From the NCBI RefSeq assembly GCF_006335015.1, contig NZ_VDGT01000018.1, positions 1 through 64,000 of the forward strand: a stretch of 64,000 nucleotides of DNA, read 5' to 3'. The stretch is from Streptomyces sedi. Its GTDB lineage: Bacteria > Actinomycetota > Actinomycetes > Streptomycetales > Streptomycetaceae. The translations under genes were made by a program, and so were the position numbers. Shown piece after piece: positions 1 through 64,000 of the stretch. The notes under the pieces were generated by a model, which was not told the origin of the DNA, ran no database searches, and saw only the letters and a program-made list of their open reading frames with translations. The stretch's first letter is position 1. Each line of letters opens with the position of its first letter.

Positions 1-80
1 AGATGCTCGAACATCCTCGCAAATAACTCAAAAATCTGGCATTGACTTTTGGCACGCTGTTGAGTTCTCAAGGAACGGAC
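1..80 (-). promoter_or_regulatory. rRNA operon leader with boxA (16S gene expected left of the window)
   Basis: Read on the minus strand, positions 73 to 59 give CCTTGAGAACTCAAC, followed by AGCGTGCCAAAAGTCAATGCC. This matches the TTTGAGAACTCAACAG boxA antitermination element and spacer that precede 16S rRNA in Streptomyces, and mycobacterial leaders carry a similar element. AT content here is clearly higher than in the flanking genes, as is usual for rRNA leaders. The direction puts the 16S gene beyond position 1, perhaps within about 200 bases. The rRNA promoters should lie between here and position 200, but I cannot point to a convincing -35/-10 pair. The match is from memory of rRNA leaders, not from an alignment. 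Confidence 0.7.
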
Positions 81-203
81 GCTTCCTTCAAACCCCTCTC
101 AGGGCCCTCCGGGCGTTCCCTTCGCTGCTCACCGCGCCGGGCCCGGTCCGAGCAGCTGGGCTGCTCCCGGTTCCCCTTGCGGCGATGACGTAAACGTACT
201 GGA

Positions 204-237
204 GTGGAGCGCCCAGATGCAAATCCGGGCGCTCCAC
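204..237 (-). terminator. Stem-loop terminator of the RNase J gene
   Basis: A perfect 11-bp inverted repeat, GTGGAGCGCCC at 204-214 and GGGCGCTCCAC at 227-237, has a 12-nt loop and starts 13 bases after the RNase J stop codon. There is no U-tract, which is normal for Streptomyces terminators. It would also separate RNase J transcription from the rRNA leader further downstream. Confidence 0.7.
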
Positions 238-250
238 CGGGAGATGGGAG

Positions 251-1936
251 CTAGACCTCCATGACCACGGGCATGATCATCGGCCTGCGCCGGTAGGTGT
301 CGGAGACCCACTTGCCCACCGTGCGCCGCACCAACTGCTGGATCTGGTGGGCCTCGACGACGCCGTCCTGGGCCGAACGGGCCAGGACCTCGTTGATCTT
401 CGGGATGACCGTGGCGAAGTCCGAGTCCTCGATGCCGGAGCCGCGGGAGTGGATGCTCGGCCCGCTGACGATCTTTCCGGTAGTGGTGTCGACCACCAGG
501 AGCACCGAGATGAAGCCCTCGTCTCCCAGGATGCGACGGTCCTTCAGGCTGGACTCCGTGACATCGCCGACGGAGAGGCCGTCCACGTAGACATAGCCGG
601 CCTGGACCTTGCCCGCGATCCTCGCCTTGCCGTCGACCAGGTCGACCGCCACGCCGTCCTCGGCGATGACGATGCGCTCGGCGGGGACGCCCGTCATGGC
701 ACCCAACTCCGCGTTGGCACGCAGGTGTCGCCACTCGCCGTGGACCGGCATCAGGTTCCTGGGCTGGCAGATGTTGTAGAAGTACAGCAGCTCGCCGGCC
801 GAGGCGTGTCCCGAGACGTGGACCTTCGCGTTGCCCTTGTGGACCACGTTGGCGCCCCAGCGGGTGAGGCCGTTGATCACGCGGTAGACCGCGTTCTCGT
901 TCCCCGGGATCAGGGAGGACGCCAGGATCACCGTGTCGCCCTCGACGATGCGGATCTGGTGGTCGCGGTTGGCCATCCGGGACAGGGCGGCCATCGGCTC
1001 ACCCTGCGAGCCGGTGCAGACCAACACCACCTCGTGCTCCGGCAGATCGTCCAACGCCTTGACGTCGACGACGAGGCCCGCCGGCACCCTGAGGTAGCCG
1101 AGGTCGCGGGCGATGCCCATGTTGCGGACCATCGAACGGCCGACGAAGGCGATCCGTCTGCCGTGCTCGTGCGCGGCGTCCACGATCTGCTGGATGCGGT
1201 GGACGTGGCTGGCGAAGCTGGCCACGATGATCCGCTTCTCGGCGCGCGCGAAGACCTGGCGCAGTACCCCGGAGATCTCGCGCTCGGGGGCGACGAAGCC
1301 GGGGACCTCCGCGTTGGTGGAGTCGGAGAGCAGCAGATCGATGCCCTCCTCCCCCAGCCGGGCGAACGCGCGCAGGTCGGTGAGGCGACCGTCGAGCGGC
1401 AGTTGGTCCATCTTGAAGTCGCCCGTGTGGACGACCATGCCGGCCGGGGTGCGGACGGCGACGGCCAGGGCGTCGGGGATGGAGTGGTTGACGGAGACGA
1501 ACTCGCAGTCGAAGGGGCCGATGCGCTCCCGATGCCCCTCCTTCACCTGGAGGGTGTAGGGGCGGATGCGGTGTTCCTGGAGCTTGGCCTCCAGGAGGGC
1601 GAGCGTCAGCTTCGAACCGATCAGTGGGATGTCCGGCTTCTCCCGCAGGAGATAGGGGACGCCACCGATGTGGTCCTCGTGCCCGTGGGTGAGCACGATG
1701 CCTTCGATGTCGTCCAGCCGGTCCCGGATGGAGCTGAAGTCCGGCAGGATCAGATCGATGCCGGGCTGTTCCTCTTCGGGAAAGAGCACTCCGCAGTCGA
1801 CGATGAGCAGTCGGCCGCCGTACTCAAGAACGGTCATGTTGCGGCCGATCTCGCCCAGGCCGCCGAGCGGGGTAACGCGGAGGCCACCCTCAGGGAGCTT
1901 CGGCGGTGGGCCGAGTTCTGGATGGGGATGACTCAA
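251..1936 (-). CDS. rnj: Ribonuclease J
   Basis: This is a metallo-beta-lactamase/beta-CASP ribonuclease with 5'-3' exo- and endonuclease activity, acting in mRNA decay and rRNA maturation. The zinc motif HGHEDH is at residues 84-89. The beta-CASP region (SFASHVHRIQQ, CTGSQGEPMAAL) and the late motif HVSGHAS follow, with the family's C-terminal domain up to residue 561, the usual Streptomyces length. The open frame continues upstream to 1981, but I chose the TTG at 1934-1936. It follows a GTCAGGAGAG ribosome site at good spacing, and the protein then begins (M)SHPHPELG as in other Streptomyces. dapA lies 140 bases upstream on the same strand, so the two may be co-transcribed. The rare TTG start may lower translation. 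Confidence 0.96.
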   Translation of the reverse strand: MSHPHPELGPPPKLPEGGLRVTPLGGLGEIGRNMTVLEYGGRLLIVDCGVLFPEEEQPGIDLILPDFSSIRDRLDDIEGIVLTHGHEDHIGGVPYLLREKPDIPLIGSKLTLALLEAKLQEHRIRPYTLQVKEGHRERIGPFDCEFVSVNHSIPDALAVAVRTPAGMVVHTGDFKMDQLPLDGRLTDLRAFARLGEEGIDLLLSDSTNAEVPGFVAPEREISGVLRQVFARAEKRIIVASFASHVHRIQQIVDAAHEHGRRIAFVGRSMVRNMGIARDLGYLRVPAGLVVDVKALDDLPEHEVVLVCTGSQGEPMAALSRMANRDHQIRIVEGDTVILASSLIPGNENAVYRVINGLTRWGANVVHKGNAKVHVSGHASAGELLYFYNICQPRNLMPVHGEWRHLRANAELGAMTGVPAERIVIAEDGVAVDLVDGKARIAGKVQAGYVYVDGLSVGDVTESSLKDRRILGDEGFISVLLVVDTTTGKIVSGPSIHSRGSGIEDSDFATVIPKINEVLARSAQDGVVEAHQIQQLVRRTVGKWVSDTYRRRPMIMPVVMEV

Positions 1937-2076
1937 GAGACTCTCCTGACCACGCGCGCCACTGCCCGGTGACGGGGGCACGTGGCGCGCGTGACTGTGT
2001 GCATGGGTCGGTATTCAGTTATCACCAATGTGCGCGACAGTGCGCGAACGTGTGCGTCGCGTGCGTGGCACGCGGA

Positions 2077-2976
2077 CTAGATCTGTACCCCACCGGCGGC
2101 CAGATCCCTCTTCAGCTGCTCCGTCTCGGCCTCCGTGAGACCCACGAGCGGCAGCCGCAGCGGGCCGCCGGGGAGGCCGAGGAGGGCGAGCGCGCCCTTG
2201 GAGGTGATCACTCCCTGGGTGCGGAACATGCCGGTGAAGACCGGGAGCAGGCGCTGGTGGATCTCGGTGGCCTTGGCGACGTCGCCGCCGGTGTGGGCCT
2301 CGACGAGGGCGCGCAGCTCGGCCGTGACCACATGGCCGACGACGGAGACCAGGCCGACCGCGCCGACGGACAGCAGCGGCAGGTTGAGCATGTCGTCGCC
2401 CGAGTACCAGGCGAGGCCCGTGGTGGCGATCGCCCAGCTGGCGCGGCCGAGGTCGCCCTTGGCGTCCTTGTTGGCCACGATCCTGGGGTGCTCGGCGAGC
2501 CGGACCATCGTCTCCGTGTTGATCGGGACGCCGCTGCGGCCGGGGATGTCGTAGAGCATCACCGGCAGTTCGGTGGCGTCCGCGACGGCGGTGAAGTGCT
2601 GGTACAGGCCCTCCTGCGGGGGCTTGTTGTAGTAGGGGGTCACGGTCAGCAGACCGTGGGCTCCGGCTCGTTCCGCGAAGCGGGCCAGCTCGCAGCTGTG
2701 CCGGGTGTCGTTGGTACCGACGCCGGCGACCACGTGGGCGCGGTCGCCCACGGCCTCCACCACGGCCCGCACCAGCTCGGTTTTCTCACCGTCGGTGGTG
2801 GTGGGGGACTCGCCGGTGGTCCCGTTGACGATCAGCCCGTCGTTGCCGGAGTCCACCAGGTAGGTGGCCAGCCGCTGGGCGCCCTCAAGGTCGAGCGATC
2901 CATCCCCCGAGAAGGGCGTGACCATGGCGGTCAGAATCCGCCCGAAGGGGATGTCAGGAGTGGAGGTCGGAGCCAT
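2077..2976 (-). CDS. dapA: 4-hydroxy-tetrahydrodipicolinate synthase
   Basis: The enzyme condenses pyruvate with aspartate semialdehyde, the first committed step of the lysine and diaminopimelate pathway. The aldolase-class I fold is clear: NGTTGESPTTT near residue 50, TPYYNKPPQEG near 110, YDIPGRSG near 135, and Schiff-base lysine in IVANKDAKGDLG near 165. The length of about 299 residues is normal. A GTG at 2985 lies three codons upstream in frame. I prefer the ATG because MAPTST is the usual N terminus of Streptomyces homologues. dapB is in the same window at 6127-6882 but not in the same operon. A promoter and a strong stem-loop lie between this gene and thyX. Confidence 0.95.
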   Translation of the reverse strand: MAPTSTPDIPFGRILTAMVTPFSGDGSLDLEGAQRLATYLVDSGNDGLIVNGTTGESPTTTDGEKTELVRAVVEAVGDRAHVVAGVGTNDTRHSCELARFAERAGAHGLLTVTPYYNKPPQEGLYQHFTAVADATELPVMLYDIPGRSGVPINTETMVRLAEHPRIVANKDAKGDLGRASWAIATTGLAWYSGDDMLNLPLLSVGAVGLVSVVGHVVTAELRALVEAHTGGDVAKATEIHQRLLPVFTGMFRTQGVITSKGALALLGLPGGPLRLPLVGLTEAETEQLKRDLAAGGVQI

Positions 2977-3037
2977 GGTGTCCACGCTACTCGTAGCTCG
3001 GGCCGCCGTGGCCCATCGGGGCTGGCAACGTGTGGAA

Positions 3038-3075
3038 CCCGGCGCTGCTTGCTCGGGGGTTCAAACAGCGCCGGG
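3038..3075 (-). terminator. Strong stem-loop between thyX and dapA
   Basis: CCCGGCGCTG at 3038-3047 pairs perfectly with CAGCGCCGGG at 3066-3075, giving a 10-bp stem and an 18-nt loop. It lies about 70 bases after the thyX stop, so it may terminate thyX. It also sits just downstream of the predicted dapA promoter, so it would form the first part of the dapA leader. Both roles are possible and I cannot separate them from sequence. Confidence 0.55.
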
Positions 3076-3086
3076 CCCGTTCAATC

Positions 3087-3116
3087 ACCCTAGATGAACT
3101 TCGCGAAATGTCGCAA
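3087..3116 (-). promoter_or_regulatory. Predicted promoter of dapA
   Basis: On the minus strand TTGCGA (3116-3111) and TAGGGT (3092-3087) are separated by 18 bases. This is an acceptable match to the vegetative HrdB consensus (TTGACn, TAnnnT). The predicted start near 3080 leaves a leader of about 100 bases that contains the 3038-3075 stem-loop. Confidence 0.4.
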
Positions 3117-3143
3117 TACGGACACCTCCAGTGGTGATCCGGC

Positions 3144-3866
3144 TCAGGGGGCGACCCGTCCGTTGGCGTTGAACGCGGCGTGGGTCAGCGGCATCAGGCG
3201 GGCCCACTCGGCCTCCATCAGCTCGGCGACCATCTCGATCTCCCGCTGCGGGAAGGACGGCACCCTCGCCCGCTCGTCCTTGGTCCGCAGACCCAGGAAG
3301 TGCATCAGGGAACGGGCGTTGCACGTCGCGTACATCGTCGAGTAGAGCGCGACGGGCAGCGCGGCCCTGGCGACCTCGCGGGCGACGCCGGCCTCCAGCA
3401 GCTCCTGGTACGCGGCGTAGGACTGGCGGTAGGAGTCCTCCAGGACCTTGCCGACCAGGGCGTGCTGCTCGGCCGATCCGGCGACGAACTCGTACTTGCC
3501 CGGGCGGCCCCGCTGCACCAGCGGACGGCGCTCGTCCGGCACGTAGAAGACCGGGGCCAGCTCCCGGTACCGGCCGGACTCCTCGTTGTACGACCAGCCG
3601 ACGCGGTGGCGGTGGAACTCGCGGAAGACGAAGATCGGCGCGCTGACCAGGAAGGTCATCGAGTTGTGCTCGAACGGGCTGCCGTGCCGGTCGCGGAGCA
3701 GGTAGTTGATCAGCCCCTTCGAACGCTCGGGGTCCCTGCCGACTTCCTCCAGCGAACGCTCCCCCGCGGTGGAGACCCGGGCGGCGAAGAGCACGTCGGT
3801 GTCCGAGGCAGTGTGCTTGACCAGCTCCACCGTCATGTCGCTACGGAATCGGGGGGTGTCGGTCAT
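3144..3866 (-). CDS. thyX: FAD-dependent thymidylate synthase ThyX
   Basis: The enzyme methylates dUMP to dTMP using methylenetetrahydrofolate, NADPH and FAD. The diagnostic ThyX signature RHRxxSxxxxSxR is present as R86-H87-R88-VGWSYNEESGRY. The C-terminal region (ATCNARSLMHFLGLRT, PLTHAAFNANGR) is also typical. The frame is open to 3920, but the ATG at 3866 follows GGAAGGACCGCCG and gives MTDTPRF, matching the family N terminus. The resulting 240 residues is the normal length. It is transcribed towards dapA, with 167 bases between them. Confidence 0.95.
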   Translation of the reverse strand: MTDTPRFRSDMTVELVKHTASDTDVLFAARVSTAGERSLEEVGRDPERSKGLINYLLRDRHGSPFEHNSMTFLVSAPIFVFREFHRHRVGWSYNEESGRYRELAPVFYVPDERRPLVQRGRPGKYEFVAGSAEQHALVGKVLEDSYRQSYAAYQELLEAGVAREVARAALPVALYSTMYATCNARSLMHFLGLRTKDERARVPSFPQREIEMVAELMEAEWARLMPLTHAAFNANGRVAP

Positions 3867-4025
3867 CGGCGGTCCTTCCGGCGGGGCGGTGCGAGCGGCA
3901 CCCACCCTAAGGGGGACCACTGACAGTCCCCTGAATCCGGTCTCAAAAGGGACTCATCGTTCGAGGTGTGGACTCTTCCCTTGATATTTTCAGATGCAAC
4001 ACCAATGGAGGAAGGGAGCGTTCCG

Positions 4026-4262
4026 ATGGTGGACTTCCATCACTCCGAGTTCACGTGGCGGGGCGACCAGGGATGGCAGGACGGCCAGGGAACGCCCACG
4101 GCGCCGCGTCGGCGCCCCTCGGCGGCTCGGATACTGGGCGGGGCGCTGGTCGCGATGGTGCTCATATCCGGACTGGTCGGGGCGTTGCTTCTGGCCATGC
4201 CCGCGCTGGAACCGGAGGACCGGACGGCTCCCGACGCACCTGAGGCGGCCGAGAGTCGCTGA
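4026..4262 (+). CDS. Small single-pass membrane protein, unknown function
   Basis: A 78-residue protein with a hydrophilic N terminus (MVDFHHSEFTWRGD) rich in W, D and Q, then one transmembrane helix (ILGGALVAMVLISGLVGALLLAM, residues about 39-61) and a short acidic tail. The start ATG at 4026 follows GGAGGAAGGG. A longer in-frame GTG start at 3966 is less likely. It is divergent from thyX and followed 73 bases later by a PH-domain membrane protein in the same direction. I do not recognise a named family. Topology suggests N-in with a short extracellular tail. Confidence 0.7.
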   Translation: MVDFHHSEFTWRGDQGWQDGQGTPTAPRRRPSAARILGGALVAMVLISGLVGALLLAMPALEPEDRTAPDAPEAAESR

Positions 4263-4335
4263 GCGCGGTAGCCTCACCGTTCGCAGGAGTTCATCCCGTC
4301 ATGTGATGTGCTTGTGAGACGAACGAGGACGAGCC

Positions 4336-4905
4336 GTGCCCCTGACTTTTCTCTCCGCCGAGCACGACGCGCAGAGCAGCCCGACTGACGCGCCGTTGCC
4401 CCACGGGCAGCCGGACAGCTGGCGGCGGCCCTACCGCCCCGGTCCGTGGCGGGTGGGTGGGGCGGCGATCACATTGCTGCTCGCCGCCTATCTGCTGATC
4501 TCGGCCGTGATCATCGCCGCCGCCGGTCCCCCGACCGGCGCGACCGTCACCGCGCTCTGCGCGGTCGCCTCCGTGACCTTCGCGCTCCGCCTGCTGCGGA
4601 TGGGCCTGTGGGTGAGCCCGCGCGGCCTGCGCCGGGTCGGGCTCTTCTGGACCCGGACGCTGCGCTGGCGCGACATCGGCGAGGTCCGCACCGTGCAGCA
4701 GCCGGTGAAGTGGCTCGGGCTGCCCAGGAGCGTGCAGGGGCAGGCCGTCGTGATAGAGCCGAGGCAGGGCGAGCCCCTCCGGCCGCTGGTGACCGACCAC
4801 AGCGCCGACTTCCTCAACCGGCCCGAGCCGTTCGAACGGGCCGCCGACGTGCTGGAGGCGTGGGCCGCGGAGCATCGCGTTGAGGGGGGCGGGCGGGGGC
4901 GGTAG
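4336..4905 (+). CDS. Bacterial PH-domain membrane protein
   Basis: A 189-residue protein with two hydrophobic segments (about residues 40-62 and 65-83), followed by a soluble domain. The pattern LRMGLWVSPRGLRRVGLFWTR, then LRWRDIGEVRTV, is that of the bacterial pleckstrin-homology (bPH_6-like) fold found in many actinobacterial membrane proteins. Its ligand is unknown. The likely start is the GTG at 4336, after AACGAGGACGAGCC. The last residues (EGGGRGR) run into the repeat array that fills the next 740 bases. It is probably co-transcribed with the small membrane protein upstream. Confidence 0.75.
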   Translation: MPLTFLSAEHDAQSSPTDAPLPHGQPDSWRRPYRPGPWRVGGAAITLLLAAYLLISAVIIAAAGPPTGATVTALCAVASVTFALRLLRMGLWVSPRGLRRVGLFWTRTLRWRDIGEVRTVQQPVKWLGLPRSVQGQAVVIEPRQGEPLRPLVTDHSADFLNRPEPFERAADVLEAWAAEHRVEGGGRGR

Positions 4906-4958
4906 TGGCTTGCCGCCGGTTGGCGGGGGCGACCACGGAAGTGGTGGGTCGGGCGCCG

Positions 4959-5643
4959 TGGTCGTCTACCGGTGGTCGCTGGTTCTCGCGCAGTTCCCCG
5001 CGCCCCTGGGTCCGGGGGCTGGGGCCGGCAGGAAACTTTGCGTGACTGGGCGGGCGGCATCGCGGCGCCGCAGTCCGGGCAGTCCGGCCGTCTACCGGCC
5101 ATCAGTGGTTCTCGCGCAGTTCCCCGCGCCCCTGGGTCCGGGGGCTGGGGCCGGCAGGAAACTTTGCATGGCTGGGCGGGCGGCATCGCGGCGCCGCAGT
5201 CCGGGCAGTCCGGCCGTCTACCGGCCATCAGTGGTTCTCGCGCAGTTCCCCGCGCCCCTGGGTCCGGGGGCTGGGGCCGGCAGGAAACTTTGCGTGACTG
5301 GGCGGGCGGCATCGCGGCGCCGCAGTCCGGGCAGTCCGGCCGTCTACCGGCCGTCAGTGGTTCTCGCGCAGTTCCCCGCGCCCCTGGGTCCGGGGGCTGG
5401 GGCCGGCAGGAAACTTTGCATGGCTGGGCGGGCGGCGTCGCGGCGCCGCAGTCCGGGCAGTCCGGCCGTCTACCGGCCGTCAGTGGTTCTCGCGCAGTTC
5501 CCCGCGCCCCTGGGTCCGGGGGCTGGGGCCGGCAGGAAACTTTGCGTGACTGGGCGGGCGGCATCGCGGCGCGGCAGTCCGGGCGGTCCGGCCGTCTACC
5601 GGTCGGCGCCAGTTCTCGCGCAGTTCCCCGCGCCCCTGGGTCC
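4959..5643. repeat. Tandem array of 126-bp units with alternating A and B types
   Basis: Six copies of a 126-bp unit follow head to tail; GGTTCTCGCG (or AGTTCTCGCG in the last) begins at 4981, 5107, 5233, 5359, 5485 and 5611. Each unit carries TCGCGCAGTTCCCCGCGCCC, the same 20-mer found as hairpin arms at 46202-46265, and a GGCCG/CGGCC mini-hairpin in units 1-4. Units alternate between TTTGCGTGACTGG (1, 3, 5) and TTTGCATGGCTGG (2, 4), which points to a 252-bp dimer as the ancestral duplicated unit. Since 126 is divisible by three, long frames stay open on both strands. None has a convincing start or coding character, so I treat the whole 4906-5647 interval as non-coding. Confidence 0.9.
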
Positions 5644-5647
5644 GGCG

Positions 5648-6124
5648 TCAGGCGGGGTCGCGTCGTTCTTCGTGTTTCCGGGTGGGGCGGTCGGCGTGGA
5701 GGGCGATGGCGTGTTCCATCGTGCGACGGGCCCTGGGGGTGTCCCTGGCGTCGTGGTAGGCGACGGCCAGGCGGTACCAGCAGCGCCAGTCCTCGGGGCG
5801 TTCCTCCACCTCGGTACGGCGCCTGGCGAACGCCTCGTCCGCCGCGTCCCTGTCGATCCGGCCGCTGGGCGTGCGCGGCAGGTCGTCCACCGCGAGGCCG
5901 CCCTCGGCGTCCAGCTCCCGGCCGAGCCGGTTGGCGTGCAGCACGAAGCGGAGGCTGCGCCACAGGAACCAGCCGCCGATCAACGGCAGGGCCATCACCG
6001 CCACGCCGAGCGTGACCGTGACCCAGGTGCCCTCGCGGATCAGTAGCACCGCCCGGTGCGCGGCCAGCGCGAGATAGCCCACCAGCAGCACGCTCACCAC
6101 GGCGTAGCCGACCTTGGCGACCAC
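5648..6124 (-). CDS. Two-TM membrane protein with TPR-like C terminus
   Basis: A 158-residue protein. Residues about 8-28 and 36-56 form two membrane helices (VVSVLLVGYLALAA, VTLGVAVMALPLIGGWFLW). A charged cytoplasmic tail ends in a single tetratricopeptide-like motif (RPEDWRCWYRLAVAYHDARDTPRARRTMEHAIALH). Its ATG lies two bases after the dapB stop codon, so it is almost certainly in the dapB operon. Function is unknown; the location suggests only co-expression with dapB. The 3' end abuts the 126-bp repeat array. Confidence 0.8.
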   Translation of the reverse strand: MVAKVGYAVVSVLLVGYLALAAHRAVLLIREGTWVTVTLGVAVMALPLIGGWFLWRSLRFVLHANRLGRELDAEGGLAVDDLPRTPSGRIDRDAADEAFARRRTEVEERPEDWRCWYRLAVAYHDARDTPRARRTMEHAIALHADRPTRKHEERRDPA

Positions 6125-6126
6125 GG

Positions 6127-8325
<2,199 letters not shown>

Positions 8326-8329
<4 letters not shown>

Positions 8330-10557
8330 TTCTCGGCTGCGTCCTTCTCGTTCTTCGACTCGCCCTCGGCGTCCTCGGCCTCGTCGAGGACCGGGATCAG
8401 GGAGAGCTTGCCGCGCTGGTCGATCTCGGCGATCTCGACCTGGACCTTCTGGCCGACGCCGAGCACGTCGTCGACGTTCTCCACGCGCTTGCCGCCGGCG
8501 AGCTTGCGGATCTGCGAGATGTGCAGCAGCCCGTCCTTGCCGGGGAGGAGCGAGACGAACGCGCCGAACGTGGTCGTCTTCACCACGGTGCCCAGGTACC
8601 GCTCGCCGACCTCGGGCATCGTCGGGTTGGCGATGCCGTTGATCGTGGCGCGGGCGGCCTCGGCGGCCGGGCCGTCGGCGGCGCCGATGTAGATGGTGCC
8701 GTCGTCCTCGATGGTGATGTCGGCGCCGGTGTCCTCCTGGATCTGGTTGATCATCTTGCCCTTGGGGCCGATGACCTCGCCGATCTTGTCCACCGGGATC
8801 TTCACGGTGATGATCCGGGGGGCGTTCGGGGACATCTCGTCCGGGACGTCGATGGCCTCGCTCATCACGTCCAGGATGTGCAGCCGCGCGTCCCTGGCCT
8901 GCTTGAGCGCGGCGGCCAGCACGGAGGCGGGGATGCCGTCCAGCTTGGTGTCGAGCTGGAGGGCGGTGACGAACTGCCGGGTGCCGGCGACCTTGAAGTC
9001 CATGTCGCCGAAGGCGTCCTCGGCACCGAGGATGTCGGTCAGCGTCACGTAGTGGGTCTCGCCCTCGACCTCCTGGGAGATCAGGCCCATGGCGATGCCG
9101 GCGACGGGGGCCTTGAGCGGCACACCGGCGTTCAGCATGGACATGGTGGAGGCGCAGACCGAGCCCATCGAGGTCGAGCCGTTGGAGCCCAGCGCCTCGG
9201 AGACCTGACGGATGGCGTAGGGGAACTCCTCGCGGGTGGGCAGCACCGGCGACAGCGCCCGCTCGGCGAGCGCGCCGTGGCCGATCTCGCGGCGCTTGGG
9301 CGAGCCCACGCGGCCGGTCTCACCCGTGGAGTAGGGCGGGAAGTTGTAGTTGTGCATGTAGCGCTTGCGGGTCACCGGCGAGAGGGTGTCCAGCTGCTGC
9401 TCCATGCGCAGCATGTTGAGCGTGGTGACGCCCAGGATCTGGGTCTCGCCGCGCTCGAAGAGCGCCGAGCCGTGCACCCGCGGGATGGCCTCGACCTCGG
9501 CGGCCAGGGTGCGGATGTCGGTGACGCCGCGGCCGTCGATGCGGACCTTGTCGCGGATCACGCGCTCGCGCACGACCTGCTTGGTCAGCGAGCGGTAGGC
9601 GGCGGAGATCTCCTTCTCGCGCCCCTCGAACTGGGAGAGCAGCTTCTCGGCGGCGACCGCCTTGAGGCGGTCCAGCTCGGCCTCGCGCTCCTGCTTGCCC
9701 GCGATCGTCAGCGCGCGGGAGAGGTCCTCGCGGACCGCGCTGCTCAGCGCCTCGAAGACGTCGTCCTGGTAGTCCAGGAAGATCGGGAACTCGCCGACCG
9801 GCTTGGCGGCCTTGGCGGCGAGGTCGGACTGGGCGCGGCAGAGGACCTTGATGAACGGCTTGGCGGCCTCCAGGCCGGCGGCGACCAGCTCCTCGGTCGG
9901 CGCCTGGGCGCCGCCCTTGACCAGCTCGATCGTCTTCTCGGTCGCCTCGGCCTCGACCATCATGATGGCGACGTCGCCGTCGGCCAGGGTCCGGCCGGCG
10001 ACGACCATGTCGAAAACGGCCTCCTCCAGCTCCGAGTGGGTGGGGAAGGCGACCCACTGGCCGCGGATCAGCGCCACCCGGGTGCCGCCGATGGGGCCGG
10101 AGAACGGCAGCCCGGCGAGCTGGGTGGAACAGGAGGCGGCGTTGATCGCGACCACGTCGTAGAGGTGGTCGGGGTTGAGCGCCATGATCGTCTCGACGAT
10201 CTGGATCTCGTTGCGCAGGCCCTTCTTGAAGGAGGGGCGCAGCGGGCGGTCGATCAGCCGGCAGGTGAGGATCGCGTCCTCGGAGGGACGGCCCTCGCGC
10301 CGGAAGAAGGAGCCGGGGATCTTGCCGGCCGCGTACATCCGCTCTTCGACGTCGACGGTGAGCGGGAAGAAGTCCAGCTGGTCCTTCGGGTTCTTCGAAG
10401 CCGTGGTCGCCGAGAGGACCATGGTGTCGTCGTCGAGGTAGGCGACGGCGGAGCCGGCGGCCTGCTTGGCGAGCCGGCCGGTCTCGAAGCGGATGGTGCG
10501 GGTGCCGAAGGCGCCGTTGTCGATCACGGCTTCGGCGTAGTGTGTCTCGTTCTCCAC
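8326..10557 (-). CDS. pnp: Polyribonucleotide nucleotidyltransferase (PNPase)
   Basis: PNPase is a phosphorolytic 3'-5' exoribonuclease; in Streptomyces it is also the main RNA 3'-polymerase. Two RNase PH domains are seen ([25 protein letters not shown] in the first; [14 protein letters not shown] and [13 protein letters not shown] in the second). A KH domain ([20 protein letters not shown]) and an S1 domain ([34 protein letters not shown]) follow, with an acidic tail. I chose the GTG at 10557, after AGAGGAG, which gives (M)[19 protein letters not shown]; the frame is open to 10635. The product is 743 residues. rpsO is upstream, the M16 protease downstream. Confidence 0.97.
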
Positions 10558-10774
10558 CTTGGTGTTTCTCCTCTTCTCCGCGCTCGCCACGGGGGCGGCG
10601 CGTGTGGGTGGAGCACCTCCCGACGGGCCGGCCATCGATCGAAGCCTCCGGGACGCCGCCCGGAAGCCACTACCGAAGACCGGCGGCGGTGTGAAGGCGC
10701 TCCGCCTGTGTCCTAGTGGGTGTGCTGGTCACCAGCCTACAAAGGGGACGGTGACCCAGCCCGTTCTCCACCGC

Positions 10775-10832
10775 CCGGGGGCGATCCCCGGATACGGCGA
10801 AGGGAGCGGCCCCGCGTGGGTGACCGCTCCCT
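10775..10832 (-). terminator. Hairpins in the rpsO-pnp intergenic region
   Basis: AGGGAGCGG (10801-10809) pairs with CCGCTCCCT (10824-10832), a 9-bp stem placed 10 bases after the rpsO stop. A smaller stem, CCGGGG/CCCCGG, follows at 10775-10791. In Streptomyces the rpsO-pnp intergenic RNA is known to fold into a hairpin that is cut by RNase III and partly terminates transcription; this structure is in the same place. The rest of 10558-10800 has no gene that I can see and should hold a pnp promoter. Confidence 0.65.
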
Positions 10833-10842
10833 GTCGGGCGTA

Positions 10843-11133
10843 CTACCTGGCGCCCGCCGCGCCGCGGCGGATGCCGAGCCGCTCGACCAGCGCACGGAAG
10901 CGCTGGATGTCCTTGCTGGCCAGGTACTGCAGCAGACGGCGGCGCTGGCCGACCAGCAGCAGCAGACCACGACGGGAGTGGTGGTCGTGCTTGTGCTTCT
11001 TCAGGTGCTCGGTGAGGTCGGAGATGCGGCGGCTGAGCAGCGCGACCTGGACCTCGGGGGAGCCGGTGTCGCCCTCCTTGGTGGCGAACTCGGCGATGAT
11101 CTTCTGCTTCGTGGCGGCGTCGAGAGACGACAC
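10843..11133 (-). CDS. rpsO: 30S ribosomal protein S15
   Basis: The 96-residue protein matches S15 throughout: [51 protein letters not shown] and a conserved [11 protein letters not shown] helix. S15 binds 16S rRNA early in 30S assembly. The long open frame upstream is non-coding. The real start is the GTG at 11133, preceded by GAGGAG. rpsO and pnp form the classic operon, with a processing hairpin between them. Confidence 0.97.
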
Positions 11134-11532
11134 ACGTACTCCTCGTGGTGGTTTGATCGTCAGCCACCGAGTGCCCCTGGTCTGAACCACAGGAGGGCTT
11201 CCGGAACTCGGGAGGCGGAGTCCGTTGAGCGCTTCCTCCGGAGACTTCCGGGGGCGCGTACGCAAACGGCCGTTACGCAGGCTACAACAGGTTGGCTCGC
11301 CGGGGCACATCGGGTCGGTCGGACCCACGCCGGGGCGGAACGATCATACCCTCGCCGGTCGACCCGTGGCGCCCCGGTCACGGACGGTCGCGTTCCGGCG
11401 TGCGCGCGCCCCGGGCGGCTCCGGCGCGCGGGGGAAGGGGTGCGCAACTTCTGCCCGGAGCCGGGAATTTGGCGGAACGGTGCCCCTTCCCGAGCCATTC
11501 GGTGCCGCATGTCGACGGCTTATGCTGCTGGG
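11134..11532. other. Divergent intergenic region upstream of rpsO and the 3-TM protein
   Basis: About 400 bases without a gene. On the minus strand TATGAT (11348-11343) is a good -10 hexamer about 210 bases before rpsO, but no clear -35 accompanies it. On the plus strand TATGCT (11521-11526) precedes the next gene and is listed separately. The open frames crossing this interval are short, start-less shadows. Confidence 0.4.
11521..11526 (+). promoter_or_regulatory. Candidate -10 box for a leaderless transcript
   Basis: TATGCT is followed by exactly six bases (GCTGGG) and then the GTG of the downstream reading frame. That spacing would place the transcription start on the first base of the start codon. 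There is no ribosome-binding sequence in front of that GTG. Leaderless mRNAs are common in Streptomyces. The -35 region is weak. Confidence 0.35.
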
Positions 11533-11811
11533 GTGACTTCGACACAGCAGGGCGCACGGCAGGGGCTCACGCCACGGCAGGCCCGCCGGTTGCGGATGGG
11601 GATCGCGGCGGGAGCCATGGTCGCGATGGCGGTGGTGCTGGTCGTGCGGCTGGGGGACGGCTCCTCGCTCCAGTCCATAGGGCTCTACGGCGCCGCCTTC
11701 GTGCTCTCCGGCGCCGTGATCGAGATGAGCCGCAGGGGCAGGACCCGGCTCGGGATGGCCGTGCTGGTGGCGGGCTTCGCCCTCGTCCTCGGCCTCGACT
11801 GGTACCTCTAG
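11533..11811 (+). CDS. Small three-TM membrane protein, unknown function
   Basis: A 92-residue protein. After a basic N terminus (TPRQARRLRMG), three hydrophobic segments cover nearly all the rest (GIAAGAMVAMAVVLVVRL, IGLYGAAFVLSGAVIE, LGMAVLVAGFALVLGLDWYL). The GTG at 11533 is the preferred start because a -10 box lies six bases upstream; an in-frame ATG at 11509 is an alternative. It is divergent from rpsO and points towards the DUF397 gene. No function can be assigned. Confidence 0.7.
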   Translation: MTSTQQGARQGLTPRQARRLRMGIAAGAMVAMAVVLVVRLGDGSSLQSIGLYGAAFVLSGAVIEMSRRGRTRLGMAVLVAGFALVLGLDWYL

Positions 11812-11947
11812 GACCGGTCGGGCCCGGGCGCCCGCGCGCGGCGCCGTGACAGTGTGCCGCGTTACGATCACCTAGGGGGTTCGGCGGAGGGCCGTTCGCC
11901 CGTTACGTCTTCGGCAAGGTCACCAGAGGAAGCAGGGGTGTTGGGCT

Positions 11948-12211
11948 GTGGCCACGACTGAGACTCCGGAAGAGATCGCCGCGCGCAAGGAGCGCGAGAA
12001 GAACGAGCTGTACGCGCTGGACATCTCGGGTGTCGAGTGGCTGAGCGCCCCGGGGGGGCCGGAGGACGAGAAGGTGGAGATCGCCTACCTCCCCGGCGGC
12101 GGCGTCGGCATGAGGAACTCGAAGGAGCCGGAGACCGTGCTGCGGTTCACCGCCGCCGAGTGGGAGGCGTTCGTGCTGGGCGCCAGGGACGGCGAGTTCG
12201 ACATCGACTGA
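11948..12211 (+). CDS. bldB: DUF397 small protein, candidate developmental regulator BldB
   Basis: An 87-residue protein with a charged N-terminal helix (EEIAARKEREKNELYALD) and a DUF397 domain: VEIAYLPGGGVGMRNSKEP, then VLRFTAAEWEAFVLGARDGEFD. DUF397 proteins are an actinobacterial family that includes BldB, a small oligomerising protein required for aerial growth. From memory, bldB lies in S. coelicolor between rpsO/pnp and the ribF cluster, which is exactly where this gene is. The tyrosine at residue 22 is close to the Tyr21 that is altered in a classical bld mutant. Family assignment is firm; identity with BldB is an inference from position and sequence character. Confidence 0.7.
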   Translation: MATTETPEEIAARKEREKNELYALDISGVEWLSAPGGPEDEKVEIAYLPGGGVGMRNSKEPETVLRFTAAEWEAFVLGARDGEFDID

Positions 12212-12234
12212 CGCCCGGGCCGCGGCGGCCGGGG

Positions 12235-12933
12235 TCAGCGGCGGACGCAGGTGTAGGTGCCGAAGAGGCGCCCGTCGTAGTGCGTGTGCGTGATGTCGAA
12301 GCCCGCGGCGTCGAGCATCGGCTCCAGCAGCCAGCGGTAGGTGCTGTGTTCGGTACGGATGTGCTCGGCGTAGTCCTCGGCGGTGTAGCCGGCCCGGGGA
12401 TCGACGCCGGCGCCGGCGAGCCAGGCGGTGAAGACGTCCTCGGCCTCCTCGGGGGCGAAGTCGTAGACCAGGTCGCGCATCCTGAGCACCCCTCCGGGGC
12501 GGAGCAGCGCGGCGACGCGGGCCAGCGCCTGGGTCTTCCAGAAGTCGGGCAGCTGGTGCAGCGCGTGCCGGGTGTGGACGGCGTCCACGGGCGGCCCCTC
12601 GTGCCGGTAGCCGAGGAAGCCCGCGCGGACCGTCTCCACGTTGCCGAGGCCGCCCTCGGCGACGCGGCGGGTGAGGACCTCCACCATCGCGGGCGAGACG
12701 TCCACCGCGACGACGCGGGCGAAGTGCCCGGCCGCGGCCAGCGCGAAGCGGCCGGTGCCGGCTCCGAGGTCGACGACGGTCGCCTCGTCGCCCACGCCGT
12801 TGTCGCGGAGCGCGGCGATGTCGTCCGCGGGGTCGGGGTAGCCCTGCTTGCGGTCGAAGTGGGCGACGAACACCTCGTCGAGGTGTTCGGGTCCCGCGTG
12901 GGCCAGTTCGTCGATCATCCACGGGTGCGTCAT
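12235..12933 (-). CDS. Class I SAM-dependent methyltransferase
   Basis: A 232-residue protein with the SAM-binding motif VVDLGAGTGRFALAAAGHFARVVAVDVS (residues about 53-80), post-I acidic loop, AVHTRHALHQLPDFWK and LRPGGVLRMRDLVYDF. These are the UbiE/type 11 methyltransferase motifs. The substrate is unknown. Its 3' end is 23 bases from the end of the convergent DUF397 gene. No partner enzyme lies next to it. Confidence 0.88.
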   Translation of the reverse strand: MTHPWMIDELAHAGPEHLDEVFVAHFDRKQGYPDPADDIAALRDNGVGDEATVVDLGAGTGRFALAAAGHFARVVAVDVSPAMVEVLTRRVAEGGLGNVETVRAGFLGYRHEGPPVDAVHTRHALHQLPDFWKTQALARVAALLRPGGVLRMRDLVYDFAPEEAEDVFTAWLAGAGVDPRAGYTAEDYAEHIRTEHSTYRWLLEPMLDAAGFDITHTHYDGRLFGTYTCVRR

Positions 12934-13195
12934 GCGCGGGACCCTGCCACACGCGGAAGGCGGAACGCCGCCCGTTTTCGCGATGGCGCGGCGCCCGTGC
13001 GGGTACAGGGGAGGACTAGGGGAGTTGGACCGGGACGATTAGGGTGAGGGTGGGCGCGGCACGAGACGCGTGGAACGTGGAACACCGCCCCGCACCGGTG
13101 CCCCGGGGAGGCGCCTGGGACATCCGGCCCGTCCGCGCGCGCAGCGGCCCCGAGAGGTGCGGAGCAGACGAGCAACACCAGCAGCGGGAGGCGTC

Positions 13196-16195
13196 GTGAC
13201 CAGCGATCGGGACCAGGTTCGCACCACCGGGGAGGCAGACTCCGGTGCCGAACAGCCCGATGACGAGCTCCTTGAGGAGGAGTCGGAGCACACCGGGCAG
13301 TTCACCATCGACTACACCCCGCCCGCCTGGTACGCGGGGGGCGGCGCCGGTGGCCAGGCCGAGAGCCGGGAGAAGGCGGACGCCTCGGGGCCCGCCGCGC
13401 CGGCCGCTCCGACGGGCCCCGGCGGCGCACCGCCCTTCCCCGGCCCGCCTCCCACCGCACGGCCCGAGCCCGCCGAGCCCCGGCCCGCCGCCTCCGGACC
13501 CGCCGCCTCCGGACCCGCCGCTTCCGGGGCCGCCGCCTCCGGGGCCGCCGGTGAGGGCGAGGAGGAGACCACGTCCGACGACGGCGACCTCGTCAGCGGC
13601 GCCACGATGCAGATCTCCGCGGCGGCCGTCCGCAAGGCCCTGGGCGAGCAGCGGTCGGACGACCCGCGGGAGAGCGGGTCGAAGGACGGCGGGTCGAAGG
13701 ACGGCGAGCCCGCCGGGGGCGTCGTGCCGCCACCGCTGCCCGAACCGCCCACCCCGCCGGCCGCCCGGTCGGCAGCTCCCCCACCGCCCGCTTCCGGGCT
13801 GCCCGGCGGACTGCCGCCGCTGCCGCCCGACTTCCAGCTGAAGCCGCCGACCCCCAGCTCGCCCCCGCCGCCCTCCCCCGTGGCGGGCGAGGCGCCCGGC
13901 GGAGCTCCCGAGCCGCCCGGGATCGAGGTGGAGTTCGCCAAGCCGCCCGAGGAGCCGCAGTTGAACGCCGGGAAGCCGCCCGAGGACTCGGGCCCCCACT
14001 CACCGCCGCCGGGGATGCCGCTGCCTCCCCCGCCGCCGGCCCGCACCTCCGAGGACCAGGGCGAAGACGCCGGGGATGAGGGGCCGGCCCGACCGGCCCC
14101 GTTCGCCGGCCCCACCGGGTTCCCCAACAACGCGGCGCCGTGGGCCGCTCCGCCGAAGCCCGCAGGCGACAGCGCCCCCGGGCGGGACGCCGACGCGCGC
14201 CCCGGCCCGGCCGACGGCTGGCCCTCCCCGCCCGACCCGACCTCAGGCGGGCTGGTGGCCCAGCCGCCCACGGCGGTCGGCAGCTGGCCCGCGCTGACGC
14301 AGGACGGCCCGCCGCCCCGCGAGGAGCAGGGCTCCGAGCCGCCGCAGCCGCCGGCCGGCCAGCCGGCGCCCTGGGGCGCACCGCCCGCCGCCGTCCAGCC
14401 GCCCGCCAACCAGCCGGCGCCGCCCGGGCCGTGGGGCGCGCAGCCCGAGGAGCGCGCGCCGGAGCCCCCGCCCGGGCCCACGCCCTGGGGCGCGCCCCCC
14501 GCGCCCCCGGCGCCCGGCGCTCCCGGCCAGCCGCACCCGTCGGCGCCCCAGCAGCAGCCCCCCGGGGCGGCCCCGGGCGCCGGGTTCCCCGGGGCCGGCC
14601 CGTACTCCGGGCCGCCCGCGCTGCCGGGGCAGCCGAGCCCGCCGAGCCAGCCGGGCCCGTCTCCGCACGAACACCGCCCCTACCCGTCCCAGTTCAGCCT
14701 CGGGCAGGACCAGTCCGCGCAGCGGCCGGGCGGCCCCGGCGGCTTCCCCGGGCAGGCGCCGCCGGAGCCGCAGCCCCAGGGCTACGGCTACCCGCAGCCG
14801 CCGGCCCAGCCCGGCCCGCCGTTCCCGCCGCAGCCGGGGCAGTCCGGCCAGCCGGGCCAACCGGGCCAACCGGGCCAACCGGGCCAACCGGGGCAGCCGT
14901 TCCCGCAGGCCCAGCCGGGGCAGCCGGAGCAGGGCCAGGCGGCGCTGCCACCGCCGCAGCAGTACCCGGCCGCTCCCGGCGGCGAGGGCCCGTACTCGAA
15001 CCAGGTGCAGCCCGGTGCGCTCGGCTACACGGCTTCCGTCGAGCTCTCCTCCGACCGGCTCATCCAGAGCAAGCGCGCCAACAAGCAGCGTTCGCAGCCG
15101 GCCAGCAAGCCCGGGTCGCGCTTCCGGATCGGCGGAAAGGCCGCCGAGGAGGAGCGGCTGCGCAAGCTGAACATCATCCGCACCCCCGTGCTCTCCTGCT
15201 ACCGGATCGCGGTGATCAGCCTCAAGGGCGGCGTCGGCAAGACGACGACGACCACCGCCCTCGGCGCGACCCTGGCCAGCGAGCGGCAGGACAAGGTCAT
15301 CGCGATCGACGCCAACCCGGACGCCGGCACCCTCGGCCGCCGGGTGCGCCGCGAGACCGGCGCCACCATCAGGGACCTGGTGGGCGCCATCCCGCACCTG
15401 AACAACTACATGGACATCCGGCGGTTCACCTCGCAGGCCCCCTCCGGTCTGGAGATCCTCGCCAACGACGTGGACCCGGCCGTCTCCACCACGTTCAACG
15501 ACGAGGACTACCGCCGCGTCATCGACGTGCTGGGCCAGCAGTACCCGGTGATCCTCACCGACTCCGGCACCGGGCTGCTCTACAGCGCGATGCGCGGGGT
15601 GCTCGACCTGGCGCACCAGCTGATCATCGTCTCCACGCCCTCGGTCGACGGCGCCAGCAGCGCCAGCACCACGCTGGACTGGCTGGCGGCCCACGGCTAC
15701 GGCGACCTGGTGCGGCGCAGCATCACGGTGATCTCCGGGGTGCGGGAGACCGGCCGGATGGTCAAGGTCGAGGACATCGTGGCGCACTTCCAGACCCGCT
15801 GCCGGGGCGTGGTGGTGGCCCCGTTCGACGAACACCTGTCGGCCGGCGCCGAGTTGGACCTGGACCTGATGCGGCCCAAGACCCGGCAGGCGTACTTCGA
15901 GCTGGCCGCGCTGGTCGCGGAGGACTTCTCCCGGATGCAGCAGGAGCAGGGGCTGTGGACGCCGGACGGGGGGATGCCGCCGCAGGTGGCGCCGCCGCTG
16001 CCGGGGCATCCGACGCCGCAGGGCTACGGCTACCCGCAGCAGGCGCCCCCGCCCCCCGGCTACGGCTACCCGGGGCCGACGCCCCAGGGCTACGGCTATC
16101 CGCAGCCTCCGCAGCAGCCGGACGGCCCCGGCGGCTACCCCGGCGCGCCGCAGCAGCCGGGCGCCTGGCGCCCGCCGAGCCCCCCACAGAGCTGA
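13196..16195 (+). CDS. ParA/MinD-type ATPase with a very long Pro/Gln/Gly-rich N terminus
   Basis: A 999-residue protein. Residues 1 to about 600 are low complexity, dominated by P, G, A, Q and E, with repeated QPG and GYGYP motifs. A folded ATPase follows from about residue 665. It has the deviant Walker [14 protein letters not shown] (near 677), [14 protein letters not shown], and [22 protein letters not shown] as in ParA/MinD/CpsD proteins. A GYGYPQ-rich tail follows. Similar proteins lie at the edge of the ESX (type VII) secretion locus in S. coelicolor (from memory), but no WXG100 or EccC gene is present here. The start is the GTG at 13196, after GCGGGAGGC. Role (secretion, polarity or partition) is open. 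Confidence 0.85.
14852..14887 (+). repeat. Four tandem 9-bp units coding for Pro-Gly-Gln
   Basis: CCGGGCCAA is repeated four times without a change (14852, 14861, 14870, 14879). It encodes the (PGQ)n part of the disordered N-terminal region. Identical synonymous codons indicate recent slippage expansion, so copy number may differ between strains. Confidence 0.9.
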
Positions 16196-16200
16196 GCGCG

Positions 16201-16240
16201 CCCGCGCCGGCGGGCCCCGGGAGGGGTCAGCCGGCGCGGG
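16201..16240. terminator. Bidirectional terminator between the ParA-like gene and ribF
   Basis: CCCGCGCCGGC (16201-16211) and GCCGGCGCGGG (16230-16240) form a perfect 11-bp stem with an 18-nt loop between two convergent genes. The right arm lies inside the last codons of ribF. Confidence 0.65.
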
Positions 16241-17171
16241 TCAGCTCGCGGACGCGCGCGATGTCGCGGTGGATCTGGTCGAGGAACGCCTGGAGCGAGT
16301 CGAAGGTCTCCTGGCCGCGCACGAACGCGCCGAACTCGACGGCCACCCAGTCCCCGTACAGCTCCAGGTCGGTGCGGTCCAGCGCGTACGCCTCGACCGT
16401 GCGGTCGGTCCCCTGGAACTGCGGGTTGGTGCCGACCGAGACGGCGGCCGGCATCCGTTCGCCCCCGGCCAGCAGCCAACCGGCGTAGACCCCGTCGGCC
16501 GGCACCGCCGAGTGCGGCACCAGGTCCAGGTTGGCGGTGGGGATGCCCAGGTCACGGCCGCGCCGCGCGCCGTGCACCACGGTGCCCTCGACACGGTGCG
16601 GGCGGCCGAGCACCTCGGCGGCGCCGGTCATGTCGCCCTCGGCGATCAGCCGCCTGGCCAGCGAGGAGGAGAACGGCTCGCCGCCGCCCGCCGCACCGCG
16701 CGCGTAGAGGTCGACGACCCGCACCTCGAAGCCGTAGGTCTCGCCCAGCTCGGTGAGGGTGTCGACGGTGCCGGCGGCGCGGTGGCCGAAGCGGAAGTTG
16801 GGCCCCTCCACGACCACCGCCGCGCGCAGCCGTTCCACCAGTACCTTCGCCGCGAACTCGGCGGGCGAGAGCCGGGAGAACTCCTTGGTGAACGGCAGCA
16901 CCAGCAGCGCGTCGACGCCGAGCTCCGCCATCAGCTCGGCCCGACGGTGGTGGGGGGCGAGCAGCGGCGGGTGGGAGCCGGGGCGGGTGACCTCCTTGGG
17001 GTGCGGGTCGAAGGTGATCGCCACGGTCCGCAGCCCCAACGCGCGCGCCGCCTCGACCGCCTGCCCGATGATCAGCTGGTGCCCGCGGTGCACACCGTCG
17101 TAGGAACCGATGGTGACGACGCTGCGCCCCCAGTCCCCTGGGACATCCGCCATGTCACGCCAGCGCTGCAC
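16227..17171 (-). CDS. ribF: Bifunctional riboflavin kinase/FAD synthetase
   Basis: RibF converts riboflavin to FMN and then FAD. The N-terminal adenylyltransferase domain has SVVTIGSYDGVHRGHQLII and TFDPHPKEV, then VVEGPNFRFGH. The C-terminal kinase domain has GRDLGIPTANLD and VYAGWLLAGGE. The product is 314 residues from the GTG at 17171, which follows GAGGAG; the frame extends to 17216. Here, as in other actinobacteria, it is part of the truB-rbfA-infB gene neighbourhood. Confidence 0.95.
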   Translation of the reverse strand: MQRWRDMADVPGDWGRSVVTIGSYDGVHRGHQLIIGQAVEAARALGLRTVAITFDPHPKEVTRPGSHPPLLAPHHRRAELMAELGVDALLVLPFTKEFSRLSPAEFAAKVLVERLRAAVVVEGPNFRFGHRAAGTVDTLTELGETYGFEVRVVDLYARGAAGGGEPFSSSLARRLIAEGDMTGAAEVLGRPHRVEGTVVHGARRGRDLGIPTANLDLVPHSAVPADGVYAGWLLAGGERMPAAVSVGTNPQFQGTDRTVEAYALDRTDLELYGDWVAVEFGAFVRGQETFDSLQAFLDQIHRDIARVRELTRAG

Positions 17172-17286
17172 CGTAGTCGCTCCTCGCCACCTCGTGCTTG
17201 GGTCCTGCCGGTCCAAAAATACCCGTCGCCACCCGTACGGGGGACGTCCGCCTCGCCCCGTCCCGGCCGGCGGGGGGAACGCGCCG

Positions 17287-18192
17287 TCAGACGAAGACGG
17301 CCAGGCTGCGGCTACGTGCGCCGTCGGCCTCCACGAGGGCGACCAGCCGCTCGTCCGGGTCGAAGACCGCGACCGGCCCCTTCGGCAGCTCGGGCGTGGT
17401 GATCCGCGCCCCGTTGCCCAGCGCGGTGGCCTGCCCGGCGTCCACGTCCCAGCGGGGGAACGCGGCAGCCGCCGCTTCGGCCAGCGTCAACGGCGCCAGC
17501 TCGGCGCGGAGTTGGTCGAGGGTGCGGGCCTCGGTCAGGTCGTGGGGGCCGACGCGGGTGCGGCGCAGCGCGGTGAGATGGCCGCCGACGCCCAGCGCGG
17601 CGCCCAGGTCGCGGGCGAGCGCGCGGACATAGGTGCCCGAGGAGCAGACGACGCGCGCCGACAGGTCGGTGACCCGGGTGCCGTCGGGCGCCGTGGTCTC
17701 GGTCGGCTCGCCCGTCTCGAAGGTGTGCACGGTGACCGGACGGGCGGGCAGTTCGACGTCCTCGCCCTCGCGGACCCGCTGGTAGGAGCGCTTGCCGTCG
17801 ATCTTGACGGCGCTGACCCTGGAGGGGATCTGCATCAGCGCGCCGGTCAGCCGGCCGACCTCGGCCGCGACGGCCTCCGGGGCGAGCCCGGCGGCGCCGG
17901 GCGCCTCGGTGACCTCGCCCTCGGCGTCGTCGGTGACGGTGGACTGGCCGAGCCTGACGGTGGCCGTGTACTCCTTCTCCGTCAGCGCGAGATGGCCGAG
18001 CAGCCGGGTGGCCTTGCCGAGTCCCAGCAGCAGCACCCCGGTGGCCATCGGGTCCAGGGTGCCGGCGTGGCCGACCCGCCGGGTGCGGGCGATGCCGCGC
18101 ACCACGGCGACCACGTCGTGGGAGGTGTGACCGGCGGGCTTGTCGACGACCAGCAGGCCGTCGGGTCCGTCCGCCGTCCTGCGACGCCCCAT
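17287..18192 (-). CDS. truB: tRNA pseudouridine(55) synthase
   Basis: TruB makes pseudouridine 55 in the T-loop of tRNAs. The catalytic aspartate is in GHAGTLDPMATGVL (near residue 46). DKPAGHTSHDVV, YTATVRLG and the SSGTYVRALARDLG motif are all present, with a C-terminal PUA-like segment. The length of 301 is normal. Eight bases separate its start from the rbfA stop, so the two genes are in one operon. A 115-base gap follows before ribF. Confidence 0.96.
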   Translation of the reverse strand: MGRRRTADGPDGLLVVDKPAGHTSHDVVAVVRGIARTRRVGHAGTLDPMATGVLLLGLGKATRLLGHLALTEKEYTATVRLGQSTVTDDAEGEVTEAPGAAGLAPEAVAAEVGRLTGALMQIPSRVSAVKIDGKRSYQRVREGEDVELPARPVTVHTFETGEPTETTAPDGTRVTDLSARVVCSSGTYVRALARDLGAALGVGGHLTALRRTRVGPHDLTEARTLDQLRAELAPLTLAEAAAAAFPRWDVDAGQATALGNGARITTPELPKGPVAVFDPDERLVALVEADGARSRSLAVFV

Positions 18193-18200
18193 GGTTCGGC

Positions 18201-18704
18201 TCAGTCCTCCCGGTCGGAACGGTCGGAGTCGCCGGAGCCGTCGGAACGGTCGCCGGCCACCTCGGGGGCGTCGTCCTCGTCGCGGCCGTTCTCCCGGTAG
18301 GGGTCGGCGCCGCCCGCGTAGTCGGCGCCCGCGGCCTCCTGGCGCAGCCGCTCGTCGCGCTCGCGCGCGGCGTCGAAGAGGCTGTCGAGGTTGCGCGCGG
18401 TCTCCGGCAGCGCGTCGGGGACGAACGTCAGGCTCGGGGTGTGCTTGACCCCGGCCGCCGCGCCCACGGCCGAACGCAGCACGCCCTTGGCGCTGCTCAG
18501 CCCGGCGGCGACCTCCTCCCGGTCGGCGTCGTCGCCGTAGACCGTGTAGAAGACGGTCGCCTCCCGCAGGTCACCCGTGACCCGGGTGTCCGTGATGGTG
18601 ACCCGGGTGCCCAGGCGCGGGTCCTTGATGTCCCGGTGCAGCTTCTCGGCCACCACCTCCCGGATGAGGTCGGCCAGTCGCTTCGCCCGTGCCTTGTCCG
18701 CCAC
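18201..18704 (-). CDS. rbfA: 30S ribosome-binding factor A
   Basis: RbfA is a KH-like-fold factor needed for late 30S maturation and 16S 5'-end processing. The start ADKARAKRLADLIREVVAEKLHRDIKDPRLG and the later LRSAVGAAAGVKHTPSLTFVPD are diagnostic. The protein is 167 residues; the last 40 form an acidic, disordered tail (DEDDAPEVAGDRSDGSGDSDRSDRED) that is common in Streptomyces. Confidence 0.95.
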   Translation of the reverse strand: MADKARAKRLADLIREVVAEKLHRDIKDPRLGTRVTITDTRVTGDLREATVFYTVYGDDADREEVAAGLSSAKGVLRSAVGAAAGVKHTPSLTFVPDALPETARNLDSLFDAARERDERLRQEAAGADYAGGADPYRENGRDEDDAPEVAGDRSDGSGDSDRSDRED

Positions 18705-18746
18705 GGTCCCTCTCCTCGCTCTTTCATGTCACGGCCGCACCGGCCG

Positions 18747-19043
18747 TCACTCGTCGTCCTCGCCGTGGAACCGCCGCCGCACGGACAGCAACTCCACCTC
18801 GGGGCGGGCGGCGACCAGCCGCTCGCACTCGTCCAACAGGCCGGCCAGGTGCCCGGCGTCGCCGGAGACCGCGGCCAGACCGACGGTCGCCCGGCGGTGC
18901 AGGTCCTGGTCGCCGACCTCGGCGACGCTCACCCGGAACTTCTTCTGCAGTTCGGCCACGATCGGCCGTATCACCGCACGTTTCTGCTTGAGCGAGTGCA
19001 CGTCGCCCAGCAACAGGTCAAAGGACAGCGTCCCGGTATACAT
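18747..19043 (-). CDS. DUF503 family protein (YlxP-like)
   Basis: A 98-residue protein starting MYTGTLSFDLLLGDVHSLKQKRAVIRPIVAEL, with VSVAEVGDQDLHRRATVGLAAVS in the middle; this is the DUF503 pattern. Members are almost always encoded between infB and rbfA, as here, and are thought to be linked to ribosome biogenesis. The biochemical role is not established. Confidence 0.92.
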   Translation of the reverse strand: MYTGTLSFDLLLGDVHSLKQKRAVIRPIVAELQKKFRVSVAEVGDQDLHRRATVGLAAVSGDAGHLAGLLDECERLVAARPEVELLSVRRRFHGEDDE

Positions 19044-19073
19044 GCGGATGATCGTAACGGGCAGAGCCGGGAC

Positions 19074-19104
19074 GGCCCGCCAGGTTTTTCACTCCCGGCG
19101 GGCC
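19074..19104 (-). terminator. Hairpin after infB
   Basis: GGCCCGCC (19074-19081) pairs with GGCGGGCC (19097-19104), loop 15 nt, located 16 bases past the infB stop codon. It may attenuate rather than end transcription, because DUF503, rbfA and truB follow on the same strand. Confidence 0.5.
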
Positions 19105-19120
19105 ACCCCGGCCCCGGCTG

Positions 19121-22100
19121 TCAGGCGCGCGGCTTCTCGCGCATCTCGTAGGTGGCGATGACGTCGTCGATCTTGATGTCGTTGAAGTTCCCGAGGTTGA
19201 TACCGCCCTCGAAGCCTTCCCTGATCTCGGTCACGTCGTCCTTGAAGCGGCGCAGGCCCTCGATGGAGAGGTTCTCCGCGATGACCTTGCCGTCGCGCAC
19301 CAGCCGCGCCTTGGTGTTCCGCCGGACCTCGCCGGAGCGGATGAGCACACCCGCGATGTTGCCCAGCTTGGACGAGCGGAAGACCTCGCGGATCTCGGCC
19401 GTGCCCAGCTCGACTTCCTCGTACTCCGGCTTGAGGAGACCCTTCAGGGCCGCCTCGATCTCCTCGATCGCCTGGTAGATGACCGAGTAGTACCGGACGT
19501 CCACGCCCTCGCGCTCGGCGGCCTGGGTGGCACGCCCCTCGGCGCGGACGTTGAAGCCGATCACGATCGCGTCGGAGCCGGCCGCCAGGTCGATGTCGGT
19601 CTCGGTGACCGCGCCGACGCCCCGGTGGAGCACCCGCAGGTCGACACCCTCGCCGACGTCGAGCTGGAGCAGCGAGGCCTCCAGGGCCTCGACCGAACCG
19701 GACGCGTCGCCCTTGATGATGAGGTTGAGCTGCTGGACCTCGCCGGCCGCCAGCACCTTGTCCAGGTCCTCCAGGGAGACCCTGCGGGTGCGCTTGGCGA
19801 ACGCCGCGTTCCGCTCGCGGGCGGCGCGCTTCTCGGCGATCTGCCGCGCGGTGCGGTCCTCGCCGACCACCAGGAAGTTGTCCCCGGCGCCCGGCACGTT
19901 GGTCAGACCCTGCACCAGCACCGGCGTGGCGGGGCCCGCCTCCTGGACGTTGCGCCCGGCGTCGTCGAGCATCGCCCGGACGCGGCCGTGCGCGTCGCCG
20001 GCGACCATCGTGTCGCCGACCCGCAGCGTGCCGCGCTGCACCAGCACCGTGGCGACGGCGCCGCGGCCCCGGTCGAGGTGGGCCTCGATCGCGATGCCCT
20101 GGGCGGCCTGGCGGGGGTTGGCCCGCAGGTCGAGGGCGGCGTCGGCGGTGAGGACCACCGCTTCCAGCAGACCCTCGATGTTCTCGCCCTGCTTGGCGGA
20201 GATGTCGACGAACATCGTGTCGCCGCCGTACTCCTCGGCCACCAGGCCGAACTCGGTCAGCTGACCGCGCACCTTCGCCGGGTCGGCGCCCTCGACGTCG
20301 ATCTTGTTGACCGCGACGACGATCGGGACCTCGGCGGCCTTGGCGTGGTTCAACGCCTCGATCGTCTGCGGCATCACGCCGTCGTTGGCCGCGACCACCA
20401 GGATCGCGATGTCGGTGGACTTGGCACCGCGGGCACGCATGGCGGTGAACGCCTCGTGGCCCGGGGTGTCGATGAAGGTGATCCGCCGCTCGTCGCCGTT
20501 GACCTCGGTGGAGACCTGGTAGGCACCGATGTGCTGGGTGATGCCGCCGGCCTCGCCCTCGATGACGTTCGTCTTGCGGATCGCGTCCAGCAGACGGGTC
20601 TTACCGTGGTCGACGTGGCCCATGACGGTGACCACCGGGGGCCTGGCGACGAGGGCCTCCTCGCCGCCCTCGTCCTCGCCGAACTCGATGTCGAAGGACT
20701 CCAGCAGCTCGCGGTCCTCCTCCTCCGGGCTGACGATCTGAACCGTGTAGTTCATCTCCTCGCCCAGCAGCTGGAGGGTCGCGTCGGAGACCGACTGCGT
20801 CGCCGTGACCATCTCGCCCAGGTTGAAGAGCACCTGGACCAGCGAGGCCGGGTTCGCGTTGATCTTCTCGGCGAAGTCCGTCAGCGACGCGCCACGGGAG
20901 AGGCGGATGGCCTCGCCCTTGCCGCGCGGCAGCATCACGCCGCCGATCGACGGGGCCTGCATGGCCTCGTACTCCTGGCGACGCTGCCGCTTCGACTTGC
21001 GCCCGCGCCGCGCCGGGCCGCCGGGGCGGCCGAAGGCGCCCTGCGTGCCGCCGCGGCCACCGGGGCCGCCGGGACGGCCGCCGAAGCCGCCGGGACGGCC
21101 GGCGAAGCCGCCGCCACCGCCCGGACGGGTGCCGGTGCCGCCGCCGGGACGGCCGGCGAAGCCGCCGCCGCCACCCGGACGGCCACCGCCGCCACCGCGG
21201 CCGGCGAAGCCGCCGCCACCGGGACGACCGCCGCCGCCACCGGGGCGGCCACCGCCGCCACCGGGGCCGCCGGGACGGCCGCCGGCCGACGGGCGCTGCG
21301 GCATCATGCCCGGGTTCGGGCGGTTACCGCCGGGACCGGGACGCGGGGCGCCGCCCTGCGGGCGAGGCATGTTGCCCGGGGTGGCGCGACCGCCGCCCGG
21401 GGCCTGGGGGCGCGGACCGCCCTGGGACGGGGCGCCGCCGCCGGGACGCGGCGCGCCGCCGCCGCCCTGCGCCGGACCCGGGCGCGGCCCGGGACGCGGT
21501 GCCTGCTGCGGGCGCGCCATGCCGGTGGAACCACCGGTGGAGAACGGGTTGTTGCCCGGCCGGGGACCGGCGGGGCGGCCACCCGGCTTGGGGCCGGCCG
21601 GCTTGCCGCCGCCCGGCTTCTGCTGGCCACCGGGCTTGGGGGCCGGACGGGCGCCGGGCTTGGGGGCCTGGCGCTCGGCGGCCGAACGCTCGGGGCGCGG
21701 CGCCGGACGGGCGGCCTCGCCCTGCGGGGCCGTGAACTCGGGGTTGGCCGGCGTGCTCGGGGCCGCCGGCGTACTCGGGGCGGCCGGCGTGCTCGGGGCG
21801 GCCGGCTGCTGCTGCGGGGCCGGCGCGGCCGGACCCGGCTTGGGGCCGGGACGGGGACCGCCCGGCTTCGGTGCGGCGCCACCCGGCTTGGGCGCGCCCG
21901 GCCTGGGGGCCGAGGCGCCCGGCTTCGGGGCGCCGGGCCTGGGGGCACCCGGCTTGGGGGCGCCCGGCTTGGCGGGCTTACGGCCGGAGCCGTTACCCGT
22001 GTTCAGCGCATCAGTCAGTTTGCGTACGACCGGCGCCTCGATCGTCGAGGACGCCGAACGGACGAACTCACCCAGCTCCTGGAGTTTGGCCATGACGACC

Positions 22101-22153
22101 TTGCTCTCAACTCCAAGCTCCTTGGCGAGCTCGTATACCCGGACCTTAGCCAC
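19121..22153 (-). CDS. infB: Translation initiation factor IF-2
   Basis: IF-2 is the GTPase that brings fMet-tRNA to the 30S subunit and promotes subunit joining. Order: IF2_N domain ([23 protein letters not shown]), about 330 residues of Gly/Pro/Arg-rich linker (residues 50-380), a second IF2_N domain, and the G domain with G1 GHVDHGKT (near 510), G3 [15 protein letters not shown] and G4 NKID. Domains II-IV complete the 1010 residues. The long linker is typical for Streptomyces. The gene sits in the nusA-ylxR-infB order seen widely in bacteria. Confidence 0.97.
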
Positions 22154-22306
22154 TTCGCTCCTTATACGGTCCGGGGGTCGGTCGTCCGCCGGACCTTCGC
22201 TACTTCACGGGCGTACTCATCGCGTACTCATCGAGTGCTCATCGCAATCTCGACCTACTTCCAACTCGCGAGGTACCTACCGTGCGGACCATCCGCACGA
22301 CGCTTC

Positions 22307-22585
22307 TTACGGTGCCGCCTGGCCGACGGCCGTGCGCAGCCGCCCTACGTCGAGCGGTCCCTGGACCCGGAAGGCCCGTGGGAACGCCCGGCGGCGAACC
22401 GCCTGCTCAAGACAGGTCGGCGTGGGGTGAAGATACGCTCCCCGACCGGGCAGCGTACCGCGAAGATCAGGGACACAGCGACCCTCGATCACCACCACAC
22501 GCAGCAGCCCGTCCCGGGGATGACGCTGCCGGCACCCGACACAGGTGCGCTCAGGGCAGGCTGGTGCATGGCTCCGGCCAGACAC
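22307..22585 (-). CDS. ylxR: YlxR family RNA-binding protein (DUF448)
   Basis: A 92-residue protein with the DUF448 motif PERTCVGCRQRHPRDGLLRVV near the N terminus, then GRGAYLHPTPTCLEQAVRRRAFPRAFR. YlxR is a small basic protein coded between nusA and infB in many bacteria. It is thought to bind RNA, and has been linked to RNase P in Bacillus. The GTG start at 22585 follows GGGGAGG. The gene is separated from infB by 153 bases that contain short direct repeats (TACTCATCG). Confidence 0.9.
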   Translation of the reverse strand: MSGRSHAPACPERTCVGCRQRHPRDGLLRVVVIEGRCVPDLRGTLPGRGAYLHPTPTCLEQAVRRRAFPRAFRVQGPLDVGRLRTAVGQAAP

Positions 22586-22706
22586 GTTGATTCTACCTCC
22601 CCTCGCACCCGCCCCACGAACGGGCCGGGTACCAGGATCATGCGACGCCGCCGGCCCCTCGGAGCTTCCCGAGTGGCCGGCGGAACGGCTTCGCCGAGAC
22701 GGCGGG

Positions 22707-23720
22707 TCAGTCGTCCGAGGCGCCCGGTTCGGTGTCCGGGCGGATGTCGATCCGCCAGCCGGTCAGCCGGGCGGCGAGCCGGGCGTTCTGCCCCTCCTTG
22801 CCGATGGCGAGGGAGAGTTGGTAGTCCGGCACGGTGACCCGCGCGGACCTCGCCGCCTCGTCCACCACGTCGACCTTGCTGACCCTGGCCGGGGACAGCG
22901 CGTTCGCCACCAGCTGGGCCGGGTCGTCCGACCAGTCGACGATGTCGATCTTCTCGCCGTGCAGCTCGGCCATCACCGCGCGGACCCGGCCGCCCATCGG
23001 GCCGATGCAGGCGCCCTTGGCGTTGAGCCCGGGGCGCAGCGAGCGCACCGCGATCTTGGTGCGGTGGCCCGCCTCCCTGGCGATGGCGGCGATCTCGACG
23101 GAGCCGTCGGCGATCTCCGGGACCTCCAGCTCGAAGAGCTTGCGGACCAGGTTCGGGTGGGTGCGGGAGAGCGTGACCGAGGGGCCGCGCGCGCCCTTGA
23201 CGACCCGGACCACGTAGCAGCGCACCCGTGCGCCGTGCGCGTAGGTCTCCCCCGGCACCTGCTCCTGTGGCGGGAGGATCGCCTCCAGCCGGCCGATGTC
23301 CACCAGCACGCTCTTGGGGTCCCTGCCCTGCTGGACGACGCCGGCGACCACGTCGCCCTCACGCCCCGCGTACTCCCCGAAGGTCACGTCCTCCTCGGCG
23401 TCCCGCAGCCGCTGGAGGATGACCTGCTTGGCGGTGGTCGCGGCGATCCGGCCGAAGCCCTGCGGGGTGTCGTCGAACTCCTTGGGCTCCCTCGGCTCGC
23501 CGTCCGGGTCGTCCGGCCCGGTCAGGTCCTCGGGGTCCTCCCTGGCCCAGACCGTGACGTGGCCCGAGGCGCGGTCCAGCACGACACGTGCGGAACGGCG
23601 GCTGCCCTCGCTGCGGTGGTAGGCGATCAGCAGCGCCGACTCGATCGCCTCGACCAGCAGGTCGAAGGAGATCTCCTTCTCGCGGACCAGCCCTCTGAGG
23701 GCACTCATGTCGATGTCCAC
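22707..23720 (-). CDS. nusA: Transcription termination/antitermination factor NusA
   Basis: NusA binds RNA polymerase and modulates pausing, termination and rRNA antitermination. The N-terminal domain ([36 protein letters not shown] in outline) is followed by an S1 domain ([22 protein letters not shown]). Two KH domains follow ([44 protein letters not shown]). At 337 residues it lacks the C-terminal acidic repeats of E. coli NusA, as is normal for actinobacteria. The start GTG follows AAGGAGG, which lies within the last codons of rimP three bases away. Confidence 0.96.
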
Positions 23721-23723
23721 GGT

Positions 23724-24245
23724 CTACGCCTCCTTCAGGCTCTCGTCGCCGGACGTGGCCGGCTGCCGCCCCGCCGGGCGGTTGAACTCCAACTCGACGC
23801 GCGCCTTGGCGATCTCGGAGAAGGCGAACCGGCGGGGCGTGGCCTTGCGGCCCTTCTCCCCCGGCACCTCGACGTCGACGCCCTCCTCGTCGACCGCGAC
23901 CAGCCGCGCGACGACGTCCGCGCCCTGGTGCGGGCGCAGCCACAGCAGCCGGCCGACGGAACGGCGGTAGTGCCGGGGCTCGGTGAGCGGGCGTTCGGCG
24001 CCGGGGGAGGTGACCTCCAGGACGTAGGTGTCGCCGCCCATCAGGTCGTCGGCGTCCAGCGCCTCGGAGATCTGGCGGCTCAGCTCGGCGCAGGCGTCCA
24101 GGCCCACGCCCTCGTCCGTGTCCACCACGACCTGGAGGACCCGGCGCCGCCCGGCCGTGGTGATCTTCACTTCCTCAAGGTCCATCGCGTGCTCGGTGGC
24201 CAGCGGCTGGACCAACTCCCGCAGCCTGTCGATCTGGGTGCTCAT
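23724..24245 (-). CDS. rimP: Ribosome maturation factor RimP
   Basis: RimP helps assemble the 30S subunit. The N-terminal domain (STQIDRLRELVQPLATEHAMDLEEVKI) is followed by VVDTDEGVGLDACAELSRQISEALD and YVLEVTSPGAERPLTEPRHYRR, the family signature. A C-terminal SH3-like domain follows. I start at the ATG at 24245, after GAGGAGTCACCCGG, giving 173 residues; the frame upstream to 24476 is non-coding. It is first in the rimP-nusA-ylxR-infB run. Confidence 0.95.
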   Translation of the reverse strand: MSTQIDRLRELVQPLATEHAMDLEEVKITTAGRRRVLQVVVDTDEGVGLDACAELSRQISEALDADDLMGGDTYVLEVTSPGAERPLTEPRHYRRSVGRLLWLRPHQGADVVARLVAVDEEGVDVEVPGEKGRKATPRRFAFSEIAKARVELEFNRPAGRQPATSGDESLKEA

Positions 24246-24496
24246 CCGGGTGACTCCTCGGCCGCGTCTGCTGTTGTGGGACGGCGCTCGCTCGCTGCCC
24301 CGTGCGGGAAGCCTATCGTCTGCCGCGTGGAACGCCGACCGCGCTGGCCTGGGCGCTGGCACGCCGGGAGACGGGGCGGCACCGGGTTGGGCCCGGGGCA
24401 CGGGTACGCTCACGGGGCGGTGATCTTCCCGGCTCCCCGGGGGGCGCCGGTCCGCCCCAACGACGCGCTCCGACACGGAAACTGCGGGGAAGAATC

Positions 24497-24982
24497 ATGC
24501 CTCTCGGCCTGTCAAGACGTACCCTCCTGTCCGCCGGTGTCGCCCTCCCGCTGGCCGGCCTGTCGACCAGTTGTTCGAGCGACGCGGGGTCCAGGCCGGG
24601 CGGCAGCCCGGTCTCGGCGGTGAGCGTGCAGGGTCTGCGGCGCAGGACCGCCAGGGACAGCACGACGCTGGTCGCCAGGTACGAGGCGACCGAGCGGGCG
24701 CATCCGGCGCTGGTCGAGCCGCTGGCGCCGTTCCGCGCGGTGGCGCTCGCGCATCTGCGGGCGCTGCGCGACGGCGGTCCGTCCGGCCCCTCGGGACAGG
24801 CGCCCGAGGTGCCGCCGGCGCCCGCGGACGCGGTGGGCGCGCTGATCGAGGCGGAGCGGCGGATCGCGGAGGAACGGCTGGCCGCCGTGACCGAGGCGCC
24901 GCCCGAACTGGCCAGGCTGCTGGCCTCGTTGGCGGCGGCGGGGGCGGCCCAGGCGCAGCTGCTTGAGGGGGTGCGGGCATGA
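24497..24982 (+). CDS. Putative lipoprotein, Tat-type signal, unknown function
   Basis: A 161-residue protein. Its N terminus MPLGLSRRTLLSAGVALPLA carries a twin-arginine signature (S6-R7-R8), followed by LSTSC with Cys26 as the likely lipidation site; the lipobox is imperfect. The mature part is Ala/Glu-rich and predicted helical (ADAVGALIEAERRIAEERLAAV). The start follows GCGGGGAAG. It is divergent from rimP and overlaps the next gene by ATGA, so the two are translationally coupled. That neighbour is a ferritin-like DUF4439 protein, which suggests a joint role at the cell surface. The actual activity is unknown. Confidence 0.8.
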   Translation: MPLGLSRRTLLSAGVALPLAGLSTSCSSDAGSRPGGSPVSAVSVQGLRRRTARDSTTLVARYEATERAHPALVEPLAPFRAVALAHLRALRDGGPSGPSGQAPEVPPAPADAVGALIEAERRIAEERLAAVTEAPPELARLLASLAAAGAAQAQLLEGVRA

Positions 24983-25452
24983 GGCGCGGCCAGGACGAGC
25001 CGGCGTCGCTTGAGGCGACGCAGGCGGCGTTGGCCGCCGAGCACGCGGCGGTCTACGGCTACGGCGTGGTCGGCGCGCGGCTGGACGGGGACGAGCGCGC
25101 CACCTGGGCGCGGGAGGCGTATGACGCGCACCGCGCGCGGCGGGAGGTGCTCCAGGGCGAGGTGCGGGAGCTGGGCGCCACCCCGGTGGCCTCGGCCGCG
25201 GGGTACGCGCTGCCGTTTCGCGTGGACGACGCGGAGGGCGCCGCGCGGCTGGCCGCCGAGCTGGAGAGCGGGCTGACCGGCGCCTACGCGGATCTGGTGC
25301 GGGCCGCCGAGGGGGGCGCCAGGGCGGAGGCGGCGCGTGCGCTGCGCGACGCGGCGCTGCGGGCGGCGCGCTGGCGGGGGCGGGTGGATGCCTTCCCCGG
25401 CCTGTCGGAGTACGGGGCCGAGGCCGAAGAGGAGACCGAAGGGGGCGGCTGA
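24979..25452 (+). CDS. Ferritin-like domain protein (DUF4439)
   Basis: A 157-residue, almost all-helical protein. The first helix (LEATQAALAAEHAAVYGYGVVGARL) has the E-H spacing of a ferritin-like bundle. The second (YDAHRARREVLQGEVRELGATPVASAAGYALPF) is the typical DUF4439 segment. No signal peptide is present, while the protein encoded just upstream is exported. Metal ligands appear partly conserved, so redox activity is not certain. It is coupled to the upstream lipoprotein gene by a 4-bp overlap and sits 4 bases before the next gene. Confidence 0.82.
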   Translation: MRRGQDEPASLEATQAALAAEHAAVYGYGVVGARLDGDERATWAREAYDAHRARREVLQGEVRELGATPVASAAGYALPFRVDDAEGAARLAAELESGLTGAYADLVRAAEGGARAEAARALRDAALRAARWRGRVDAFPGLSEYGAEAEEETEGGG

Positions 25453-25456
25453 GTTC

Positions 25457-26371
25457 ATGGAGGCGGCACGGGGACTGGCGCCGGAGCGGTTGCGGGCGGC
25501 GCAGCCGCCGACGGCGGCCGGCTGGCTCGAAGGACTGCCGGGGTTGGCCGAGCGGCTGGTGGGACGTTTCGGGCTGACGGTGGAGCGGCTGGTCGAGCCG
25601 GGGGGCAGGGCCAGCGTGACGCTGCTGGTGCGGCGCGCGGACGGCTCCCGGGCGGCGCTCAAGCTGCTCGCGCCCGGGGAGGCAGGTCAACCACCGCCCG
25701 CCGCGCTGGAGTTGGCCGCGCTGCGCCGCTGGGACGGTCTGGGGGCCGTGCGGGTGCTGGACGCCGCGCCCGAGGAGGGCGCGCTGCTGCTGGAGCGGCT
25801 GCGGGGGGAGACCTCGCTGCGTTCGCTGCCGGACGCCAAGGCCACGTTGGAGGCGGTCTCCACGGTGCGCCGGCTGTGGGTCGCGCCGGGCGAGGGGCAT
25901 CCGTTCCCCTCGGTGGCGGAGCGGACGGGGGCCGCCCTCGGCGCGTTGCGCGCCGCGGCGGACGGGGAGGCGGGGCCGCTGGTGGAACGGGCGCTTGAGG
26001 TCCGCGACGAGCTGCTGGCCGCGCCGCAGGACGAGGTGCTGCTGCACGGCGACTTCCGGCAGGGCGCGGTGCTGGCGTTCGACGGGGAACGGGCGCCCTG
26101 GCTGGCCGTCGGTCCTGAACCGGCCGTGGGTGAGCGGGCGTTCGACCTGGCCAGGCTGGTGCGGGACCGGCTGCACGACCTGATGGCCTCGCCCGGGGCC
26201 GCCGCTGTCGTGCGGCGGCGGGTGGGCAAGCTCGCCGGCGCCGTGGAGGCCGACCCGGACCGGGTGCGGGACTGGGCGCTCTTCCGCGGGGTGGCCTCGG
26301 GGGTGCGGCAGCTTTCGGTGGGGCGCAGGGCGGACGGCGAGGCGCTGCTGGAGTTCGCCAGCTGGCTGTGA
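25457..26371 (+). CDS. Aminoglycoside phosphotransferase-fold protein
   Basis: A 304-residue protein of the APH/choline-kinase-like fold. The glycine-rich N lobe (VEPGGRASVTLLVRRADGSRAALKLL) supplies the ATP lysine. The hinge is LLLERLRG. The catalytic loop is LLHGDFRQGAVL (near residue 196), and the metal site is around GERAFDLARLVRD, where DxD is reduced to FDLA. The substrate cannot be read from sequence; chromosomal Streptomyces members are usually not resistance enzymes. The gene begins 4 bases after the DUF4439 stop and is probably the third gene of that operon. Confidence 0.82.
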   Translation: MEAARGLAPERLRAAQPPTAAGWLEGLPGLAERLVGRFGLTVERLVEPGGRASVTLLVRRADGSRAALKLLAPGEAGQPPPAALELAALRRWDGLGAVRVLDAAPEEGALLLERLRGETSLRSLPDAKATLEAVSTVRRLWVAPGEGHPFPSVAERTGAALGALRAAADGEAGPLVERALEVRDELLAAPQDEVLLHGDFRQGAVLAFDGERAPWLAVGPEPAVGERAFDLARLVRDRLHDLMASPGAAAVVRRRVGKLAGAVEADPDRVRDWALFRGVASGVRQLSVGRRADGEALLEFASWL

Positions 26372-26380
26372 CGGGCGCGC

Positions 26381-26953
26381 TCAGGGCCGCGGCAGCGGCA
26401 GCGGGGCGCCCATCACGGCGTAGGGGCGGGGCGCGGCGGGGAAGACGACCCGGCGGGCCAGGTCGCGGTAGCCGAGGCGGCGGTAGAGGGCCCTGGCCGG
26501 GGACTCGGTGTCGATGGCGGAGAGGATCGACCGCGGCTGCTCGGCCCCGTCGGTCAGTTGGGTGATCAACCGCCGCCCCGTTCCCCGCTGTTGGCACTCG
26601 GGCAGCACGTGCAGCTCGGTGATGGTGAACGAGCCCTCCAGCCAGGACTCGTTGCCCTCGGCCCGCAGATACGGCTCGACCACGGTGGACCACCACTGCG
26701 CGGTGTCGTTGGGCATCCCGTAGACGAAGCCGACCAGCCGTCCGGTGGAACGCACGGTGGCGCCGAGCGCGCGGGCGCCCGGGGTGGCCAGATGGCGCAG
26801 CACGATGTGACGGCGGACGTTCACCTCGTCCTGGCCGAGCCCGAAGGCCTCCGCCTGCACGGCCAGCGCCTCGTCCACCCGGGCCGCGAGATCCAGGGGA
26901 CCGATGACCACGTCCTGGGCCGCGGGGGCCGCTTCGCCGGGAGAAGGTGTCAT
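26381..26953 (-). CDS. GNAT family N-acetyltransferase
   Basis: A 190-residue protein. The acetyl-CoA site is FTITELHVLPECQQRGTGRRLITQL (motif Q/RxxGxG/A near residue 120), with a C-terminal SPARALYRRLGYRDLARRVVF. The substrate is unknown. It is convergent with the phosphotransferase-fold gene and 70 bases from the next GNAT gene upstream on the same strand. Confidence 0.88.
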   Translation of the reverse strand: MTPSPGEAAPAAQDVVIGPLDLAARVDEALAVQAEAFGLGQDEVNVRRHIVLRHLATPGARALGATVRSTGRLVGFVYGMPNDTAQWWSTVVEPYLRAEGNESWLEGSFTITELHVLPECQQRGTGRRLITQLTDGAEQPRSILSAIDTESPARALYRRLGYRDLARRVVFPAAPRPYAVMGAPLPLPRP

Positions 26954-27021
26954 GCGGGGAGGCTAACGCGCCGCGTCCGCGGCGTCGCGCCCGGCTCCGG
27001 GTCCGGCCGTCGGGCGGGAGG

Positions 27022-27870
27022 TCAGAAGAGCACGCTCATCAGCGCGCCGCTCTCGGTGAAGCCGAGGCGGCGGTAGACGGCGAGCGCCGGGGCGTTGAAG
27101 TCGTTGGCGTAGAGGCTGACCAGCGGCGCGGTCTCGTCGAGCGCGTGGCGCAGCACGGTGGCCAGCCCCCGGGTGGCCAGGCCCTCGCCCCTGCGGTCGG
27201 GCGCGGTCCACACGCCCTGGAGCTGGCAGGTCTGCGGGGTGACGGCGCCGATCTCGGCCTTGAAGACGACCCGGCCCTCCTCCACCCGGGCGAAGCAGCG
27301 GCCGGCGCCGACGATCTCGGCGACCCTGGCCTGGTAGGTGAGGCCCCCGTCGTCCGCGTCCAGCGGGGAGATGCCGACCTCCTCGGTGAACATGTCGACG
27401 GCCGCCGGCAGCACCAGCGGCATCTCGTCCCTGCGCATCCGGCGCACCAGGGGGTCGGGGGGCACCTCGGCGGGCACCGAGCGGGTGACCAGCAGCGGCT
27501 GGCGGGCGCGGACCTCCCTGGCCGGCCCCCAGTGCGGCTCCAGCAGGGCCCACAGGCGGGCGGTGGCGTCCACGGGGCCGACGATGGAGGAGCAGCGGCG
27601 GCCCTGCCGGCGGGCGCGGGCGGCGAACGCGGCGACGGAGTCGTCCTCGGCCTGGACGGGCACGAGGTTGGCTCCGGAGTAGCAGAGGGCGGCGAGCCGC
27701 TCCTCGCGGTAGTGGCCCCACATCTCGCCGCCGAGGTACGGCGGTTCGAGGTGTGAGTCGAGCACCCTGGCGGTGACGAAGGCGTTGGCCACCGGGTCCT
27801 CGTTGAGCAGGGCGAGGACCGCGCCGAGCGCCTCGGGTCCGAGGACCCGCACGGAAGGGGTGGTCAGCAC
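27022..27870 (-). CDS. GNAT family N-acetyltransferase with DUF4081 N-terminal domain
   Basis: A 282-residue protein. The N-terminal half (ALLNEDPVANAFVTARVL, CYSGANLVPV, GRRCSSIVGP) is the DUF4081 pattern that precedes GNAT domains in actinobacteria. The C-terminal half has CQLQGVWTAPDRRGEGLATRGL and VSLYANDFNAPALAVYRRLGF, the acetyl-CoA site. I chose the GTG at 27870, after CCCGAGG; the frame is open to 27912. It lies 84 bases downstream of ispG on the same strand and is found next to ispG in other Streptomyces. Confidence 0.87.
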   Translation of the reverse strand: MLTTPSVRVLGPEALGAVLALLNEDPVANAFVTARVLDSHLEPPYLGGEMWGHYREERLAALCYSGANLVPVQAEDDSVAAFAARARRQGRRCSSIVGPVDATARLWALLEPHWGPAREVRARQPLLVTRSVPAEVPPDPLVRRMRRDEMPLVLPAAVDMFTEEVGISPLDADDGGLTYQARVAEIVGAGRCFARVEEGRVVFKAEIGAVTPQTCQLQGVWTAPDRRGEGLATRGLATVLRHALDETAPLVSLYANDFNAPALAVYRRLGFTESGALMSVLF

Positions 27871-27954
27871 GGTGACGGCCTCGGGGTCACGGACGACGTG
27901 GGGTGCCCGCACTGTACCCCGGGCGCCCGCCGTGCGGGGCCCGGGGCGGCGGCT

Positions 27955-29109
<1,155 letters not shown>

Positions 29110-29179
29110 GGAACGTGCAACCCCAGTGGTCTCGGGTCCGGAATGTGGGCGTCCTCCGCCGCGAAAAGCCTACGGCACA

Positions 29180-30484
29180 TCACCCGGCCAGCCGTACCGG
29201 ACTGACGATATCGGCCGCCAGTACCAGAAGGGTGAAGCAGATGAAGACGCCCGCCACCACGTAGGCCAGCGGCATCAGCCTGGCGACGTCGAACGGCCCG
29301 GGGTCGGGCCTTCGGGTGAGCCTCGCGGCGTTTCTCCGCAGGGACTCCCACAGGGCGCCGGCGATGTGGCCGCCGTCGAGGGGGAGCAGCGGCAGCATGT
29401 TGAAAAGGAAGAGCGAGAGGTTGAACCCGGCGACCAGGAAGAGCGCCGTGGCGAGCTGCTGACTGGCCGGAATGTCCAGGGTGAAGATCTCGCCGCCGAC
29501 CCTCGCCGCGCCCACCACGCCCATCGGGCCGTTCTGGTCGCGTTCCTCCTCGCCGGTGATGGAGTGCCAGAGGTTGGGGATCTTGGACGGCAGGTTGAGC
29601 ATGGCGTCCAGGCCGGTGCTCATGATCTCGCCCATGCGGTCGACGGCCTGCGGGAAGTCCTGCTTCACGATGCCGCTGGCGGGCGAGAACCCGAGGAAGC
29701 CCGCGGTGACGAACTCGCCCCTGACCACGTTGCCGTTGCCGTCGGTCTTGCCCACCTGGTTCTCGATCAGGTCGGCCGTCAGCTCCAGGCGCTCGCCGTC
29801 GCGGACGACGGTGACGGTGGCGACGCCGACCGTGTCCCTGATGCGCTGCTGGAGGTCGCCCCACTCCTCGACGGGCTCGCCGTCGAAGGCGACGATCTCG
29901 TCGCCGGCGCGCAGCCCCGCCTCGGCCGCCGGCGCCGGGGTGTCGTCGGCGCGGCAGTCCCGCTGCTCCTCGCTCTGGGCGATGACGCACTGGGAGACGG
30001 TGGCGACGGTGGTGGTCTGGGTGTTGATCCCGAAGCCCATCAGCACGCCGAGGAAGATCACCACGGCGAGGATGAGGTTCATCGCCGGGCCGGCGAACAT
30101 CACGATCACGCGCTTCCACGGCTTGCGCGTGTAGAACAGCCGCTTCTCGTCCCCGGGCTGCAACTCCTCGAAGGCCGCCGCCCGCGCGTCCTCGATCATG
30201 CCGCGGAACGGGGAGGTGGAGCGCTTGCGGATGTTCCCGTCCTCGCCGGGCGGGAACATGCCGATCATGCGGATGTAGCCGCCCAGCGGCACCGCCTTGA
30301 CGCCGTACTCCGTCTCGCCGCGCCGCCTGGAGAAGATCGTCGGGCCGAAGCCCACCATGAACTGCGGCACCCGCACGCCGAACATCCGGGCGGTCGAGAA
30401 GTGGCCCAGCTCGTGCCAGGCGATGGAGAAGAGCAACCCGAAGACGAACACGAGTATGCCGAGGACGAACATCAGTGCCGTCAT
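29180..30484 (-). CDS. Site-2 intramembrane zinc protease (RseP/RIP1-like)
   Basis: A 434-residue membrane protease. The first helix carries H24-E-L-G-H28. A PDZ domain follows at about 180-270 ([35 protein letters not shown]). The third zinc ligand region is [21 protein letters not shown], with NxxPxxxLDG. Related enzymes cleave anti-sigma factors or other membrane regulators. The ATG at 30484 overlaps the dxr stop as ATGA, and the frame upstream to 30691 lies inside dxr. The dxr-rip-ispG order is widespread in actinobacteria. Confidence 0.95.
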
Positions 30485-31758
30485 GGCGTCATCTCCTGCC
30501 TCGTGGCCCCGGCCGGGTGGCCGCCGACCAGCTCGCGCGCGCGTCGCCGCGCCACGCGTTCCGCTTCCAGGACGTCCGGGAGGGTCAGTGAGGTTCCCGC
30601 ACCGCCCCGCGCCAGCTCGTCCACCACCCGCTCCACGGTGTCCACGATGCCGAGGAACGGCAGCCGGCCGGCGAGGAACGCGTCCACGCACTCCTCGTTG
30701 GCCGCGTTGAACACCGCGGGCGCGGTACCGCCGAGGCTACCGACCCGCCGGGCGAGGGGCACCGAGGGGAAGGCATCGGTGTCCAGCGGCAGGAACTCCC
30801 AGGTGTGCGCGGTGGTCCAGTCGCAGGACGGGGCGGCGCCCGCCACCCGGTCGGGCCAGCCGAGCGCCAGCGCGATGGGCAGCCGCATGTCGGGCGGGCT
30901 GGCCTGGAGCAGCGCCGAGCCGTCCACGAACTCCACCATGGAGTGAACGTAGGACTGAGGGTGGACGACGACCTCGATCCGGTCGAACGGGATGCCGTAG
31001 AGGAGGTGTGCCTCGATCACCTCCAGCCCCTTGTTGACCAGGGTCGCCGAGTTGACGGTGATGACCGGACCCATCTGCCAGGTGGGGTGGGCCAGCGCGT
31101 CCTCGGGGGTGACGTCGGCCAGCTGGGCGCGGCTCCGGCCGCGGAACGGGCCGCCGCTGGCCGTGACGACCAGCCGGTCGACCTCGGCGCGCGAGCCGCC
31201 GAGCAGCGCCTGGAAGAGCGCGGAGTGCTCGGAGTCGACCGGGATGATCTGTCCCGGCTTGGCCAGCTCGGTGACCAGCGGGCCGCCGACGATCAGGGAC
31301 TCCTTGTTGGCCAGCGCCAGCAGATGTCCCGCGGCGATGGCGGCCAGCGTCGGGGCCAGGCCGATGGAACCGGTGATGCCGTTGAGCACGGTGTGGCAGG
31401 GGCGGGAGGCCAGTTGGGCGGCGGCGTCGGGACCGGCGAGCACCTCGGGGAGCGCGGCACCCACGCCGTACTGGGCGCGCAGCGCCTGGCGCAGGGCGTC
31501 GGCGGCCTCGGGTCTGGCGACGGCGACGGCCGAGACCCGCAGCCGGTGGGCCTGGCCGGCCAGCAGCTCCAGGCGGTCACCGCCGGCGGAGAGCCCGGTG
31601 ACGCGGAAGAGACGGGGGTTGCGCAGCACCACGTCGATGGCCTGGGTGCCGATCGAGCCGGTCGAGCCGAGGATCACCACCTCGCGTGGCCCCTCGGGCG
31701 GCGGCTGGGCCGGGTACCTCAGATGCGGATCGGCGAGACAGGCGGGACTCTCGGTCAT
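30481..31758 (-). CDS. dxr: 1-deoxy-D-xylulose-5-phosphate reductoisomerase
   Basis: Dxr makes MEP from deoxyxylulose phosphate with NADPH, the first committed step of the isoprenoid pathway. The NADPH motif is [44 protein letters not shown], the flexible loop [11 protein letters not shown], and [18 protein letters not shown] follow. From the ATG at 31758 the protein has 425 residues, with an N-terminal extension of about 25. An upstream in-frame start at 31812 is possible. The stop overlaps the protease gene start. Confidence 0.95.
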
Positions 31759-31811
31759 CTCCCCATTGTCCCCACGCCACCGGGTCGCCCGCTGGCGGGT
31801 CGGTGAATCCA

Positions 31812-31828
31812 CCGCCCCTCCGGGGCGG
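31812..31828 (-). terminator. Short hairpin after the acyl-CoA dehydrogenase gene
   Basis: CCGCCCC-TCC-GGGGCGG forms a 7-bp stem with a 3-nt loop, 21 bases past the stop codon of the acyl-CoA dehydrogenase and 53 bases before dxr. Confidence 0.4.
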
Positions 31829-31849
31829 ACCGCACGGCGCGTGCGGGGT

Positions 31850-33772
31850 TCAGGGAGCCGGGGGAACGGGGCGGTGGAGATCGGGGTGGGGCGAGGGCCC
31901 CGGGGTGTGCGCGGCGATCCACGGTCCGGGCGTGGAGACGTCCGGCACGCCGGCCTCCAGCCAGCGGTGGCTGCCCTCGGCGACGGCGGCGGCCAGTCGG
32001 CCGTCGGCGCCGTCGGTGTTGTGCCAGAGGCGGGGGAACGTCTCCTCGATCCGCAGGTGCGCCTGGCGGCAGAACGCGTCCGCCAGCCGGTACGCCTCCA
32101 GCCCGTTCTCCCCGCCGGCGCGGATGCGTTCGGCGTGCACGCAGGCGGCGGTGACCGCGAACAGTTCGGCGCCGATGTCGACGATCCGGCCGAGGAAGCC
32201 CTGGCGGCGCTCCAGTCCGGCCTGCCAGCGGGTCATCCCGTAGAAGACGGCGCGGGCCAGCCGGCGGGCCGCGCGCTCGGCGTACCGCAGGTGGTGGGAG
32301 AGGTCGGGGTGGCCGGAGACGCGGAAGTCGCCGTAGGCGAGGGGGAGTTGGCCGCGGCCGGTGGCGAGGCTGGGGAGCCAGCGGACGTAGAAGCCGCCGG
32401 CGGCGACGGCCGCCCTGCGCTTGCGGGTGTGGTTGGCGTCCGGGTCGACGAGGGCGCCGGCGACCCTCAGATGGGCGTCCACGGCCTCCCTGGCGATCAG
32501 CAGCCGCATGATCTCGCTCGATCCCTCGAAGATCCGGTTGATCCGCAGGTCCCGCAGGAGCTGCTCGGCCGGCACGCCGCGCTCTCCCCTGGCGGCGAGC
32601 GAGGCGGCGGTCTCGTAGCCGCGGCCTCCCCTGATCTGGACCAGCTCGTCGGCGATCCGCCAGGCCATCTCGCTGCCCCAGAGCTTGGCGACGGCGGCCT
32701 CGACGCGGATGTCGTCGCGCTCCTCGTCGGCCAGCTCGCCGGAGAGCTCGACCATCGCCTCCAGCGCGAAGGTGGTGGCGGCGACGAAGGCGAGCTTGGA
32801 GGCGACCGCCTCGTGCTCGGCGAGCGGCCGGCCCCACTGGACGCGTTCGGTCGCCCACCGACGGGCCACGGACAGGCTCCACTTGGCGGCGCCCACGCAC
32901 ATCGCGGGCAGCGCGAGCCTGCCGGTGTTCAGCGTGGTCAGGGCGATCCGCAGCCCCTGGCCCTCCTCGCCGATCCGCCGCGCCGCCGGGACCCGGACGC
33001 GGTGCAGACGGGTGACGCCGTTCTCGATGCCGCGCAGGCCCATGAACGCGTTGCGGGCCTCGACCGTGATGCCCGGCGAGTCGGCCTCGACGACGAAGGC
33101 GGTGATCCCGCCCTGGTGGCCCGGCACGTCGGGCACCCTGGCCATCACGACCAGGAGTTCGGCGACGGGGCCGTTGGTCGTCCAGAGCTTGGTGCCCTCC
33201 AGCAGGTAGTCGTCGCCGTCGGGGGTGGCGGTGGTGGCGAGCCGCGCCGGGTCGGAGCCCACGTCGGGCTCGGTGAGCAGGAACGCCGAGAGGGCGCCGG
33301 CGGCGCAGCGCGGCAGATAGGCGCGGCGCTGCTCCTCGGTGCCGAAGAGCGCCAGCGGCTGCGGGACGCCGATCGACTGGTGGGCGGAGAGCATCGCGCC
33401 GACCGCGGGGCTCGCGGTGCCGACGACGGCGAGGGCGCGGCCGTAGGCGAGGTGGCTCAGGCCGAGCCCGCCGTACTCGGGCGCGATCCGCATCCCGAAG
33501 GCGCCCAGCTCCCGCAGGCCGTTGACCACCTCGTCCGGGACCCTGGCGTCCCGTTCGACGGCGGCGGCGTCGAGATGCTCCTCGGTGAACGCGGCGAGCC
33601 GCGCGAGGAAACGTTCCTCGTCGGCGGTGCACGCGTCGTCGGGCACGGGGCGCGGGTGGACCAGGTCCAGCCGCAGCCGTCCCAGGAACAGCTCCCCGGC
33701 GAAGCTGGGCCGGGCCCGCCCGCCGTCGCGGGCCGCCTCGGCGGTCCGTCTGGACTCGTCTTCGCTGGTCAT
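31850..33772 (-). CDS. Long-form acyl-CoA dehydrogenase (ACAD9/VLCAD-like)
   Basis: A 640-residue FAD enzyme of fatty-acid beta-oxidation. The dehydrogenase core occupies about residues 50-430: FGMRIAPEYGGLGLS, FLLTEPDVGSDPARL, LWTTNGPVAELLVVMA and the base glutamate region INRIFEGSSEIMRL. A further 200-residue helical domain follows (RRAAVAAGGFYVRWLPSLATG onwards), as in very-long-chain and ACAD9-type enzymes. Typical soluble acyl-CoA dehydrogenases have about 390 residues. The substrate is not determinable. It is divergent from the LacI gene and probably not part of the sugar locus. Confidence 0.93.
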   Translation of the reverse strand: MTSEDESRRTAEAARDGGRARPSFAGELFLGRLRLDLVHPRPVPDDACTADEERFLARLAAFTEEHLDAAAVERDARVPDEVVNGLRELGAFGMRIAPEYGGLGLSHLAYGRALAVVGTASPAVGAMLSAHQSIGVPQPLALFGTEEQRRAYLPRCAAGALSAFLLTEPDVGSDPARLATTATPDGDDYLLEGTKLWTTNGPVAELLVVMARVPDVPGHQGGITAFVVEADSPGITVEARNAFMGLRGIENGVTRLHRVRVPAARRIGEEGQGLRIALTTLNTGRLALPAMCVGAAKWSLSVARRWATERVQWGRPLAEHEAVASKLAFVAATTFALEAMVELSGELADEERDDIRVEAAVAKLWGSEMAWRIADELVQIRGGRGYETAASLAARGERGVPAEQLLRDLRINRIFEGSSEIMRLLIAREAVDAHLRVAGALVDPDANHTRKRRAAVAAGGFYVRWLPSLATGRGQLPLAYGDFRVSGHPDLSHHLRYAERAARRLARAVFYGMTRWQAGLERRQGFLGRIVDIGAELFAVTAACVHAERIRAGGENGLEAYRLADAFCRQAHLRIEETFPRLWHNTDGADGRLAAAVAEGSHRWLEAGVPDVSTPGPWIAAHTPGPSPHPDLHRPVPPAP

Positions 33773-33997
33773 CCTCGATCACCTCACCGAACGGGCCGGA
33801 CGGCGCACGGAAGCCACGGAGGTCGTCCGGGTGGGGGCACGGGTGGGGACTACTGACTGCCTATGTACCCGTCGCACGGCGTGATCGCACCTCGGGTGTG
33901 ACGCGGACGACCGCCCACCGTCTCGGTCGCGCTCCACCGTCGCCCGCGCCCGCCACCGATGCACCGCGCGGGTGGGTGACCGCCGGGACGGAGAGAG

Positions 33998-34012
33998 GTG
34001 AAGCGCTTCGAC
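33998..34012. promoter_or_regulatory. LacI-type operator O1 (core GAAGCGCTTC)
   Basis: GTGAAGCGCTTCGAC contains a perfect 10-bp palindrome (34000-34009) with the CG centre that LacI-family proteins prefer. It lies 12 bases upstream of the predicted -35 box of lacI. The same core occurs at 34090, 41762 and 41932, all next to promoters of this locus. Confidence 0.75.
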
Positions 34013-34021
34013 GTAGGCGTC

Positions 34022-34050
34022 TGGACACCCCCAGCGACCGGGTCTATGGT
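34022..34050 (+). promoter_or_regulatory. Predicted promoter of the lacI-type gene
   Basis: TGGACA (34022-34027) and TATGGT (34045-34050) are 17 bases apart, a good vegetative promoter with the -35 matching consensus at five of six positions. Operators O1 and O2 flank it, so the regulator probably represses itself. The predicted leader is about 100 bases. Confidence 0.5.
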
Positions 34051-34087
34051 CAACGGCACCGCCTGCGGCGGGTCGCCGCCACCGTTG

Positions 34088-34102
34088 TCGAAGCGCTTCA
34101 GT
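34088..34102. promoter_or_regulatory. LacI-type operator O2 (core GAAGCGCTTC)
   Basis: GTCGAAGCGCTTCAG is the reverse-complement arrangement of O1. The two centres are 90 bases apart, about nine helical turns, which would allow looping. It is located about 30-45 bases downstream of the predicted lacI transcription start. Confidence 0.75.
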
Positions 34103-34154
34103 CCCGGCCCCGGCACGCCGCCCACCGTGTACCGGGAGAGAACGGGAGAGCTTC

Positions 34155-35201
34155 ATGGTCACCCTCGCCGAGGTCGCCCGGCACGCCGGCGTCTCCGCCA
34201 GCACGGTGAGCTATGTCCTCAGCGGCAAGCGGACCATCTCCACCCCGACCAGGGAGCGGGTCGAGCGCAGCATCAGGGAGTTGGGCTACCACCCGAACGC
34301 GGGCGCGCGGGCGTTGGCCAGCAGCAGGTCGCACATCATCGCGCTGATGATGCCACTGCGCACCGAGATGTATCTCCCGGTGATGATGGAGATCGCCATC
34401 GCGGTGGCGACCACCGCCAGGGAGCACGCGCACGACGTGCTGCTGCTGACCGGGCAGGAGGGGCCGGAGGCGGCCCGGCGGGTGGTGGGCAGCGGGCTGG
34501 CCGACGCGATGATCCTGATGGACGTGGAGCTGGAGGACCAGCGGCTGCCGCTGGTGCGGGAGACCTCGCGGCCCTCTGTGCTGATCGGGCTGCCCTCGGA
34601 CACCAGCGGACTGACCTGCGTCGATCTGGACTTCGCGGCGACCGGGCGGCTGTGCGTCGATCATCTGGCACGGCTGGGGCACCGGGATCTCGCGGTGGTG
34701 GGTGAGGCCGCGGCGGTCTACGAGCGGCGGACCGGCTTCGCCGAGCGCACGGTGCGCGGGGTGCGGGAGCGCGCCGACGAGTTGGGGATGCGGGTGCTGC
34801 ACCGGCCGTGCGACGGCTCGTACGAGTCGGTGGCCGGCACGTTGGCCAGGATCTTCGAGGAGCGCCCCGGCACCACGGGGCTCGTGGTGCAGAACGAGGC
34901 GGCGATCGAGCCGCTGCTGGGCCTGCTGCGGCAGCAGGGGCGCGCCGTGCCCGAGGACGTGTCGGTGGTGGCGATCTGCCCCGAGCAGGTGGCGGCCGGC
35001 ACCTCGGTGGCGTTGACCTCGGTGGCGATACCGGCGCAGCGGATGGGCCGGCTGGCCGTCGAGTCGGTGATGGCGTTGGCCAGGGCCTCGGCCGCCGGCG
35101 GGGGCGCGGAACCGGTCGCGCCGCGCGTCGAGTTGCTGCCGCCCGCGCTCACGGTGCGGGCGAGCACCGGTCCCGCGCCGGGCGGGCGTCGCGCCGGGTG
35201 A
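34155..35201 (+). CDS. LacI-family transcriptional regulator of the glycan locus
   Basis: A 348-residue repressor. The N-terminal helix-turn-helix and hinge are MVTLAEVARHAGVSASTVSYVL and ERVERSIRELGYHPNAGARAL. A periplasmic-binding-protein-like sensor domain follows (SHIIALMMP, DAMILMDVELEDQRL, VLIGLPSD, DVSVVAICPEQVAAG). The ligand is presumably a mono- or oligosaccharide imported by the nearby ABC system. It starts at an ATG after GGGAGAG. Four identical operator cores at its own promoter and in the divergent transporter/GH3 region are the natural targets. Confidence 0.93.
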   Translation: MVTLAEVARHAGVSASTVSYVLSGKRTISTPTRERVERSIRELGYHPNAGARALASSRSHIIALMMPLRTEMYLPVMMEIAIAVATTAREHAHDVLLLTGQEGPEAARRVVGSGLADAMILMDVELEDQRLPLVRETSRPSVLIGLPSDTSGLTCVDLDFAATGRLCVDHLARLGHRDLAVVGEAAAVYERRTGFAERTVRGVRERADELGMRVLHRPCDGSYESVAGTLARIFEERPGTTGLVVQNEAAIEPLLGLLRQQGRAVPEDVSVVAICPEQVAAGTSVALTSVAIPAQRMGRLAVESVMALARASAAGGGAEPVAPRVELLPPALTVRASTGPAPGGRRAG

Positions 35202-35202
35202 C

Positions 35203-35225
35203 GGCCCCGCCGGGGCGGCGGGGCC
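35203..35225. terminator. Bidirectional terminator between the LacI and GH12 genes
   Basis: GGCCCCGCC (35203-35211) and GGCGGGGCC (35217-35225) form a perfect 9-bp stem with a 5-nt loop, centred between two convergent stop codons (35201 and 35238). Confidence 0.7.
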
Positions 35226-35237
35226 GCTGTCCCGGCG

Positions 35238-35954
35238 TCAGCCGCCGCTGACGGAGAACTCGTGGGTGGTGAAGTCGAGTCCGCCGGCGGACGAGGTGAT
35301 CTCGTAGCCGAACTGCACGTCGCCGATGACCTCGCTCTGGTCCATCCAGCCCTGCTCCGTGATCCAGTCCAGGATCGGCACGATGTCGACCTCGCCGGAG
35401 GAGGTGCTGCCCTGGCGGAGGAACGAGTAGACGTTGTTGTTCCCGTTGCTGCCGTTGTAGACGTCCCAGGTGTGGCCGCCGAGTGTGGCCTCGCCGACCG
35501 GTTCGCCCAGCGGTCCCACGGGGCCGTACCAGTTCATCCAGAGCATGATCTCGTGGTCGTGGTTCTCGTCCCAGACGTCGTAGGCCGTGTTGTAGGCGCC
35601 GGCGCTGGGGACGGTCACGTCGAAGGTGGAGCTGAGCGAGCCGATGTCCTGGATCGGCTCGCCGACGATGTACTTGGCGTTGGGGTAGGACTTGATGCCG
35701 CCGGTGTCCGGGTGGTCGGCGTCGACGCTCCAGCTGGAGCCGGAGTCGGCGGCTATGCACTGCGAGCCGGCGCCGGAGCCCCAGATGTTGTTGTAGACGA
35801 TGTAGCCGTCGGGGTCGGTCCAGTTGCCCCACTGCTCGCAGGACTCGAACGCGGCGGCGGCGTTGGCGGTGCCGGCGGAGACGCCGACCACGGTGGTCAG
35901 CGCGACGGCGGGGGCGAGCACCAGGGTGCGGGCCTTCGGGATGCGTCGTTTCAC
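35238..35954 (-). CDS. Secreted GH12 endoglucanase/xyloglucanase-type glycosidase
   Basis: A 238-residue exported enzyme. A Sec signal peptide (basic MKRRIPKAR, hydrophobic TLVLAPAVALTTVVGV, AxA cleavage near SAGTANAAA) is followed by a GH12 domain. Family marks are WGNWTDPDGYIVYNNIWG, the nucleophile glutamate in DHEIMLWMNWYGP, and the acid/base glutamate in VQFGYEITSS. GH12 enzymes cleave beta-1,4-glucan, mixed-linkage glucan or xyloglucan. The GTG start follows AAGGAG and overlaps the GH42 stop as GTGA. A longer open frame upstream is only read-through of another GH42 frame. It is the last gene of the five-gene operon and the only exported enzyme in it. Confidence 0.9.
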   Translation of the reverse strand: MKRRIPKARTLVLAPAVALTTVVGVSAGTANAAAAFESCEQWGNWTDPDGYIVYNNIWGSGAGSQCIAADSGSSWSVDADHPDTGGIKSYPNAKYIVGEPIQDIGSLSSTFDVTVPSAGAYNTAYDVWDENHDHEIMLWMNWYGPVGPLGEPVGEATLGGHTWDVYNGSNGNNNVYSFLRQGSTSSGEVDIVPILDWITEQGWMDQSEVIGDVQFGYEITSSAGGLDFTTHEFSVSGG

Positions 35955-37981
35955 GGGTGGGGCTCCTTCTTCTCGTGGGGGGTCGTGCCGGTGGGGGTGA
36001 GAACGGCCGCGCCGCGCCGGGCGAGGGTGATCCCGTCCGGGTGGGCGCGGCCGTTGAGCAGGTCGGTGCGGGGGGACGGGAGGGGGACGGTGACCGGCTC
36101 GGTGGTGTGGTTCAGCAGGAAGAGCGCGGGGCCGCGGCGGATCGCCTCGACGCCGTCGGGCAGCCCGGGCAGCGTCGGCGCGACGCCGGCGGCCTCGGCG
36201 GCGCGGGCCAGCAGGGCGGCCAGCGCCTCGGGTCGGGGCAGGGTGGTGAGGTACCAGGCCGAGCCGTCGCCGCGCCGGGCGCGGGTGACGGCGGGGCCGC
36301 CGGCCAGCTCGCCTTCGGCGTAGCGGGCGAGCACCTCGGCGTCGGCGACGTCCACGTCCTCGCTCCACAGCCCGGCGCGGGTGCCGTCGTCGAGGGCGAG
36401 CGTGGCGCCGTCGGGCAGCGGCCACCACTCGTGGACCGTTTCGAGGCCGAGCAGCGCCCGGAGCGCCGGCGCGAGGCCGCCGGGCCGCACCCGGTCGTCC
36501 TCGTCGGTGACGCCGGTGAAGAAGCCGCAGACCAGGGTGCCGCCGCCGTGCACGAAGTCGACGAGGCGGGCGAGCGCCGCGTCGGACAGCAGCGGCAGGT
36601 GGGGCGCGACCACCATCCGGTAGCGGCCGAGGTCGGCCTCGGGGTGGGCGAGGTCGGTGGCGAGGTTGCGGCGCCACAGGGCGTGGTGCCAGCCGGACAG
36701 CAGCTCCCGGTAGTCGACCGGGGCCGAGGGGCGGCCGGGCTGCTGGCTCACCCACCAGGCGGGCCAGTCGTGGAGCACCGCGATGCCGGCGGGGGCGACC
36801 GGGGTTCCGACCAGGCCGGCCAGCCGTTCCAGGTCGGCGCCCAGTTCCCGGACGCGGGTGAAGCCCCGGGAGGCGGGGCCGGCGTGCGGCAGCATCGCCG
36901 AGTGGTACTTCTCGGCGCCCTGGCGGGAGGCGCGCCACTGGAAGAAGCAGACGCCGTCGGCTCCCCTGGCGACGGCCTGGAGCGACCACTGGCGCAGCAC
37001 GCCGGGCGGCTTGGGCACGTTGACGGGACGGAAGTTGACGGCGGAGGCGGCCTGTTCCATCAGCAGCCAGCGGCCACCGGCCTGGGACCTGGTGAGGTCG
37101 GCGACCAGCGCGCCGTGGGCCGGCCCCGCCGGGTCGCGCCAGTCGGCGGCGGGGTCGGGGTAGACGTCGACGGAGACCACGTCCTGCTCCGCCGCCCAGC
37201 GCCAGCCGTCGAGGCCGGCGAAGAGCGGCATCTGGTTGGAGGTCACCGGGACGCCGGGGCTGTGCGCGGCGACGATGTCGCGTTCGGCCAGATAGCATTC
37301 CAGCAGCGCGTCGCTGGTGAAGCGGCGGAAGTCCAGCGCCCGCGTGGGGTTGCCGAGGTACTGGGCGCGGCGTGGGGGGATGACCTCGTCCCAGGAGTCG
37401 TGGCGCTGGCTCCAGAACGCGGTGCCCCAGGCGGCGTCGAGCGCCGCGAGGTCGCCGTACCTGGCGCGCAGCCAGCGGCGGAAGTGGGCGGCCGTCGTCT
37501 CGCACCAGCAGGGGGTGCCGTACTCGTTGTTGACGTGCCACAGCCGCAGCGCCGGGTGGTCGCCGTAGCGGCGGGCGAGGTCGGTGGTGATCCGGGCGGC
37601 GTGCTCGCGGTAGGCGGGCGAGGAGGCGCAGAAGTGGTTGCGCGAGCCGTACCAGACCACCCCGCCGTGCTCGTCGCGCGGCAGGGTGTCGGGGTGGCGG
37701 GCGCCGAGCCAGGGCGGCGGGGAGGCGGTGGGGGTGGCGAGGCAGACCCCGACGCCGGCACCGTGGAGCGCGTCCAGCACGCGGTCGAGCCAGCCGAACT
37801 CCCGTGCGCCGGGCCGGGGTTCGATGGTCGCCCAGGAGAAGACGCCGACGGTGACGAGGTTGACGCCGGCCTCCCGCATCAGCCGGATGTCCTCGTCGAG
37901 CATCGACTCGGGCCACTGCTCGGGGTTGTAGTCGCCGCCGAAGAGCAGGCGGCCTCGGAGGGCGTCGTCGAGTTCCGGCAC
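35951..37981 (-). CDS. GH42 beta-galactosidase
   Basis: A 676-residue intracellular enzyme with no signal peptide. The GH42 start FGGDYNPEQWPESMLDEDIRLM is clear. The acid/base glutamate is in LRLWHVNNEYG, and the nucleophile is in WLLMEQAAS. The trimerisation domain (MVVAPHLPLLSDAALARLVDFVHGGGTLV) and the small C-terminal beta domain complete it. Likely substrates are terminal beta-galactosides or related sugars of imported oligosaccharides; some GH42 enzymes also take arabinosides. It starts 34 bases after the permease stop and is coupled to GH12. Confidence 0.93.
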   Translation of the reverse strand: MPELDDALRGRLLFGGDYNPEQWPESMLDEDIRLMREAGVNLVTVGVFSWATIEPRPGAREFGWLDRVLDALHGAGVGVCLATPTASPPPWLGARHPDTLPRDEHGGVVWYGSRNHFCASSPAYREHAARITTDLARRYGDHPALRLWHVNNEYGTPCWCETTAAHFRRWLRARYGDLAALDAAWGTAFWSQRHDSWDEVIPPRRAQYLGNPTRALDFRRFTSDALLECYLAERDIVAAHSPGVPVTSNQMPLFAGLDGWRWAAEQDVVSVDVYPDPAADWRDPAGPAHGALVADLTRSQAGGRWLLMEQAASAVNFRPVNVPKPPGVLRQWSLQAVARGADGVCFFQWRASRQGAEKYHSAMLPHAGPASRGFTRVRELGADLERLAGLVGTPVAPAGIAVLHDWPAWWVSQQPGRPSAPVDYRELLSGWHHALWRRNLATDLAHPEADLGRYRMVVAPHLPLLSDAALARLVDFVHGGGTLVCGFFTGVTDEDDRVRPGGLAPALRALLGLETVHEWWPLPDGATLALDDGTRAGLWSEDVDVADAEVLARYAEGELAGGPAVTRARRGDGSAWYLTTLPRPEALAALLARAAEAAGVAPTLPGLPDGVEAIRRGPALFLLNHTTEPVTVPLPSPRTDLLNGRAHPDGITLARRGAAVLTPTGTTPHEKKEPHP

Positions 37982-38015
37982 GTCGCGTGTACCTCCCGCT
38001 GTTGTCGCACGCTGG

Positions 38016-38951
38016 TCAGCCCTTGACGGCGCCGATCAACATGCCCTTCTTGAAGTGGCGTTGGACGAACGGGGAGAGCACGGCGACCGGCAGCAGCGCC
38101 AGCACCATCACGGCGGTCTGCACCGCGAGGCTGGGGATCTGCCCGGTGCCGATCACCTGGGCCATGCCGGCGGGGCGTTCGCCCTCGATGACGATCTGCT
38201 GGAGCACGTTCTGGAGCGGCAGCTTCTCCTGGTCCTGGATGTAGAGGAAGCCGTTGAACCAGTTGCTCCAGTAGCCGACGGCGTAGAAGAGGGAGATCAC
38301 GGCGAGCACCGCGCGGGAGAGCGGCAGCACGATGGTCCACAGGATGCGCCACTCCCCCGCCCCGTCGATGCGGGCGCTGTCCACGATCTCCTGGCCGACG
38401 TTCATGAAGAACGCGCGCAGCACCAGGATGTTGAAGACGTTGACCACCATCGGCAGGATCAGCGCGGCGTAGCTGTTCATCAGGCCGAGCGTCTGGATCA
38501 GCAGATAGGTGGGGATCAGGCCGGCGCCGCCGAAGAACATGGTGGCCAGCAGGGTCATCAGCAGCGGCCGGTGCCAGAGCGAGCCGAGCCGGGAGAGCCC
38601 GTACGCGGCGAGCACGGAGACGGCCATGCTGAAGAGGGTGCCGACCAGGGTGATGCCGACGGCGATCACCATGGACCTGGCGACCTGGCCGCCGCCGAGC
38701 AGCTCGCGGTAGGCGGCGAGGCTGAGGCTCTCGGGCCAGACGACCAGCCCGCCGGCGCGGGAGATGGCCTCGGCGTCGGAGAGGCTGGTGACGACCACGA
38801 TCCACAGCGGGAAGAGCACGGCCAGCAGCGCGATCGCCAGGATGACGCCCTTGGCGGCGAGCCCGACCCGGGTGGGCGGCTCCTCCCAGGACGGCCTGCG
38901 GCGCCGCCCGGTCTCCTCGTCGTCCTCGACCAGGACGCTGGTCTCGCTCAT
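38016..38951 (-). CDS. Carbohydrate ABC transporter permease (second subunit, YtcP/MalG type)
   Basis: A 311-residue membrane protein with about six helices (first near 33-52: GVILAIALLAVLFPLWIVVV). The EAA loop that docks the ATPase is DSARIDGAGEWRILWTIVLPLSR, with the G-I/V-LP pattern. It begins at an ATG that overlaps the upstream permease stop (ATGA). The frame continuing to 39539 is inside the other permease and is not coding. It forms the channel with the product of 38948-40015. Confidence 0.93.
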   Translation of the reverse strand: MSETSVLVEDDEETGRRRRPSWEEPPTRVGLAAKGVILAIALLAVLFPLWIVVVTSLSDAEAISRAGGLVVWPESLSLAAYRELLGGGQVARSMVIAVGITLVGTLFSMAVSVLAAYGLSRLGSLWHRPLLMTLLATMFFGGAGLIPTYLLIQTLGLMNSYAALILPMVVNVFNILVLRAFFMNVGQEIVDSARIDGAGEWRILWTIVLPLSRAVLAVISLFYAVGYWSNWFNGFLYIQDQEKLPLQNVLQQIVIEGERPAGMAQVIGTGQIPSLAVQTAVMVLALLPVAVLSPFVQRHFKKGMLIGAVKG

Positions 38952-40015
38952 GTCCGCCGGTACACCCCCTGCTCGCCCATCGCGTGGGCGACTCGGTTGG
39001 CGGCGAGCACCAGGGCGAGGCTGAAGACGCCCTTGACGATGCCGATGGCCGCCGCGTAGCTGAACTGGCCGTTCTCGATGCCGGTGTTCCAGACGTAGGT
39101 GTCCAGCACCTCGGCCGCCCCCGGCCCGACGGCGGTGCGTTGGATCATGAACTGCTCCATGCCGACGGTCAGCATGTTGCCGACCTGGAGCACCAGCAGC
39201 AGCGCGATCACCGGGCGCAACGCGGGCAGGGTCACGTGCCAGACCCGGCGCCATCTGCCGGCGCCGTCGACGGCGGCCGACTCGTAGAGCTCCTGGTTGA
39301 CGGTGGAGAGCGCGGCGAGGAAGACGATGATGCCCCAGCCGGCGTCCTTCCAGATGACCTGGAAGGTGATGAGGAACTTGAAGAACCCGGGGTCGGTCAT
39401 GAGGTCGAAGCCGTCGTCCCAACCGTTCTCCCGGAGCGTCTGGGCGACCATCCCGGCGCCGCCGAGGACCTGTTGGAAGACGGTGATCACCAGCACCCAG
39501 GAGAAGAAGTGCGGCAGGTAGAGCACGGCCTGCGCCCACGCCCTGACCTTGCTGTGCAGGATGCTGTTGATCAGGATCGCCAGAGCGATCGGAATGGGAA
39601 AGAAGAAGATCAGTTGGAGCGCGGAGAAGACCAGCGTGTTCTGGAGCGCGTCCCAGAAGTAGCTGTCGTTGACCATCCGTTCGAACTGCTCAAGGCCGGC
39701 CCAGGCGCTGTTGGCCATCGACTCGAAGAAGCCGTCGCCGGCGTAGGGGCTGAAGTACTGGAAGGCGATGACGTTGCCGGCGATCGGGAGGTAGGCGAAG
39801 ACCAGCAGCAGCGCCACGCAGGGCAGCGTCATCAGGACCAGCGCGCGGTCCCGGCGCAGCCGGTGACGCAGGCGCACGCCGCCCTCGGGCAGGCGCCGGT
39901 CCGCGCGGGGGGCGCGCGGGCCGCGTCGGGCGCGGGCAGTGAGCCGGCGCGAACGGTCGGGGCCGTCGGGGTGTGGCCGCCCGGTCGCGGGGCGGGGGGC
40001 CGTGCTGCGTGCCAC
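38948..40015 (-). CDS. Carbohydrate ABC transporter permease (first subunit, LplB type)
   Basis: A 355-residue membrane protein with a basic, Pro/Arg-rich N terminus of about 55 residues before the first helix (LVLMTLPCVALLLVFAYLPI). EAA loop: ESAAVDGAGRWRRVWHVTLPAL. The pattern VYLPHFFSW-like (LYLPHFFSWVLVITVF) and FQYFSPYAG is typical of LplB/YtcP-class transporters for plant-polysaccharide fragments. It starts 31 bases after the binding-protein stop. No dedicated ATPase is in the operon; in Streptomyces such systems often share the common ATPase MsiK. Confidence 0.93.
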   Translation of the reverse strand: MARSTAPRPATGRPHPDGPDRSRRLTARARRGPRAPRADRRLPEGGVRLRHRLRRDRALVLMTLPCVALLLVFAYLPIAGNVIAFQYFSPYAGDGFFESMANSAWAGLEQFERMVNDSYFWDALQNTLVFSALQLIFFFPIPIALAILINSILHSKVRAWAQAVLYLPHFFSWVLVITVFQQVLGGAGMVAQTLRENGWDDGFDLMTDPGFFKFLITFQVIWKDAGWGIIVFLAALSTVNQELYESAAVDGAGRWRRVWHVTLPALRPVIALLLVLQVGNMLTVGMEQFMIQRTAVGPGAAEVLDTYVWNTGIENGQFSYAAAIGIVKGVFSLALVLAANRVAHAMGEQGVYRRT

Positions 40016-40046
40016 GGGGACTCCTCGGTGGTCTCGTCTCCCGGGC

Positions 40047-41714
40047 TCAGGACTGTTCGTCGCGCAGCCGCTGGTACCAGTCGCGCAGGTCGTCGCCGCC
40101 GTTGCGCCGCCACTCGGCGACCGCGCCCCGCATGTCGCCGAGCGAGCGGCGCCCGCGCACCACGTCGTCCTCCAGGTCCTCGAACTGGTCGTTGAGGTTG
40201 GTGAACCGGTCCGGCTCCTGGATCTGCCGGCCGAAGAAGATCGACTCCCGCACCAGCGGCATCTGCCGCCGCATCCAGCCGGTCCAGTCCTCGACCAGCT
40301 GGGGCACGTCGGAGGCGGCGACCACGTGCCCGGGGGAGGCGAGGAAGACGTAGGTGTCGGGGACCACCTCGGTCTCGCCCTGAGGGGTGCGGACGCGCTG
40401 CTCGCCCTCGACGGTGTGGTGGACGCCCTCCACGCCGTAGGTGCGCAGCAGGTTCTCGCGGGTGCCGTAGGGCGCGGCGCAGTAGTTGGCGATCTCCAGC
40501 GCCTCGCGGACCCGGTCCTCCGGGAGGTTCTTGTTGAGGAACGTCCACAGGCTGGAGCCGTTGCCCGCGTAGAGCACGGGGTCCTCGCCGCCGGCGCCGA
40601 AGAAGTCGAACGCGTTCATCCGGAAGTCCGGGTTGGAGGTGCGCTGTTCGGTGAGGGTGCTGTGCCAGACGCCCTGCCCCTGGTTGAACATCAGCGACTC
40701 GCCCGAGGTGAAGCGGACCAGCGCGTCGCCCTGGTTGGCGACGCCGTCGGGGTGGACCACGCCGGCGTCGAAGAGCTTCCGGGTCCAGTCCAGCGCCTCC
40801 AGATAGGCGTCCGTCTCGAAGCGGTTGACCAGCCGGCCGTCGACCTCCTCCCAGTACTGCGGCTTGTCGGGGAGCACGCCGTGGATGATGAACGCCGACC
40901 ACTTCATGTCCTCGCAGGCCCAGACGCGGTTGCGGGCCGAGGTGACGTCCCGGCAGAAGGAGAGGAACTCCTCGGCGTCGGTGGGGACCTCCCAGCCGTT
41001 CTCCTCGAAGAGGTCCTGCCGGTAGAACGGGATCACGCCGCCGATCGGCGGGGCCGGCATCGGCAGGCCGCGCAGCGCGCCGCCGAAGATCGCCGGCTCC
41101 CAGGCGGCGGTGGGGATGGCGGCCAGGTTGGGGTAGTCGAGGACCTTGTCGCCGGAGAGATAGGGGCCGAGGTCGGCGAAGCGGCTGTCGATGGCCCTCG
41201 GTATCTGGCCCTGGAGCTCCCAGCCGGGCACGCACACCAGGTCGGGTATGTCGCTGCCGGCGAGCACGGCGCCCAGCTTCTCGCCGTAGGTGTTGCCGTC
41301 CTGGGTCTGCCAGTTGATCCGGACGCCGATGGCCTCGTCCATCGCGGTCCAGTAGGCGTTGCCCGCCTCGGGCGGGGTGCCCCACAGCGGGCTCATCACG
41401 CGGAACTCGCCGCCGGAGCCGCGTGGTTCGGGGACGGTCACGCCCAGCTCGTCGGTGGGGATGAACGAGGTGTAGCCGGGGCTGGCGCCGTTCTCCCCCG
41501 CGATGTCGGGCTCGACGGCGACGTCGGAGGCGCGGTAGGTCGGCAGGATGCTCCGCAGGTCGGCCTCGGCGACCGTGCCTCCCTCCCCGCCGCCACCGCC
41601 GCCGTCGGAACCGCAGGCGGTGAGCAGGGGGATGCCGCCGGCGGTGACCGCCGCTGCCGCGGCCGTCGAGGCGAGGAAACGTCTCCTACTGGGTGCAGAG
41701 GGGGAGTTCGACAT
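40047..41714 (-). CDS. Extracellular solute-binding lipoprotein (LipO/YtcQ type)
   Basis: A 555-residue lipoprotein. The signal has S9-R10-R11-R12-F-L, a Tat-like motif, and lipobox L31-T-A-C34, followed by a Gly-rich linker. The mature domain has the large family-1 binding-protein fold (SPLWGTPPEAGNAYWTAMDEAIG, IPDLVCVPGW, GLPMPAPPIGGVIPFYRQDLFEENGWEVP). It captures the sugar for the two permeases. The ATG at 41714 follows CTGGAGGG; the ORF extends to 41756 but runs towards the operator. It is the first gene of the operon, about 45 bases below operator O3. Confidence 0.93.
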   Translation of the reverse strand: MSNSPSAPSRRRFLASTAAAAAVTAGGIPLLTACGSDGGGGGGEGGTVAEADLRSILPTYRASDVAVEPDIAGENGASPGYTSFIPTDELGVTVPEPRGSGGEFRVMSPLWGTPPEAGNAYWTAMDEAIGVRINWQTQDGNTYGEKLGAVLAGSDIPDLVCVPGWELQGQIPRAIDSRFADLGPYLSGDKVLDYPNLAAIPTAAWEPAIFGGALRGLPMPAPPIGGVIPFYRQDLFEENGWEVPTDAEEFLSFCRDVTSARNRVWACEDMKWSAFIIHGVLPDKPQYWEEVDGRLVNRFETDAYLEALDWTRKLFDAGVVHPDGVANQGDALVRFTSGESLMFNQGQGVWHSTLTEQRTSNPDFRMNAFDFFGAGGEDPVLYAGNGSSLWTFLNKNLPEDRVREALEIANYCAAPYGTRENLLRTYGVEGVHHTVEGEQRVRTPQGETEVVPDTYVFLASPGHVVAASDVPQLVEDWTGWMRRQMPLVRESIFFGRQIQEPDRFTNLNDQFEDLEDDVVRGRRSLGDMRGAVAEWRRNGGDDLRDWYQRLRDEQS

Positions 41715-41759
41715 GCGGAAAACCCTCCAGAGGCTCGGCGCCACGCTGACATGCACGGG

Positions 41760-41773
41760 TCGAAGCGCTTCGA
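41760..41773. promoter_or_regulatory. LacI-type operator O3
   Basis: TCGAAGCGCTTCGA is a perfect 14-bp palindrome with the same core as O1 and O2. It lies directly after the predicted start point of the leftward transporter operon, where bound repressor would block initiation. Confidence 0.8.
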
Positions 41774-41783
41774 TGTTGCGAGG

Positions 41784-41812
41784 AGGTTAAGACCCGTCAG
41801 CGGGGCGCACAA
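41784..41812 (-). promoter_or_regulatory. Predicted promoter of the transporter-GH42-GH12 operon
   Basis: On the minus strand TTGTGC (41812-41807) and TAACCT (41789-41784) are 17 bases apart. The predicted start, near 41777, is next to operator O3. The rest of the 41715-42081 interval has no gene; it is a divergent control region with two promoters and two operators. Confidence 0.5.
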
Positions 41813-41900
41813 CCCCCGCTTCCGAGAAACTTGTGGGACCGCTCCCGCGGCTTCAGCACTGAGGAAAGTCACCTTCCAACCGCCGTGCGCGGCACGGGTC

Positions 41901-41930
41901 TTGACACGGAGTGGGCGGCAAACCGAGCAT
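41901..41930 (+). promoter_or_regulatory. Predicted promoter of the GH3 gene
   Basis: A perfect -35 TTGACA (41901-41906) is followed after 18 bases by GAGCAT (41925-41930), a weak -10. The weak -10 ends where operator O4 begins. The predicted leader to the GTG at 42082 is about 145 bases. Confidence 0.45.
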
Positions 41931-41943
41931 CGAAGCGCTTCGA
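41930..41943. promoter_or_regulatory. LacI-type operator O4
   Basis: TCGAAGCGCTTCGA, identical to O3 over all 14 bases, touches the -10 box of the GH3 promoter. O3 and O4 are 170 bases apart and lie between the two divergent units, so one repressor could control both. Confidence 0.8.
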
Positions 41944-42081
41944 ATTCCCCGCCCGCGCCCTGCCGTCGCCACGCCGTCGCCCCGCCCCCGGCCCGCTTCC
42001 CGCCACCCGGCGGCGGGCCGTTCCCGGCGGAGCGCGCCCGTCGTCGGCCACCCCCGCCGCACCTGCCGAAGGACCAACCCT

Positions 42082-44937
42082 GTGACTGCCCAGCGACCGC
42101 CGTTCCGGGACCCCGCGCTCTCCGTCGAGCGGCGCGTCGCCGACCTGCTGGGCCGCCTCACGCTGCCCGAGCGGACAGCGATGCTGCACCAGTACGCGCC
42201 GGCCGTCGAACGGCTCGGGCTCGCCGCGTTCCGCACCGGGCAGGAGGCGCTGCACGGCGTCGCCTGGAGGGGCGAGGCCACGGTCTTCCCGCAGGCCGTC
42301 GGCCTCGGCGCGAGCTGGAACGCGGAGCTGGTCCGCCGGGTCGGGGAGGCCGTCGGCCGCGAGGTCAGGGCGATGCGCGCGGCCGACCCCCGGGTGGGGC
42401 TCAACGTCTGGTCCCCCACCGTCAACCTGCTGCGCCACCCGCTGTGGGGCCGCAACGAGGAGGGCTACGCCGAGGACACGCTGCTCACCGCCGAACTGGC
42501 CACCGCCTACACCCGCGGCCTGGCCGGCGACCACCCCACCTATCTGCGCACCGCCCCCGTGCTCAAGCACTGGATCGCCCACAACCACGAGGTGGACCGG
42601 GACACCGCCAGCACCTCCGTGCGGGCACGGGTGCTGCGCGAGTACGAGCTGCCCGCGTTCGCCGGGCCGCTGCGCGCGGGCGGCGCGGTGGGCCTGATGC
42701 CCGCGTACAACCTGGTCAACGGCCGCCCCAACCATCTCTCCCCGCTGCTGGACGAGGCGCGCGGCTGGAGCGCGGCGCCGGTGCTGGTCTGCTCCGACGC
42801 CGGGGCGCCCTCCCTCATCGCCGGCGCCCAGGGGTATCTCCCCGACCACGCCGCCGGGTTGGCCGCCGCGCTGCGCGCCGGCGTCGACAGCTTCACCGAC
42901 CACGGCGAGGACCCGGGGCCGACCGTCGCGCGGCTGACCGAGGCACTGGAACGCGGGCTGATCGACGAGGCGGACATCGACCGCGCGGCCGGCCGGCTGC
43001 TGGCGACGCGGTTCCGGCTGGGCGAGTTCGACCCGGACCTCGACCCGTTCCCCGCCGAGGCCGCCCACGACACCGCCGAGCACCGTGAGTTGGCGCTGCG
43101 GGCCGCCGAGCAGTCCGTGGTCCTGCTGCGCAACGACGGGCTGCTGCCGCTGGCACCCGGCAGCTCGGTGGCGGTGCTCGGGCCGCTGGCCGACGAGGTG
43201 AAGCTCGACTGGTACAGCGGCGAACCGCCGCACCGGGTCAGCCCGTTGAACGGACTGCGCGACCACCCGGCGATCGGCCGGGTGACCTGGGAGGACGGCG
43301 CCTACCTGGTGCTGCTGCGCGCCGGGGACTCCTGGGTGCGCGTGCCCCGGGCGCGCACGCCGGCGCGTGCCGCCTCGGGGCCCGCCGGCGCGTTCGACCC
43401 GGCGCTGCTCCCCGGGCGCACCGATCTGCCGCCGCTCACCGTCGGGCCGCGGGAGCAGGCCACCGAGCTGCGGCTCGTCGACTGGGGCGGCGGGGCGGTG
43501 ACGCTGGCCGCGCCGGACGGCCGCTATCTGTCGGTCGCCGAGGACGGCCTGCTGCGGGCCTCCGCCGAGCAGCCGGGCGGCTGGATCGTGCGCGAGGTGT
43601 TCACCTGGGTGCCCCACGGCGAGGGTCACCTCCTGGTCCATCGAGCGAGCGGCCTCCCGGTGGTGGTCGCCGCCGAGGGGCTGAAGGTTGCCGCCGCGCC
43701 CGACACCCCCGGCACGGAGTTCCGGGTGGAGACACTCTCCGACGGCGTCCGCGCGGTCGCCGAGGCCGCGGCCGGCTCCGACGTGGCGGTGCTGGTGCTG
43801 GGCAACGACCCGCACATCAACGGGCGGGAGACCGAGGACCGGACCACCCTGACCCTGCCGCCCGCGCAGGAGGCGCTGTGGCGCGCCGCGCACGCCGCCA
43901 ACCCGCGCACGGTCCTCGTGCTGGTCTCCTCCTACCCGTACGCCGTCCCCGAGGCCGACGCCGCGCTGCCGGCGCTGCTGTGGACCGCGCACGGCGGGCA
44001 GGCCGCGGGCACCGCGCTCGCGCGGGTGCTGACCGGCGACGTCTCACCGGCCGGGCGGCTGCCGCAGACCTGGTACGCGCACGACGGCGACCTCCCCGAG
44101 ATCCGCGACCACGACCTGATCACCGCGCGCTCCACCTATCTGTACTTCGACGGCGAGCCGCTGTACCCGTTCGGGCACGGCCTGTCCTACACCCGCTTCG
44201 AGCAGACCGGGCTGACCGTGGCCGAGGAGGACCCCGGGGCGTTCGTCGCGCGGCTTACGGTGACCAACGTGGGCGAGCGCGCCGGCGAGGAGGTGGTCCA
44301 GCTGTACGCGTCCGCCGTCAACCCCCGACTCCCGCGCCCGCACCGCTGGTTGGTGGCGTTCGCCCGGGTGGCGCTGGGGCCCGGCGAACGGCGGACCGTC
44401 ACCCTGCGCGCCCCGCTGGCCCAGGCGCTCGGGCACTGGGACGTGGCGCACGCGCGGTGGACGACGGCGCCCGGCGACTACCGGTTCGAGGCCGGCGCCT
44501 CCAGCCGGGACATCCGCTGCGTGACCCGGTGGCGCGTCGCCGGCGAGCCGGCCGGGCCGCGCCCGGTCCGCCGACGCGGGCTGCGCGCCGCCGACTTCGA
44601 CGAGGTGGCGGGCGCCGAGCTGGTCGACCTCACGCCGCGCGAGGGGGACGCGGTCGCACCCCGCGGCGGCGGTGGCACGGCCGAGCTCCACTACCTCGAC
44701 TGCGACCTGGGCGACGGCGTCGCCGAGTTGACGGTGCACGCGGCGGCCACGGGATCGGGCGGCGCGGTGACCGTGGCGCTGGGCGGCACCGAGGCCACGG
44801 CCGAGGTGCCCGCCGGCAACGACCGCTACGCCTACCGGCCGCTGCCGCTGAGGCTGCCGCGGCCGGTGGCGGGGGTGACCGGGCTGCGCCTCACGCTGGC
44901 CGGTCCGGTGCGGGTGGGCAGGCTGGAGTTCGGCTGA
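42082..44937 (+). CDS. GH3 glycosidase with an inserted beta-rich domain and CBM6-like tail
   Basis: A 951-residue intracellular enzyme with no signal peptide. Order: GH3 N-terminal barrel (residues 15-310) with KHWIAHNHE and candidate nucleophile D239 in LVCSDAGAP; first part of GH3_C (VAVLGPLADEVKLDWYSGEPP); an insertion of about 150 residues (400-555) with a fascin/beta-trefoil-like stretch (VTLAAPDGRYLSVAEDGLLRA); the rest of GH3_C (VLVLGNDPHINGRE); a fibronectin-III-like domain (VTNVGERAGEEVVQLYAS); and a final beta-sandwich ending VRVGRLEFG, resembling CBM6. GH3 enzymes release glucose, xylose or arabinose from non-reducing ends. The GTG at 42082 follows GAAGGA. It is divergent from the transporter operon and shares its operators. 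Confidence 0.9.
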   Translation: MTAQRPPFRDPALSVERRVADLLGRLTLPERTAMLHQYAPAVERLGLAAFRTGQEALHGVAWRGEATVFPQAVGLGASWNAELVRRVGEAVGREVRAMRAADPRVGLNVWSPTVNLLRHPLWGRNEEGYAEDTLLTAELATAYTRGLAGDHPTYLRTAPVLKHWIAHNHEVDRDTASTSVRARVLREYELPAFAGPLRAGGAVGLMPAYNLVNGRPNHLSPLLDEARGWSAAPVLVCSDAGAPSLIAGAQGYLPDHAAGLAAALRAGVDSFTDHGEDPGPTVARLTEALERGLIDEADIDRAAGRLLATRFRLGEFDPDLDPFPAEAAHDTAEHRELALRAAEQSVVLLRNDGLLPLAPGSSVAVLGPLADEVKLDWYSGEPPHRVSPLNGLRDHPAIGRVTWEDGAYLVLLRAGDSWVRVPRARTPARAASGPAGAFDPALLPGRTDLPPLTVGPREQATELRLVDWGGGAVTLAAPDGRYLSVAEDGLLRASAEQPGGWIVREVFTWVPHGEGHLLVHRASGLPVVVAAEGLKVAAAPDTPGTEFRVETLSDGVRAVAEAAAGSDVAVLVLGNDPHINGRETEDRTTLTLPPAQEALWRAAHAANPRTVLVLVSSYPYAVPEADAALPALLWTAHGGQAAGTALARVLTGDVSPAGRLPQTWYAHDGDLPEIRDHDLITARSTYLYFDGEPLYPFGHGLSYTRFEQTGLTVAEEDPGAFVARLTVTNVGERAGEEVVQLYASAVNPRLPRPHRWLVAFARVALGPGERRTVTLRAPLAQALGHWDVAHARWTTAPGDYRFEAGASSRDIRCVTRWRVAGEPAGPRPVRRRGLRAADFDEVAGAELVDLTPREGDAVAPRGGGGTAELHYLDCDLGDGVAELTVHAAATGSGGAVTVALGGTEATAEVPAGNDRYAYRPLPLRLPRPVAGVTGLRLTLAGPVRVGRLEFG

Positions 44938-44966
44938 CCGCGCGGGGGCGGATAGAGTGCCCGGCG

Positions 44967-46016
44967 ATGGACGCCACGCACGAGTACGCTTTTCTCCTCC
45001 TCCCCTCGCACAACCGGGTCTACGCCCAGGACTCCGGGCGGCTGACCCGCGCCGAGCTGCTGGTCCTCGACGAGGCGGTGCTCGGCGGGCGGATCGAGGA
45101 GGTCGAGGAGCGCACGCTGGGCGGCGTGCGCTACCTGACTTTCCGCGCGCCCCGCCTGGAGGGCGAGGCGCTCGCCCAACTCGCCAATCTCTCCGGGCTC
45201 TACGCCCTCTTCGAGCGGAACGGCGAGACGCTGACCCCGGTGACCGTGGAACGGCTCGACCGGTTCCCCGACGATCTGATCACCATCCAGAAGTATGTGG
45301 GCAAGACCAACGAGGACTTCACGAAGCTGCTGCTCAACGTGACCGCGTTCTCCTGCGCCCGCCCCGAACGGCTGCTCACCGGCGGGCTGCGGGTCCTCGA
45401 CCCGCTCTGCGGCCGGGGCACCACGCTCAACCAGGCGCTGATGTACGGGCTGGACGCGGCCGGGGTCGAACGGGACGCGAAGAGCTTCGACGCCTACCAG
45501 AACTTCTTCCGGCAGTGGCTGAAGAACAGCCGGATCAAGCACCGCGCGGACGTGGGGCCGGTCCGGCGCCACCACCGCACGGTGGGCCGGCGGATGGCCG
45601 TCACCCTTGGCGTCGACAAGGAGCGCTACCGCGCCGGCGAGACCATCGACGTCACCGCCGTCCAGGCGGACACCACGGCGGCCGGCGACTTCTTCTCAGC
45701 GGGCTCGTTCGACCTGATCGTGACGGACGCCCCCTACGGGGTGCAGCACGGCAGCCGGGGCCGGGACGCGGGCGGGCCGGCGCTGAGCCGCAGCCCGCTG
45801 CCGCTGCTGGCCGACGCGCTGCCGGGGTGGGCGCGGCTGCTGCGGCCGGGCGGGGCGATCGGGATCTCCTGGAACACGCACGTCGCGAAACGGTCCGAAC
45901 TGACGGCGCTGCTCGCCGAGTCGGGCTTCCGGGTCCTGGACTCGGAGCCGTATCTGGGCTTCGCCCACCGCGTCGACCAGGCCATCACGCGGGATCTCGT
46001 GGTGGCGGTGAAGTAG
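44967..46016 (+). CDS. TRM11-family SAM-dependent methyltransferase
   Basis: A 349-residue protein. The C-terminal Rossmann methyltransferase has RVLDPLCGRGTTLNQALMYGLDAAGVE (motif I) and FDLIVTDAPYGVQHG, the N/DPPY-type active site, here DAPY, of TRM11/RlmL-like RNA guanine-N2 methyltransferases. The N-terminal 130 residues carry no recognised THUMP domain. An RNA target is likely but not shown. The ATG at 44967 has no clear ribosome site. It starts 29 bases after the GH3 stop but is probably unrelated in function. Confidence 0.85.
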   Translation: MDATHEYAFLLLPSHNRVYAQDSGRLTRAELLVLDEAVLGGRIEEVEERTLGGVRYLTFRAPRLEGEALAQLANLSGLYALFERNGETLTPVTVERLDRFPDDLITIQKYVGKTNEDFTKLLLNVTAFSCARPERLLTGGLRVLDPLCGRGTTLNQALMYGLDAAGVERDAKSFDAYQNFFRQWLKNSRIKHRADVGPVRRHHRTVGRRMAVTLGVDKERYRAGETIDVTAVQADTTAAGDFFSAGSFDLIVTDAPYGVQHGSRGRDAGGPALSRSPLPLLADALPGWARLLRPGGAIGISWNTHVAKRSELTALLAESGFRVLDSEPYLGFAHRVDQAITRDLVVAVK

Positions 46017-46100
46017 CCCCCGACGGGTTTCCCTCCTTCCCGGACGACCACCCACCCGGCCGGTGCGGCACGGTGGTCGCCCTCCCCCGCCACCCGCCCA

Positions 46101-46121
46101 GGGACGCGGGGAACTGCGCGA
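46101..46121 (+). repeat. Imperfect single copy of the GGAACTGCGCGA repeat element
   Basis: GGGACGCGGGGAACTGCGCG plus A differs at one base from the arm of the nearby 21-bp hairpin (46245-46265). It is one of nine copies of this element in the window. The rest of 46017-46325 contains no gene. Confidence 0.75.
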
Positions 46122-46201
46122 GCAACCCACCACCGGGCCGCGGACGACACCCCACACAAGCCACGCACGTGAGCAGTCGTCCTCCCCCCGCCACACAGCA
46201 T

Positions 46202-46265
46202 TCGCGCAGTTCCCCGCGCCCCCAAGCCGCCCACCGGCGTCAAAGGGGCGCGGGGAACTGCGCGA
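46202..46265. terminator. 21-bp perfect hairpin between convergent genes, built from a dispersed repeat
   Basis: The arm TCGCGCAGTTCCCCGCGCCC plus C (46202-46222) is followed after 22 bases by its exact reverse complement (46245-46265). It lies between convergent stop codons at 46016 and 46326, so it is well placed to stop transcription from both sides. The same 21-mer occurs, as one arm only, in every unit of the array at 4959-5643. Confidence 0.75.
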
Positions 46266-46325
46266 CCAGCCGACCACCGGGGCGAGGACGACACCCCGCC
46301 CAGGCCGGCAAGGCCCCCGCGGCAG

Positions 46326-47780
46326 CTAGAGATCGAGGCCGGTCAGGACCATCACCCGTTCGTAGGTGTAGTCCTCCATCGCGAACCGCACCCCCTCCCG
46401 CCCGACGCCCGACTGCTTGACGCCGCCGTACGGCATCTGGTCCGCGCGGTAGGACGGCACGTCGCCGACGACCACGCCACCGACCTCCAGCGCCCGGTGG
46501 GCGCGGAACGCGGCCTGGAGGTCGTGGGTGAAGACGCCGGCCTGGAGGCCGAAGGTCGAGTCGTTGGCGGCGGCGAACGCGGCGGCCTCGTCGGGGACGC
46601 TGGTCACCGACAGGACCGGCCCGAACACCTCGTCGCAGGCGATCCTCGCGTCCGCCGGCACGTCGGCCAGCACCGTCGGCGCGTAGCTCGCGCCGTCCCT
46701 GGTACCGCCCGTCAGCACCCGCGCGCCGCCGGCGACGGCCTCCCGGACCCAGTCCTCCACGCGCCGCGCCGCGTCCTCGCTGACCAGCGGGCCGACGTCG
46801 GTCGCCGGGTCCGAGGGGTCCCCGGTGACCAGCGCCTCGACGGCGGCGACCAGCCGTTCCACCAGCCGGTCGTGGACGGTGGAGTCCGCGATCACCCGCT
46901 GGACCGCGATGCAGGACTGCCCCGCCTGGTAGTTGGCGAAGGTCGCGATGCGCCCGGCCGCCCAGTCGAGGTCGGCGTCCGAGCCGTAGTCGCCGAGCAC
47001 CACGGCGGCTCCGTTGCCGCCCAGTTCCAGCGTGACCCGCTTGCGCGGCACGGAGTCCCTGATGGACCAGCCGACCGGCACCGAGCCGGTGAACGAGATG
47101 ATCGGCAGCCGCTCGTCCTGGACCAGCGCCGGCATCGCGTCGTTGGGCACCGGCAGCACGCTGAACGCGCCGGCCGGCAGCTCCGTCTCGGCCAGCACCT
47201 CGCCGAGCAGCAGCGCCGACAGGGGCGTGGCGGGCGCCGGCTTGAGCAGGATGGGGGCGCCGGCGGCCAGCGCGGGCGCGACCTTGTGGGCGCAGAGGTT
47301 GAGCGGGAAGTTGAACGGCGCGATGCCCAGCACCGGACCGTAGGGCACCCGGCGGGTCAGCGCCAGCCTGCCGGTGCCGCCCGCGTCGGCGTCCAGCCGC
47401 TGCGCGGTGCCGCCGTTGAACCGCCGCGCCTCGTCGGCGGCCCAGCGGAAGACGGACAGGCAGCGCGCCACCTCGACCGTGGCCCACTTCATCGGCTTGC
47501 CGTTCTCCGCCGAGATCAGCTCGGCCAACTCCTCGGCGCGCGCGGCCAGCCGCTCCCGCGCGTGGTCCAGCGCGCCGGCCCGCACATGGGCCGGGCTCGC
47601 GGCGAACTCCGGCGCGACCCGCGCCGCCGCCGCCACCGCCTCCTCGGTCTGCTCGGCGGTGGGCACCGACACCACGCCCACCGTCCGACCGTCCCAGGGG
47701 GAGGTGACCTCCAGGGTGTGCTCGCCGCGCGCCGCGCGGCCCGCCAGCCAGAACGCCTGTGGGGATGTGGCTTTCGTCAT
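46326..47780 (-). CDS. NAD(P)-dependent aldehyde dehydrogenase
   Basis: A 484-residue member of the aldehyde dehydrogenase family. The cofactor region is GIAPFNFPLNL, with LLKPAPATPLSA and FTGSVPVGWSI. The active-site glutamate is in VTLELGGNGAAVVL, and the catalytic cysteine is in YQAGQSCIAVQRV. The C-terminal MPYGGVKQSGVGREGVRFAMEDYT is normal. I chose the ATG at 47780, after GGGAAGGAC; the frame to 47942 is non-coding. The substrate is not determined. The PucR-type regulator upstream and gabT nearby suggest amine or semialdehyde oxidation. Confidence 0.92.
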   Translation of the reverse strand: MTKATSPQAFWLAGRAARGEHTLEVTSPWDGRTVGVVSVPTAEQTEEAVAAAARVAPEFAASPAHVRAGALDHARERLAARAEELAELISAENGKPMKWATVEVARCLSVFRWAADEARRFNGGTAQRLDADAGGTGRLALTRRVPYGPVLGIAPFNFPLNLCAHKVAPALAAGAPILLKPAPATPLSALLLGEVLAETELPAGAFSVLPVPNDAMPALVQDERLPIISFTGSVPVGWSIRDSVPRKRVTLELGGNGAAVVLGDYGSDADLDWAAGRIATFANYQAGQSCIAVQRVIADSTVHDRLVERLVAAVEALVTGDPSDPATDVGPLVSEDAARRVEDWVREAVAGGARVLTGGTRDGASYAPTVLADVPADARIACDEVFGPVLSVTSVPDEAAAFAAANDSTFGLQAGVFTHDLQAAFRAHRALEVGGVVVGDVPSYRADQMPYGGVKQSGVGREGVRFAMEDYTYERVMVLTGLDL

Positions 47781-47976
47781 CGCGGTCCGTCCTTCCCAGC
47801 TCCGGGGACTTCCAGGCGGACGAGGGCCACGGCGGGCCACCCGCCCGCACCCACCGTAGGGGTTCGGCGCCGCGCGGAGCCTTGTCCGCTTCGTAGCGGC
47901 GCGGCGGGCGGGCACGCCATTTGGTAGCGGTGCGCGGCCCACCGCCTGGCGCCAACGGGGAGCGCCGCGCGCCCCG

Positions 47977-49551
47977 TTACGCGCCGGGGCGGTCGCGGGG
48001 TCCCGGCGGGGCGGCGAGGCCGCTGGCCTTGAGGGCGAGCCACAGCTCCATCCTCAGGTCGGGGTCGTCCAGCGAGCGGTCCAGGATCTCCTCCACCCGC
48101 CGCATCCGGTACCGCAGCGTGTGCCGGTGCACGCCGAGTTCGGCGGCGGCGGCGTCCCACTGGCCGTGCCGGGAGAGCCAGGCCCGCAGCGAGGCCAGCA
48201 GGTCGCCGCGCCCTGACCTGTCGTGGTCGCGCAGGGCGCGCAGCATCCCGTCCGCGAACGCCCGCACCGCCTCGTCACCCAGCAGCGGCAGCAGCGAACC
48301 GGTCGCCACGTCGTCGTGCTCCACCAGCGCCCTGCCGCGTCTTCTGGCCACCAGGAGCGCCTCCCTGGCCTGCTGGTAGGCAGCCGCCGCCTGGGCGAGC
48401 CCGGTGGGGGCCGAGAGCCCGAGCACCAGTCCCTCCGTCGCCTCGGCGTGCTCGACGCAGGCGTCCTGCGTGCCGCCGCCGTCGGCGAGCAGCAGCACGA
48501 ACCCCTCGCCGTCCGGCGCTGCCAGCACCGCCTCGCCCGCCCGCGCGGCCGACGCCTCCAGCCGCTGTCCGAACGCGACCAGCCGTTCCAGCTCGTCCGC
48601 CTCGGCGACCAGCACCCGCAGGGGCGCGTCCAGCAGCCCGCCGTAGAGCTGCCCGGCGACGGCCCTGGCGTGGTCCGGCTCGCCGCTGAGCAGCATCCGC
48701 AACACCGCGCCGCCCAGCCGGGACTCGGCCTGCTGGTAGGCGCCCGAGCGCTCGGTCACCAGCGTCAGCAGCGCGACGGCGGCCTGCACCGCGTAGCGGC
48801 CCGAGTCGCCCAGCGGCGCCTCCGTGCCGATGGCCAGCACGGCGCGCCCGCGTTGGCCGGTGCCGACCAGTTGCAGCTCCACCCGGTCGCCGCCGTCCCG
48901 TTCCCCCTCGGGCGCGGCGCAGACCGTGCTGGCCGGCGCCGGCCGGTCGCCGAGCCGGCGGACCTCGTCGGCCAGCAGCCCGGCTCTTCTGGCCGCCCAG
49001 CCGGGGGCGACCGCGGTCACGGCTCCGGCCCGGTCGTAGAGCGCCGTCCACCCGTTGACCTGCGTGGACAGCCGGGTCAGCAGCGTCTCGGGCCCGTCGG
49101 GTGCCAGCGCGGCCCTGGTCAGCTCGCGCTGCGCGGCGAAGCCAGCGGTGACCGTGCGGTACTGCTCCGCGGCGATGGCGGCGGAGACCGCCTTGGAGAT
49201 CGCGATGAACGGCGTCGGCCGGGGCACCTCGATCAGCGGCAGCCCGACCTTCCGCACGGCGTCCAGCAACGCGGGCGTCACCGCCGGGTGGTTGACGCCG
49301 ATCCCGAAGCCCAGGCCGACCACTCCGGCCCGGGCCAGCCGTTCCACGTAGCGGCGCATCTCCCCCGCGTCGTCCACGGACAGCTTGAGGCCGATCGTCA
49401 GCAGCAGCTCGCCGCCGTCCAGATAGGGCGTCGGGTCGGGCAGCTCGCTGGTGTGCGCCCAACGCACCTCGGTGTCGAGCCGTTCCTCGCCGGCCAGCAC
49501 GCGCAGGCGGAGCGCGGAGTGGTGAACAAGGGCGGCGAGAGTCGGTCGCAT
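47977..49551 (-). CDS. PucR-family transcriptional regulator
   Basis: A 524-residue regulator. The N-terminal PucR ligand domain covers about 10-125 (VRWAHTSELPDPTPYLDGGELLLTIG, GVVGLGFGIGVNHPAVTPALLDAVRKVGLPLIEVP). A GGDEF-like middle domain follows. The C-terminal PucR helix-turn-helix is LRAWLSRHGQWDAAAAELGVHRHTLRYRMRRVEEILDR in outline. Members activate amine, purine or amino-acid catabolism genes. The aldehyde dehydrogenase follows after 196 bases on the same strand, and gabT is nearby, so GABA or a related amine is a plausible inducer. Confidence 0.93.
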   Translation of the reverse strand: MRPTLAALVHHSALRLRVLAGEERLDTEVRWAHTSELPDPTPYLDGGELLLTIGLKLSVDDAGEMRRYVERLARAGVVGLGFGIGVNHPAVTPALLDAVRKVGLPLIEVPRPTPFIAISKAVSAAIAAEQYRTVTAGFAAQRELTRAALAPDGPETLLTRLSTQVNGWTALYDRAGAVTAVAPGWAARRAGLLADEVRRLGDRPAPASTVCAAPEGERDGGDRVELQLVGTGQRGRAVLAIGTEAPLGDSGRYAVQAAVALLTLVTERSGAYQQAESRLGGAVLRMLLSGEPDHARAVAGQLYGGLLDAPLRVLVAEADELERLVAFGQRLEASAARAGEAVLAAPDGEGFVLLLADGGGTQDACVEHAEATEGLVLGLSAPTGLAQAAAAYQQAREALLVARRRGRALVEHDDVATGSLLPLLGDEAVRAFADGMLRALRDHDRSGRGDLLASLRAWLSRHGQWDAAAAELGVHRHTLRYRMRRVEEILDRSLDDPDLRMELWLALKASGLAAPPGPRDRPGA

Positions 49552-49638
49552 GTATCACCTTGGGGCAGCCGGGTGCGCGTCACTGGAACCGTATCGTGGC
49601 CGGTCAGGGCCGTTCGCGGGCGAGAGCGGCCGGGCACG

Positions 49639-52002
49639 TCAGCCGAGCCGCACGAGCACGGGAGGGCCGGGCTCGCCCGCGGCGGAGGTGGTGGAGAGCA
49701 CCGCGTGCCGGGGCGGCACCCGGTGGGCCAGCTCGGAGGCCGACCAGCGCTGCCGCTCGACCCTGCGGACCGTCACGGAGTCGGTGGTGGTGTCCTGGCC
49801 GGTGAAGAGCCTGCGCACGCCGCGCACCGTCTTGCGCACGATGCCGCCGGTGCGGTCCGGCGTCTTGGTGACGTCCTGGTCCTCGGTCCACGCGGTGCCC
49901 CAGACGTGCGCGAAGTGCTCGGCGTCCCAGGTGGTGACGCCGGCGAACACCATCCGGCAGCCGACCGCGCCCAGCAGCCCCGCCCGCAGTTCGGAGGGCA
50001 CGTCGTCCAGCGTCCGCAGCGCCAGGACCGCGCCCGCGTTGGCGGCACGCAGCTGCGCCAGCCCCCGCACGGTGCCGGCGGTGACGGCGGCGGTCGCGTC
50101 GTCGAGCACCAGCGTGGCGAAGAGGGAACGGTCCGGGCGGTTGACCACGGCCGAGGTGAACTGCGCCAGCAGCAGTCGGGTGATGATCCTCCCGGCCTCC
50201 GCGTGGCCGGTGGCCGGCAGGTCGACCCGCACCCGCAGCGGGTGCGTCAGCGTCGCCATGGAGAACGTCCGCCCGCCCGAGCCCGCCGAGAAGCCGGCCC
50301 GGTCCAGCACGGCCAGCCGGTCGGCGAGCGGCTTGCCCGGGTCGTCGAGGCGGGTCGCCGCCCGTTCCCTGGCGTCGAGTTCGCGCTGCTGGTCGTGGGC
50401 GCCGGCCAGCGCCAGGTCCTCCCGCAGCGTCGCCAGCAGCGCCGGGGCGCCGTCCAGCATGGCGCGCAGCTCGGGCACGCCGGGCAGCCGGCCGTAGGCG
50501 GCGTGGTAGGGGCCGATCAGCTGGACCAGCGCGGCTGACGCGTCCCTGGTCTCGGCAGGGGTGCCGCCCAGCAGCGCCTCGGCCAGCAGCGTCGCCGCCT
50601 CGTCGGTGTCGGTCGCCGCGCCGTAGAGCGCCAGCTGGTGGGTGCCCGCCGGGTCGCCGACCCGCACCACGATGTCGAACGCCGCGTCCGGGCCGAGGCC
50701 GCTGGCCGCGCTGCCGACGGCGACCACGGCGGCCTGGCCGGTGAGCGCCTGGAGGCAGAGCGACTCCACCACGGGCCGCACCACCCGGCCGGTCTTGCCG
50801 GAGCCGGGGGGTCCGACGGCCAGCAGCGAGGTGCCCAGCAGGGCGGGGTCGAGGGCGACGTCGACGCCCCGGTATTCGTAGGCGTTGCGCTCCTCGTCGA
50901 CGGCGGTGCCGATCCGCACCTGGCGGGTGAGCAGGTCGTGCCGGGCGGCCCGCACCGGCAGGTCGCGGTCGCCCGACGGGTGGACGAAAGCGCCGGCGCC
51001 GTCCTCGGCCACCGCGTCGTTGAACGCGGGCAGCTCCGTCGGCCTGGCCACCACGGCGCGCCAGGCCCGCTGGATGCGGGCGTAGTCCAGGTCGCTCATC
51101 GTGCCGGCCGCCACCTCGGCGCGCAGCAGCTCGGCGGAGCGCTCCGCGCCGCCGGCGCGCAGCTCGGTGAACTCCGTCAGCCGCGCGACCTCGGCGCGCT
51201 CCCGCTCGCTGCCCGCCACGTCGGCTCCGGTGAACCGCGCCGGCGGGAAGCGCCGCAGCACGGCGCGCCAGCCGCCGAGCACGCCGCACAGCGCCAGCAG
51301 GACGAGGGCGTAGAGCAGGTAGTAGACGTTGTAGGCGACGGTGTAGGCGGTGCTGTCCTCCGGCTGCCACCAGCTGTCGGGCACCATCCCGTAGAACGGG
51401 TCCAGCCAGAACAGCCAGACGCCCGCGTAGCTCAGCTCCCAGACGACCCAGGCCACGGCGAGGGCCGCGACGGCGCGCAGCGTGACCTTGGGGTCCTGGC
51501 GCTCGATGTCGGGCCGGCCCGACCAGAAGCGCAGCACGGCCGGACGCCAACGGCGCCACAGCCGGGGCGCGTTGCCCATCCGGCCGAAGACGTAGAGCAG
51601 CCCGCAGAAGAGCAGCTGCTCGTAGAGGTAGGGCCCGAGGAACGTGCCGCGCGCGCCCAGCCAGTCGAGCGGCGCGAAGACCCAGGAGAACAGGCTGGTG
51701 TTGACGTAGAGCGACCACACCAGCCACGCCGTCAGCGCCGCCAGCAGCGCGCCGCCGTGCAGCTCCCGGTCGGTGAGGCGGTCCGGGTCCTCGGGCTGCC
51801 TCGGCACGTGCCCCGTGCGCCACACCCCGGGGCGGGCGGCGGGGCGCGGGAGGCGCAACCACCTTTGGAGCGGGGCGAGTTCGGCCTCGTCCGGGGAGTG
51901 TCGTGGCGCGGGTGGCGCGCCCGGCGGTGGCGGAACCACCGGCGCGGCGCCCGGCGCCTGTCCGGGCGTGGGCCGTGGTTCCCGTGTGCCGTCGCTGTTC
52001 AC
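49639..52002 (-). CDS. Orphan VirD4/FtsK-like membrane ATPase
   Basis: A protein of about 787 residues. After a Pro-rich N terminus come four hydrophobic segments (LLAALTAWLVWSLYV, QLLFCGLLYVFG, VAALAVAWVVWELSYAGVWLFWL, YYLLYALVLLALCGVLGGW). A large cytoplasmic ATPase follows, with Walker A LAVGPPGSGKTGRVV near residue 395 and Walker B FATLVLDDATAAV near 630. The plan of N-terminal TM helices with a RecA-like motor matches type IV coupling proteins and TraG/TraD. No relaxase, pilus or ESX gene lies nearby. The GTG at 52002 is preferred over the ATG at 52020. Its role is unknown. Confidence 0.75.
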   Translation of the reverse strand: MNSDGTREPRPTPGQAPGAAPVVPPPPGAPPAPRHSPDEAELAPLQRWLRLPRPAARPGVWRTGHVPRQPEDPDRLTDRELHGGALLAALTAWLVWSLYVNTSLFSWVFAPLDWLGARGTFLGPYLYEQLLFCGLLYVFGRMGNAPRLWRRWRPAVLRFWSGRPDIERQDPKVTLRAVAALAVAWVVWELSYAGVWLFWLDPFYGMVPDSWWQPEDSTAYTVAYNVYYLLYALVLLALCGVLGGWRAVLRRFPPARFTGADVAGSERERAEVARLTEFTELRAGGAERSAELLRAEVAAGTMSDLDYARIQRAWRAVVARPTELPAFNDAVAEDGAGAFVHPSGDRDLPVRAARHDLLTRQVRIGTAVDEERNAYEYRGVDVALDPALLGTSLLAVGPPGSGKTGRVVRPVVESLCLQALTGQAAVVAVGSAASGLGPDAAFDIVVRVGDPAGTHQLALYGAATDTDEAATLLAEALLGGTPAETRDASAALVQLIGPYHAAYGRLPGVPELRAMLDGAPALLATLREDLALAGAHDQQRELDARERAATRLDDPGKPLADRLAVLDRAGFSAGSGGRTFSMATLTHPLRVRVDLPATGHAEAGRIITRLLLAQFTSAVVNRPDRSLFATLVLDDATAAVTAGTVRGLAQLRAANAGAVLALRTLDDVPSELRAGLLGAVGCRMVFAGVTTWDAEHFAHVWGTAWTEDQDVTKTPDRTGGIVRKTVRGVRRLFTGQDTTTDSVTVRRVERQRWSASELAHRVPPRHAVLSTTSAAGEPGPPVLVRLG

Positions 52003-52168
52003 AGTCCCCCATGATGCCAAGCGCCGCGCCGCGCGCGTGGGTTGACGTCGTGACGGAGTGGCCGCCGCGCCAGGACGGCCGCCGCACGACCCTGCTCCGC
52101 GACCAATCTAGTGCAGCGGCCCGGCGCCCCGACCGGAAGCGGGCTCGGGTCGGCGAATATGCGGGGCG

Positions 52169-52184
52169 GTAACTTGCGCGAAAC
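52169..52184 (+). promoter_or_regulatory. Candidate GlnR-binding site
   Basis: GTAAC-TTGCGC-GAAAC matches the actinobacterial GlnR box gTnAc-n6-GaAAc exactly. It is located 75 bases upstream of the ABC ATPase gene in a divergent intergenic region. Only one a/b pair is present; the expected second pair is not recognisable. GlnR controls nitrogen genes, which fits the nearby gabT. Confidence 0.45.
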
Positions 52185-52258
52185 CGTTCCGCTGCGGCAT
52201 CCGGTGCGCTACGTTCCTCCCCCACATCGAACACACGGACATCAACGGGCGGAACGGC

Positions 52259-53605
52259 ATGACGCGCGCCATCTCCCTGCGAGACGTGACCAAGGTCTAC
52301 CCGCGGGACGTCGTGGCCGTGAACCGGCTGTCGCTCGACATCGCGCCCGGCGAGTTCCTGGTCCTGCTCGGCCCCTCGGGCTGCGGCAAGTCGACGGTGC
52401 TGCGGATGATCGCCGGTCTTGAGGAGATCAGCTCCGGGGAACTGCTGCTCGACGGCGAGCAGGCCAACGCCCTGCCGCCCGGCGATCGCCGGCTGGCGAT
52501 GGTCTTCCAGCACTACGCGCTCTACCCGAACATGACGGGCGCGCAGAACATCGGCTTCCCGCTGAAGATCGAGTCACCGAGGCGCGACGCCACCCACCAG
52601 GTGCAGGAGGCGGCCCGACTGCTGGGCATCGAGGACCTGTTGGACCGCTACCCCGGCCAGCTCTCCGGCGGGGAGAGGCAGCGCGTCGCCATGGGCCGCG
52701 CGATCGTGCGGCGCCCGTCGGCGTTCCTGCTGGACGAGCCGCTCTCCAACCTCGACGCGAAGCTCCGCACCCGGCTGCGGGCCGAGATCGCCACCCTGAC
52801 CCGTCATCTCGGCGTCACCACCGTCTATGTGACGCACGACCAGTCGGAGGCGATGTCGCTCGGCGACCGCGTCGCGGTGATGCGGGACGGGGTGCTCCAG
52901 CAGGTCGGCGACGCGCGGGAGGTCTACCAGCATCCGGAGAACGTGTTCGTCGCCGCGTTCGTCGGCACCCCCCGGATCAACCTGCTGCGGGCCGCCGTGC
53001 ACGCGCCGTTGGACGGGCGGCTCAACATCGACTTCGGCACCCAGCGCATCCAGCTGCCGCAGCCGCTCTCCCCCGACCACCAGATGCTGCGGGTGCAGAT
53101 GGGGAAGGAGATCACGGTGGGGCTGCGCTCGGAGGCGGCGCGGATCGCCAGCCCCCAGGAGATGTCCCCGACGGAGGCGCTGCTCAACGGGGTGGTGCAG
53201 CACGTGGAGTTCCAGGGCCACGAGTCGCTGGTACACGTCTCCACGGGGGCGCACCCGGCGCGCGTCGACGGTCTTGAGGCGCCGCGCCCGCCGGCCAGGC
53301 GCGGCACGCGCCCCCGCCGCGGCTCGCCGCTGCGGCGGCTCGTCGGCCGCTATCTCACCCGGGGCGCGGACGCCGCGCGGACGCCCGGCCACGACGAGCC
53401 GCCGGCCGCCGAGACGCCGCCGCCCACGGCCGCCGGCCGGGTCAACGACGGGCTGGTGGTGCGCTGCGACGCCGACCTCAGACCCCGGCTGGGCGAACGC
53501 GTTCCGCTGCTGATCGACCTCGACCGGATGTATGTCTTCGACTCCGAGGGCCGGCGGATCTGCCCCGCGCGCCCGCGGGGCCCCGCCGGGCAGCAGCGGG
53601 GCTGA
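52259..53605 (+). CDS. ABC transporter ATPase (MalK/UgpC/PotA type) with extended C terminus
   Basis: A 448-residue ATPase. Walker A is G38-PSGCGK-S45. The Q-loop is FQHYALYPNM, the signature LSGGERQRV, Walker B FLLDEPLSNLD, and the switch histidine is in YVTHDQSEAMSLGD. The TOBE domain starts near 245 (FVGTPRINLL). It is interrupted by a low-complexity Arg/Pro/Ala-rich insertion at about 340-395 (PARRGTRPRRGSPLRR) before the last beta strands. No permease or binding protein is adjacent, so its partner is elsewhere. It could serve polyamine/GABA import, given gabT 138 bases downstream, or a sugar system. A GlnR-like box lies upstream. Confidence 0.9.
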   Translation: MTRAISLRDVTKVYPRDVVAVNRLSLDIAPGEFLVLLGPSGCGKSTVLRMIAGLEEISSGELLLDGEQANALPPGDRRLAMVFQHYALYPNMTGAQNIGFPLKIESPRRDATHQVQEAARLLGIEDLLDRYPGQLSGGERQRVAMGRAIVRRPSAFLLDEPLSNLDAKLRTRLRAEIATLTRHLGVTTVYVTHDQSEAMSLGDRVAVMRDGVLQQVGDAREVYQHPENVFVAAFVGTPRINLLRAAVHAPLDGRLNIDFGTQRIQLPQPLSPDHQMLRVQMGKEITVGLRSEAARIASPQEMSPTEALLNGVVQHVEFQGHESLVHVSTGAHPARVDGLEAPRPPARRGTRPRRGSPLRRLVGRYLTRGADAARTPGHDEPPAAETPPPTAAGRVNDGLVVRCDADLRPRLGERVPLLIDLDRMYVFDSEGRRICPARPRGPAGQQRG

Positions 53606-53742
53606 GGGCGTCACCGCCGCACGACGAAGTGGCCAAAACCGCGACGCGTTGACTCCGTGGTGGTGCGTGCCCACGGCGCCGGGGAGAACCTAGCCTGCCG
53701 GGGAGTGCCCGATGTAGCCCCTTCGCGACGAGGAGTCCCATC

Positions 53743-55101
53743 ATGAGCGACCCGACCGAACTGACCGGAGGACCCGCACTCCCCCAGAAGCGCCGGCTGG
53801 TCACCGAGATCCCGGGACCGCGCTCCAGGCAGCTGATGGAGCGGAAGCGGGCGACCGTGGCCGACGGCATCGGCACCGTGATGCCGGTCTTCGTCCAGCG
53901 CGCCGGCGGCGGGATCGTCGAGGACGTCGACGGCAACGCGCTGATCGACTTCGGGTCCGGCATCGCCGTCACCTCGGTGGGCAACAGCGCGGAGGCCGTG
54001 GTGCGCCGCGCGACCGAGCAGCTGACGCGGTTCACCCACACCTGCGCGATGGTCGCCCCCTACGAGGGGTACGTGGAGGTCTGCGAGGAGCTGGCCCGGC
54101 TGACGCCCGGCGACCACGCCAAGAAGTCGGTGCTGCTCAACTCGGGCGCCGAGGCGGTGGAGAACGCGGTCAAGATCGCGCGCTACCACACCGGGCGGCA
54201 GGCGGTGGTGGTCTTCGACCACGGCTACCACGGCCGCACCAACCTCACGATGGCGCTCACCTCCAAGGACATGCCCTACAAGCACGGCTTCGGGCCGTTC
54301 GCCCCCGAGATCTACCGGGTGCCGATGGCCTACCCGTACCGCTGGCTGACGGGCCCCGAACGGTGCGCCGAGGAGGCGGCGGCGCAGGTGATCGAGCAGA
54401 TCACCAAGCAGGTCGGCCCGGACAACACCGCCGCGATCGTGGTCGAGCCGATCCTCGGCGAGGGCGGCTTCATCGTGCCGGCGCGCGGATTCCTGCCGAG
54501 GATCGCGGAGTTCGCCAGGGAGCACGGGATCGTGCTGGTGGCGGACGAGATCCAGTCGGGCTTCTGTCGCACCGGCCAGTGGTTCGCCTCCGAGGACGAG
54601 GGCCTGGTGCCCGACCTGGTCACCACGGCCAAGGGCATCGCCGGCGGGCTGCCGCTTGCGGCGGTGACCGGCCGCGCCGAGATCATGGACGCGGCGCACG
54701 TCGGCGGTCTCGGCGGCACCTACGGCGGCAACCCGGTCGCCTGCGCGGCGGCGCTCGGCTCGATCGAGACGATGCGGGAGCTGGACCTGCCGGCCAGGGC
54801 GCGGCGGATCGAGGAGATCATGCTGCCGAGGCTGCGCGCGATGGCAGAGCGCTTCCCGGCCATCGGCGACGTGCGCGGCCGGGGCGCGATGCTCGCCGTC
54901 GAGCTGGTCAAGCCCGGCGGCAAGGACCCCGACCCCGCCGCCACCGCCGCCCTCGCCGCCCGCTGCCACCAGGCCGGCCTGCTGCTGCTGACCACCGGCA
55001 CCTACGGCAACGTCGCCCGTTTCCTGCCCCCGCTGGTGATCGAGGAGCAGCTGCTGACCGAGGGCCTGGACATCCTGGAGGACGCCTTCGCCGCGCTGTG
55101 A
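53743..55101 (+). CDS. gabT: 4-aminobutyrate aminotransferase
   Basis: A 452-residue class-III PLP aminotransferase that moves the amino group of GABA to 2-oxoglutarate, giving succinate semialdehyde. Marks: VKIARYHTGRQAVVVFDHGYHGRTNL, VVEPILGEGGFIVPARGFLP, LVADEIQSGFCRTG and the PLP lysine in VTTAKGIAGGLPLAA (near residue 297), then LGGTYGGNPVACAAALG. The ATG is preceded by CGACGAGGAG. A strong terminator follows. The succinate semialdehyde formed could be used by one of the aldehyde dehydrogenases in this window. Confidence 0.94.
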   Translation: MSDPTELTGGPALPQKRRLVTEIPGPRSRQLMERKRATVADGIGTVMPVFVQRAGGGIVEDVDGNALIDFGSGIAVTSVGNSAEAVVRRATEQLTRFTHTCAMVAPYEGYVEVCEELARLTPGDHAKKSVLLNSGAEAVENAVKIARYHTGRQAVVVFDHGYHGRTNLTMALTSKDMPYKHGFGPFAPEIYRVPMAYPYRWLTGPERCAEEAAAQVIEQITKQVGPDNTAAIVVEPILGEGGFIVPARGFLPRIAEFAREHGIVLVADEIQSGFCRTGQWFASEDEGLVPDLVTTAKGIAGGLPLAAVTGRAEIMDAAHVGGLGGTYGGNPVACAAALGSIETMRELDLPARARRIEEIMLPRLRAMAERFPAIGDVRGRGAMLAVELVKPGGKDPDPAATAALAARCHQAGLLLLTTGTYGNVARFLPPLVIEEQLLTEGLDILEDAFAAL

Positions 55102-55124
55102 CCCGAACCGGCGAGCCGCTCCGG

Positions 55125-55162
55125 AACGCCGCGTCCCGCCCCCGGCGGGAGGACGCGGCGTT
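55125..55162 (+). terminator. Terminator of gabT
   Basis: AACGCCGCGTCC at 55125-55136 pairs with GGACGCGGCGTT at 55151-55162 (12 bp). The inner part CGCC/GGCG extends the stem past a small bulge. It starts 23 bases after the gabT stop, and isolates gabT from the AAA-PIN gene pair. Confidence 0.75.
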
Positions 55163-55196
55163 CGTCGCCGGTCCCTAGACTGGCCACGCCCGGTCT

Positions 55197-55208
55197 CGTC
55201 AGCTGACG
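55197..55208. promoter_or_regulatory. 12-bp perfect palindrome upstream of the AAA ATPase gene
   Basis: CGTCAGCTGACG lies about 80 bases before the ATPase start codon. It is a possible operator for the AAA-PIN pair. A TAGACT hexamer at 55176-55181 could be a -10 box, but the -35 region is poor. Confidence 0.3.
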
Positions 55209-55286
55209 GATGACGAACCGTCGTGAGGGCCCGGAAGCGGGCCGCCGTTCGGAGCCGGGCACGGAGCGAGAACGAGAGAGGTGCCC

Positions 55287-56627
55287 GTGGAGACTCCCCG
55301 GCTGGAGGAGGTGCGCCTGACCTCCTTCAAGAGCTTCACCGACCAGTGCCTGCCGCTGAACGACCTCACCGTGCTCGTCGGACGCAACGGCAGCGGCAAG
55401 TCCAACGCGCTGGACGGGCTGCTGGTCCTCTCCCGCCTGGCCCTCGGCGACCCGGTGCGCGACGCGCTGGACGGGCCGCGGAGCGAGGGCGACGAGCCGG
55501 TGCGGGGCGGCGCGGAGGGGTGCGCCCCGTGGGGCAGCGACGCGTTCCGGCTGGGCTGCCGGGTGCGTTCCGGCGACGAGATCTTCGACCTCGACGTGGA
55601 GATCGCCGTGCGGCCCGAGGTGCGGGTCCTCAGCGAGCGGCTGACGGCCGTCGAGGGCGTGCGCTACGGCGGTCGCCGCCTGACCGCCGGTCGTACGCTG
55701 CTCGCCAGCGCCCCGCCGGATCGCGGCAGCGGCGATCTCCAGGGGCGCTACTTCAACGGGCAGCGCGGGGCCGACCCGGGCGTCGCCTTCCCCGCCGATC
55801 GGCTGCTCACCGGCCAGGTGCCCGTGCGGCTCCCGGCGACCACGGAGGCGACCCGGCTGGTGCACCGCGCCGCGCAGCTCGTTCTCGACGTACTCCGCTC
55901 GGTCTTCCCGCTCGACCCGGTGCCCCATCTGATGAGGCGCTATGTCAACGCGCGCGACGCGGCGCTCCGCCGCAGCGCCGACAACCTGAGCGCGGCCGTC
56001 GACGCACTGCGCACCGACGATCCGGCCGCGTTCGACCGGCTCACCGCCCTGGTGGCGGGGATGCCCGAGTACCCCGTGCGCGGGATCAGCCGCGTGGGCA
56101 CCTCGCTGGGCGACGTGCAGCTGGTGCTGCGCGAGGCCGGGTACCACGGCCGGGAACACGAGGTGCCGGCGCGGCTTCTCAGCGACGGGATGCTGCGCTT
56201 CCTGGCCTTCGGCACGGCGCTGCTCACCGCGCCCGTCTCCGACGCCGGCCAGGCCGGGGCCTCCCCCCAACGCCACCTGGTGATCGAGGAGATCGAGAAC
56301 GGCCTCTACCCGACGCAGGCGGCGCGCGTGCTGGGCCTCATGAAGGAGGAGTCCGATCGGCGCGACGTCGACGTGCTCCTCACCACCCACAGTCCCGCGC
56401 TGCTCAACTCCCTGGACGCACAGGACCACGCCGGGGTCGTCGTCTGCGCCCGGGCCCCGGACTCCGGGGAGAGCGTGTTGCGGCGCCTGACCGAACTCCC
56501 CCGCTATGTGGAGCTGTTGGCGGCGGGCGACCTGGGCGACGCGATGTCCAGGGGACGCCTGTCCGAGGCGGTCAGCCCGCGTGACGCCGGCGTCACCAGC
56601 GTCGAGGACTTCCTGAGGAGTCTGTGA
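55287..56627 (+). CDS. OLD/RecF-like AAA ATPase, part of a candidate two-gene defence system
   Basis: A 446-residue ABC-like AAA (AAA_15/AAA_21 type) ATPase. EVRLTSFKSF leads to Walker A G32-RNGSGK-S39. The middle is helical (residues 200-270). A degenerate signature is ARLLSDGMLRFLAF (near 295), Walker B is HLVIEEIENGLYP (near 332), and the histidine is in VLLTTHSPALLNSL (near 366). The TOPRIM nuclease domain found in true OLD proteins is absent; the chain ends VEDFLRSL shortly after the ATPase. The GTG at 55287, after GAGAGAGG, is favoured over the GTG at 55281. Its stop overlaps the PIN gene by GTGA, so the nuclease part is probably supplied in trans. Confidence 0.87.
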   Translation: METPRLEEVRLTSFKSFTDQCLPLNDLTVLVGRNGSGKSNALDGLLVLSRLALGDPVRDALDGPRSEGDEPVRGGAEGCAPWGSDAFRLGCRVRSGDEIFDLDVEIAVRPEVRVLSERLTAVEGVRYGGRRLTAGRTLLASAPPDRGSGDLQGRYFNGQRGADPGVAFPADRLLTGQVPVRLPATTEATRLVHRAAQLVLDVLRSVFPLDPVPHLMRRYVNARDAALRRSADNLSAAVDALRTDDPAAFDRLTALVAGMPEYPVRGISRVGTSLGDVQLVLREAGYHGREHEVPARLLSDGMLRFLAFGTALLTAPVSDAGQAGASPQRHLVIEEIENGLYPTQAARVLGLMKEESDRRDVDVLLTTHSPALLNSLDAQDHAGVVVCARAPDSGESVLRRLTELPRYVELLAAGDLGDAMSRGRLSEAVSPRDAGVTSVEDFLRSL

Positions 56628-57136
56628 CCGTGAGCAGACAGCGCCAGCCCGCACTCCCCCTTCCGGTGGTCGAGTTCCTCGACACCTCGGTGCTCGTCGA
56701 GTTCCTGGACGTGCCCCACAGGAACGCGCGGCGCGCCGAGGTCCTCGCGGAGATGGACGCCCGGTTGAAGGCCGGCGTGCGGTTCGTTCTGCCGACGGCC
56801 ACGATCGTCGAGACGGGGAACCACGTCTTCCAGATCAAGGACGGCGCGGCCCGCAGGGACCGCGCCCTCCACCTCAGGTCGCTGCTGCTCAAGACCGCCC
56901 GGGGCGAGGCGCCGTGGGTACTGCACGAACGCACCTGGGACGGTGCCTTTCTCACCTCCCTGTGCCACGGCGGGACCACGGGCATGGATCTGGCGGAACA
57001 CGCCGTCCGCCAGCAGCTCGGCACCGGGGATCTGAGCATCGTCGCGGAGCGGGACCTGTACGCGTCACGGGCACGGGCCGACGTCCGCATCTGGACGTTG
57101 GAGGCGACCATGGGGACGTGGGCCAGGCTGACCTGA
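56624..57136 (+). CDS. PIN-domain nuclease coupled to the AAA ATPase
   Basis: A 170-residue protein with the PIN-fold acidic signature. VVEFLDTSVLVEFLD gives D20, TATIVETGNH gives E63, and GTGDLSIVAERDLY gives D136 and D144. VRIWTLEATM is a final strand-helix. PIN proteins are metal-dependent ribonucleases or flap nucleases, often toxins. The GTG start overlaps the ATPase stop by 4 bases, so the two products should be made together in a fixed ratio. No VapB-like antitoxin gene is adjacent, so a plain VapBC module is unlikely. The target RNA or DNA is unknown. Confidence 0.82.
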   Translation: MTVSRQRQPALPLPVVEFLDTSVLVEFLDVPHRNARRAEVLAEMDARLKAGVRFVLPTATIVETGNHVFQIKDGAARRDRALHLRSLLLKTARGEAPWVLHERTWDGAFLTSLCHGGTTGMDLAEHAVRQQLGTGDLSIVAERDLYASRARADVRIWTLEATMGTWARLT

Positions 57137-57158
57137 GCGGTTCCCCGCGCGGCGCGGC

Positions 57159-57680
57159 TCAGTGGGCGGGGCCGCGGGTGCCGGGCGGGGGATGCTCGGG
57201 GGCGCGGTCGTGGGTCGGGTCGGGGTCGCCGGGGGCGGGGGTCGCGACGAGGGCGGCGGCCTCGTGCATGGCCAGTTCCAGGACGGCGGGGTCGTTGAGC
57301 ATCCCGGAGCCGTCCGGGCGGACCAGCCAGTGGGCGGCGGGGACGGAGCGTTCCGGGTGCGGCACCACGATCCAGCTGCCGGAGCCCGCCGCCCGCACCC
57401 CGGTGCCGAGCCAGCGGGCGGCGGTGCCGGGCGGCACGAAGAAGCCGACGCGGCGCCGTTCCTGGTCGGCGAGGACCGGCCCCGGTCGGCCGGTGACGTG
57501 GACCAGCACGTCCAACGTGGTCATCCCCAGCCCGCCCGGCAGGATCAGCACGTCCCACCGCCGCCCGGCGGGGAGCAGCGCCACGCCCTGTTGGCTGTGC
57601 TCCCACTCCCACCGGCAGATCGCCGGCCTCGGTGCCGCCAGTGCCAGCCACTCCAGTGCCGACCGTGCCTCGCCGCTCAT
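57159..57680 (-). CDS. Small protein resembling actinobacterial primase/polymerase-like proteins
   Basis: A 173-residue protein. RRWDVLILPGGLGMTTLDVLVH, GPVLADQERRRVGFFVPPGTAARW and GSWIVVPHP are patterns I know from Streptomyces proteins annotated as bifunctional DNA primase/polymerase-like. The catalytic acidic pair of active prim-pol enzymes is not evident, so it is probably not a polymerase. The C terminus is Pro/Asp-rich. It converges on the PIN gene with 22 bases between stops. Function is unknown. Confidence 0.65.
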   Translation of the reverse strand: MSGEARSALEWLALAAPRPAICRWEWEHSQQGVALLPAGRRWDVLILPGGLGMTTLDVLVHVTGRPGPVLADQERRRVGFFVPPGTAARWLGTGVRAAGSGSWIVVPHPERSVPAAHWLVRPDGSGMLNDPAVLELAMHEAAALVATPAPGDPDPTHDRAPEHPPPGTRGPAH

Positions 57681-57843
57681 CCCGCGTCCCTTCTGCCGCC
57701 GGCCCCGGCGTCCGTCGGGGCCCTCTCGTTCCTTGGCGGTGAGAGGGGGAAACGGCGCGATCCTTACGCGACTTCGGCGAACTCGGGCGGGCGTCGGGCG
57801 TAACCTCCGTCACTTCGCGGGCGGACGGGGCGGCGGGAAGCGG

Positions 57844-58887
57844 TCAGACGTCCAGGCTCTCGCCCGGCGGCCCGTCCTCGGTGTCGGGACCGGTGTCGGG
57901 ATCGGTCGGCTCGCGGTCGAACCCGCCGCTCCGGTCGATGTGCCAGAAGGCCCAGTCGTAGTCGTCGTCGGGCCGGTAGTCGACGGCGATTCCGCCCGTT
58001 TCCGTCCCGAGCGTCACGAGGTAGACCACCTCAACCGACTGGCCGGAGCGCACCGAGTCCGGCCCGTCGCCGGCGCGGTGGACGTCGCCCAGCCGCATGC
58101 CCTCCCCGGTGAACGCCCGCAGCGCGTCGCCGGTGAGGGATATGTCGCCGTCGGACTCGTTGATCAGCGTGACGGTCACCTGCCCCCGGAGCCCGTCGCC
58201 ACCGAGCGGCGCGAGGCGGACGACCAGCCCGTCGGCGTAGACCACCTCGTCGCCCGGCACGGCGAGATAGTCCGAGCCGACGCGGCTCTCCACCTCGACG
58301 TAGCGGGACAGTTCGATCACCAGCAGCACGGAGAGCACGGCAGCCACCACCGCGGCTCCCGAGCCGATCCACATGCCGCCGAGCGCCACCCGCCGGTTGG
58401 TGGCCGCGCCGCGCTTGGCGCGGCCGGAGCCGACCAGCCCGCAGCCGACCGCGAGCAGCCCGAGCAGCAGACCGAGGGGGCTGAGGTAGAAGGTCCAGCA
58501 CAGCGCGGCGGCGCCCACGCCGAGCGCCAGCGCGAAGGCGCCCGTGGCGTTCCGCGGCCCGCGGGGCGGAGCCGGGGGCCAGGGCGCGAAACCCTGCTGG
58601 GGAAAGCCCGGTTGGGCGAAGCCGGGCGGGGCGAAGCCGGGCTGGGTGTAGCCGGGCGGGCCCGGCGGCTGCTGGGGGAACGCTCCGGTGACCGGCGGTC
58701 CGGGGAACGGGGGCCCGGCGAACGGCGCGGCGGGAACGGGCGGCGGCGGGCCCTGCGGGGGCGGAGGCGGCAGCGAGCCCGGCGGCGGGGTGCCCCGGCC
58801 GCCGGCCGGCAGCGACGGCGGCGGCGGGGTCCTGGGCGCCTCATCGGCCTTCGGCCGGCTCGGATCGGGCTGCTGGTCAGCGGTCAC
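57844..58887 (-). CDS. Pro/Gly-rich membrane protein with DUF4190 and DUF4352-like domains
   Basis: A 347-residue protein. The first 130 residues are Pro/Gly-rich with GFAQPGFPQQGFAP-type repeats. The DUF4190 double helix follows (ATGAFALALGVGAAALCWTFYLSPLGLLLGLLAVGCG), then a third helix (AAVVAAVLSVLLVIELSRYV). An extracellular beta domain of the DUF4352 kind comes last (GDEVVYADGLVVRLAPL, VTVTLINESDGDISLTGDALRAF) with an acidic tail. It is probably an envelope protein of unknown role. The GTG at 58887 follows GTGGAGG. It is divergent from the deaminase gene. Confidence 0.8.
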   Translation of the reverse strand: MTADQQPDPSRPKADEAPRTPPPPSLPAGGRGTPPPGSLPPPPPQGPPPPVPAAPFAGPPFPGPPVTGAFPQQPPGPPGYTQPGFAPPGFAQPGFPQQGFAPWPPAPPRGPRNATGAFALALGVGAAALCWTFYLSPLGLLLGLLAVGCGLVGSGRAKRGAATNRRVALGGMWIGSGAAVVAAVLSVLLVIELSRYVEVESRVGSDYLAVPGDEVVYADGLVVRLAPLGGDGLRGQVTVTLINESDGDISLTGDALRAFTGEGMRLGDVHRAGDGPDSVRSGQSVEVVYLVTLGTETGGIAVDYRPDDDYDWAFWHIDRSGGFDREPTDPDTGPDTEDGPPGESLDV

Positions 58888-59005
58888 GGCACCTCCACGT
58901 TCGCCTGCGCCCAGCCTACGGCCAGCCGGGGGCCATCGTCCCCGCCCCGCCCCCGGACCGGTCCCGGCCTACGATGTGATCACGTCCGTCTCCCAGGAGG
59001 GTGTT

Positions 59006-60058
59006 GTGTCACAAGCACCGGAAGCCCCCGCCGTCGGCGGTGATCTGGCCCGCTTCGTCGCCGGGTTGCCCAAGGCCGAACTGCACGTGCACCACGTGGG
59101 CTCCGCCTCGCCCAGGATCGTCGCCGAGCTGGCCGCCCGACACCCCGACTCGCCCGTGCCCAAGGACCCCGAGCTGCTGGTCGACTACTTCACCTTCCGG
59201 GACTTCGCGCACTTCATCCAGGTCTATGTCTCGGTCGTCAAGCTGATCCAGACCCAGGACGACATCCGGATGCTGACCTACGAGGTCGCCAGGGACATGG
59301 CCAGGCAGTCCATCCGCTACGCCGAACTCACCGTCACGCCCTACTCGTTCGGCCTGCGCGACATCCCGGACGAGGCGATCGTCGAGGCGATCGAGGACGC
59401 CAGGGTGAGCGCGGAGCGCGAGCTGGGCGTGGTGCTGCGCTGGTGCTTCGACATCCCGGGAGAGCTGGGGATCCCGGCGGCGGACGGAACGTTGCGGCTG
59501 GCGCTGGACCAACAGCCCGCGGGGCTGGTCTCGTTCGGGCTCGGCGGCCCCGAGCGGGGCTGGCCGCGCGCGCTGTTCAAGCCGCACTTCGACCAGGCGA
59601 TCGCCGCGGGGCTGCACAGCGTGCCGCACGCCGGGGAGACGACAGGGCCGGAGACCGTCTGGGACGCGCTCGGCTCGCTGCGCGCGGAGCGGATCGGCCA
59701 CGGCACCAGCGCGGCCCAGGACCCGGAGCTGCTGGCCCATCTGGCGCGCACCGGCGTGCCGTTGGAGCTCTGCCCGACCTCGAACGTGGCGACCGGCGCC
59801 GTCCCCTCGCTGGCCGCGCACCCGCTGCCGGCGATGGTGGAGGCCGGGGTGCGGGTGACGATCAACACCGACGATCCGCCGATGTTCGGCACCGACCTGA
59901 ACAGCGAGTACCTGGTCGCCGCCCGGCTGTTGGGCCTGGACGCCGCCGGGGTCGCCGACCTGGCGCGGAACGCGGTCACCGCGTCGTTCCTCGACCCGGC
60001 CGGCCAGGCCACGCTGCTCGCCGAGATCGACGCCCACCTCGCCGCATGGGTGGCGTGA
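59006..60058 (+). CDS. Adenosine deaminase-family protein, probable 6-aminodeoxyfutalosine deaminase
   Basis: A 350-residue metal-dependent deaminase. Zinc ligands are in KAELHVHHVGSASP (H-x-H), PHAGETTGPETVWDAL (H plus general acid E), RIGHGTSAAQDPEL (H) and VTINTDDPPMFGTDL (D). The HVHHVGS motif differs from the HxHLDGS of true adenosine deaminases. It is the variant found in actinobacterial members assigned to aminodeoxyfutalosine deamination in the menaquinone (futalosine) pathway used by Streptomyces. This reassignment rests on recalled family knowledge. The GTG at 59006 is preceded by a perfect AGGAGG at 58995-59000. It overlaps the next gene. Confidence 0.85.
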   Translation: MSQAPEAPAVGGDLARFVAGLPKAELHVHHVGSASPRIVAELAARHPDSPVPKDPELLVDYFTFRDFAHFIQVYVSVVKLIQTQDDIRMLTYEVARDMARQSIRYAELTVTPYSFGLRDIPDEAIVEAIEDARVSAERELGVVLRWCFDIPGELGIPAADGTLRLALDQQPAGLVSFGLGGPERGWPRALFKPHFDQAIAAGLHSVPHAGETTGPETVWDALGSLRAERIGHGTSAAQDPELLAHLARTGVPLELCPTSNVATGAVPSLAAHPLPAMVEAGVRVTINTDDPPMFGTDLNSEYLVAARLLGLDAAGVADLARNAVTASFLDPAGQATLLAEIDAHLAAWVA

Positions 60059-60747
60059 TCGCGGTCGCCCACAGGGGCGACCCCTACCGCGTCCGGGAGA
60101 ACACCCTGCCCTCGTTCACCTCGGCGGCCGAGGCCGGGGCGCGGGCCGTGGAGTTCGACGTGCGGCTGACCTCGGACGAGGTGCCGGTGGTGGTCCACGA
60201 CGCCACGCTGGAGCGGCTGTGGGGCCATCCGGTGCGGGTGGCGGCGGTGAGCGCGGCGCGGGTGCGGGAGCTGACCGGCGGCGGGGTGCCGACGCTTGAG
60301 GCCGCGTTGGCGCACTGCGCCGAGCTGGGCGTGCGGGCGGTGCTCGACCTGCCGGAACGGTCCGCCGTCCACGCGCGGCTCGTCGCCGAGGCGGTGCGGG
60401 CGGCCGGGCACGGCTCGCGTGTCTGGTACTGCGGCGACCCGGGGGCGCTGCGCGCGGTGCGCGGGGTCGACCAGGACGTGGAGATCGCGCTGACCTGGAA
60501 GCGCACCGGGCCGCCCAGGCCGTCGCTGCTGGCCGAGGTCCGGCCGCGCTGGCTCAACTACCGTCTGGGGCTGGTCGATCGGGAGACGGTGGAACGCGCG
60601 GCGGACGCCGGCTACCAGGTGGCGGCGTGGACCGCCGACAGCCGGCGCGTGATGCGAAGGCTGCGCGACCTGGGCGTCACGATGGTCATGAGCAACCGGA
60701 TCGGCACGCTGCGCGCCGTCCTGGACGAGGAACGGCGCGAGGACTGA
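60046..60747 (+). CDS. Glycerophosphodiester phosphodiesterase family protein
   Basis: A 233-residue TIM-barrel protein. GDPD motifs: VAHRGDPYRVRENTLPSF (HRG and EN), GARAVEFDVRLTSDEVPVVVHDATLERLW (E, D and second H), and the late AGYQVAAWTAD. It would cleave glycerophosphodiesters to glycerol 3-phosphate and an alcohol. No signal peptide, so cytoplasmic. The ATG at 60046 overlaps the deaminase gene by 13 bases; an in-frame GTG at 60055 would give a 4-base overlap instead. Confidence 0.88.
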   Translation: MGGVIAVAHRGDPYRVRENTLPSFTSAAEAGARAVEFDVRLTSDEVPVVVHDATLERLWGHPVRVAAVSAARVRELTGGGVPTLEAALAHCAELGVRAVLDLPERSAVHARLVAEAVRAAGHGSRVWYCGDPGALRAVRGVDQDVEIALTWKRTGPPRPSLLAEVRPRWLNYRLGLVDRETVERAADAGYQVAAWTADSRRVMRRLRDLGVTMVMSNRIGTLRAVLDEERRED

Positions 60748-60765
60748 TCCCGCGCCACGGGCGCG

Positions 60766-60804
60766 CTGAGGGGGCGCGGGGCGGATCACCCCGCGCCCCC
60801 TCAG
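60766..60804. terminator. 16-bp perfect hairpin, bidirectional terminator
   Basis: CTGAGGGGGCGCGGGG (60766-60781) and CCCCGCGCCCCCTCAG (60789-60804) form a perfect stem with a 7-nt loop. It lies between the convergent phosphodiesterase and aldehyde dehydrogenase genes, within 20 bases of each stop codon. Confidence 0.85.
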
Positions 60805-60823
60805 CCGGCTCCGGACGGCCGGC

Positions 60824-62257
60824 TCAGAGCGCGGTCATCACGTGCTTGACGCGCGTGTAGTCCTCCAGCCCGTAGGCGGAGAGGTCCTTGCCGTAGCCGG
60901 ACTTCTTGAAGCCGCCGTGCGGCATCTCGCCGACCAGCGGGATGTGGGTGTTGATCCAGACGCAGCCGAAGTCCAGCGTCCTGGACATCCGCATGGCCCG
61001 CGCGTGGTCGCGGGTCCAGACGGAGGAGGCCAGGCCGTACTCCACGCCGTTGGCCAGGGCGACCGCCTCCTCCTCGTCGCCGAAGCGCTGCACGGAGATC
61101 ACCGGGCCGAAGACCTCGCGCTGGACGATCTCGTCGTCCTGCTCGCAGTCCACCACCACGGTCGGCGCGTAGAAGTAGCCCTGCTCGCCGACCCGGTGGC
61201 CGCCGGTGGCGACCTTGGCGTGGGCGGGCAGCCGCTCCACGAAGCCGCTGACCTTGGCGAGGTGGTCGGCGTTGTTGAGCGGGCCGTAGAAGCAGTCGGG
61301 GTCGGCGACGTCCCCGGTGCTGACCTCGGCGGTGGCCTGGGTCAGGGCGGCGACGAACTCGTCGTAGCGCGAGGTGTGCACCAGCACGCGGCTGGCGGCG
61401 GTGCAGTCCTGGCCGGCGTTGAAGAAGCCGGCGTCCCTGATGCCCTCGACGGCCGCCGCGAGGTCCGCGTCCTCGAAGACCACACAGGGCGCCTTGCCGC
61501 CCAACTCCAGGTGCACGCGCTTGAGTTCGGCAGCCGCGCTGGTGGCGACCTCGGTGCCGGCACGGACCGATCCGGTGATGGAGACCATCGCCGGCGTCGG
61601 GTGCTCCACCATCAGCCTGCCGGTCTCGCGGTCGCCGCTGAGCACGTTGAAGACGCCCTTGGGCAGGATCTCCGAGATCAGCTCGGCGGCGTAGGAGAGG
61701 GAGGCGGGGGTGGTGTCGGACGACTTGATCACCACCGTGTTGCCGGCGGCCAGCGCCGGGGCGAACTTCCAGACCGCCATCATCAGCGGGTAGTTCCACG
61801 GCACGACCTGGGCGCAGACCCCGACGGGCTCGCGGCGCACGAAGGAGGTCAGCCCCTCCATGTACTCGCCGGCGGCCTTGCCCTCCAGCATCCGGGCGGC
61901 GCCGGCGAAGAAGCGGATCTGCTCCAGCATGGGCGGCAGCTCCTCCGCCCGGGTCAGCTCCAGCGGCTTGCCGGTGTCCCGGCACTCGACGGCCAGCAGC
62001 TCGTCGGCGTTCCGCTCGAAGGCGTCGGCGATCCGCAGCAGCGCCAGCTGCCGGGTGGCCGGGGTGGCGTCCCGCCAGGCCGGGAAGGCGGCCTCGGCCG
62101 CCGCCATCGCGGCGTCCACGTCGGCCGCGCCGGAGAGCGGCGCCGTGGTGTACGGGGCGCCCGTCGTCGGGTCGATCACCTCGCTGGTCCGCCCGTCGGC
62201 GGCCTCCCGGAACTCCCCGTCGATGTGGTTCCTGACCCGACGCGTCTCGGTGGTCAC
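60824..62257 (-). CDS. Gamma-aminobutyraldehyde dehydrogenase-type aldehyde dehydrogenase
   Basis: A 477-residue NAD-dependent aldehyde dehydrogenase. QVVPWNYPLMMAVWKFAPALAAGNTVVIK forms the cofactor site. The glutamate is in RVHLELGGKAPCVVFEDAD, and the catalytic cysteine is in FFNAGQDCTAASRVLVH. The MPHGGFKKSGYGKDLSAYGLEDYT end is also seen. NHIDGEFREAADGRTSEVIDP and the NAGQDCTA active site resemble the aminobutyraldehyde dehydrogenases of putrescine catabolism, which feed GABA to GabT. Substrate assignment is an inference. The likely upstream region, 62258-62625, is shared with the divergent ABC genes. Confidence 0.9.
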   Translation of the reverse strand: MTTETRRVRNHIDGEFREAADGRTSEVIDPTTGAPYTTAPLSGAADVDAAMAAAEAAFPAWRDATPATRQLALLRIADAFERNADELLAVECRDTGKPLELTRAEELPPMLEQIRFFAGAARMLEGKAAGEYMEGLTSFVRREPVGVCAQVVPWNYPLMMAVWKFAPALAAGNTVVIKSSDTTPASLSYAAELISEILPKGVFNVLSGDRETGRLMVEHPTPAMVSITGSVRAGTEVATSAAAELKRVHLELGGKAPCVVFEDADLAAAVEGIRDAGFFNAGQDCTAASRVLVHTSRYDEFVAALTQATAEVSTGDVADPDCFYGPLNNADHLAKVSGFVERLPAHAKVATGGHRVGEQGYFYAPTVVVDCEQDDEIVQREVFGPVISVQRFGDEEEAVALANGVEYGLASSVWTRDHARAMRMSRTLDFGCVWINTHIPLVGEMPHGGFKKSGYGKDLSAYGLEDYTRVKHVMTAL

Positions 62258-62489
62258 ACCGGCCCTCCTGACTTCCGACTCCGTTGCCGTGGAACGTTCA
62301 CCCTAGCCCCAGGTCCCCGCCGCGCGACAGCGCGCGAGCGAGAGATCCGACGCCGAACGGGCCCCGCGGCCGGAAGAACCATGCGTCCGACCCCCTTGGC
62401 GAGAAACTTCTTCCGCCCGAAGGCCGGGCCCTCCCCGCTGTCGACCGCCGGGCCCCGGGCGCGTTGTCCACCGTCCGGTGGATTACTCG

Positions 62490-62513
62490 CATCATCCGAC
62501 GCGTCGGATGATG
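62490..62513. promoter_or_regulatory. 24-bp perfect palindrome in a divergent control region
   Basis: CATCATCCGACG is followed directly by its reverse complement CGTCGGATGATG. It lies 112 bases before the ABC ATPase start and 233 bases before the aldehyde dehydrogenase start, within the 368-base gene-free region 62258-62625. A second inverted repeat, TCCACC-GTCC-GGTGGA, is at 62467-62482. A dimeric regulator (GntR/FCD- or TetR-like in size) is likely to bind here. I see no convincing promoter hexamers. Confidence 0.7.
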
Positions 62514-62625
62514 TTCGGAGGCGGCGCTGTGTCAGCGTGCAGGGTGTCGGACACGGCCGGCGTGCCCTCGTTCCGGCGAACGGGGCGGGCGGCGGTCGGC
62601 GAACCCAGCGGAAGGTGCCCCGAAC

Positions 62626-63348
62626 ATGGCCCCACCCGACAACGAAGAAGTCCTCTGGGCGCGCGATCTGGAGCACGCCCACCGCGGCTCCCCCGCGCTG
62701 CTCGGCGTCTCCCTCGGGGTGCGGCAGGGCGAGATCCTGGCCGTCACCGGGCCGCGCGGCGCCGGCAAGTCCACGCTGCTGGGCTGCCTCTCCGGGCAGC
62801 TGCGGCCCGACGCCGGCGAGGTGTGGTTCAACGGCGTCCCCGTCCACCAGCTCGCCCCCGCGACGGTGGACCGGCTGCGCCGGGAGCGCTTCGGCTGGGT
62901 CGGCGAGACCCCCCAGCTGGTGCCCGAGCTGACCGCCTGGGAGAACGCGGCGCTGCCGCTGCTGCTCTCCGGCGTCGGCGGGCGCGAGGCGCGCCGGACC
63001 GTCTCCGAGTGGCTGGAGCGGCTGGACATCGCCGACTGCGCCCGGCTGCGGCCCGGCGCGCTGCGCCAGGCGCAGCGCCAACGGGTCGCGATCGCACGGG
63101 CGTTGGCGCACAAGCCGGACGTGCTCTTCGCCGACGAGCCGACGGCGCCGCTGCACCGCGCCGACCGGGCGCAGGTGCTGCGCACCCTGACCACGGCGGG
63201 CCGCACCCACGCGATCACGGTGGTGCTGGCCAGCCACGACCCCGAGGTGGCGACGCTCGCCGACCGGTGCGTCGCGCTGGAGGACGGGCGGGCGACCGCC
63301 GCCGAGACCGTGGAGGAGGACGGGGTGCCATGCTCGCTCTCCGGCTAG
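62626..63348 (+). CDS. ABC transporter ATPase with degenerate signature motif (LolD/MacB-like)
   Basis: A 240-residue ATPase. Walker A is G42-PRGAGK-S49, the Q-loop lies around GETPQLVPELTAWENAALPLLLSG, Walker B is VLFADEPTAPLHRADR, and the switch is in VLASHDPEV. The LSGGQ signature is replaced by RPGALRQAQRQRVAIARAL, so the key Ser and Gly residues are missing. In most of these traits it follows the MacB/FtsE type that works with a large membrane permease. The start ATG follows GGAAGG. It overlaps the permease gene by 19 bases. Confidence 0.85.
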   Translation: MAPPDNEEVLWARDLEHAHRGSPALLGVSLGVRQGEILAVTGPRGAGKSTLLGCLSGQLRPDAGEVWFNGVPVHQLAPATVDRLRRERFGWVGETPQLVPELTAWENAALPLLLSGVGGREARRTVSEWLERLDIADCARLRPGALRQAQRQRVAIARALAHKPDVLFADEPTAPLHRADRAQVLRTLTTAGRTHAITVVLASHDPEVATLADRCVALEDGRATAAETVEEDGVPCSLSG

Positions 63349-64000
63349 CCCGAGGCTCAGAACCCGCGACGTTGGCCCGCCGGCTGCTGCTGGCGGGCGC
63401 GACGGCGGGCGTCGGCTTTCTGCTGCTGGGCGCCCTGGCGGGCGCCGCGGCCCATCCCGGCGACGGCCGGCTGGGCGCGCTGCGGCTGCTGTGGTGCGCG
63501 GTGCCGCTGGCCTTCACCGCCCAGCTCGCGGTGGCCGTCGCGCGGGCCGACCCGGCGGGGCTGCCCCGTTCCGGGCTGCACGCGGCCGGGCTCGGCCGCA
63601 CCAGGCTGCCGCTGCTGGCGGCGCTCTCCACGGCGGTGGCGGGGCTGGTCGGCAGCGTGCTGGCGCTGCTGGTCTTCCTCCAGCTGCGGGGCGATCTGTC
63701 GCGGCTGCCGTTCGACGGGGCGGCCGTCGGGCCGTTGAACGGCGGCGGTTCGCTGCCGCTGGGCGCCGCGATGACGCTGCTGGCGGTGGCGCCGGCGACG
63801 GCGGCCGGCGCCTCGGCGCTCGCGGTGCGCGGCGCGGGGGCGCCGATGCCGGCGCCGGCCGGGCTGCCGTGGGGGACGGCGATGATCGCCGGCGGTCTCG
63901 CGCTCGGCACGCTGGCGGGCGAGCCGGCGGCGGAGCCGGGGCGCGGCTGGCTGCCGCTGCCGGAGCCGCTGGACACGGTGCCGTTCGGCGTGGTGGGCGG
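63330..64000 (+). CDS. ABC transporter permease, N-terminal part, cut by the window edge
   Basis: The visible 223 residues form a polytopic membrane protein. Hydrophobic segments are LLLAGATAGVGFLLLGALAGAAA, LLWCAVPLAFTAQLAVAVA, LLAALSTAVAGLVGSVLALLVFL, LGAAMTLLAVAPATAAGASAL and MIAGGLALGTLAG. It starts at an ATG inside the end of the ATPase gene and continues past 64000. The paired ATPase points to an ABC permease of the FtsX/MacB group, but the periplasmic part is not visible. The substrate is unknown. Confidence 0.75.
   Translation, partial: MLALRLARGSEPATLARRLLLAGATAGVGFLLLGALAGAAAHPGDGRLGALRLLWCAVPLAFTAQLAVAVARADPAGLPRSGLHAAGLGRTRLPLLAALSTAVAGLVGSVLALLVFLQLRGDLSRLPFDGAAVGPLNGGGSLPLGAAMTLLAVAPATAAGASALAVRGAGAPMPAPAGLPWGTAMIAGGLALGTLAGEPAAEPGRGWLPLPEPLDTVPFGVVG

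Follow-up and report, generated by a model that had tools for sequence, protein, structure and literature searches.

The window, a 64,000-nt stretch of the 6.6-Mb genome of Streptomyces sedi, carries two same-strand genes downstream of gabT that encode an ABC/OLD-type ATPase and a small PIN-domain protein (Table 1). Both open reading frames (ORFs) were confirmed at the place given in a sequence-only reading of this DNA, and an ORF on the opposite strand ends at 57159. The ATPase ORF also has a longer form with an alternative start at GTG 55281. Nine of the 10 streptomycete relatives with the ATPase 5′ end on the contig begin at the codon matching GTG 55287 and lack a start where the window has GTG 55281, whereas the tenth, S. 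zhaozhouensis, contains both starts, as in the window; GTG 55287, the start chosen in the earlier reading, is therefore the better one. The same reading had the PIN gene coupled to the ATPase gene through a GTGA overlap. That overlap is present in the window (GTG 56624), but only three of 11 streptomycete relatives use it, the other eight starting the PIN gene 4 nt past the ATPase stop. From this comparison, GTG 56630 is the likely PIN start in the window and GTG 56624 an alternative.

The interval upstream of the pair had been taken to contain the gabT terminator, an assignment that we do not retain: its GC-rich hairpin, equalled in folding by 4 of 200 shuffles of the 86-nt stretch, lacks a T-run, and a terminator scan gave no terminator-like site between gabT and the ATPase gene. 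The description of a small cassette placed between other genes holds, as the pair is solitary in the window. Between 48 and 63 kb of the window, PADLOC-DB profiles detected no further defence genes among ten ORFs, where the only matches were ABC-transporter-type ATPases and an adenosine deaminase that cross-match via shared domains. The names of the neighbours (gabT, ABC transporter, adenosine deaminase) were assigned by eye. No DrmA match was found anywhere in the window's genome, and a search of that genome for N6-methylases identified four places, none of them on the window's contig.

Table 1. Coordinates of the gene pair, its motifs and candidate metal ligands, and the upstream hairpin in the window. 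ATPase residues are counted from GTG 55281 and PIN residues from GTG 56624. Motif counts refer to 26 aligned pairs including the window (ATPase) or 27 aligned sequences (PIN).
Feature	Position	Strand	Basis
GC-rich hairpin, gabT–ATPase gene interval, no T-run	55125..55162	+	shuffle test, terminator scan
ABC/OLD-type ATPase gene (AAA_21; PDC-M07A)	55287..56627	+	446 aa; PADLOC-DB profile match
Walker A GRNGSGKS, residues 34–41	55380..55403	+	G34, N36, G39 and K40 in 26/26
ABC-signature-like SDG, residues 301–303	56181..56189	+	26/26
Walker B LVIEE with E337	56277..56291	+	E337 in 26/26
His switch TTH, H370	56382..56390	+	H370 in 26/26
Predicted PIN-domain nuclease gene (PDC-M07B)	56630..57136	+	168 aa from likely start GTG 56630; profile match and VapC-type fold
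PIN acid D20	56681..56683	+	26/27
PIN acid E63, invariant ETGNH motif	56810..56812	+	27/27
PIN acid D136, GD motif	57029..57031	+	27/27
PIN acid E160 (Asp in distant relatives)	57101..57103	+	D or E in 27/27

The ATPase is of the ABC/SMC type, with Walker A, signature, Walker B and His motifs all present. Among 13 motif positions checked across the 26 pairs, 10 were invariant and S41, E336 and N340 showed one conservative change each. Pfam matches comprised AAA_21 (E = 6.8e-30) and AAA_15 (E = 5e-12) and included no TOPRIM family; the C-terminus extends 78 residues beyond H370. Alignment and Pfam matches agree with the initial description of an ATPase with full Walker A, Walker B and histidine motifs and no TOPRIM domain. 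Against solved structures, a profile of 24 relatives matched the Septu/retron protein PtuA best (8ee4, E = 2.2e-12), over profile positions 234–359 only, a C-terminal stretch, with SMC proteins close behind. The profile retained the ATPase of a Brasilonema plasmid (L113); L057, the gene of which is truncated by a contig end, was left out of the ATPase set. The single ATPase sequence gave weak matches, with an SMC protein on top. Identity as an AbiEii toxin was considered and rejected, the word being merely part of the Pfam name of AAA_21.

The second protein is, by its predicted fold, a VapC-like PIN nuclease with three to four conserved acids. Its AlphaFold model from 15 relatives reached a pLDDT of 90.1 and a pTM of 0.83; a model from 12 close relatives alone had a pLDDT of 41, which rose to 90 once three viral-contig relatives were added. 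VapC toxins were the highest-scoring structure matches (best Foldseek E = 9.9e-4; matches within 1 Z count as tied). The best solved match was VapC20, a cutter of the sarcin-ricin loop (Z 13.1 over 127 residues, 2.4 Å), and RNA-decay PIN proteins such as SMG6 scored lower. The matches also included a Cas9 partner and the cyclodehydratase RohQ (Z 10.0), so having a PIN-like fold is no proof that the protein cleaves RNA; flap endonucleases did not appear among the 50 structure matches listed, which excludes nothing. The Pfam PIN match of the single window sequence was sub-threshold (E = 0.0017, 19.4 bits against a cut-off of 23.6), and PF01850 gave no match at this gene in a whole-genome search. 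Across 27 PIN relatives, the only Pfam families with more than one match were PIN (10), PIN_12 (5) and PIN_4 (2). Comparison with the sequences of solved structures, using the protein alone or as a profile, returned nothing relevant, and PHROGs gave no match.

Four candidate acidic ligands had been picked out from the window sequence; the active-site acids D20, E63, D136 and D/E160 follow the order typical of PIN domains, and each is conserved in 26 or 27 of the 27 aligned sequences. The PIN protein of Anabaena cylindrica pANACY.01 (L111:10352-10834) has Tyr instead of D20, a substitution that suggests lost activity or a changed role in that copy. The small protein of the Brasilonema plasmid was part of the first PIN alignment and was later removed as non-PIN.

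The sequence-only reading had presented the pair as a candidate undescribed defence or toxin system; that it is undescribed we reject: PADLOC-DB (2023) already holds profiles of both proteins, and the pair closely matches this named ATPase–PIN system. In version 2.0.0, the ATPase is PDC-M07A (PDLC04389, E = 1.6e-177, 588.9 bits, residues 4–446 of the longer ORF against profile positions 2–441 of 443) and the PIN protein PDC-M07B (PDLC04394, E = 1.6e-49). Six PADLOC families match the PIN protein, all of them PDC-M07B, with a best score of 166.2 bits. Judged by these matches, the window pair belongs to the phage-defence candidate PDC-M07, catalogued by name, and is an additional member in which no difference was found. 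One paper attributes the PDC systems to Payne et al. and calls them candidates that are unpublished (PMC11811056); another describes them as found through guilt-by-embedding and for the most part not yet validated (PMC12988326). Such candidates can fail, as PDC-M63 and PDC-S04 gave no defence when tested in one study (PMC12409345). The name PDC-M07 was absent from the open-access literature searched, in which we recognised no functional work on PDC-M07 or on an ABC ATPase with a PIN protein. Any earlier description would most likely be in Krishnan et al. 2020 or in the 2024 preprint by Payne et al., both outside the literature searched.

Conserved adjacency far outside the strain was found in at least five phyla (Actinomycetota, Cyanobacteriota, Pseudomonadota, Bacillota and Bacteroidota). 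All 13 named close relatives of the PIN protein come from Streptomyces. Within 150 Streptomyces genomes (own included), the ATPase query matched 131, strongly (E < 1e-70) in seven, and the PIN query matched nine. Seven intact adjacent pairs occurred in six of these genomes, one of which (G028) has two different ones. Three further genomes (G025, G088 and G138) contain broken or partial copies, some possibly due to assembly error, and G044 contains a lone, short and weak PIN match. The remaining ATPase-matching genomes encode weaker relatives (best E = 1.9e-36) and, save those named, have no PIN match. One PDC-M07B profile matched three of 396 genomes of the phylum, own included; one of the three lies outside the genus, and its copy is interrupted by a stop. 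A PIN match occurred on 13 genome contigs. The 11 near-complete loci among them have the ATPase gene directly upstream, and the other two (L060 and L061) hold PIN fragments only, without an ATPase match.

Mobile elements also carry the pair. Seventeen plasmid records match the ATPase, 11 of them over at least 80% of its length, and a PIN gene adjoins it in 10 of these 11. The ATPase also matched 45 viral contigs; of the best four, which were inspected, three contain the intact pair, with one copy beside a terminase gpA gene and one beside a P22_AR-type gene. A first-pass PIN-pattern scan of the viral contigs confirmed none; the ATPase had no match in phage records, and a DNA search with the Photobacterium pair had none in E. 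coli genomes. For 26 pairs, the distance matrices of the ATPase and the PIN protein correlated with r 0.971, a value reached in none of 10,000 permutations and one to which shared ancestry partly contributes.

Other ATPase partners came into view during these searches. Weaker ATPase relatives, about 30–40% identical, occur in most of the 150 Streptomyces genomes (loci L017:1019-2673, L020:1034-2610, L024:1040-2529 and L027:1474-2996). A small gene follows the ATPase gene with a 4-nt overlap in four of nine such loci inspected and is MazG-like in both loci checked (L017 and L027), perhaps representing a conserved ATPase–MazG pair. The eleventh plasmid record, from Brasilonema (L113:5998-7826), and a viral contig (L117:4875-6703) encode ATPases that are 25–26% related; the small protein after each differs from the PIN protein, has no Pfam match and is possibly an alternative effector.

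The pair was absent from the stretch around gabT (12.5–14.5 kb each) in all 13 other genomes chosen from those with this gene; in seven of the 13, gabT is retained together with a homologue of the gene that lies downstream of the window copy. Relative to S. zhaozhouensis, Ka/Ks was 0.13 for the ATPase and 0.11 for the PIN protein, which argues that the two are more than chance ORFs. Ks was 0.33 (ATPase) and 0.52 (PIN), compared with 0.10 to 0.24 in seven flanking genes, a range that leaves out ORFs 50638 and 60801 (Ka > Ks, probably wrong frame) and ORF 62254 (nearly equal values, 0.197 and 0.225). In 200-bp bins, identity to S. zhaozhouensis was 0.82–0.92 over 55200–57200, then 0.93–0.96, and dropped again to 0.76–0.91 over 57800–59000, so the cassette is not the sole variable stretch. 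Given Ka/Ks near 0.12 and the raised Ks, exchange of a diverged allele at the cassette is plausible.

Location in defence loci applies to copies elsewhere, at DISARM or type I restriction genes, and not to the window copy, which has no defence neighbours among the ten ORFs searched. We examined 16 streptomycete copies (the window, L048–L059 and L105–L107). Two lie at the gabT site (the window and L049 of S. zhaozhouensis) and seven upstream of the ribosomal protein genes of the S10 operon (L050 and L052–L057). L059 lies downstream of an EF-Tu gene, probably in the same interval as the pre-S10-operon copies, and L048 is on a 3.2-kb contig. The tuf–rpsJ interval before the S10 operon is a recurrent site (8/16 copies, neighbours partly scanned) and is also occupied by other variable genes, for example one encoding an RHS-repeat protein in L050.

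DISARM genes accompany the pair in four of the 16 copies and flank it on both sides in three: L105 has drmMI upstream and drmA and drmB downstream, L106 has drmD and drmMI upstream and drmA downstream, and L051 has drmB-drmA on one side and drmMI-drmD on the other. The fourth, L058, has drmB-drmA on one side, with a single gene scanned on the other. Within the 150-genome sample, DrmA was found within 10 kb of two of the seven intact pairs (G015 and G122). A rough, post hoc estimate from 22 strong DrmA matches, 8.5-Mb genomes and random placement puts the chance of such proximity at about 2.5e-6; assuming 100 DrmA-like loci raises it to 5e-5. A gene near the pair in L107 and L058 matches the PADLOC Orf5, HEC-06 and type IV restriction profiles. 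A PDC-M02B-type candidate gene (~396 aa) lies upstream of the pair at L051:7364-8557, L058:7368-8558 and L107:11329-12519. On the plasmids pAQU1 of Photobacterium damselae (HsdM and HsdR Pfam-checked) and pIFL1_3 of Vibrio campbellii, the pair is embedded in a type I restriction operon in the order hsdM-hsdS-ATPase-PIN-hsdR; a Lactococcus plasmid has an hsdS gene elsewhere.

Phage defence is very probably the role of the pair, given its copies at DISARM genes and in type I restriction operons, its presence on viral contigs and its broken copies. Starting from the protein types, the conserved catalytic residues, the tight co-inheritance and the residence in defence loci, we consider it reasonably likely that the whole works as follows. 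The ATPase, of the PtuA/AriA-like ABC type without a nuclease domain, would act as the sensor and hold or load the PIN protein in a complex that depends on ATP. Infection by a phage would alter this complex and switch on the PIN protein, a putative VapC-like metal-dependent ribonuclease that would cleave tRNA or another translation RNA, thereby halting phage production and the growth of the infected cell (abortive infection). We infer complex formation, trigger, RNA substrate and abortive infection by analogy with PARIS AriA-AriB, retron-Eco7 PtuAB and tRNA-cutting VapC-type PIN ribonucleases. In PARIS, the ABC ATPase AriA is described as holding AriB until a phage trigger frees it to cut tRNA-Lys, and VapC-type PIN ribonucleases as cleaving tRNA (PMC12409363). 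Septu is reported to cleave tRNA-Tyr (PMC13096335), and retron-Eco7 PtuAB to deplete tRNA-Tyr and to be toxic only as both proteins together (PMC11555353). A PIN ribonuclease is also described as required for defence in the DefensePredictor systems DS-3 and DS-5 (PMC13092281). We count the solitary window copy, the L060 and L061 fragments, the loss of D20 and the sub-threshold Pfam PIN match against the model.

Other functions were weighed against the same observations. The PIN superfamily includes DNA nucleases too, and a defence pair whose PIN effector cleaves DNA (phage or nicked) would fit the profile search with the ATPase, in which PtuA ranked first among solved structures. One Septu PtuAB is reported to cut DNA (PMC11555353); the structure matches, headed by VapC toxins including VapC20 with SMG6-like RNA-decay PIN proteins lower, argue against such an effector here, and we regard it as unlikely. 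A VapC-like fold, a second gene encoding a toxin-sized nuclease and 10 plasmid records with the pair would also suit a plain toxin–antitoxin addiction module, in which the ATPase serves as antitoxin to the PIN toxin for stable maintenance. However, instead of a small VapB the PIN protein is paired with an ABC ATPase of 446 aa whose catalytic motifs are conserved, and copies are nested at DISARM loci and within type I restriction operons, which leaves a mere addiction function quite unlikely.

Such nesting could instead mean that the pair is an accessory of host restriction or DISARM, acting as their regulator or as a reserve triggered when they are inhibited, and not an autonomous defence. We consider this very unlikely, as no such neighbour is in view at the gabT site, in the pre-S10 interval, on two small plasmids or on the viral contigs. 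Certain OLD-family ATPases, such as archaeal Cran1, are apparently non-defensive according to one account (PMC12796447), and a housekeeping pair for RNA processing or the cell cycle, unrelated to phages, would follow that precedent. The patchy distribution (intact pairs in six and broken or partial copies in three others of the 150 Streptomyces genomes), the varied genomic sites and the occurrence on plasmids and viral contigs make a housekeeping role very improbable.

Within the favoured reading of an infection-sensing ATPase that controls a PIN ribonuclease, we tentatively suggest that PDC-M07 may be, next to PARIS and Septu, a third build of an ABC-ATPase sensor that unleashes a tRNase, here via a VapC-type PIN protein, with the ATPase replacing the antitoxin and giving responsiveness to infection. 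If so, one ABC ATPase chassis would have been fitted with HNH, TOPRIM and PIN effectors, all ending in RNA cleavage; tRNA attack would be a general output of the class, and phages carrying tRNAs would be predicted to escape. Small plasmid-borne PDC-M07 members suit direct cloning, and the question can be tested now.

Among known systems, DS-3 is a single protein and DS-5 combines a PIN protein with a DUF5830/AcrIF4-like protein, both unlike the two-gene window pair, and the passages describing them mention no ABC ATPase with either (PMC13092281). Gabija GajA and other OLD proteins share the OLD-like ATPase domain, whereas the window ATPase has no TOPRIM match and no helicase gene beside it. 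VapBC resembles the pair in the VapC-type PIN fold and acids but has a VapB antitoxin upstream, where the window has an ABC ATPase. Septu and retron-Eco7 PtuA-PtuB likewise have a separate nuclease, and among solved structures PtuA scored best against the ATPase profile; PtuB is an HNH protein rather than a PIN protein, and in sequence the ATPases resemble each other only remotely. In PARIS (AriA-AriB), AriB is a TOPRIM effector, unlike the window's PIN protein, for which no AriB match was reported, yet the architecture is the same, with two genes encoding an ABC ATPase without its own nuclease and a small separate nuclease, and a PADLOC AriA profile matches the window ATPase with E = 7.1e-31.
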